Of a stretch of 29,164 nucleotides of DNA, positions 1 to 29,164 are shown piece after piece; position 1 is the stretch's first letter, and each line of letters opens with the position of its first letter. Position numbers and translations under genes: made by a program. The notes beneath the pieces were generated by a model. That model did no database searches, was not told where the DNA came from, and saw only the letters and a program-made list of their open reading frames with translations. This DNA comes from a virus, in the IMG/VR virus record IMGVR_UViG_3300009124_000074, positions 1 through 29,164 of that record. One strand, given 5' to 3'.

Positions 1-1535
1 AAGGGGAGGGTGAAACGCCACCTACACGCGGCAACGCCGTTCAACTCTCTCCAGAACAGAAGGAGCGGGCTCTAGCTCGCCGTCGTAATCGTCGAATCCG
101 TCGTGCTGCTGGTGTTGCGGCTGCGGTGGCCGGTGTGGGAGCTGCTATCGGTGGTGCTGCCTACTTGGGGGCCAAGAACCCAGCTAAAGCACGCCGCATG
201 GCAAACAAGCTGGCTGGGGGTGGTGCATCTGAAGCCCTGGGTGTTGTTTCTGCTATTGGCGGTCCCGCTGCTGCCGGTGTTGCTGGTGTCGCCAACCTGG
301 GAGTTGCAGGCTTCCAGACCGGAGCGAAGCTCGGAGCCGGTATTGCCCAACGCCGCCGCGCTGTAGGCCTCTACAAGAGCCTGATCAAACGCCGAGCTGT
401 GTTGTCTCGCCGCGTGGCCCAACTTGAGAAGGGCACTGGTTATTACCAAGGTTTTGTGACCCGAGCCCAGGCAAACCTGGATGCCAAGTGGAAGGTAAGA
501 GACGCGGCAAAGTTAAGCGCTGGCCGGGCAGGACAGCTTCAGCGTGGTTACAAGCTGGGTGAAAATCCCCGCTCAATCGCCCAGACCGATAAGATCCGCC
601 GTCAAAACATGCGGTCTTCCAGCAGAGGCCTGAGGGAAGCCAACAAACGTCTACGCGATGCCGAGAAAAATCTGAATGCACATTTACAGCAGCTTGAGGC
701 AGCCAAGAAGTCACTCAACAGCGTGACGTGGAAGGCCTCGAAGCTGCGTAAAGGGTTGACCACTGCCAGCAATCCCATCCGTAACGTGGTGGAATCCAGC
801 GTCAGTGGATCGAAAGCCGGTTTCCGTGCAGGTCGTCGCCAGGTTTCTGGCTTTATCCGCAATACGGGCCGTCGTGGTCCCAAACCTGACTCTCGCAGCT
901 GGCAAGAGCGTTTTGGTTTGGACGAATCCGAGCGCACTGATAAGAAGTGCGGCAACTCCGGTATCCCTGATAACGCCAAATGCTCAAAGAAGGGCACCGC
1001 TCGCAAGATCGCCAAGGCTGCAGCAGGAGCTGCTCTGATTGCAGGTGGTGCGGCTGCTCTGAAAAACCGTCGCAAAGTTGCATCTCGGTTTCGTCAGCGT
1101 GGGCTGACTAGCTACCAGAAGCAAGCATTGGAGCGGATGAAGGCCAAAGGGACTGGTAAGTACGGGACGCGGGCTGGGCGCAGCTTCACTTCCAACGAGA
1201 TGCCTTATTACACCGAAGCTGATCGTCCCCGTCCGCTTTACGACAAGCGGCTTTTCAAGAAAGACCTGGAATACAGGGGTGAGGAATTCGCGGGTTACAA
1301 CAAGCCCAAGCGCACTCCTGATCACCCAAAAAAGTCACACGCCGTCCTGGCTAAGGAGGGCGGCACTGTCAAGCTGATCCGCTTCGGACAGCAGGGAGTG
1401 AAGGGCAGTCCAAAGAAAGAGGGCGAGTCCAAGGCCTACGCAGCAAGACGACGCGCGTTTAAGGCTCGTCATGCCAGCAACATCAAGAAGGGAAAGATGA
1501 GCGCTGCCTACTGGGCTAATCGCTCTAAATGGTGA
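1..1535 (+). CDS. Basic Gly/Ala-rich head-region protein, 5'-truncated by the window
   Basis: The reading frame is open from base 3 to the stop at 1533-1535 (at least 510 codons), so the gene starts left of the window; the GTG at 126 lies inside a continuous, plausible protein. Its visible N-terminus is Arg-rich (ALARRRNRRIRRAAG), followed by several Gly/Ala-rich hydrophobic stretches (about 105-350) that could form membrane-active helices, then charged coiled-coil-like segments (about 360-460 and 610-760). A paired-Cys motif DKKCGNSGIPDNAKC lies at 939-983 and precedes another Ala-rich helix; the same motif recurs in the gene at 2851. The C-terminus (about 1356-1532) has KLIRFGQQG, RRRAFKARH and a final AAYWANRSKW, which I associate with a phage-protein C-terminal domain (DUF6321-like, from memory). 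Position beside the Mu F-type gene suggests a virion component; an internal or ejected protein is an inference. Specific function unknown. Confidence 0.8.
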   Translation, partial: GEGETPPTRGNAVQLSPEQKERALARRRNRRIRRAAGVAAAVAGVGAAIGGAAYLGAKNPAKARRMANKLAGGGASEALGVVSAIGGPAAAGVAGVANLGVAGFQTGAKLGAGIAQRRRAVGLYKSLIKRRAVLSRRVAQLEKGTGYYQGFVTRAQANLDAKWKVRDAAKLSAGRAGQLQRGYKLGENPRSIAQTDKIRRQNMRSSSRGLREANKRLRDAEKNLNAHLQQLEAAKKSLNSVTWKASKLRKGLTTASNPIRNVVESSVSGSKAGFRAGRRQVSGFIRNTGRRGPKPDSRSWQERFGLDESERTDKKCGNSGIPDNAKCSKKGTARKIAKAAAGAALIAGGAAALKNRRKVASRFRQRGLTSYQKQALERMKAKGTGKYGTRAGRSFTSNEMPYYTEADRPRPLYDKRLFKKDLEYRGEEFAGYNKPKRTPDHPKKSHAVLAKEGGTVKLIRFGQQGVKGSPKKEGESKAYAARRRAFKARHASNIKKGKMSAAYWANRSKW

Positions 1536-1684
1536 TGGACAAGTATCAAGCCAAGATCCTCAAGTGCTACCAGCAGGCCGATGCTTGCCTCACTCGTAAA
1601 CAAGCTAAAAAGCTAATTAAGAAGGCCGACAAGGCCCACCGTAAACACGAACAGAGACGGGAAGACAGTGGAAGATCTGATTGA
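1529..1684 (+). CDS. Small basic 51-residue ORF bridging two head genes
   Basis: An ATG at 1529 overlaps the stop of the upstream gene (TGA 1533-1535), a second in-frame ATG lies at 1535, and the stop is TGA 1682-1684, inside the next gene, which starts at 1668. The product (MVMDKYQAKILKCYQQADAC... ending EQRREDSGRS) is Lys/Arg-rich and probably helical, with two Cys. It fills the only gap between its neighbours, and both overlaps fit translational coupling, which is common in this window. No clear Shine-Dalgarno is visible and I recognise no family. It could be a real small accessory protein or a chance ORF that re-initiates ribosomes for the downstream GTG start. Confidence 0.45.
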   Translation: MVMDKYQAKILKCYQQADACLTRKQAKKLIKKADKAHRKHEQRREDSGRSD

Positions 1685-2528
1685 GGCCTATAACGCTGCC
1701 CTAAAGACTGAAGAACAGCAGACCATCGACATAGTCAATAAGGCTCTGGATAAGGGTTTCAATCGTCTTCTTCGTCGTACCTACTCTCAGTTACGAAGCG
1801 GTCAATTTCAGACTGCAGAGAGAAATGCTCGGACTTTGGAGCTGATCCCTCCTTTGCTTCCGGATCGATCTGACGAATACTCACTTGCGTTTCGACGCCT
1901 GATATCTCGCTCAACAACTTTTGGGCTAGATCTAGCTGCACAGCTATCATCGTCTGTAACAAGCTCTCAAGTCGCTGTAACTGTCCCAATAGAAGCAGTG
2001 ACAGCAGCAGCGAGGACAGCGAGAGGATACCTAGAACGACATGGACAAACATTTTCGACTACGGCTGCAGAAGTATTAGCGCAAGGCATTGCAGAAGGAC
2101 GCCCCACAGACGAGATAACGAAAGATCTGAAGCGACGCCTCAGTGTGACGAAGTCTCGGGCTGAGGTCATTGTAAGAACAGAGTCGCTCAGGGCTCATAA
2201 TGAGGCCTCTCGTAATTACTACACCCAGAATGGAATTGATCTGGTGATGTATTTCGCGACTTCAGATGATCGCTCTTGTCCTTACTGCACTGCCCATGCT
2301 GGTAATGTCTTCAAAAGAAATGCAATTTCTGTACCCCGTCATCCACGCTGCCGTTGCTATCTCGCTCCTTATTCTGACTCTGTATTTGACATAGATCCCG
2401 AATACGATCAGATGAGAAAAGCTCATCGTAAAGAAGTCCTTAGCTACGCTAGATCTAAAGGCGTGGATTTAAGTTATGGTCCTGCCTCGTTTGAATCACT
2501 AGCACCTACTCCGACGAGGGAGACATGA
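1668..2528 (+). CDS. Phage head morphogenesis protein, Mu F / SPP1 gp7 type
   Basis: This 286-residue protein has the signature of the Mu gpF-like minor head family: IVRTESLRAHNEA at about residues 168-180, then DDRSCPYC (Cys204, Cys207) and PRHPRCRC (His225, Cys228, Cys230) near the C-terminus, the last likely forming a metal-binding knuckle. The N-terminal half is helical and charged. Members bind the portal and are packaged in small numbers inside the procapsid; in SPP1 the homologue influences DNA ejection. The start is GTG 1668, because the same frame is closed by a TAA just upstream and no ATG lies between. The upstream sequence is only weakly Shine-Dalgarno-like, so coupling to the small ORF that overlaps it is likely. 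It ends in an ATGA overlap with the next gene. The family assignment is firm; the exact role in this phage is inferred. Confidence 0.93.
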   Translation: MEDLIEAYNAALKTEEQQTIDIVNKALDKGFNRLLRRTYSQLRSGQFQTAERNARTLELIPPLLPDRSDEYSLAFRRLISRSTTFGLDLAAQLSSSVTSSQVAVTVPIEAVTAAARTARGYLERHGQTFSTTAAEVLAQGIAEGRPTDEITKDLKRRLSVTKSRAEVIVRTESLRAHNEASRNYYTQNGIDLVMYFATSDDRSCPYCTAHAGNVFKRNAISVPRHPRCRCYLAPYSDSVFDIDPEYDQMRKAHRKEVLSYARSKGVDLSYGPASFESLAPTPTRET

Positions 2529-2860
2529 AAAAGAAGCCCGGCTTATACGCCAACATTAATGCCAAGCGTAAGCGTGGTGAGCCTATGCGTAAGCCCGGTG
2601 AAGAGGGCGCACCTTCCGCACAGGACTTCAAGGATGCAGCTAAGACTGCGAAGGGCAAGAAGGGTAAGAAAGACGGCTACAAGATGATGGATAAAGAAGG
2701 CTGCAAGGAATGTGGCGGCGGTAAGAAGCCTTGCCGCTGTGGCAAAGCGGACCTGGGTCGTAAAGGTCCATATGCCGATGGTTGTGGATACAACAAGGAC
2801 TCTGTTGCTGAGGAGTTCAACGCCATTTTGATTAACGACGGAGATTCAGCATGCAGCTGA
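2525..2860 (+). CDS. Small Lys-rich head-region protein with Cys cluster
   Basis: A 111-residue, very basic protein. Residues 3-43 (KPGLYANINAKRKRGEPMRK, then PSAQDFKDAAKTAK) match a short motif I recognise from small uncharacterised proteins of many tailed phages, where it sits near head genes. A second part has Cys60-x2-Cys63, Cys70-x-Cys72 and Cys87 in a Gly/Lys-rich context, which could bind zinc. The Lys-rich middle (GKKGKKDG) suggests nucleic-acid contact. The start ATG 2525 overlaps the upstream stop (ATGA), and the end overlaps the start of the following gene at 2851. Function is unknown; virion-associated or DNA-contacting roles are guesses from composition and location. Confidence 0.72.
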   Translation: MKKKPGLYANINAKRKRGEPMRKPGEEGAPSAQDFKDAAKTAKGKKGKKDGYKMMDKEGCKECGGGKKPCRCGKADLGRKGPYADGCGYNKDSVAEEFNAILINDGDSACS

Positions 2861-3432
2861 GCGCACCACGCAATGACAAAAAGTGCGGTGCCTCGGGTAT
2901 CCCAGACACCGCTAAATGCACTAAGGGCTCTGCTCTAGCTAAGGCGGGTAAAGCCGCACTCGGGGCTGGAGCAGTTGCCGGTGCTGCTTATGCCCTGAAG
3001 AAGGGTGGTGGACGAAAGCTTGGGAACTTCGCTCAACGCAAGATTGGTGAGGGCGGGAAGTTCAAGATGTCCGGCAAGTTCCTGAACAAGATGAAGCCGA
3101 TGTCAAAGACTGAACGACTGAACGTAACCGCTAAGAAAGCCAATAAGTCTGCTGAGCAGGCGATCAAGCGAGCCAAGGAAGCAGAAATCAACCGCGCTAT
3201 GGCAGTTGGTGAGGCTATGTATAAGAGCGGACAAGCCACCCGTGCATCACTGAATAGTGGAGTGCGTCGCCATCGCCTGACCGTAGAGAAAGCACGTCGT
3301 AAGTACGAGCCTGGTTATCCACGCCGTCGTCGTGATTTGGGCTCTTTCTATAAGGACGCCCAGAAGCAAACGGTCGAAGTCCGTGACCGTCTGTCCAAAA
3401 TCATGGACAACTATAAGCAGCGCACTCTGTGA
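2851..3432 (+). CDS. Basic head-region protein with paired-Cys motif and Ala-rich helix
   Basis: A 193-residue basic protein. Close to its N-terminus (2875-2919) it carries DKKCGASGIPDTAKC, nearly identical to the motif at 939-983 of the first gene, and as there the motif is followed by a Lys-containing segment and a Gly/Ala-rich hydrophobic helix (residues about 34-50). The remainder is Lys/Arg-rich and helical (about residues 75-130), ending in an Arg-rich region with PRRRRDLG. It starts at ATG 2851, ten bases inside the preceding gene, and its stop forms TGATG with a tiny downstream ORF. The composition resembles basic internal virion proteins, but no family is recognised. The shared module suggests that this protein and the first gene's product act on the same partner or compartment. 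Confidence 0.75.
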   Translation: MQLSAPRNDKKCGASGIPDTAKCTKGSALAKAGKAALGAGAVAGAAYALKKGGGRKLGNFAQRKIGEGGKFKMSGKFLNKMKPMSKTERLNVTAKKANKSAEQAIKRAKEAEINRAMAVGEAMYKSGQATRASLNSGVRRHRLTVEKARRKYEPGYPRRRRDLGSFYKDAQKQTVEVRDRLSKIMDNYKQRTL

Positions 3433-3512
3433 TGCAACCCGTCATCGTGTTTGGTGTGACGTGGATGCTGGGTATCCTGGCACTCACGATTTACATGACC
3501 CAAATCATGTGA
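3432..3512 (+). CDS. 26-residue single-membrane-segment microprotein (candidate)
   Basis: An ATG overlaps the preceding stop in a TGATG arrangement (stop 3430-3432, start 3432) and opens 26 codons ending with TGA 3510-3512. The product begins MQPVIVFGVTWMLGILAL and finishes TIYMTQIM: nearly all of it is hydrophobic, with a length suited to one membrane span and almost no charged residue. Coupling to the upstream gene gives it a way to be translated without its own Shine-Dalgarno. It may be a holin-like or membrane-anchored accessory peptide, or a chance ORF. Overlap style and composition are the only evidence. Confidence 0.4.
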   Translation: MQPVIVFGVTWMLGILALTIYMTQIM

Positions 3513-3551
3513 CTCGAATATCTGCTACATAGGTGCAACTGATTCAGTAAT

Positions 3552-3992
3552 TTGACCTGTATCAGCACACCAGCCCTTCATAGGGGCGCAAAAGGTGAGC
3601 ACCTGTTTGAGGGACATTTTCTCGAGCAGGGAATCTTTATTGCTGCTCCCAAGCACGATCTGCATCGCGTCGATTACGTCGTGGAGTGGAATGACAAGCT
3701 TGTGCGCGTCAACGTGAAGACTCTGCACTGGGTTAAATCCCAGAACTGTTATCACGCAGAGACCAGGACCAGCTGTCCTGGAGGCAACCGCACATACACA
3801 TCTGACGAGATCGATTACTTCGGCATCGTCAGTTTGGAGTATGGGCACATTTGGATGGTTCCCCTGTCTGCTACCAGGGGTACCTCTATCTCTTGGCATC
3901 CGCCGCAGAAAAGGCACAGGAAACGTGTGGACTCCTTTAATTGGGATCCTTACCTCATAAAAAGAGGTACGACATCAGTTCTTGATACTTAA
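3552..3992 (+). CDS. PD-(D/E)XK nuclease, I-Ssp6803I-like (putative free-standing homing endonuclease)
   Basis: 146 residues, matching the roughly 150-residue size of the I-Ssp6803I-type homing endonucleases (PDDEXK_5-like). The core fits the fold: GAKGEHLFE with Glu16, a strand with Asp41 in HRVDYVVEW, and VRVNVKTLHW with Lys56. The usual Q/E-x-K is N54-V-K56 here, a conservative but notable change. The later DEIDYFGIV and IWMVPL segments are typical of the family's second half. There is no ATG before the catalytic core. TGA 3540-3542 closes the frame upstream, so TTG 3552 is the only common start, and no good Shine-Dalgarno precedes it. Expression may be low, or the gene may be decaying. 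It interrupts the head operon between a structural gene and the protease-scaffold gene, as expected for a mobile nuclease. It could instead be a recombination or restriction-type nuclease. Confidence 0.72.
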   Translation: MTCISTPALHRGAKGEHLFEGHFLEQGIFIAAPKHDLHRVDYVVEWNDKLVRVNVKTLHWVKSQNCYHAETRTSCPGGNRTYTSDEIDYFGIVSLEYGHIWMVPLSATRGTSISWHPPQKRHRKRVDSFNWDPYLIKRGTTSVLDT

Positions 3993-4013
3993 GAGCTAAA
4001 CTTAGTTAGTATC
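3984..4013. repeat. Inverted repeat between nuclease and protease genes
   Basis: GATACT (3984-3989) and AGTATC (4008-4013) are exact reverse complements, with an inner TAAG/CTTA pairing, spanning the end of the nuclease gene and the 26-base gap before the protease gene. The stem is AT-rich and no T-run follows, so it is not a normal terminator. The stretch also has TTGATA (3982-3987) and TAGTAT (4007-4012), 19 bases apart, a poor match to a sigma70 promoter. It could be a promoter, an operator or an mRNA processing hairpin. Confidence 0.3.
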
Positions 4014-4018
4014 AGGGT

Positions 4019-5251
4019 ATGGAGACTGTCTCTCGCTACGATTACGGTCAAGTAACTAAATCCGAAGTAACGGATGAAGGTTATTTGAAAGTCTGGTGTA
4101 AAGCCGCCCGTGTTGGCACTCAGCTTTATACAAGGGGTGATGGCGCACAAGTGCGCGAATATCGCCCTGAAGATGAAGTAGCGAAGCCCGAGTCTCTAGC
4201 TTCCTTCGGTATGAAGGCAGTCACAATGGGGCATCCCCCCGTTCTGCTGGATTCCGGGAACACCAAAGTGCATCAGGTGGGCCATGCGGGTTCGCAGGTC
4301 CGTTACAACGATGGTTTTGTTGAAGTAGCGCTCCTTATTACTGATAAGGACGCTATTCAGCGTATCCAGCGTGGTGATGCACAGGAAGTAAGCGCGGGTT
4401 ACCGCGTCGACTTCGATCCTACCCCTGGTGTCACACCCCAAGGCGAAAGTTACGACGGCGTCCAGCGAAACATCCGCGTTAACCATATTGCGGTTGTTCC
4501 TCGTGGGCGTGCTGGTCGTGACGTTCGTTTAATCCTCGATTCATGTGATCGCAATGATGCGATTGCTTGGACTGAAAACCCGTCGAATTCGCCCGTTATT
4601 TCCATGGCACGAATCACCCTCGACGGCCTGGATCTTGAACTTCCCGCAGAAACTGCAGGCGCGGTCCAATCCTTCGCTAAGGAGGCTGAGCGTGCCAAGG
4701 CTGACCTCCAGAGCAAGCTGGATTCTCAGGAAGAACAGATTCAAGCCGTAGTTACCGAGAACGAAGAAACTCTTGGCCGTCTTGATGCGGCTCTGGAGCG
4801 TATCGAAGAACTAGAAAAGCAAATCGCCGAGTCTGCAGAACAGCGCGATGACGCTGCAGAAATCAACGAGGCCGTTAACACCCGTCTTGCTGCCCTCGAC
4901 AAGTTCGCTCCTCTTCTCCCTGAGGACTACAAGTTCGATGGCGAAGACGAGCACGGCATCATGACCCTCGCCTACGAAAACGTCTTTGAGAAAGCTCCTC
5001 GTGAGGATGCCTCAAATGACTATCTTCTCGGAATTCTTGACGGTGTTCTCGCCGCCATGGAAGACGTGGACGATGACGAGGAAGAAATTAAAGCCGACGC
5101 TGACTTCCAGCCCGAGGACGATGGTTCCAACGTTGCTGAAGTTCGTGCCGCCCTCGCTGCCGTTAACGGTGCCGAGAAGATGGATAGCTCTTCCTCCTAC
5201 CGCGAGCAACTGCTGAACGGTTGGAAGTCCGATCTCACTGCTCACGTTTGA
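4019..5251 (+). CDS. DUF2213-type prohead protease fused to coiled-coil scaffold
   Basis: 410 residues in two parts. Residues 1-175 fit the DUF2213 family, viewed as capsid-maturation proteases of the herpesvirus-assemblin type. Visible candidate catalytic residues are His72 in MGHPP, Ser125 in EVSAGYRVDFD and His156 in VNHIAVVPRGRAG; the SAGYR strand and the HIAVVP turn are typical of this fold. Residues 176-410 are acidic, with a predicted coiled coil at about 215-290 and an Asp/Glu tract near 348-358, as in scaffolding proteins. A single gene would thus supply scaffold and the protease that removes it, just upstream of cement and capsid genes. The start is ATG 4019 with only a weak AGGG upstream. 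Met196, at the domain boundary, could give a scaffold-only product but lacks a Shine-Dalgarno. The DUF2213 match is clear; the catalytic residues are inferred by pattern. Confidence 0.87.
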   Translation: METVSRYDYGQVTKSEVTDEGYLKVWCKAARVGTQLYTRGDGAQVREYRPEDEVAKPESLASFGMKAVTMGHPPVLLDSGNTKVHQVGHAGSQVRYNDGFVEVALLITDKDAIQRIQRGDAQEVSAGYRVDFDPTPGVTPQGESYDGVQRNIRVNHIAVVPRGRAGRDVRLILDSCDRNDAIAWTENPSNSPVISMARITLDGLDLELPAETAGAVQSFAKEAERAKADLQSKLDSQEEQIQAVVTENEETLGRLDAALERIEELEKQIAESAEQRDDAAEINEAVNTRLAALDKFAPLLPEDYKFDGEDEHGIMTLAYENVFEKAPREDASNDYLLGILDGVLAAMEDVDDDEEEIKADADFQPEDDGSNVAEVRAALAAVNGAEKMDSSSSYREQLLNGWKSDLTAHV

Positions 5252-5257
5252 TAGGAG
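5252..5257 (+). promoter_or_regulatory. Shine-Dalgarno of the capsid cement gene
   Basis: TAGGAG directly follows the upstream stop and lies 9 bases before ATG 5267. It is one of the clearest ribosome sites in the window and fits a high-copy virion protein. Confidence 0.7.
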
Positions 5258-5266
5258 CGTTTAGTA

Positions 5267-5878
5267 ATGGCTATTACCTACACCACCACCACTGTCGCCA
5301 ATCCTTCCGGCGCTCAGGGTTCTTACCCCCTGGAGCTGACCAATGGTCACGAAGGTTTGATTGCTGACCTGCAGGCATACGTTTCCCGGTCCTACACCAA
5401 CGAAACTTCTGCCGTCATTCCTTACGGCCACGCTGTCATCATCGATGGCGCTGCCACCTCTGGCCTGGGCGCCAAGCTGCCTGCCGGTGCTTCTGCCACC
5501 GACGTGCTTGGTATTGCTGTGGACAGCAACGTTTTCGAGAACGTTTCTGGCACCTACACCCCAGTCCCGACCAACAAGACCACTGACGGTCGCATCGGTT
5601 ATCCCGACAAGCAGATGGTCAACGTCCTGAGCAAGGGCGTCATCTGGGTCTACACCGCCGACGCCGTTGCCCTGGGCGACGCAGTGCGTCTGTTCCACAC
5701 CGATTCTGCATCCGCTTCTTCCAACGGTGGCTACAAAGGCCGCTTTGGTAAGACCGCTGAAGCCGGTTACACCTTTGAGATCACTGCTGGCGCTCGCTGG
5801 CTGAGCGCTGCTTCCGCTGGAAACATTGCTCTCCTGGAGATCGACATCCCGACTCTCACTGTTTCCGCTGATACTTGA
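5267..5878 (+). CDS. Probable capsid cement / decoration protein
   Basis: A 203-residue, Ser/Thr/Ala/Gly-rich beta protein. The N-terminal part (about 25-50: TNGHEGLIADLQAYVSRSY, then AVIPYGHAVIIDG) and the later VLGIAVDSN and MVNVLSKGVIWVYT segments resemble the phage structural cement proteins (Gp24/DUF2190-like) that commonly lie between the scaffold and the major capsid gene. Such proteins bind outside the capsid lattice and stabilise it against internal DNA pressure. A strong Shine-Dalgarno and preferred codons (ctg, ggc, cgt, acc) indicate heavy expression. Position and style support the call; sequence similarity is only approximate. A head fibre or another high-copy capsid accessory protein is the alternative. 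Confidence 0.68.
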   Translation: MAITYTTTTVANPSGAQGSYPLELTNGHEGLIADLQAYVSRSYTNETSAVIPYGHAVIIDGAATSGLGAKLPAGASATDVLGIAVDSNVFENVSGTYTPVPTNKTTDGRIGYPDKQMVNVLSKGVIWVYTADAVALGDAVRLFHTDSASASSNGGYKGRFGKTAEAGYTFEITAGARWLSAASAGNIALLEIDIPTLTVSADT

Positions 5879-5885
5879 TAGGAGG
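5879..5885 (+). promoter_or_regulatory. Shine-Dalgarno of the major capsid gene
   Basis: TAGGAGG immediately follows the upstream stop and lies 9 bases before ATG 5895, a near-ideal ribosome-binding site consistent with the most abundant virion protein. Confidence 0.75.
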
Positions 5886-5894
5886 CACTAACCA

Positions 5895-6803
5895 ATGTCT
5901 GAAATCCGTAATGATGATGTCGGCCTGTTTCTTGCTCGCGAACTAGAGCAAGTCCTGGCCCGGACCTTTGAGGTTCAGTACGCCGACATTAAGTACAGCC
6001 AGGTTCTGCCTATCTCTACTGAGGTTGGTCCTGGTTCCGATAGTTTTACCTATCGCATTTTTGATGCACAAGGCAGCATGAAGCTGATTGCCGATAAGGC
6101 CAGCGACCTGCCCCGCGCTGACGTGCTGCGTAAGGAAGTCACTCATCAGGTCCGCAGCCTGGGTGCCTCCTTCGCTTACAGCATCCAAGAAACCCGTGCC
6201 GCCGCCATGGTGCCCGGCATGAATCTGGAGCAGCGTCGCGCTAACGCCGTGCGTCGTGCTTATGAGGAGAAAGTCCAGTCGATCGCCTTCTTCGGTGACT
6301 CTGGCGTCTCCATGGACGGCTTCTTCAACAACGCAAACGTTGATAAGACCATCCCCAGCAAGTGGTTCGATGACGCAACCATCACCACTGATGAAATGCT
6401 GGAGATCCTGAACGAGGCACCTACCCGCATCGTCCAGAACTCCAACATGAAGGAGTCCCCCAACACGATGCTCGTCCCCTACGACGTGTATCGCATCATC
6501 TCCACCACTCCTCGCAGCAGCACCTCCGACACCACGGTGATGGAGTTCTTCCTGCGTACCAATCCGTTCATCCGCTCCATCGAGCCGATCAACGAACTGG
6601 AGGCTTCCAAGTCTTCCCTGAGCAAGGACCGCATCATCTGCTACGACCGCAGCCCCGAGAAGGTTCAGCTCCACCTGCCCCGCACCCTGGAGTTCCTGCC
6701 TCCCGTGCGCCAGAACCTTGAGTTCTCCGTGGCAGCTCACGCCCGCATCGGCGGTGTCGCTCTGTACTACCCCAAGAGCGCCCTCTACGTCGAGAAGGCC
6801 TGA
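5895..6803 (+). CDS. Major capsid protein (DUF2184-like, HK97-type fold)
   Basis: 302 residues. The N-terminus (ARELEQVLARTFEVQYADIK), a SFTYRIFDAQGSMKLI strand, the AFAYSIQE-type segment, a long helix with AYEEKVQSIAFFGDSG and the MDGFFNNANV loop correspond to the DUF2184 / major_capsid_13 type of capsid protein, in which FG-x(4-6)-GFFNN is characteristic. The C-terminal LEFLPPVRQNLEFSVAAHARIGGVALYYPKS is the matching P-domain strand region. Length suits the family (about 300-340). It forms the icosahedral shell and follows the protease-scaffold and cement genes in the standard order. Codon choice is strongly biased to ctg, atc, acc, cgc and gag, as expected for the most highly translated gene. 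No long N-terminal delta domain is present, which fits a separate scaffold. Confidence 0.93.
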   Translation: MSEIRNDDVGLFLARELEQVLARTFEVQYADIKYSQVLPISTEVGPGSDSFTYRIFDAQGSMKLIADKASDLPRADVLRKEVTHQVRSLGASFAYSIQETRAAAMVPGMNLEQRRANAVRRAYEEKVQSIAFFGDSGVSMDGFFNNANVDKTIPSKWFDDATITTDEMLEILNEAPTRIVQNSNMKESPNTMLVPYDVYRIISTTPRSSTSDTTVMEFFLRTNPFIRSIEPINELEASKSSLSKDRIICYDRSPEKVQLHLPRTLEFLPPVRQNLEFSVAAHARIGGVALYYPKSALYVEKA

Positions 6804-6824
6804 TAACTCATAGGTAAACAGAAC

Positions 6825-7241
6825 ATGATCATCACCTACAGCCCTCAACTGGAAAACCCGCCTCGGGATAAGGAAGTCACTCTGGGCTTCTCCATCATCA
6901 GTGGCAAAGCAGGCGGGACTGAATACATCCAGCTCAAGTCTGGGGTCAACCGTGATGTTGACCCTGGTGACTGGGAGAAAATCAAGGAGGTGCCCCTGGT
7001 GGCAGAACTCCTCTCCCTGGGTGCTCTCAAGGTGCAGGAAGACGTAGAAGAGGTCACCACCGGTAAGGAGGAAAAGCCTGCCGGTGGCCTCACCACGATG
7101 CCTGTCAAGGAAGCTCTCGACGCGATCCACGGAACCTTCGATCTGGACCTGCTCAAAGAGTGGGACTACGCCGAAAACCGTGTTCGTATCAAGAACGCAA
7201 TTGCTAAGCGCATCAAGGCTGTAACTGAAGGCGAAGGCTGA
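6825..7241 (+). CDS. Unknown protein next to the capsid gene
   Basis: A 138-residue protein. The N-terminal half is beta-like (EVTLGFSIISGKAGGTEYIQ, then SGVNRDVDPGDWEKIKE) and resembles short beta-barrel proteins placed after capsid genes; the second half ends in a helix (LDLLKEWDYAENRVRIKNAI) of the kind seen at the end of small head-tail joining proteins, which often report on a neighbouring position. It starts at ATG 6825 after a 21-base gap, with weak AGGT upstream, and its stop overlaps the following ATG by one base (TGATG). I do not recognise a named family. Gene order makes a head-completion or connector accessory role likely. Confidence 0.75.
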   Translation: MIITYSPQLENPPRDKEVTLGFSIISGKAGGTEYIQLKSGVNRDVDPGDWEKIKEVPLVAELLSLGALKVQEDVEEVTTGKEEKPAGGLTTMPVKEALDAIHGTFDLDLLKEWDYAENRVRIKNAIAKRIKAVTEGEG

Positions 7242-7549
7242 TGGCTGTCACCTCCACCACGTTTTTGGCACGGTTCCCGGAATTCGCAAACCTGGAATCT
7301 GCTGTGGTCGAGGGCACCATCGCGGAAGCTGGTCGGCAATGCGACAGTGATGTGTGGGGTGACCAGCATGATGACGCGGTTAATTATCTGACTGCTCATC
7401 TGCTGGCTGCCCGTACACAAGCCATTGGCCAGCAAATCGGAGCTGTTTCATCGGCAGCTAACGATTTTTCCACGTATAAGAGCACTGCTTACGGTGCTGC
7501 TTATCACGCTCTTCAAAGCTCCCTCGCAGTCTCAGGCTTTGCTTACTAA
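7241..7549 (+). CDS. Head-tail adaptor, DUF4054-like
   Basis: 102 residues starting TTFLARFPEFANL (about residues 6-18), the signature opening of DUF4054 / gp6-like head-tail connector proteins: an RFPEF motif followed by a helix, then Trp39 and a helix with AVNYLTAHLLAAR (about 46-58). These proteins form a dodecameric ring under the portal and extend the channel on which the stopper docks. The size is standard for the family. The start is coupled to the previous stop (TGATG), and the stop forms TAATG with the next start. Position after the major capsid protein agrees with the call. Confidence 0.87.
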   Translation: MAVTSTTFLARFPEFANLESAVVEGTIAEAGRQCDSDVWGDQHDDAVNYLTAHLLAARTQAIGQQIGAVSSAANDFSTYKSTAYGAAYHALQSSLAVSGFAY

Positions 7550-7926
7550 TGGGAGCCTACTCACCGTTCGACAATGCAAGTCTGTCGTTTGAGGTCTACG
7601 GCTCATTTGCTTACGACTCTCAGACAGGGAATCGCGTTCCGGTCAATACAACCGAGACTTATACAGCAAATATCCAGCTGCAATTAAATAAGTCAGACTT
7701 TAAGCCTGGCATTGATGAAAGCGAGATGACTTGCAAGGGTCGTCTCCTTTCTCCCACGACATTCAGTGCAAAGGTAAAGGTAGGAAGTATTGCCAACTGC
7801 ACTGTTAACGGTGTATCAGGCACTATCCGCCTGACAGACCTCGGAACAAATACTTTGCCCTATGCCAGGAACACCTTGTTTCAGGAGTTCACTGGCGTTT
7901 TTGAGCAGACAGGCAAGGGAGGTTAA
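7549..7926 (+). CDS. Putative head closure / stopper protein
   Basis: A 125-residue beta-rich protein (SLSFEVYGSFAYDSQTGNRV, later YTANIQLQLNKSD and KVKVGSIANCTVNGVSGTIR). In siphoviruses the gene between the adaptor and the tail-completion protein normally encodes the head-closure (stopper) protein, a small beta-barrel of this size. I see no diagnostic motif, so the name rests on order, length and beta character. Coupled upstream by TAATG. Codon use is more relaxed than in the capsid gene, as expected for a low-copy part. Confidence 0.65.
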   Translation: MGAYSPFDNASLSFEVYGSFAYDSQTGNRVPVNTTETYTANIQLQLNKSDFKPGIDESEMTCKGRLLSPTTFSAKVKVGSIANCTVNGVSGTIRLTDLGTNTLPYARNTLFQEFTGVFEQTGKGG

Positions 7927-7928
7927 TC

Positions 7929-8300
7929 ATGGCCCAGCCACAGAAGCTAGATACATCTGCTTTTGAGAAGGCTGTTTCTAATGCCACGCAGGCCTTGGTA
8001 AATCGACTTTCCGTTGAATATACCAACGAGATCTCATCTCCCAAGTGGAAGTGGGTTGATGGTGCATACCGTGACATCGTCGACACGGGGAGGCTTCGCG
8101 CATCTCAAACTGTACGACGAGTTTCTAATACTGAGTTTCAATTCAGTTGGCCCGTTGAATACGCCGCTCAGGTGCATGAGGGTACAAAGCTCAAAGGTGG
8201 GGGTGAATGGCCAGCAAGGCCGTGGACTCGTACTGCGCTGGAGAACGTAGACCCTAAAAGTTACTTTGAGACTATACTTAGGAGAGAGTTAAGTGGCTAG
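7929..8300 (+). CDS. Tail completion protein, HK97 gp10-like
   Basis: 123 residues. The pattern DTGRLRASQTVRR (about residues 51-63), WPVEYAAQVHEGTK (about 74-87), then WPARPWTRTALENV (about 94-107) is typical of HK97 gp10 / minor tail Z-like proteins, where a Y-x-V/A-x-x-V-H-x-G-T segment precedes a conserved ARPW motif and a final helix. These proteins complete the tail's upper end and help join it to the filled head. A good Shine-Dalgarno (GGGAGG, 7917-7922) lies 6 bases before ATG 7929. It overlaps the next gene by eight bases. Confidence 0.83.
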   Translation: MAQPQKLDTSAFEKAVSNATQALVNRLSVEYTNEISSPKWKWVDGAYRDIVDTGRLRASQTVRRVSNTEFQFSWPVEYAAQVHEGTKLKGGGEWPARPWTRTALENVDPKSYFETILRRELSG

Positions 8301-8694
8301 TGTATCCCAAATACGCAGTTTAATTAACTCGGCAATCGGGTCCAAACTAGGAAATTACAATCTCCCAGATGGATCCACGTCCCCCGCCCTATGGGTACGG
8401 GGTCAGCAGCAAGTTCCCAAGGATTGGACAATCAGTGGCATCGAATGTGTCATTGATGAAGTTCCTGAAATGGTGAACAGGCCCACCTTGTCCCAAGCAG
8501 TTGTTTTAGACACCCGTTGGGGTGTTTACATCACCAGCTACGACACGGCTCAAACACTAGCCGAGGTGCGCGAGCTTCTCTTTCAGTGGTTCCCGGATAT
8601 CCAGGATCCTGTGCATGTTGCTCAGACCGACATCTCCTTTGAAACTCTGAAAGTATTTATCCCCGATTACTCAATTCAACCTGAGAGAGGCTAA
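8293..8694 (+). CDS. Probable tail terminator protein
   Basis: 133 residues with an alpha/beta layout: an N-terminal helix (SQIRSLINSAIGSKL), a central beta sheet (IECVIDEVPEM, later WGVYITSYDT) and a helix (LAEVRELLFQWFPD). This fits tail terminator proteins (lambda gpU-like), which cap the completed tail tube and bind the connector. The gene lies where the terminator is expected, between the completion protein and the tail tube. The start is GTG 8293 inside the end of the previous gene, with an AGGAGAG-like Shine-Dalgarno just upstream. No diagnostic motif was seen. Confidence 0.68.
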   Translation: MASVSQIRSLINSAIGSKLGNYNLPDGSTSPALWVRGQQQVPKDWTISGIECVIDEVPEMVNRPTLSQAVVLDTRWGVYITSYDTAQTLAEVRELLFQWFPDIQDPVHVAQTDISFETLKVFIPDYSIQPERG

Positions 8695-9263
8695 TGGCTA
8701 ATCTTCCTGGTGGTGCTTTTGCTAAGGGGCGGGACCGCATTGTGCGGGTCGCTAGCCCCGGTGGCACCCGTCAAACCTGCACCGTGACCAACGGTGCCAT
8801 CACCCTGCCCACGGGTCTGACCTACAACTTCCTGAAGGGCGCAACCCGAGCTGAATTTACTCCGGCTCCTAACTCCCAAGAATTCTTCCTGCTGGGCGAC
8901 AACGGCTGGCGAGATTCCGTGGGTGTTACCCAAGCTGGTGAGTTGGCTTGCTCTGCCTTCTTCATCAACAGCCTGGACGCAAGCAACGTTCCCCAAGCTG
9001 ATATTGACGCTGGTCTTCAGCTGGTGCTCAACGCAGAATCGGATCCCGACGTGGAGATCTGGGTTGAGATGTTCACCTTCCTGGGCGAAGACGCAACCAA
9101 CAACTACATCTACCACTGCCGTGCCTTCCAGGGTTCTGTGGTCAACGTGTCTGAGGCTGCTCCCTCTGACGGCCTGATCGAGTACTCCTGGACCTTCCAG
9201 TCCCGTGGCACGATCTGGGCTGGTACCTACGACGCTGGTCAGACCGCTCTGTCTGTGTACTGA
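8694..9263 (+). CDS. Major tail tube protein
   Basis: 189 residues, mostly beta, beginning LPGGAFAKGRDRIVRVASP. Like other siphovirus tube proteins it has a central ADIDAGLQLVLNAE / VEIWVEMF region and ends with DGLIEYSWTFQSRGTIWAG, resembling the C-terminal hairpin of tube subunits. It is shorter than lambda gpV (246) and has no added Ig-like domain. Capsid-like codon preference (ctg, ggc, acc, cgt, gac) points to high copy number. Position between the terminator and the chaperone pair is where this gene always lies. Start ATG 8694 overlaps the previous stop (TAATG), with GAGAGG upstream. Confidence 0.85.
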   Translation: MANLPGGAFAKGRDRIVRVASPGGTRQTCTVTNGAITLPTGLTYNFLKGATRAEFTPAPNSQEFFLLGDNGWRDSVGVTQAGELACSAFFINSLDASNVPQADIDAGLQLVLNAESDPDVEIWVEMFTFLGEDATNNYIYHCRAFQGSVVNVSEAAPSDGLIEYSWTFQSRGTIWAGTYDAGQTALSVY

Positions 9264-9490
9264 TGAAAGTTGATCTGCTGGTCTCTGAAGACAAGCGGTC
9301 ATACTTCATCAACTGCGTTCAAAACGGCGAATTACTTGAGGTGGGGGCGGTTTATATCGCCCCTTCGTCGTGTTCGCCTATGAATCTTTTATCTGAAGAT
9401 GGTGCTAAGTTGACCGTGGCGATTCCACCCGAGGCCTTAGATCCTCATTCAGAAAGGGTGGCCGTAGACACGTCATTTTTCATAGAGTAA
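9263..9490 (+). CDS. Small unknown protein between tail tube and chaperone
   Basis: A 75-residue protein, probably beta-rich (MKVDLLVSEDKRSYFINCV), with no motif I recognise. It is coupled on both sides (TGATG with the tail tube gene, TAATG with the chaperone gene). Its codons are not biased like those of the tube gene. A tail-assembly accessory role is inferred from location only. Confidence 0.65.
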   Translation: MKVDLLVSEDKRSYFINCVQNGELLEVGAVYIAPSSCSPMNLLSEDGAKLTVAIPPEALDPHSERVAVDTSFFIE

Positions 9491-9987
9491 TGAGCAAGTA
9501 TTCTGCGCTCTTTTTCCAGGAAAAGGAATATCACGAGATTGGTCCTTTCCGCTTTCCGATCTATGAAGATCTGGTGGCTGGCGAGGCTGAAGGTGTCGAG
9601 AACCTAGCTCGTAAGCAAGCTCAAAACACCTATACGCTCTTGAAGATCGCAAAAGCGGTCTCTAAGAAAAAGAAGATCAGTGTCAAAGCTGCTCTGGAAA
9701 TGCTGTCCGCCGATGTAGACGGTGATAACGAGGTTCTGTACGAGTACGCCGAAGAGTTGGCAGACGTGCAGCGAGACTCCGCCACCGTGGCTGAGCAGCA
9801 GATCGAGATGGCGACCCTGTTCATCCGCTATCGGGGTGAGATCCAGGATCCTGAGGGCAAGCTGGGGTGGATCACGCTCCCCGACTGGACCCGTGAAGAC
9901 ACCGCCGTTGTTCCTAACAAGATCCTCAATGAGATCTTTGAGTTCGTGAACTGGGAACGCAACGGCTGGCCTGAAGAGGGAAAGTAA
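9490..9987 (+). CDS. Tail assembly chaperone, gpG-like (zero-frame product)
   Basis: 165 residues, helical and acidic, with a short beta start (YHEIGPFRFPIYEDLV) then helices including QAQNTYTLLKIAKAV and EYAEELADVQRDS. It lies just before the tape measure gene, where siphoviruses encode the G/GT chaperones that coat the tape measure protein and recruit tube subunits. The last codons GAG GGA AAG TAA contain the heptamer G GGA AAG, allowing tandem slippage by one base backwards so that translation continues in the overlapping frame. Without slippage the protein ends at 9987. The sequence does not resemble lambda gpG closely, so the name rests on position, size and the frameshift signal. Confidence 0.82.
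   Translation: MSKYSALFFQEKEYHEIGPFRFPIYEDLVAGEAEGVENLARKQAQNTYTLLKIAKAVSKKKKISVKAALEMLSADVDGDNEVLYEYAEELADVQRDSATVAEQQIEMATLFIRYRGEIQDPEGKLGWITLPDWTREDTAVVPNKILNEIFEFVNWERNGWPEEGK
9978..9984 (+). promoter_or_regulatory. -1 ribosomal frameshift site GGGAAAG
   Basis: The heptamer GGGAAAG is read as G GGA AAG in the zero frame, one codon before the TAA stop at 9985-9987. Slipping back one base re-pairs both tRNAs on GGG and AAA and continues with GTA ACG CAG. This is the X XXY YYZ form, and the same heptamer makes the G-T fusion in phage lambda. Confidence 0.88.
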
Positions 9988-10433
9988 CGCAGGAGGAGCA
10001 AGACCCAGAAGAGCTTCTGGAGTTCTATCGCAACTACCTCCTGTCACCCAGGTTCGACGCCCGTAAAACGTACATGCAGGTCAAATGTTCCCCTGTTGGT
10101 GGGGACTACGACCGCTGCAACTTTCTGCGTACTCCCGTGAAGGAGATCATGTACGTTTTGCAGTACTGCTTTGACGATGAAAAGCGTCGGGCGAACTTGT
10201 TCTCCATCAGTACCGCAAAGCTTGCTCAGATCGTTCTACAAACGGCCCACGCCTTTGGTGGAAGCAAAGAGCCTGTCCGAGCGAAGATCACAGACTTCCT
10301 GCCGTTTGAGCTGGATTCTGAAGCTTCTGAGCGCGAGGATCTTACCAAACAGATATTGACTAAACTTATTAAGAGTAGGCGTATTCCTACGCACGTAATT
10401 GCTGCTCTAAGTCCTCACATAACCCCTGGGTAA
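9984..10433 (+). CDS. GT-type extension of the tail chaperone, reached by -1 frameshift
   Basis: This frame is closed by TGA 9972-9974, so entry from the slippery site at 9978-9984 gives a continuous extension of 149 residues (VTQEEQDPEELLEFYRNYL..., to the TAA at 10431-10433). The fusion would total about 314 residues. The first in-frame ATG is at 10074 and lacks a nearby Shine-Dalgarno; starting there would discard a well-formed N-terminal helical part, so an independent start is unlikely. The extension has segments such as YVLQYCFDDEKRRANLFSIS and a C-terminal helix, consistent with a T domain that binds the tube subunit. It ends three bases before the tape measure start. Efficiency of slippage cannot be judged. 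Confidence 0.83.
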   Translation, partial: VTQEEQDPEELLEFYRNYLLSPRFDARKTYMQVKCSPVGGDYDRCNFLRTPVKEIMYVLQYCFDDEKRRANLFSISTAKLAQIVLQTAHAFGGSKEPVRAKITDFLPFELDSEASEREDLTKQILTKLIKSRRIPTHVIAALSPHITPG

Positions 10434-10436
10434 ACT

Positions 10437-13400
10437 GTGGCATCTCTCGGCGACCTGACTCTATTTATTTCCGCCGAGACGGGTAGAGCCAAGCAAGATA
10501 TTGACAGACTCGGCAAAGACGCTGACCGCGTAGCCAGTAAGAAGAGAGAGATCGGCTTTTCAGTAGAGAAGGCCCGTAATGATATTAAAAACTTCAAGCG
10601 GGATATCGAGACGGTCGGTACCGCGCTGAAGAAGACCTTTCAGGTCGCTAAAAACACCCCGCTTTTTGATGATGAGGTTGAAGCGGCGGAAGCTGTTGCC
10701 AAAGGGGTTGGCAAGATCGGTTCTGAGCTGAGCAAGGCCCGTAAACCTGGCCTGGTCCTGCAGCGGACCTTTCAGGGCATGGGCGGCAGCGTGGCCGCTC
10801 TTGTCAATCGTCTGGCCAAGCTTGGCTTTGCTCTCTACGGTCTCCAACAGATCACAGGTGTCCTGAACCAAGCCTTCGGAGGCTTCTTCAACGCCACCAT
10901 TGGTAGGGCCATCAAGCTGGAGGAGACGATCCTCAAGACCCAGGTCGCCCTGGCATCCACTAATGACGTTCTGCGTGGTGGAACGGCCATCACGGACCCC
11001 TACGAATCGATCGTTGCCCTGACTGGGGTGATCGAGCAGCGGATTGCGAGTATCCGTGACCGCTCCCTGGAGCTGGCAGGCGTCACCAGTGACGAAGTCA
11101 TCGAAGTCTTCGGGATGGTGTCCCAGCAGGTGGGGCAAATCGGAGGAAGCCTTAAGGACGCTGAAGACCTGGCCATTTCCTTTGCAGGTGCTCTGGGAAC
11201 GTTTGGAATCCCTCTCTACCAGGCTCGTCAGGAGATCGGATCGATCCTCCGAGGTGATATCACCACCGACTCCTACCTGGCAAAGGCCCTTGGCATCACG
11301 AACGACGACGTTCAGAAGGCCAAAAACACGACTGAAGGTGTCGTTGGCTTTCTGCAACAGAAGCTATCGACAGCTGTAGCCGGTCAAAAGATCGCGGCCC
11401 AGTCATTCAGTGGTGTTCTCTCGAACATCGTCGACTTTCAGGAGCTGATTGGTCAGGCCTTCGGCTCCAACCTCGTACAGCCCCTCATTGACGGCCTCTC
11501 GGGGGTCTACAACCTGCTAGTTGCGGTCAAGGACCAAGCACTCACAGCCGCCACTGCGATCGGTACCGCAGTAGGACGTGCAGGCCAACTTGTAGGCGGC
11601 GCTGTTACGGCTCCAGTAACAGCACTTGCTGGGGGTAATGCAGGGGCCACAAAGGGTGCAGATGCCACTCAGAGAGCAGCTATAGCCGTCTCGCAGGCTC
11701 TTGAGAAACTCGCCCTAGATACCCAGAAGACCTTCAGTCAGATCAGTGGAGAAGTCGCAAAGCTTCTGGCCAAGCTCGCTGTTGGGTTCAAGAACCTGGG
11801 ATCGGCCTTTGTCGGTCTCAACGTCGAAGTCTTCAAGAGTCTGCTGGAGACTTTCAAAGCTCTTGCCCAGGCAATTCAACCTGTTGCCACCGCATTCTCA
11901 GGACTATTGACTGTTTACGGTCAGTTCCTGGATTTGCCTGCCGTGCAGGTGCTGTCAAGCATCGCGGCACAGTTCAAAGTTCTTGAAGCGGTAGGCGTAA
12001 ACGGGTTTATCAAGATCATTGCCACTGGTGGTGCTTTTATCGCCAGCCTGGGCGCTATCAAAGCCGCTATCGCCACTGTCGCGGCTGTGATCAGCAGGGG
12101 CCTAGCAATGGCGCTCGCGACTGTCGGAACAGCCTTGCAGGCTTTCGGTGTTGCGTTGAATGCGCTCCTTGAGCGACTGGGTATCGCGAACGCTCAATTA
12201 ACCGCTCTTTCAGCCCGACTGACCGCGACTGGAGCCTCTGCGACTGCAGCCGCAGCTGGGATGAAAGGTGGTGCTGGTGCCGCAGGGATGCTCGGTGGTG
12301 CAATTAAGGGCCTAATGATCAAAATGTTGGCCTTCAACGCATTGTTGTTGGCTGCTCAGCTGTTGATTGCAGCTTTGGTCGAGGGTTATGCCCGTTGGGA
12401 ACGTGCCAATAAGCAAGCGAAGGCGATTGATCGCTTCCGCAACAGCATGGACAAACTCAACACGACGTTCAAGAACGTCAATGAGAACTCCACTGCTGCA
12501 CAACAAGCGCTGAAAAGGGTAGCTGAGACTGAAGCCAAGAAGGAACTTGAGGAACTAGAGAAGGCTTATGCCGAAGCTGCAGCTGAAGCTGACAAACTTT
12601 CAATTAAGGCTGCTCGACTTAAAAAAGCTTACGAAAGCACTGGTGGAGGTATCGGAGCTGGATCATACGCAGGCAATCCTCTGTTGGAGTTAAGGGAGAC
12701 TGAAAAAGCTACTGCCGCTGCACTTCAACGCCGCAATAAACTTGAGGCGGATTTCAACGAAGCCAGCGAAAAACATAAGGCTTATCTAGCAGCCAAGACT
12801 ATTGATGAAGAGGTCACGACACGGTCTAAAAAGTTAGGAGAACTGAACGAGAAGCTCGCTAAGCAGCAGCGTGACTTGAATCGTCAGATTGTCAGTGATC
12901 GATTTAACGCAGAACAGGAGCTGGCTTCACGCCGCTTGGATCTGGAGCGCAGCATTGTTCAAGAGCAGATTGAGCTTGTCTTTAATCGCAACCGTAGTCT
13001 GATCGAAGGAGAGGAAGGGGCATCCGCTGCAGCACTCAGGGGTCTGGTCGAATACTCCAAGCAACGGATGGAGGATGAGGCCGACTTTGAGCGCCAGCGT
13101 AAGCAGATGGTCCTTGACCTTGCGGACCTTGAGAAGGAGCTTGAGGACTACAAGTTCAATATCGGTGAGAAGATTCTTGAGCTGAAAAAGCAAGGTGCCA
13201 AGCTCGATAAGGAGACCGCTGAGTACGTCCAGAAGGTCTATCTGAAGATTGCACGGGACCAGGGAGCCAATCTTGCCGCTCTGCTCTCTGGTAATCCAGG
13301 ACTCACTGCAGGCAGTGGCGCGAGGGTGGGGAATACAGGACGGAGCACCGGTCCTCATCTAGACCTGCGCTCAAGTAATAAGGAACAAGTCCTCAAGGAC

Positions 13401-15119
13401 GCCCAGGCCATTATTCAGGTCTGGCAAAAGCTCGGTGTTGAGTATATCGAGCTGAGCAATATCAACAAGAGCGTCAAAAACGTCAAGGATCCTGCAGAGC
13501 TACGCAAGCTCTTAGAGCAGGAGATGGCCAACCATGGTAGGCGTGTGGCCGCTGGAACTTTTGCCATTGACATTGCTGTTCCAGAAGGAACTATTATTCC
13601 CGGCGCTAAGGCTGTTACACCTCAGCAACAAGGTGCTGCTGGACATATGTCCCAGATGGCAAGTGGCACGCAGCTACTGCACCTCATGGACCCGAAAGCG
13701 GGCATGGCGGACACAAGCCAGTTGCAGAACCTGATCAACAACGCAGGAAGCTTCGAGCCTGCCGATGTCAAGCCTTTTGAGGATGCAAAACGAGCTTCAC
13801 TAGCAACTCTGAACCAGATCCAAGACTCTCAACAGCGTTTGAAGGCCATTGCTGCTGACCGTCAGCTTCAGGACGCTCTCAAACAGATTATCCCCCAAGC
13901 CGCTGTAGAGCAATACGAGGATCTGATCATCAGAGCCCGAGAGTACGGAAAGGCCGTTAAAGAGGGCTACAACCCCGAGCAGGCCGAGATTGTCGCTGAT
14001 CTGGCAGCCCGTGAAGCGATTGCGCGACGTGAGCTGGCTCAGTTCCTGGAGAAGAACGCCGAGATCTTTAAGGAGGATGCAGAAACCCGTGAAAAGGTCG
14101 ATGCTGAAGCCAAAAAGATGTTCGAGGAACGCATCAAACTTTTCGAGCAGGAAAATGAGAAGCGGCGTGAGGCTTTAAAACTTGAGCAGGAATTAGCTGT
14201 CATTAAGTCACTGCAGAACGACATACGAAATAGTGCCATCAATACCCAGAAGAGCCTTGTTACAGGTGCTGCGGGTCTTGCTGCAGGGACTGAGTACAGC
14301 GTATTTGACCAGCGTCGTATCCAGGCAGAGGGCGCCATCGAAGCTCGCCGTATTGATCTGGTGGCCCAGAACGGAGGTAACCCCCTTCAAGGAGAGGCTC
14401 TTGCCCAGTTCGAGCAATTCAGGACAGAGGCTCTGGTTAGTGCTGAAAAGATGGCCCAGTTGGATGGTCTTGCTCAGCGCTTCCAGCAATTAGGTGAGAT
14501 TTCCGCTGGTGTTGGTAGCGCCATCAGCACTGCCTTCACTCAGGGCTTTGCAGACATCCTGACTGGTGCGGCCTCTGTCCAGGACGTGCTCGGCAACATG
14601 TTTAAGGGCATCGCTGATTCGTTCATGCAGATGGCTCAGAAGATCATTGCTGACATGATCAAGATGCTGGTCTATAAGACGCTGCTTGGTCTCTTTGGTG
14701 GTCAGAACTCCCAGCTCGGTACTCTTGGCGGTCTTCCCGGCAGCACTCCACTTGGAGCTGGTGGTGGTCAAGTCGGAGGTATGGGTACCTTTGGACCAAA
14801 CTTCGGTATTCCGCAGTTCGCCAAGGGAGGCATCGTCACTGGTCCTACCCCTGCCCTGATTGGTGAGGGTGGCATGAACGAAGCAGTCGTACCTCTTCCG
14901 AATGGAAAGGCAATTCCTGTCGACTTTGGCAAGAAAGGTGGTGCTGGTGGTGATACAAACACTAATATCACTGTCAACATCGACCAGAGTGGATCTGCTC
15001 AGACTGAGATGTCTGGGGAAGATGCCTCCAAGCTCGGCAAGGCTATCGATGGCGCGGTAAAACGGGTCATCATGGAAGAAAGAAGAGCAGGCGGACTCTT
15101 ATACAATGGCCGACGTTAA
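10437..15119 (+). CDS. Tail tape measure protein with embedded M23-like domain
   Basis: 1560 residues, by far the longest gene and placed after the chaperone pair. It opens with a typical tape measure start (DLTLFISAETGRAKQDIDRL) and coiled-coil segments. Hydrophobic stretches lie at about 522-578 and 628-655, and long charged helices at about 675-730, 755-940 and 1188-1255. It ends with FAKGGIVTGPTPALIGEGG and EAVVPLPNGKAIPV (about 1461-1498), a classic tape measure C-terminal motif. Between about 960 and 1090 is a likely peptidase-like domain with GNTGRSTGPHLDLR (His974, Asp976), then AIDIAVPEGTIIPG (Asp1045) and a later LLHLMD (His1082). The protein sets tail length and travels with DNA towards the cell at infection; about 0.15 nm per residue implies a tail near 230 nm. 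The start is GTG 10437 with a weak ribosome site, so coupling is likely. Confidence 0.93.
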   Translation: MASLGDLTLFISAETGRAKQDIDRLGKDADRVASKKREIGFSVEKARNDIKNFKRDIETVGTALKKTFQVAKNTPLFDDEVEAAEAVAKGVGKIGSELSKARKPGLVLQRTFQGMGGSVAALVNRLAKLGFALYGLQQITGVLNQAFGGFFNATIGRAIKLEETILKTQVALASTNDVLRGGTAITDPYESIVALTGVIEQRIASIRDRSLELAGVTSDEVIEVFGMVSQQVGQIGGSLKDAEDLAISFAGALGTFGIPLYQARQEIGSILRGDITTDSYLAKALGITNDDVQKAKNTTEGVVGFLQQKLSTAVAGQKIAAQSFSGVLSNIVDFQELIGQAFGSNLVQPLIDGLSGVYNLLVAVKDQALTAATAIGTAVGRAGQLVGGAVTAPVTALAGGNAGATKGADATQRAAIAVSQALEKLALDTQKTFSQISGEVAKLLAKLAVGFKNLGSAFVGLNVEVFKSLLETFKALAQAIQPVATAFSGLLTVYGQFLDLPAVQVLSSIAAQFKVLEAVGVNGFIKIIATGGAFIASLGAIKAAIATVAAVISRGLAMALATVGTALQAFGVALNALLERLGIANAQLTALSARLTATGASATAAAAGMKGGAGAAGMLGGAIKGLMIKMLAFNALLLAAQLLIAALVEGYARWERANKQAKAIDRFRNSMDKLNTTFKNVNENSTAAQQALKRVAETEAKKELEELEKAYAEAAAEADKLSIKAARLKKAYESTGGGIGAGSYAGNPLLELRETEKATAAALQRRNKLEADFNEASEKHKAYLAAKTIDEEVTTRSKKLGELNEKLAKQQRDLNRQIVSDRFNAEQELASRRLDLERSIVQEQIELVFNRNRSLIEGEEGASAAALRGLVEYSKQRMEDEADFERQRKQMVLDLADLEKELEDYKFNIGEKILELKKQGAKLDKETAEYVQKVYLKIARDQGANLAALLSGNPGLTAGSGARVGNTGRSTGPHLDLRSSNKEQVLKDAQAIIQVWQKLGVEYIELSNINKSVKNVKDPAELRKLLEQEMANHGRRVAAGTFAIDIAVPEGTIIPGAKAVTPQQQGAAGHMSQMASGTQLLHLMDPKAGMADTSQLQNLINNAGSFEPADVKPFEDAKRASLATLNQIQDSQQRLKAIAADRQLQDALKQIIPQAAVEQYEDLIIRAREYGKAVKEGYNPEQAEIVADLAAREAIARRELAQFLEKNAEIFKEDAETREKVDAEAKKMFEERIKLFEQENEKRREALKLEQELAVIKSLQNDIRNSAINTQKSLVTGAAGLAAGTEYSVFDQRRIQAEGAIEARRIDLVAQNGGNPLQGEALAQFEQFRTEALVSAEKMAQLDGLAQRFQQLGEISAGVGSAISTAFTQGFADILTGAASVQDVLGNMFKGIADSFMQMAQKIIADMIKMLVYKTLLGLFGGQNSQLGTLGGLPGSTPLGAGGGQVGGMGTFGPNFGIPQFAKGGIVTGPTPALIGEGGMNEAVVPLPNGKAIPVDFGKKGGAGGDTNTNITVNIDQSGSAQTEMSGEDASKLGKAIDGAVKRVIMEERRAGGLLYNGRR

Positions 15120-15465
15120 TCTCGCACTGGACTTCACTATGAATGTCCAGGAATCAACGACGCACAGAGTTCGTAAGTTCGGCTTCGGTGACGGCTACGA
15201 GCAGATTGCTGCCGATGGTATTAATACACGAAGCACCGAGTATGCGGTGACTACTAAGCCCCTGAATGCAGCTGATGCTTCGGTGATGAAGAGCGGTTTA
15301 GATCAGGTAGCTGTAGGAGACTATTTCCTGGCTACTCTGCTCCCTTTTTCAACCGAGCAGCGTCGCTATAGACTTAAGGACAACTCTTATCAGCGTCAGA
15401 TTCTCCCTAGTAATCTGACCAGTTATGAGGTCTATCAATTTACTCTTGTGGAGGCCTTTGCGTAA
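15106..15465 (+). CDS. Minor tail protein, lambda gpM-like
   Basis: 119 residues. The segment VRKFGFGDGYEQIAADGIN (about residues 22-40) is the hallmark of the phage minor tail protein M family, in which an FGDGYEQ motif is nearly invariant. A C-terminal beta part (RYRLKDNSYQRQILPSN, then EVYQFTLVEAF) agrees, as does the length (lambda gpM is 109). In lambda this protein joins the tail-tip complex near gpL and gpH. It starts 14 bases inside the end of the tape measure gene and its stop overlaps the next ATG. The family call is secure. Confidence 0.9.
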   Translation: MADVNLALDFTMNVQESTTHRVRKFGFGDGYEQIAADGINTRSTEYAVTTKPLNAADASVMKSGLDQVAVGDYFLATLLPFSTEQRRYRLKDNSYQRQILPSNLTSYEVYQFTLVEAFA

Positions 15466-16199
15466 TGGGAAGGCGCACCGTAGTTGCATTGAGCAGCCTC
15501 AATGTAATCAATCCCTATTACCTAGAAGTCAAGACCGCTATTGACGTGCTCCAAGGCGCGGAGACGGCCTTCTATGAGGCCAGGGCGGCTGAGCTAAACA
15601 CTTATCCAGGCTTGACGGGGCTAGACCGGGATGTAGTTGAAAGCGCTTACGACGCACTTCTAGGTTCGGAGCCCTGGACCTATACAGCTAGATTCAACGC
15701 GAGCGCAAACCCGAGCAGGGATCCAACGACTACATTCGGTGGTGGCGCGACTATCAATGTCACAGTCCCCGATTCTGTATATCTTCGGGTTACAGGTGAA
15801 TTGCCTGGGGATTTTTCCACGAGTCAAATTGAGTATGTAGTAGGCGCGGGTGAGCCAGCAGTTGACATTCTGTATACGGATATCTCCTTTTTTAAGGAGG
15901 CACACTTTACTGAAGTGCCAACAGCTTACGTAATTAATACTTTTTACACCGGAAGGCAGGCACACCAATACCGCCTGATTGGTTCGTTGTACGACGCATC
16001 CGCAGTAGCTAGTGCCTATAGCTCATACCTTGGGGTGCTGAACAGTTACGAAGAGTGGGATGGGACGACTGTTGATGACTTTTTTGGTGGAACAGGGCCT
16101 ACCCCTTGGGATGGTTTTACTGGGGATGTAGATGCTGGTTATAACCGCCCCCAAAAGTTGAGCGCAAAGTTGATTCGTGAGACCCGAGGTGCAAACTAA
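15465..16199 (+). CDS. Unknown protein between gpM-like and gpL-like genes
   Basis: A 244-residue protein with no family I recognise. The first 60 residues look helical (AIDVLQGAETAFYEARAAEL), a middle beta region includes GGGATINVTVPDSVYLRV and QIEYVVGAGEPAVDIL, and the end contains YSSYLGVLNSYEEWDG, an acidic loop and the basic tail KLSAKLIRETRG. In lambda, M is followed directly by L, so this is an extra gene in the tail-tip cluster. Its codons are markedly less biased and more AT-rich than those of the tube and capsid genes (many cta, gta, aga). It is coupled to both neighbours by TAATG overlaps. A tail-tip or central-fibre accessory function is a guess. Confidence 0.75.
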   Translation: MGRRTVVALSSLNVINPYYLEVKTAIDVLQGAETAFYEARAAELNTYPGLTGLDRDVVESAYDALLGSEPWTYTARFNASANPSRDPTTTFGGGATINVTVPDSVYLRVTGELPGDFSTSQIEYVVGAGEPAVDILYTDISFFKEAHFTEVPTAYVINTFYTGRQAHQYRLIGSLYDASAVASAYSSYLGVLNSYEEWDGTTVDDFFGGTGPTPWDGFTGDVDAGYNRPQKLSAKLIRETRGAN

Positions 16200-16855
16200 T
16201 GGCATTGAAAGAAGATTCACTACTCAATCTCTTCATCATCGATGTAGGTAAGTCTGGGCTCTCCTCAGGGTGGGCAGGGCGCTTGAATATCGTCTCTCCA
16301 GAGCAGACAGGTGGTGTCAAGGTTGAATATGTCAATGAAGCTGGATCTGTGGTGACATATAGCCCCACTCCTGTCGCCGCTGCGGGGTTTGAGGTTAATG
16401 GCAGTAATAAGCTGCCTACGCCCAAGATTAGGTTTGCAAACATTGATGGTGCAGCAACAGATTTGGCCAGGGATTTCGACGATCTGATTGGGTTCAAGCT
16501 CATTCGTATCAGGACGTATGCGAAATATTTAAAGAGCATTGATGGGGTAGATAACCCAACCTATGACTCACAGGCTCACTTCACGCCTGACACTTGGTGG
16601 TTTCAGAGAAAAATCGAGGAGACCAAGCTTGGTGTGACTTATGACTTGGCTTCAGTCATCGATGTAGAAGGTATGCGACTTCCTAATAGGCGTCTTTACA
16701 CTAATCATTGTTCCTTTCTGTATCGAGGGCCTGAATGCGGTTATACAGGCTCGCAGTTGACATGTGGCAAGACTTTGGCTGATTGCCAAGCTCGTTTCGG
16801 AGCATTAGGTCAGGATCTGCGCTTCGGTGGATTCCCTACTACTCAGAACCGATGA
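16199..16855 (+). CDS. Minor tail protein, lambda gpL-like with four-Cys cluster
   Basis: 218 residues, close to lambda gpL (232). The N-terminal two thirds are beta (PTPKIRFANIDGAATDLARD is typical of this family). The C-terminal domain carries four cysteines: Cys171 in NHCSFLYRGPECGYTG, Cys180, Cys189 in LTCGKTLADCQARFG and Cys196, ending in FGGFP. In lambda gpL the equivalent cysteines hold an iron-sulphur cluster, and the same arrangement is visible here. gpL initiates the tail tip with gpM and gpJ. The stop overlaps the ATG of the following K-like gene (ATGA). Alternative roles are unlikely; cluster content cannot be proven from sequence. Confidence 0.93.
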   Translation: MALKEDSLLNLFIIDVGKSGLSSGWAGRLNIVSPEQTGGVKVEYVNEAGSVVTYSPTPVAAAGFEVNGSNKLPTPKIRFANIDGAATDLARDFDDLIGFKLIRIRTYAKYLKSIDGVDNPTYDSQAHFTPDTWWFQRKIEETKLGVTYDLASVIDVEGMRLPNRRLYTNHCSFLYRGPECGYTGSQLTCGKTLADCQARFGALGQDLRFGGFPTTQNR

Positions 16856-17193
16856 GTAAGCGTCTCCACAAGCAGATTGCTCGCATTTGTCTGCAGGATG
16901 CTCCCTGTGAGGCATGTGGTGTTATCCAAGCTGGTAAAGCTATTCGACTAGATAACGCCTCCACCAAACCTGAGGAGACTTTTGTTATCAGTGCGCGTGA
17001 CATCTTGAAGTGGAAGCCAGAGACAATCTTTCACTCTCACCCCAGGGGTGATGAGGGTTTTAGTGAGCACGACTTGCTTGTAGCTGCGAACATGGATCTA
17101 ACGACCTATGTCTATGTCAACGAAGCTGATCGCCTTGAGAAATGGTCAGCCGAGTCGGGCCTAGAGGTTTTTGAGACGGTACTCAAATCATGA
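16852..17193 (+). CDS. K-like tail assembly protein: JAMM/MPN metalloprotease domain only
   Basis: ATG 16852 overlaps the upstream stop (ATGA) and gives a 113-residue protein. In-frame starts further upstream lie inside the gpL gene and are rejected. A complete JAMM metal-binding motif is visible: Glu20 in PCEACGVI, His61-Ser-His63-Pro, then Ser71 and Asp74 in FSEHDL. In lambda, gpK has this domain followed by an NlpC/P60 peptidase; here the protein stops after the JAMM domain and no NlpC/P60 Cys/His pattern follows. K acts in tail-tip assembly between L and I. The metal site looks intact, so proteolysis is likely. The next gene starts in the ATGA of its stop. Confidence 0.9.
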   Translation: MSKRLHKQIARICLQDAPCEACGVIQAGKAIRLDNASTKPEETFVISARDILKWKPETIFHSHPRGDEGFSEHDLLVAANMDLTTYVYVNEADRLEKWSAESGLEVFETVLKS

Positions 17194-19751
17194 TGGAGAT
17201 TACGCTTGAAGGTGTCGCAGGCCGTCGTTTTGGGCGCAAGCACCGGCTTGCTGTGCGTAATCCCAATGAGGCTATCCGGGCACTTTGTCAGTTAATTCCA
17301 GGGTTTCGTTCGTTTCTCACGTCTGCTCATGAGTACGGCATCTATTTTCAGATGCTCACTAATCACAGTGAGGAGGGTATCAGTTACGACGATCTAGGAC
17401 TTGGCTGCAACTCAATGATATTGGTACCTGTCATTACAGGTGCCGCCTTCTCTTTCCAAAATATCCTGACCATTCTTGTCGGTGTGGCCTTGGTGGCCTT
17501 CTCGCTGGGTGCCTTTGGTGTGGCCTTCGGCGCTGCTGGCACCATTTCTGCAGGTTTTCAGACCGCAGCAATGAGTCTGGGTTTTGCCTTGATATTTACG
17601 GGGATTGCTGGGCTTTTTGCACCAGGCACCCCTCAAGAGGGCAAGTCAGAAGGCGCGGCGGCAAACGACGCGGTCTTTGGTGGGGCCGCAGGCACGGCTT
17701 CAGCGGGTACCCCCATCCCTCTTCTTTATGGGACGTTTCTGGCCCAATCGATGCCGGTCATTTCGTCTTATATCGATGACAACGATGGGTATTTGATGAC
17801 CATCATTTCTGAAGGAACTATCGAAGGTCTGCCTAACGGTTCGTCAAAAGATCTTTACTTTAATGGTCTTCAGAGTGCAAGCAGTTCTGTTAGCAGTGTT
17901 CAGATTACAGATGGCTCGCAAACTAATCAGCAAATCACGATTGTCAAGTCAGCAGGTTTCCATCTGCCTATTAGTACCACGTTGAATGTTGGTTTAAAAA
18001 GTATCCCTAATGCACAGATTATTAGATCCTTTGTTCAGCAATATGCGGATGTGCTAAAGCTTCGTATCGTTCGAGGCCCTTGCTACTCAATTAGAACTAA
18101 ATCTCCCAAAAGCGGAGGTGGTACGACGGTCAGCTATCACAAATACACAGATACATGGGACGGAAATAAGGCGACCAATCCCATTGAATACAATGTTCAA
18201 GTCACTGACGGTGATGGTGTTGTTTTCTATAACCAGAACTTTGAAGAGCCCTATTTAAAGGCATCCGAGATCAAAATTATTGAGGTCAATATTGAAAATA
18301 GGCCTATACCAGTCTCGGTTTCAGTCACCCGTCTAGATCGTGGACGAGCACCAGATCCTGAATCAGAAGAAGGCGGCGCGAACATCTACAACTACCAGTG
18401 GGTGAAGGGAGACGTACAAGTCGTCTCTCTTGATGTGATGTGGGCAGAACGCCTCGTTTACCCCTCGACTGCGCTTATGGCTATGAAGTTCAGTGCGGGC
18501 GAGTTCCAACAGATGCCGACTGTTCAGGGACTCTTCAAAGGTATTAAAGTCCCGCAACTAACTTCTAGTCTTCAAGTCTTCTATGCGTGGAGTGATAACC
18601 CGGCATATGTTTTGTTGGATCTCATCACTAATCCTCGTTATGGATTAGGTGCCCGATCTTTCACGCTTTCTGGTCCTGGAGACACTCAATTTGTTCAGCC
18701 CGGTATCCGTATAGAAGATGTTGATCTAGCCTCTTTCAGGGCTGCTGCTCGTTTTTGTGAAGATAACGGCTATAAGTTCAATGCGTACATCGATCGCAAC
18801 GCGGACGCTTTAGACCTCATAAGAGCTGTTGCATCAAGCTTTAATGCGATGCTTGTTTATGCCGGTGGCTATATCACTCTGGTACTAGACAAACAATTCA
18901 ATGTTGATACTGATGTAGCTGACCTGCGTCTTTTCTCTGAAGCCAACGTACTTCAAGAAGTCGACGACGGCGGTGAGGTCCAGACTCCCTGCTTCTCTTA
19001 TGAAGGGACTGGTCGTCAGGCACGCTCGACTGCGGTACAAGTTTCTTATGTCAATGCCAATGAATTTTATACAGAAGACAAGATCGTCATAGAAGACACT
19101 GCAGCTATTGAGCGCTATGGCTACAACCTTGTCCGGATTAGAGCCTTGGGCTGTACTGATCGGACCCAGGCTGAACGTGTTGGCCGTTACACCCTTGGTA
19201 GCAATCTTCATAGCACGGAGACTGTGACCTTCAAGGTGGCTTCAGAGGGTGCGATGTTACTTCCTGGCGATATCTGTCTTATTGCTGATCCACTCAAGAC
19301 GCGCATTGCTTGCGGGGGACGCATAAAAACGGCCTCATCTTCTTTAATCATTGCCGACAGAGATCTATCTCAAGTCACAGGTTCTGAGCTATATCTCTAT
19401 ACCTATGGTCAATCTGGTCTTTGCCAACGCAACGCTATTTCCGCTATCTCTGGTAGTCAGGTTTCTATTAGTGGGACGTTCACCTCTACACCCTCTTCTT
19501 CTCAGATGTGGGTGATTGTAGATGAGGCTAATGAGAACAAGTTCCGCCGTTACCGCGTTCAAAGTGTGAAAGAGAATGCCAATAACACCTATGAGGTTGT
19601 AGGACTTCTCTACTCAGACAAGAAGTTTGACATTGTGAATGGTGGCACGTATGTTCCCATGTCCTCTACGACGAGTTTCTATCAGAGTCGTAATCCGGCT
19701 ATTAACCCTTCAAAAATTACTTTCTCACTTCGCGATGCCACTAATCCATGA
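17190..19751 (+). CDS. Fused gpI + gpJ-type central tail-tip/host attachment protein
   Basis: 853 residues combining two lambda functions. Residues 1 to about 75 resemble the ubiquitin-like start of gpI (ITLEGVAGRRFGRKHRLAV, then SILVPVITG-like), followed by membrane-like hydrophobic helices (about 85-145) and a short TPIPLLYGTFLAQSMPVIS segment (about 171-190) typical of the end of gpI. From about 200 the sequence follows the conserved part of gpJ: YLMTIISEGTIEGLPNGSS, DNPAYVLLDLITNPRYGLG, and TQAERVGRYTLGSNLHS with later MLLPGD (about 660-695). gpJ forms the central fibre base that contacts the receptor. The protein ends before the long C-terminal fibronectin and receptor-binding part of lambda J (1132 residues). 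ATG 17190 and ATG 17193 are both possible. The next gene, coupled by ATGA, may continue the structure. Confidence 0.88.
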   Translation: MMEITLEGVAGRRFGRKHRLAVRNPNEAIRALCQLIPGFRSFLTSAHEYGIYFQMLTNHSEEGISYDDLGLGCNSMILVPVITGAAFSFQNILTILVGVALVAFSLGAFGVAFGAAGTISAGFQTAAMSLGFALIFTGIAGLFAPGTPQEGKSEGAAANDAVFGGAAGTASAGTPIPLLYGTFLAQSMPVISSYIDDNDGYLMTIISEGTIEGLPNGSSKDLYFNGLQSASSSVSSVQITDGSQTNQQITIVKSAGFHLPISTTLNVGLKSIPNAQIIRSFVQQYADVLKLRIVRGPCYSIRTKSPKSGGGTTVSYHKYTDTWDGNKATNPIEYNVQVTDGDGVVFYNQNFEEPYLKASEIKIIEVNIENRPIPVSVSVTRLDRGRAPDPESEEGGANIYNYQWVKGDVQVVSLDVMWAERLVYPSTALMAMKFSAGEFQQMPTVQGLFKGIKVPQLTSSLQVFYAWSDNPAYVLLDLITNPRYGLGARSFTLSGPGDTQFVQPGIRIEDVDLASFRAAARFCEDNGYKFNAYIDRNADALDLIRAVASSFNAMLVYAGGYITLVLDKQFNVDTDVADLRLFSEANVLQEVDDGGEVQTPCFSYEGTGRQARSTAVQVSYVNANEFYTEDKIVIEDTAAIERYGYNLVRIRALGCTDRTQAERVGRYTLGSNLHSTETVTFKVASEGAMLLPGDICLIADPLKTRIACGGRIKTASSSLIIADRDLSQVTGSELYLYTYGQSGLCQRNAISAISGSQVSISGTFTSTPSSSQMWVIVDEANENKFRRYRVQSVKENANNTYEVVGLLYSDKKFDIVNGGTYVPMSSTTSFYQSRNPAINPSKITFSLRDATNP

Positions 19752-20110
19752 GTAGCTCTACCAATCTTCTTCGTGTCGAGTGGGAACCGCCTGTATACCC
19801 ACCTTCCTTTGCACTGGACGCCGTCCTACACGGACATCTTTTTGCTGTTGATCTTGTCGATACAAATGTCGATCATTACGAGGTGGAGCGACTTGATGAA
19901 TTGGCAGACAGCTATTCTTTTGTTGGTTATACATATCAGCCGTTCATTGAGTTTCAAGCTGATACATATGAAAACGCTAAGGTTAGAATACGGTCGATCC
20001 TGAGAGACGGCACAAAAACCCCTTGGGTTTACTCAGGTAATTTCCAGCTTTACGGCATGGTTGCCGACTTCCGGAATCTGAACAACATTCCCCTTCTTTC
20101 ATTTATCTGA
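19748..20110 (+). CDS. Small fibronectin type III-like tail-tip protein
   Basis: 120 residues with an FN3-like layout: an opening strand LLRVEWEPP, a long loop, then NVDHYEVERLDE and YSFVGYTYQPFIEF, a C-terminal NAKVRIRSILRDGTKTPWVY with the Arg-x-Arg strand typical of such domains. gpJ-type proteins normally carry FN3 domains after the conserved core; here the gene directly following the IJ fusion (ATGA overlap) has this domain alone. It may associate with the truncated J. The fold is inferred from pattern, not from a search. Confidence 0.68.
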   Translation: MSSSTNLLRVEWEPPVYPPSFALDAVLHGHLFAVDLVDTNVDHYEVERLDELADSYSFVGYTYQPFIEFQADTYENAKVRIRSILRDGTKTPWVYSGNFQLYGMVADFRNLNNIPLLSFI

Positions 20111-20511
20111 TGGCTCTCTACGGACGTGACGCCAACGGTAACGACGCTTATATCCGTGGTACGGGTACCGGCACTGTATCTGATGGCTATCTGACAGCAC
20201 ACGATGTGCTCACAGACGAACTCAAGTTCTCTTCCTCAACGATTTCGGCTTCTGCTGATGTTATTACTGCAGTCGCTGGTAAAAAGCTACGTGTGATGAG
20301 CCTGGTTGTAAGCGCCAGTGCGGCCTGCACACTTAAGTTTCAAACCGATGCTACGACGGATGTATCGGGAACTTTCTATCTTCCGGCAAACGGCACTATC
20401 AGTGTCTCGAATCCACTTGGACTGTTTGAGACTGACTCGGGAGAGAAGCTCAATATTATTCAAACCGGTACAGCGGATGTGGGTGTCTCGATCAGCTACC
20501 GGGAGGTCTGA
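20110..20511 (+). CDS. Small beta-sandwich tail protein
   Basis: 133 residues, Ser/Thr/Ala-rich beta strands throughout: TAVAGKKLRVMSLVVSASAA, TLKFQTDATTDVSG, GLFETDSGEKLNIIQT and VGVSISYREV. The pattern of a Val-x-Ser-Leu-x-Leu strand, an Ala-Ala-Cys-Thr segment and a Gly-Glu-Lys-Leu-x-Ile end recurs in small phage tail/fibre-associated proteins I have seen, though without a named function. It starts one base inside the previous stop (TGATG) and ends just before a strong Shine-Dalgarno for the next gene. Likely a virion surface component near the tail tip. Confidence 0.7.
   Translation: MALYGRDANGNDAYIRGTGTGTVSDGYLTAHDVLTDELKFSSSTISASADVITAVAGKKLRVMSLVVSASAACTLKFQTDATTDVSGTFYLPANGTISVSNPLGLFETDSGEKLNIIQTGTADVGVSISYREV
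20501..20506 (+). promoter_or_regulatory. Shine-Dalgarno of the gene at 20514
   Basis: GGGAGG, inside the final codons of the previous gene, lies 7 bases before ATG 20514. It fixes the start of the downstream gene and allows initiation independent of coupling. Confidence 0.6.
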
Positions 20512-20513
20512 CT

Positions 20514-21254
20514 ATGACGCGAGTATTTGGAACACTTTTTGAAGACGGGCGTAATGGCCTACTCGCTATCAAGCCTTCTCAACCTTTCTTCGGCTGCGAC
20601 CGGCACGAAAAACATTTCCCAGTGCTCGCTGGTGAGATTGATATCGAGTTGCCTCCAACACCCGCTGGGGTCTTCTTCAATGTGGGGTTTAAAGAGGAAG
20701 GTGACACACGCCGTACAGACTTCACGCTTCGGTGGCGTATCCCATCCCAACAGGAACTAGACATTACGGCTAAGCCAGAGCAGCCTCGTGCTGAGCGTTC
20801 CTCCTCAGTTATCGATCGTGTACAGGTACGCCGTTTGACCACGGAGCTGGCTGACGCTCTGGAAGCTGTCGAAAAATTAGAGCGTGATCTTGCCCAGAGC
20901 AAAGCCCGAGAGGAATCGCTGGCGGCGTCGTTTGAGCAACATAAAGCGGCAACGGACCACGCCTTTCAGTTGCGTGATTCTGAGCTATCACGTCTTACGG
21001 AAGCCAATAAACCACGGGTACAGACAGTCGTAAAGCATGTGCCCGTACCACCAAAGCAACTAAATGATCGAATAAAGTTCTTAGAGGCGGAGAACCTTAG
21101 ATTGATAGCGCTTAATGATACCTATTACGCATCTGTTTTAGAGCTACATCAGTTAAAGTTAGATAGAGCGCAGACTGTACATCTTCCTAACCCTGTTACG
21201 GAGATGCCTGGTTCTACCCAGCAGCGCCTGATCAATAAGCTTCTGGCTAAATAG
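20514..21254 (+). CDS. Tail-region protein: N-terminal beta domain plus coiled coil
   Basis: 246 residues. Residues 1-75 are a compact beta domain (MTRVFGTLFEDGRNGLLAIK, GEIDIELPPTPAGVFFNVGF, TDFTLRWRIPSQ). Residues about 95-160 and 190-220 are strong coiled coils (LADALEAVEKLERDLAQSKA, RIKFLEAENLRLIALNDTYY), separated by a VVKHVPVPP linker. The shape suits an elongated oligomeric connector, fibre shaft or chaperone linked to tail fibres. I recognise no family by name. It follows the small beta protein with its own good Shine-Dalgarno and precedes a BppU-like gene by two bases. Confidence 0.75.
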   Translation: MTRVFGTLFEDGRNGLLAIKPSQPFFGCDRHEKHFPVLAGEIDIELPPTPAGVFFNVGFKEEGDTRRTDFTLRWRIPSQQELDITAKPEQPRAERSSSVIDRVQVRRLTTELADALEAVEKLERDLAQSKAREESLAASFEQHKAATDHAFQLRDSELSRLTEANKPRVQTVVKHVPVPPKQLNDRIKFLEAENLRLIALNDTYYASVLELHQLKLDRAQTVHLPNPVTEMPGSTQQRLINKLLAK

Positions 21255-21256
21255 AC

Positions 21257-21982
21257 ATGGCACTGGATAACATTGCTGTTACCGTCCGAGAAGGTGATAG
21301 CTTTGACGAGCTGTATCTAAACATTGAGAGGCCGTGGGGTACACCCTACGACTACAGCAATTCAGTGCTTGTTGCCGATATTCGTCGTTATTTCAACGAC
21401 ACTACTGGCACACCCGGCTCAGCTGTTGATTCATTTGGGATCGTCGAGCTGGATCCCACTGCTGGTCAGGTTCAGTTAAAACTCACCAGCCGTCAGACCG
21501 AGGGCCTTGGTCGGAATATTCCTTTGGGGTATACAGAACGAGGCATTGTTCAGTCTGGTCTTGCAAGTGGTGTAGATCCCTCTGATGAACTCCAAGGCAA
21601 ATTCCTCTGGGATCTGCGGGAGTATTTCACTGTCACACAGGCGACCATCACCGGGATTTCATCAGGCTCGACTTTTACAAGCACTGGTGGACTTACAGCT
21701 AACAAGGTACGCATCACCACTGCTGCGGCCCATAAGCTAACTGAAGAGGATCAGATCCTTATCACTGGAACTGGTCAAAGTGTCTACGATGGGGTTAATT
21801 TCTACCCCAACAAACTCTCAATCATCAGTCCAACTGTGTTTGAGATTGAGCCAACCACCTCTGGCGCCCCTTCTTTCACCGTTGGAAGTACTCAGGGCAC
21901 TGTATCTGTGTACAAAGAAGATACATTAGCCATTGGTACACTTGAGGTAATTCCTCGAATTTCTAGAGATTCTGTCAGCTGA
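21257..21982 (+). CDS. BppU-like tail/baseplate protein with E1-FCCH-like beta module
   Basis: 241 residues. The start NIAVTVREGDSFDELYLNIE followed by TPYDYSNSVLVADIRRYF, a typical 'accepts tag then D-x-(S/T)' layout, resembles the N-terminal domain of BppU-type upper baseplate proteins, which attach receptor-binding proteins to the tail. Residues about 150-215 contain a second beta module with VRITTAAAHKLTEEDQILIT, DGVNFYPNKLSIIS and TVFEIE, matching the pattern of 'hgl-x-tGd-x-v... dG-x-Y-x-V... t-x-F-e-l' beta domains seen in many fibre proteins. The protein ends with EVIPRISRDS. Function as an adapter for adhesins is inferred. Confidence 0.7.
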   Translation: MALDNIAVTVREGDSFDELYLNIERPWGTPYDYSNSVLVADIRRYFNDTTGTPGSAVDSFGIVELDPTAGQVQLKLTSRQTEGLGRNIPLGYTERGIVQSGLASGVDPSDELQGKFLWDLREYFTVTQATITGISSGSTFTSTGGLTANKVRITTAAAHKLTEEDQILITGTGQSVYDGVNFYPNKLSIISPTVFEIEPTTSGAPSFTVGSTQGTVSVYKEDTLAIGTLEVIPRISRDSVS

Positions 21983-21994
21983 AGGTAAGACCTA

Positions 21995-23611
21995 ATGGCA
22001 TCTGTCGAAGAAGGCGTAAGTGTAATCACAGTAGGCAAAACTACGCCTATCCCGGCTGGTCAAGCCTCTGCCGCCAATTCTCTCCCCGTCGTTGTCGCAT
22101 CGGATCAAAGCCCGATCCCGATTCTCGACAATCTTTCGGCACCCTCACAGGTTCGTGATGACCTGCTGGGTATCCCCCGTGTCCAGACTCCTCTGGCGAT
22201 TTTCGATGACACCAACCTCATCGATATTGACCCAAACATCTGGGCCAAGAACGAGCAAGTAACAGGTAACACGCGCGTTACTCAGGTAAATCACCTGCTG
22301 CAGCAATCCGCTGCTGAAGTACTTCTTACGCCATCTGCTTCCAACGGGAACATTGCCAGCCTGATCACAAAGCAGGCGTTCCCCTACCAGACAGGCCGCA
22401 TCACCTCAGCGTCGTTCGGTATCTCGATGAGCCGAGATTCCAACGCTGTGATGGAGTTCGGCATGTTCGACTCCACCGATGGCTACTTCCTTCGGATCGT
22501 CGGCGACGAGATGTATTACGTCCGTCGTACCAGTTCGGGTGAGCGTCCTCAAGATCATCTGGATGGCTATACGGCTCAAGGCACAAACCCTGTCACTTTC
22601 ACGGTTGACTCTGCAGTACTGACTGCACAACCCAACCGTACAGATCTCGGCACCATCTACAAGCTGGTCTCAACGTCTCCAACTGTCATGGAGGAGATCG
22701 TTCCACGTCGTTACTGGAACGGTGACACGATGGTGGGCGAGAACGCTGTCACCCTCGGAGCTGAGGATACTAAATCTGTTCACGAGCTATCACTCATCAA
22801 TCTGGTTATGTGCCGGATTGAATATGGCTGGTACGGCGGAACTGGCTCTCGCCTCATGTTCTATGTGCCTGTCGACGCCAACCTTCCTACTGGTGAGACG
22901 GCAAAGAACGCCCGTTGGGTTATCGCCCACAACCTGAACTGTTCTGACCGCATCCCTTACCCCTCTCTGGGTAATCCGACGCTGCCAATGCAGTTCCGGT
23001 GCGAGAAGAGTGGCACCCTGTCCGCTAATGCCTATTTGCGTAAGTACGGCGCACAGATCTCCATCGATGGTGGTGATTACAGCAAGCTCGCGGTTTACAG
23101 CCAAGACGGTGCCAAGGTCACAGGTATTGGGACAACTGATTTCAAACCCCTGCTCGCCATCCGCATCAAGGAAAACATCACCAACAACCAGGGTGAGACC
23201 AAACGCAATCTTCTGCGAGTGTTCCCTCTGCTCTTGTCAATGGTGAGTTCTTCAAGGGCTCAGTTCATCCTGATTAAGAACCCGGATACCATTGAAGACT
23301 CAGGCAGCAGCCCTGTAACGACCTTCACTAGCACGGGCACTCTCTCAGCAATCGAATACAACGCCCCAGACAGCCCGACTAACGCCATTGCGGCTTACTC
23401 GGGGGGAGAGCAGCTTGCGTCGTTCTTCACGGGTGATGCAGACGCTGATACCGTCAACTTGACAGATATCTTCTCCTTCGCTCGTCAGTACCTGACCCGT
23501 GAGGCGACTGCTGCAACCGGGACTGCAGGTGATGTGCTTCTGATTGCTGCGCGATCGATTGATAACGCTTCAAATACTTGTAAAGCAAGCCTTACTTGGG
23601 GTCAACGCTGA
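21995..23611 (+). CDS. Large virion structural protein, first of two tandem paralogues
   Basis: 538 residues. The start has ANSLPVVVASDQSPIPI, a motif common at the N-terminus of tail-associated phage proteins. Its central part shares an ordered set of blocks with the next gene: VRDDLLGIPRV (about 53), YQTGRI (about 131), FDSTDGYFLRI plus YYVRRTSSGE (about 158-183), RIEYGWYGG (about 274), ARWVIAHN (about 305) and YLRKYGAQISIDGG (about 346-360). The DGYF, EYGWYG and ARW blocks suggest a conserved beta-sandwich. The family resembles tail proteins I associate with cyanophages; a carbohydrate-binding or fibre role is inferred, not shown. Start ATG 21995 is preceded by AAGGTAAG, a usable Shine-Dalgarno. 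Confidence 0.8.
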   Translation: MASVEEGVSVITVGKTTPIPAGQASAANSLPVVVASDQSPIPILDNLSAPSQVRDDLLGIPRVQTPLAIFDDTNLIDIDPNIWAKNEQVTGNTRVTQVNHLLQQSAAEVLLTPSASNGNIASLITKQAFPYQTGRITSASFGISMSRDSNAVMEFGMFDSTDGYFLRIVGDEMYYVRRTSSGERPQDHLDGYTAQGTNPVTFTVDSAVLTAQPNRTDLGTIYKLVSTSPTVMEEIVPRRYWNGDTMVGENAVTLGAEDTKSVHELSLINLVMCRIEYGWYGGTGSRLMFYVPVDANLPTGETAKNARWVIAHNLNCSDRIPYPSLGNPTLPMQFRCEKSGTLSANAYLRKYGAQISIDGGDYSKLAVYSQDGAKVTGIGTTDFKPLLAIRIKENITNNQGETKRNLLRVFPLLLSMVSSSRAQFILIKNPDTIEDSGSSPVTTFTSTGTLSAIEYNAPDSPTNAIAAYSGGEQLASFFTGDADADTVNLTDIFSFARQYLTREATAATGTAGDVLLIAARSIDNASNTCKASLTWGQR

Positions 23612-25758
23612 TGACAACGGCCTACCAACTTCCCGAGGATATCGGGCAGAAATCTATTACTCGTAATGGGGAAGAGGTTCAGGCCGCATCAGATTTCCCC
23701 TCTGGTAAGAGTACTGCTGATAAAAGCATCCCAGTAGTCCTGCCTCGGTCTGGCTACACCTTCCCCACCATCGATAACTACCGGTTCACTTCGGAGGTGG
23801 ATCGGGACATGTTGGGCTTCCCACGAGCCACACGCCCTTACAACTTCCTGACTCGGAACGACCAGTACGAGTTAACACGTGAAGATTGGATCTACGATGT
23901 CACAGGCCTCGATGAACGCCCGCAACTAGACGGCACGGAGTCAGCGCGTTGGACACAGTTGTCTAACGCCACAGCGACGTACTCACCCGCCCCTAATGGT
24001 GAAATCAAGTACAACGCAAGCGCCAATTCTGCTCAGCTCTTCCTAAATTCAAACGACGGGGGCTTTCAACGCGCTCGTATCGCGACCAAGAAGCGCTATA
24101 GGTATCAGCCTGGGCGGATTGTAAGGGCAAGTATTGCCACAAAACTGTCGGTTGCCGATACTCCAATCAGTGTCACTCGCCTTTGGGGTGTAGGTGATAC
24201 CAACGACGGATTTTTTGTTGAGTGCAAAGGCGACGGCGAAGGTGATCGTCTACAGATCCTCTACCGCACAAGTTCAGGCAATGGCCTGAGGTACGAGACA
24301 CGGGTACCGCGTTCTTCTTGGACAGGTGATCCTCTAGACGGTTCTGGACAGTCCAAGCAGGTCTTGGATATGTCGAAGACCTTCATGACCCTTATTGAAT
24401 GGGGTTGGTATGGAGCGAGCGATGTACGCATCTATTTCTATGTTGTAGACAAGGATGAGGAACTACCGACCTCTATCACCCAAATCCCTCGCGCGAGATG
24501 GATTTTGGCTCATGAGATCATCCTTGCCGACAGGGCAAAGAGAAATGATCTAAGCGAGTTTGATGGCGGTACCGGTGTCCGTTCATTCGATACGCCTTCC
24601 CTTAAGACACCCAGCCTGCCCATTTGGGTCGAGATCAACAATAGTGGCAACCTTGCTCGTTCGGAATTTATCGAGCGCTATGGCGCTTCAATTCTTGTCG
24701 ATGGGGGTACTGAGGACCGTGCCAAGATCACAACTGTAGATGGGAGCTTTGGTCGGACAGTAGAACCTATCATTGGCGGTGTTGACGGGGGGAGCGGCAC
24801 GTCCCTGATGACGCTGCGAGTTAAGCAGCACATCATCAATGACGATTCAAAAGAAGTAGAGAACTTTCTGGTTACCAACCCACTCGTCCTAGGAGCAGCA
24901 TCTAGCGATCTAGTAGAGCTTGAGATCTGGAAAGATCCGGTCATGGCTACGCCAGAAGAGGTGGGTCATATCAATGGTCGGCTTCCATACTTGCAAGGTG
25001 ACTATGTCTCTCCTTTCAATGTCGTCCCGCTGGTTATCACAAGCTTTGACGGTACAGGCACGGAGTTCGCGATCACCCAGGAGGATCCTACAAACGAGTA
25101 TTTGACAGTCAATACTCCCTACCTGAGTGGTGACTTACTAACAGTTGATGTTAGTTTTAACGACTCTAGGGTTGTCAAGTCTGGAAAGCGTCTTGCCAGT
25201 TTTGTAGTTGACGCGAAGGGGGCAGCGCTACCTCTAGCGGAGATCTTTGGAGGACAGAGAGAAAGCCTTAGTGCTGAATATGATGCACCTCCTGAGTTTC
25301 CTATCAAGACTGATTCAATTACAGTCAGGAGTTTTGATCAGGCCACAGGTTTAATCACGGTTGATCAAGCATTCCCGCTCAGGCTTTATGTCGGACAGAG
25401 GGTATCTCTAGGTGACACTAACTACTATGTGCTTACTCTTGATTCCTCTAGGTCTTTCAAACTCAAAGCGGCTAAAGTAGATACAGTGGCGGTTACAACT
25501 GGCCTTGAGGCTGGTGATGTTCTCGTTGCACATTACGAGCTAGATCTAACAAGTAATGTTGCATCTAGCCTGCTTCCGGTTTACCGGACTGAGTTGGTAG
25601 TTACAGCCAAGCCCTTTAACGCGGTGTACACGACGCTCGACAGCACTGTTGAGTACAACGCAGAGTGGATGAACCTTGTGAATGCCACGAGTTCCGATAC
25701 TTACACCGTTCAATCAACGCCAACCGTCAATCTCTACCTCACTAATGGGGTCGTCTAA
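23611..25758 (+). CDS. Large virion structural protein, second tandem paralogue with extra C-terminal beta modules
   Basis: ATG 23611 overlaps the previous stop (TGATG), giving 715 residues; a TTG five codons upstream is less likely. Blocks matching the preceding gene: RDMLGFPRA (about 66), YQPGRIVRAS (about 166), GDTNDGFFVE with LYRTSSGNG (about 196-220), IEWGWYGA (about 263), ARWILAHE (about 296) and FIERYGASILVDGG (about 354-367). It is longer by about 180 residues; the C-terminal extension includes DQATGLITVDQAFPLRLYVG with YYVLTLDSSRSFKLK, a beta module resembling those in neighbouring genes. Duplication followed by divergence and domain gain is the simplest reading. Both probably sit on the tail or a fibre; the exact function is unknown. 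Confidence 0.8.
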   Translation: MTTAYQLPEDIGQKSITRNGEEVQAASDFPSGKSTADKSIPVVLPRSGYTFPTIDNYRFTSEVDRDMLGFPRATRPYNFLTRNDQYELTREDWIYDVTGLDERPQLDGTESARWTQLSNATATYSPAPNGEIKYNASANSAQLFLNSNDGGFQRARIATKKRYRYQPGRIVRASIATKLSVADTPISVTRLWGVGDTNDGFFVECKGDGEGDRLQILYRTSSGNGLRYETRVPRSSWTGDPLDGSGQSKQVLDMSKTFMTLIEWGWYGASDVRIYFYVVDKDEELPTSITQIPRARWILAHEIILADRAKRNDLSEFDGGTGVRSFDTPSLKTPSLPIWVEINNSGNLARSEFIERYGASILVDGGTEDRAKITTVDGSFGRTVEPIIGGVDGGSGTSLMTLRVKQHIINDDSKEVENFLVTNPLVLGAASSDLVELEIWKDPVMATPEEVGHINGRLPYLQGDYVSPFNVVPLVITSFDGTGTEFAITQEDPTNEYLTVNTPYLSGDLLTVDVSFNDSRVVKSGKRLASFVVDAKGAALPLAEIFGGQRESLSAEYDAPPEFPIKTDSITVRSFDQATGLITVDQAFPLRLYVGQRVSLGDTNYYVLTLDSSRSFKLKAAKVDTVAVTTGLEAGDVLVAHYELDLTSNVASSLLPVYRTELVVTAKPFNAVYTTLDSTVEYNAEWMNLVNATSSDTYTVQSTPTVNLYLTNGVV

Positions 25759-26570
25759 TGCCTGTCTCCGGTTCAAACCTAGTTAATACATCGGCGAACG
25801 GTCAGCCAACCGATGCTGAGGATCGCCCCTTTAGTTACGCCATTGGTACTCAGCTGTTCATCAACCCTAGTAGTACGCCTACTGACGCGGTTGTGACATT
25901 CAAGGTTGCACCTGAGCTATTGACTGGATCTGTTGCTGCAACTGTGGTCAACCTTGCTGTGGGTTACGCAATTGATTCTGAGCTGAATACTCTGTCGAAC
26001 TGGACATCCGAGCATGTTCAACAAGCAAGCAGCAACCGATTTGCAGTTGGCTTTGGTCGTTCAAGCGCCACACCTGAGAAGGTTAACGTAAATGTACAAG
26101 GGCAAGTTTATACTACTCTGCCACGGAACCAAAGTCCTTCTGTAGTTGATGTCGCTAATAATTCGCTGACAATTACTAATCACCCGTATAGCACTGGGGA
26201 TCGAGTTGTCATAACTTCTACCGGAACAGTTCCTGGTGGGTTGTCTCCGACTTCCTCGTACTACGTAATCGTCGAAAACAGCAATTCGATCAAGCTAGCC
26301 GTTACTTATTTAAATGCAGTTGCGGGTAGCGATGTCGACATCCAAACTACGGGTTCCGGTACAATTACTGTAGTCTCGGATGAGATATTTACGCTCACCC
26401 GTGCCGGAAGTTCTGGCTCAGTGACCCTGCTTAAAGGCAGCGTTTTAATCGCTACATTCTCGAATACGAATGTAGATTCGCCTCTTCGCCTTTTTTATTG
26501 GTGTCGCGAACAGTCCGCCTCAAGTACAGACCCGGTGTTGAAAGAAATTAAGGTTCGAGGTGCTATCTAA
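25758..26570 (+). CDS. Beta-rich tail fibre-associated protein
   Basis: 270 residues. A first domain (FSYAIGTQLFINPSSTPTD, LNTLSNWTSEHVQQAS, FAVGFGRSS) is followed by a beta module NSLTITNHPYSTGDRVVITS, SYYVIVENSNSIKLAV (about residues 133-200) like those in the genes at 21257 and 23611. A final strand-rich part (FTLTRAGSSGSVTLLKG, then RLFYWCREQ) ends in VRGAI. The protein is almost free of predicted helix. It is coupled to both neighbours by TAATG and lies directly before the tail fibre gene, so a fibre-adapter or adhesin-subunit role is plausible. No named family recognised. Confidence 0.7.
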   Translation: MPVSGSNLVNTSANGQPTDAEDRPFSYAIGTQLFINPSSTPTDAVVTFKVAPELLTGSVAATVVNLAVGYAIDSELNTLSNWTSEHVQQASSNRFAVGFGRSSATPEKVNVNVQGQVYTTLPRNQSPSVVDVANNSLTITNHPYSTGDRVVITSTGTVPGGLSPTSSYYVIVENSNSIKLAVTYLNAVAGSDVDIQTTGSGTITVVSDEIFTLTRAGSSGSVTLLKGSVLIATFSNTNVDSPLRLFYWCREQSASSTDPVLKEIKVRGAI

Positions 26571-28720
26571 TGGTCGCTACACGCAACATCACCGATCTGA
26601 ACACGCTTGTTACTCCACAGGCGGACGACATTCTGTTGATTGTTGATCGGCTTAGCGCGACAAGCACTGAGGCAAAGCAGATCACGTGGGCGAATGTCCA
26701 AGAGGCAATCCAAGACCTTGTCGGAGCCCTAGCTACTTCAAGCTCAACTCTCACCTTTACTTACGACGACGCAAACGGTCAGCTGACCGCTGCTGTAAAT
26801 AACAATACCTCTGTTCAGAAGTCAATCTTCCATGACGGCGTTACGTCTTCAACTCGTCAAGAAGGTCGTTTCATAGATGGCGTTGGTATTAATGTCGAAG
26901 TTGCTGACAACAGCAGCGACGATCGGGCTGACATCACAGTCAAAAACACGGGTGTCGTCAACGCCAATAACAATACTGTCGGTGGGACACTCTATGAGTT
27001 CCTATCGAATGTCACAGTTGAAGCTGACGGATCCAAGACTCTTGAGTTGCGGCCTCTTAAGTTAGGCTCTAATGCGCTTAGTGCTACTTACACAGATAGC
27101 AATCAATCGCTTACTCTTGATGTTGAACCTGGCAACATCAATATCAATGACCTTAACTCTTCTACCCCACTTGGTGTCTCAGTAGGTGGCACGGGTGCAA
27201 ACAACGCAGCCACTGCTAGAAACAATCTTGGTGCCGCCAAGTCTGGGAGTAATTCCGATATTTCGGCCCTGTCAGGTCTGACTACTGCTCTTTCGATTAG
27301 TCAAGGTGGTACAGGCGACACCACGGCAAGTGGTGCTTTGGCGAATCTTTCGGGCCTTGGGTCGGCTGTTGGTGTTGGTGCATCCGGTGAACAAATCGTT
27401 TACCAGGGCTCGGTTCTTGTTTCGGGTTCATACCGTGCGGAGTTCAAGGGCCTCAAGCCAACTAGCGACAGTTATGTAACGGTCACTACGGATGGTTCGG
27501 ATATTGCGTTAGGCGCTAACCCTAATAACATCTTTGATGGCGTTAGCGGCGTTCGCAATATTAACGGAGCTAGAGTTACCAACGCTGGTAATCCGGTAAA
27601 TAGTGGAGACCTTGCTACCAAGGCTTACGTCGATTCCCAGACCACCGGTCTAGAGATTAAGGCCTCCGTTAAGGTGGCTACTACCGGTAACTTGGCCGGA
27701 ACATATTCAACCGGTGCGCAAACACTTACAGCTAATTCCAATGGCGCGATCAGTGTCGACGGGATTGCTTTGAATCTCAATGACCGCTTGTTGGTCAAGG
27801 ACCAGTCGAGTGCCGTTCAAAATGGCATCTACGTGGTCTCCACTATCGGTGATGCTAGTAACCCTTTCGTCATTACCCGGAGTGCTGATTTCAATCAGAC
27901 CGCCGAAGTCGGTGCAGGTTCTTTCACATACGTAGAGCTTGGAACGCTTAACGAAGGAAAATCATTCGTACAGACTGAAAGCAATCCGATTCTCGACACC
28001 GATGATTTAGTCTTTACCGTCTTTGGTGATACTACGATCGGTGCAAACTCGATCGCCAACAGCAAGCTTCAACAAGTTAATCAAGCAACCGTAAAAGGTC
28101 GTGCTGCAGGGGCGGGATTAGGTGATGTTTCCGATCTCAGTGCCGATCAGCTGATCGGGGTTATTAACGCTGCATCGTCCTCGACAATTAATCAGGGCCG
28201 ACTCAGCATTGCGGGTTTTGCGCCTCTTGCAAGTCCAACCTTCACAGGCACCGTAACCATTCCTGCTGGTGCCAGTATCTCTGGCTTCGCCGAGATCAAT
28301 AGCCCTACATTCACAGGCACAGTCACCATCCCTTCTGGTGCCAGTATCTCTGGCTTCGCCGAATTGGGTACTGCACAAACATTTACAGCAGCTCAGCGTG
28401 GAGGCATCACCACCCTTACAGATAGTGTTAGCGGCACAGTTACTCCTGACTTCGCGAGTTCCAATAACTTCAGCCTTACTCTGACGGGTAGTTCTGGTAA
28501 TACCCGCACCTTGGGCAATCCGACTAATGTTGTTGCAGGTCAATCTGGGGTGATCACTATCACTCAATCAAGCAATGGAACTAACCTGCTAACTTTTGGA
28601 AGCTACTGGGATTTCGGCGGAACAGTTACCGCGATCTCTACAGCTGCTAACGCTGTTGACACCATCGCATATTACTGCGTAAGTTCAACAAAAATTCGAG
28701 CCGTTATTGTCCAAGACTGA
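26570..28720 (+). CDS. Modular tail fibre protein
   Basis: 716 residues. The N-terminus (NITDLNTLVTPQADDILLIV with ITWANVQEAI, about 5-48) is a tail-attachment-like segment seen on many phage fibres. Two copies of a fibre linker follow: SVGGTGANNAATARNNLGAA (about 204-223) and SQGGTGDTTASGALANLSGL (about 244-263). Next comes GDLATKAYVDS (about 345) with a domain containing SVKVATTGN, DRLLVKDQSSAVQNGIYVVS and VELGTLNEGK (about 345-480), common in phage fibres. Two tandem SPTFTGTVTIP...SISGFAE units lie at about 555-600. The C-terminal part (YWDFGGTVTAIST, YYCVSSTKIRAVIVQD) is a typical fibre tip. It would form a trimeric fibre and may bind the host receptor. No chaperone gene is seen after it within the window. 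Confidence 0.88.
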   Translation: MVATRNITDLNTLVTPQADDILLIVDRLSATSTEAKQITWANVQEAIQDLVGALATSSSTLTFTYDDANGQLTAAVNNNTSVQKSIFHDGVTSSTRQEGRFIDGVGINVEVADNSSDDRADITVKNTGVVNANNNTVGGTLYEFLSNVTVEADGSKTLELRPLKLGSNALSATYTDSNQSLTLDVEPGNININDLNSSTPLGVSVGGTGANNAATARNNLGAAKSGSNSDISALSGLTTALSISQGGTGDTTASGALANLSGLGSAVGVGASGEQIVYQGSVLVSGSYRAEFKGLKPTSDSYVTVTTDGSDIALGANPNNIFDGVSGVRNINGARVTNAGNPVNSGDLATKAYVDSQTTGLEIKASVKVATTGNLAGTYSTGAQTLTANSNGAISVDGIALNLNDRLLVKDQSSAVQNGIYVVSTIGDASNPFVITRSADFNQTAEVGAGSFTYVELGTLNEGKSFVQTESNPILDTDDLVFTVFGDTTIGANSIANSKLQQVNQATVKGRAAGAGLGDVSDLSADQLIGVINAASSSTINQGRLSIAGFAPLASPTFTGTVTIPAGASISGFAEINSPTFTGTVTIPSGASISGFAELGTAQTFTAAQRGGITTLTDSVSGTVTPDFASSNNFSLTLTGSSGNTRTLGNPTNVVAGQSGVITITQSSNGTNLLTFGSYWDFGGTVTAISTAANAVDTIAYYCVSSTKIRAVIVQD
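28232..28369 (+). repeat. 69-bp in-frame tandem repeat in the tail fibre gene
   Basis: Two 69-base units, 28232-28300 and 28301-28369, each encode a 23-residue SPTFTGTVTIP...SISGFAE segment. A 26-base block (28268-28293 and 28337-28362) is identical between copies, while the first part of the unit differs at several third positions. Unit number could change by recombination or slippage, altering fibre length. Confidence 0.85.
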
Positions 28721-29164
28721 TGAGCGTACCAGGCGGAAATTCACTCCTTCTTGCAGCAGCTAGCGTTGGTGGTGGTGTCTACGAAATTGAACGCAGCTTG
28801 CGGTTTGATGGCGATCGTACTAATTATCTGGCCCGAACGCCTTCAACGGAAGGTAATACAACTACTTGGACTTGGAGTGGATGGGTTAAGAGGTCTGAAA
28901 CTTCAGTTTCTAATGCTGCAATGCTGTTTACTGCTGGAACCACCAGCAATGATACGGAGCTTTTGTATTTCGCCAGCGATGACAAACTAAGATATCTGGT
29001 TGTTGATGGTGGTGTTATTGATATTAATTTTGAGACTTATGCAGTGTTTCGTGATTGTTCAGCTTGGTACCACATCGTAGCTACACGCAGTTCTGGAACA
29101 TTTAATTACTATGTGAACGGTGTGCAGCAATCTTTTCAGACTTCAACGTCTACCGGTGATTCTT
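28720..29164 (+). CDS. LamG/concanavalin-like phage surface protein, 3'-truncated by the window
   Basis: ATG 28720 overlaps the fibre stop (TGATG) and the frame stays open to the window end (148 residues visible). After a short Gly/Ala-rich start (MSVPGGNSLLLAAASVGGG) comes IERSLRFDGDRTNYLARTPS, TWTWSGWVKR, a YFASDDKLRYLVVDGG strand, FRDCSAWYHIVATRSS and YYVNGVQQ. This series is typical of LamG/concanavalin A-like jelly-roll domains on phage surface proteins, where RSLRF, W-x-W-S-x-W-V-K and AWYHIV recur. Such domains often bind carbohydrate, so a receptor-binding or decoration role is likely. The remainder lies to the right. Confidence 0.8.
   Translation, partial: MSVPGGNSLLLAAASVGGGVYEIERSLRFDGDRTNYLARTPSTEGNTTTWTWSGWVKRSETSVSNAAMLFTAGTTSNDTELLYFASDDKLRYLVVDGGVIDINFETYAVFRDCSAWYHIVATRSSGTFNYYVNGVQQSFQTSTSTGDS

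Follow-up and report, generated by a model that had tools for sequence, protein, structure and literature searches.

The internal proteins of phage T4, Alt among them, and DarA and DarB of phage P1 are packed in the phage head; they act on the incoming genome or on the host machinery, which they modify or protect, in some cases by ADP-ribosylation. The T4 internal proteins carry short N-terminal capsid-targeting sequences that are cleaved. We know of no module combining a cysteine knuckle with a helix in any of these proteins. The MuF polymorphic toxins of temperate phages are encoded among head genes and join a constant N-terminal part to a variable C-terminal toxin part (PMC5576092). Polyvalent proteins are multidomain phage proteins encoded near virion genes, with kinase, ADP-ribosyltransferase (ART) and peptidase domains, and have been proposed to be injected (Iyer et al. 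2017; PMC5512222). Neither paper contains the words cysteine or transmembrane. Here we describe a previously unnamed protein module found in an entire IMG/VR record of 29,164 bases (the window), probably a tailed-phage fragment, and in related phages.

Results

Pfam and PHROGs matches in the window identify, among head genes, MuF, a prohead protease of the DUF2213 family, the major capsid protein (PF09950) and a cement protein and, for the tail, a lambda J-like protein. The gene order is that of the relatives, starting from inside the first module protein. The features relevant here, all on the + strand, are as follows.

3..1535 (+): module protein 1, 510 residues present, 5' end cut by the contig; 41-48% identity to orthologues of 513-549 residues
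105..167 (+): Gly/Ala-rich hydrophobic segment behind the missing N-terminal four-cysteine module; sequence RRIRRAAGVAAAVAGVGAAIGGAAYL; AlphaFold2 helices 17-41 and 46-58, low confidence
939..983 (+): two-cysteine module copy 1, cysteines at 948-950 and 981-983; profile E 2.1e-12
1008..1061 (+): Gly/Ala hydrophobic helix behind module copy 1, from sequence; AlphaFold2 helix 332-365, low confidence
1260..1532 (+): phrog_7595 domain at the C-terminus of module protein 1; PHROGs E 2.8e-36
1668..2528 (+): MuF minor head protein, module-free; Pfam PF04233, E 1.7e-14; phrog_115
2525..2860 (+): probable module protein 2 remnant, 111 residues, N-terminal phrog_16028 part; PHROGs E 1.6e-16
2851..3432 (+): module protein 3, 193 residues, module at residues 12-23, from sequence
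2875..2919 (+): two-cysteine module copy 2, cysteines at 2884-2886 and 2917-2919; profile E 6.9e-12
2932..2997 (+): Gly/Ala hydrophobic helix behind module copy 2, from sequence; AlphaFold2 helix 28-51, low confidence
4019..5251 (+): prohead protease (DUF2213) that bounds the cassette on the right; PF09979, E 7e-42; phrog_530
5895..6803 (+): major capsid protein, context marker; PF09950, E 8e-55

A preliminary description of the window had reported a shared motif, DKKCGxSGIPDxAKC with C-x10-C spacing, in two genes flanking a Mu F-type gene. Translation confirms this with exact positions, DKKCGNSGIPDNAKC at 939-983 (ORF 3-1535) and DKKCGASGIPDTAKC at 2875-2919 (ORF 2851-3432), and the match of ORF 1668-2528 to PF04233 establishes the MuF gene between them. 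The pair is the top 15-residue match between different ORFs of the window, with 13 of 15 residues identical as against 8-9 in shuffled ORFs, which rules out a chance origin and bears out the earlier contention that composition cannot explain the shared core. At the DNA level only 35 of 45 positions are identical, and synonymous codon changes have occurred at 7 of the 13 identical residues; the peptide is thus held by selection, and recent duplication is ruled out.

Orthologues of ORF 3-1535 contain within their first 46 residues a four-cysteine module (C-x6-CGGRCIPxxWNC), and the window begins directly behind it. About 46 N-terminal residues of module protein 1 therefore appear to lie beyond the contig end, and the complete gene probably has two modules. 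The phrog_7595 domain at its C-terminus, which matches many marine phages, exists on its own in the cultured marine phages S-H1 and KBS-S-2A, as a small gene close to that for the coat protein. ORF 2525-2860, between MuF and the second module copy, stops at ILINDGDSACS, adjoining the start of the next module gene; the corresponding proteins of relatives (compared, for example, with L215:9891-10646) run on into a module (...NDAERxDKPCGNSYIP...), and the window ORF looks like a remnant from which module and C-terminus were probably lost. In a search with the L215 homologue, its phrog_16028 N-terminus (window 2525-2660, KKKPGLYANINAKRKRGEPMRKPGEEGAPSAQDFK) proved common to Synechococcus, Prochlorococcus, Roseobacter and Pelagibacter phages. 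A PDDEXK-type nuclease gene (3552-3992; PF11645, phrog_5018) separates the module genes from the protease, and L215:12345-12803, in the equivalent position, matches this PHROG too. AlphaFold2 predicts both window module proteins as mostly helical, with module pLDDT at or below about 50. Neither contains a recognisable enzyme domain; Pfam matches of window proteins to RFX5 and HGTP_anticodon were weak, below the family cut-offs, and were dropped.

With a degenerate DNA pattern for the motif, later widened, 42 and then 97 viral contig stretches were retrieved and translated, and most of these contigs carry several module copies in neighbouring genes. The C-x10-C spacing is kept in 239 of 242 unique instances of [KR]xCGx[STG]xI, a pattern that leaves out the second cysteine, although one copy per locus in this set had been picked by a pattern containing it and the others had not. 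An alignment of 62 diverse cores leaves no residue invariant except C, G, I and C, and in particular no histidine or acidic ligand. A four-cysteine form, present in several apparently unrelated genes, has one extra cysteine 6-8 residues upstream and another at +4 (CGxxCI). Among 302 unique instances, both extra cysteines occur in 59, neither in 243 and only one in none; since the copies are related, the Fisher value of this table should not be read as a real probability. This all-or-none pattern indicates that the cysteines act as two pairs; on the plainest reading the extra two join each other and C1 is left to C12, and both pairs would most simply be disulfides. Nor do the modules look like a zinc knuckle or ribbon: most copies have two cysteines spaced x10, and the four-cysteine form is without a CxxC pair. 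That the two-cysteine form retains the same core makes a metal site less likely. Of the metal or disulfide knuckle proposed in the preliminary description, the metal is disfavoured; the two cysteines do behave as one pair, which would probably be a disulfide.

Further four-cysteine members include two proteins, each with a hydrophobic helix, at 932-4398 of a 154-kb viral contig (L183), the first of which runs on into an alpha/beta-hydrolase-like domain (GYSAGG). Another is a CGNACIPKDHKCRASWNKPVK segment with a helix at L164 5886-6377 (- strand); similar segments occur in L167, L173, L192, L194, L196 and L204, most of them within short proteins encoded by these phages. Four small bacterial proteins (L146, L148, L149 and L151) have a comparable four-cysteine knuckle, C-x5-CGx[ST]CI-x5-C, and N-termini that, judged by eye, are signal-peptide-like or lipobox-like, so that these look-alikes probably fold in oxidising compartments, which fits disulfides. 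They match the phage module profile weakly or not at all, the link being one of resemblance only, and the three that were scanned hit no Pfam or NCBIfam family. A lack of further occurrences, or helix-less ones in unrelated non-virion proteins, had been named beforehand as grounds for refutation. These are for the most part not borne out: copies elsewhere are plentiful, although the four bacterial proteins do show a similar knuckle without the helix.

Behind both window motifs, a basic segment and a Gly/Ala helix are seen, as first described, at about 1008-1061 and 2932-2997, and AlphaFold2 places a helix there in both proteins with low confidence. In 70% of 196 cases the best 19-residue hydropathy within 75 residues after the module reaches at least 1.2, compared with 5% of 448 random stretches from the same proteins and 3% of stretches before the module (p 3e-56). 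The helix hence belongs to the module, as had been suggested, and is weak or missing behind about 30% of modules and behind most N-terminal four-cysteine modules.

Whole-record searches of 24 related IMG/VR phage records with the core profile found 1-8 two-cysteine modules per record. The 90 copies in the 20 records tabulated are confined, record by record, to a single block of 1.5-7 kb, whose median extent is 8% of the record. ORF maps of 12 relatives follow the order terminase, portal, a module protein of 500-1500 residues, MuF, a module protein of 250-375 residues, further module proteins, protease, cement and capsid; PHROGs confirmed terminase, portal, MuF, protease and capsid in L215, and the order in the other relatives is taken from ORF sizes and positions. 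The module genes therefore lie in the portal-to-capsid block, as do genes for head-packaged ejected proteins, and the earlier placing of the motif among head-gene neighbours holds in the phages examined, where it occupies the portal-to-protease part. Modules occur at residues 300-1000 as well as at N-termini. No Pfam, PHROGs or NCBIfam family fell on the module itself in the proteins scanned, for which the tallies give positions for some members and not for all; the module profile matched no PDB sequence, and no description of the module was found in open-access papers.

What follows the module varies. The regions from the module to the protein end in 148 non-redundant proteins were tallied against domain families, giving kinase-like matches in up to 30, DnaJ in 10, LRAT in 7, NlpC/P60 in 3 and ADP-ribosyltransferase in 2, with 3 more for a phage RNA polymerase ADP-ribosylase profile (phrog_832), and single matches to lipase, hydrolase and peptidase profiles. 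Wherever a protein was positioned singly, the domain came C-terminal to a module. A kinase motif of the HxDxxxxN...D[FWM]G type is found in 31 proteins and HExxH in 7, always after a module; the kinase stretches match ordinary APH/RIO/Kdo/Pkinase profiles, and matches to a lethal-factor-like profile, below the family cut-off, correspond to the HExxH (zincin) group. Most module proteins have one recognised domain or none, and some, as in the window, have no recognisable enzyme domain; few show the two or more effector domains of a polyvalent protein, among them L131 with two kinase-type stretches and L109 with two HExxH motifs. The domains are exchanged: 27 proteins with one common N-terminal part of roughly 600 residues fall into eight unrelated C-terminal groups, and the gene between portal and MuF keeps its N-terminus while its C-terminus is swapped. 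Likewise, the similarity of some relatives to ORF 3-1535 ends at the module region, and that of L204 falls mainly in the C-terminal domain. The preliminary description had overlooked these variable enzyme domains, the four-cysteine form and the presence of up to eight copies per phage.

Several observations hint at cyanobacterial hosts. Contigs of a Thermosynechococcus metagenome-assembled genome (MAG) contain seven module copies, and one of them, 32,870 in length, equals an IMG/VR viral contig in size; among cultured phages, Synechococcus phage S-CBS4 has the closest protease (38% identity); and terminal segments are shared with cyanophages and other marine phages. None of the 24 records contains psbA, so these hints fall short of proof. 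The module was present in 1 of 386 cyanobacterial genomes, namely the MAG from which the search started (other phyla were covered by one exact DNA-pattern scan of contigs), and a prophage cassette common in cyanobacteria is thus unsupported. No cultured phage carrying the module was found: S-CBS4 has none in the 40 kb examined, and a tblastn search of cultured phages gave no match, which for so short and low-complexity a query is weak evidence of absence.

Discussion

What is the role of a module that recurs in neighbouring head genes? Taken together, its location, its repeated use, its helix and the swapped enzyme domains behind it suit head-packed, ejected effectors with a common delivery part, and on this evidence from sequence we rather favour an unnamed packing and delivery module serving a multi-gene set of such proteins. 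In the model that we propose, the core would consist of a knuckle closed between Cys1 and Cys12, probably as a disulfide staple, leading through a basic linker into the Gly/Ala hydrophobic helix. Reused as a common N-terminal or internal part of proteins encoded between portal and prohead protease, the module would allow these proteins to be packed into the head and to travel with the DNA. The helix would then probably lie in or across the host inner membrane, and the C-terminal kinase, zincin, ADP-ribosyltransferase, LRAT, DnaJ and other domains may act as interchangeable effectors in the newly infected cell. The suggestion in the preliminary description of a signal that places both proteins in one virion compartment is in our judgement the best reading; its example, membrane-active ejected proteins, goes only part of the way, since the enzyme domains point to ejected effectors and not merely to membrane-active ejection proteins. 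For the window phage itself the effector claim rests on its relatives, as its own two module proteins lack recognisable enzyme domains. The tail, which is lambda-like and includes a long tape-measure-like protein, counts against the model, in that membrane-crossing head proteins are not obviously needed.

The module might instead be a procapsid-targeting tag only, which binds the portal, the scaffold or another core protein, thereby carrying cargo into the prohead, and whose helix offers a surface for packing and is no membrane element. That a single phage has several copies, in different proteins encoded next to portal and protease, would suit such a tag, and the capsid-targeting sequences of T4 internal proteins offer a precedent; we nevertheless consider it somewhat unlikely, because the downstream helix is transmembrane-like in hydropathy and accompanies the module in 70% of cases, and modules at residues 300-1000 depart from a purely N-terminal signal. 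Hydrophobic helices and an apparent late-block location would also be expected of late membrane proteins or modifying enzymes that stay unpackaged in the producing cell and serve assembly, lysis control or superinfection exclusion. The tight linkage to portal, MuF and protease, a repertoire overlapping known ejected effectors (for example, the phrog_832 profile) and the constant N-terminus of the portal-MuF gene beside its swapped C-terminus make this role unlikely.

The remaining alternatives concern the cysteines and the origin of the repeat. It is conceivable that the cysteines bind metal, either through four ligands within a module or through a pair of modules that dimerise about a shared ion. 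In the four-cysteine form a full tetrahedral site might be present, and the all-or-none extra cysteines would also suit one metal-binding and one degenerate form. We regard this as distinctly unlikely, since the two-cysteine form keeps core and sequence while missing two of the four ligands, no histidine or acidic ligand is invariant and the bacterial look-alikes probably fold in oxidising compartments. That the repeat is a mobile peptide element or a recent gene duplicate devoid of common function, as many copies in tandem genes could suggest, is most improbable in view of the seven synonymous changes beside 13 of 15 residues kept in the window pair and of the invariant C, G, I and C over 62 diverse copies.

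If the packing and delivery model is correct, one short signature would uncover a great many candidate ejected effectors, as yet unannotated, in uncultured phages that may in part be cyanobacterial; kinases, zincins, ADP-ribosyltransferases and LRAT-type acyltransferases are among these candidates. The choice of head cargo by tailed phages would become testable, and a protein of choice could be packed into phage heads by means of a short tag. More tentatively, the module may be a widespread phage address label, a disulfide-stapled knuckle with a membrane helix by which many enzymes, several per genome, are sent to the host.

How does this set compare with known systems? With the T4 internal proteins and DarA/DarB it would share packing into the head, which we infer here, and, in some members, ADP-ribosylation. 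The bacterial look-alikes have a similar knuckle but no downstream helix or enzyme domain, and contain further cysteines. Kinase, ART and peptidase domains near virion genes recall the polyvalent proteins; in contrast to these, many mid-sized proteins are here united by one small module, and the kinases match ordinary profiles. The closest parallel is with the MuF polymorphic toxins, whose variable C-termini on a conserved N-terminus are found here in 27 proteins with eight C-terminal clusters; in both systems the genes lie among head genes beside the portal, and delivery with the virion is probable. Unlike those toxins, the module proteins have no MuF domain by Pfam, be it in the window, in the wholly scanned module proteins or among the families tallied for the 148 module-to-end regions; MuF is encoded apart, by a module-free gene of the same block, each phage has several cargo genes, and the constant part is a cysteine knuckle with a helix. 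Lacking a MuF domain, the module set falls outside the MuF polymorphic toxins, but it would work like them.
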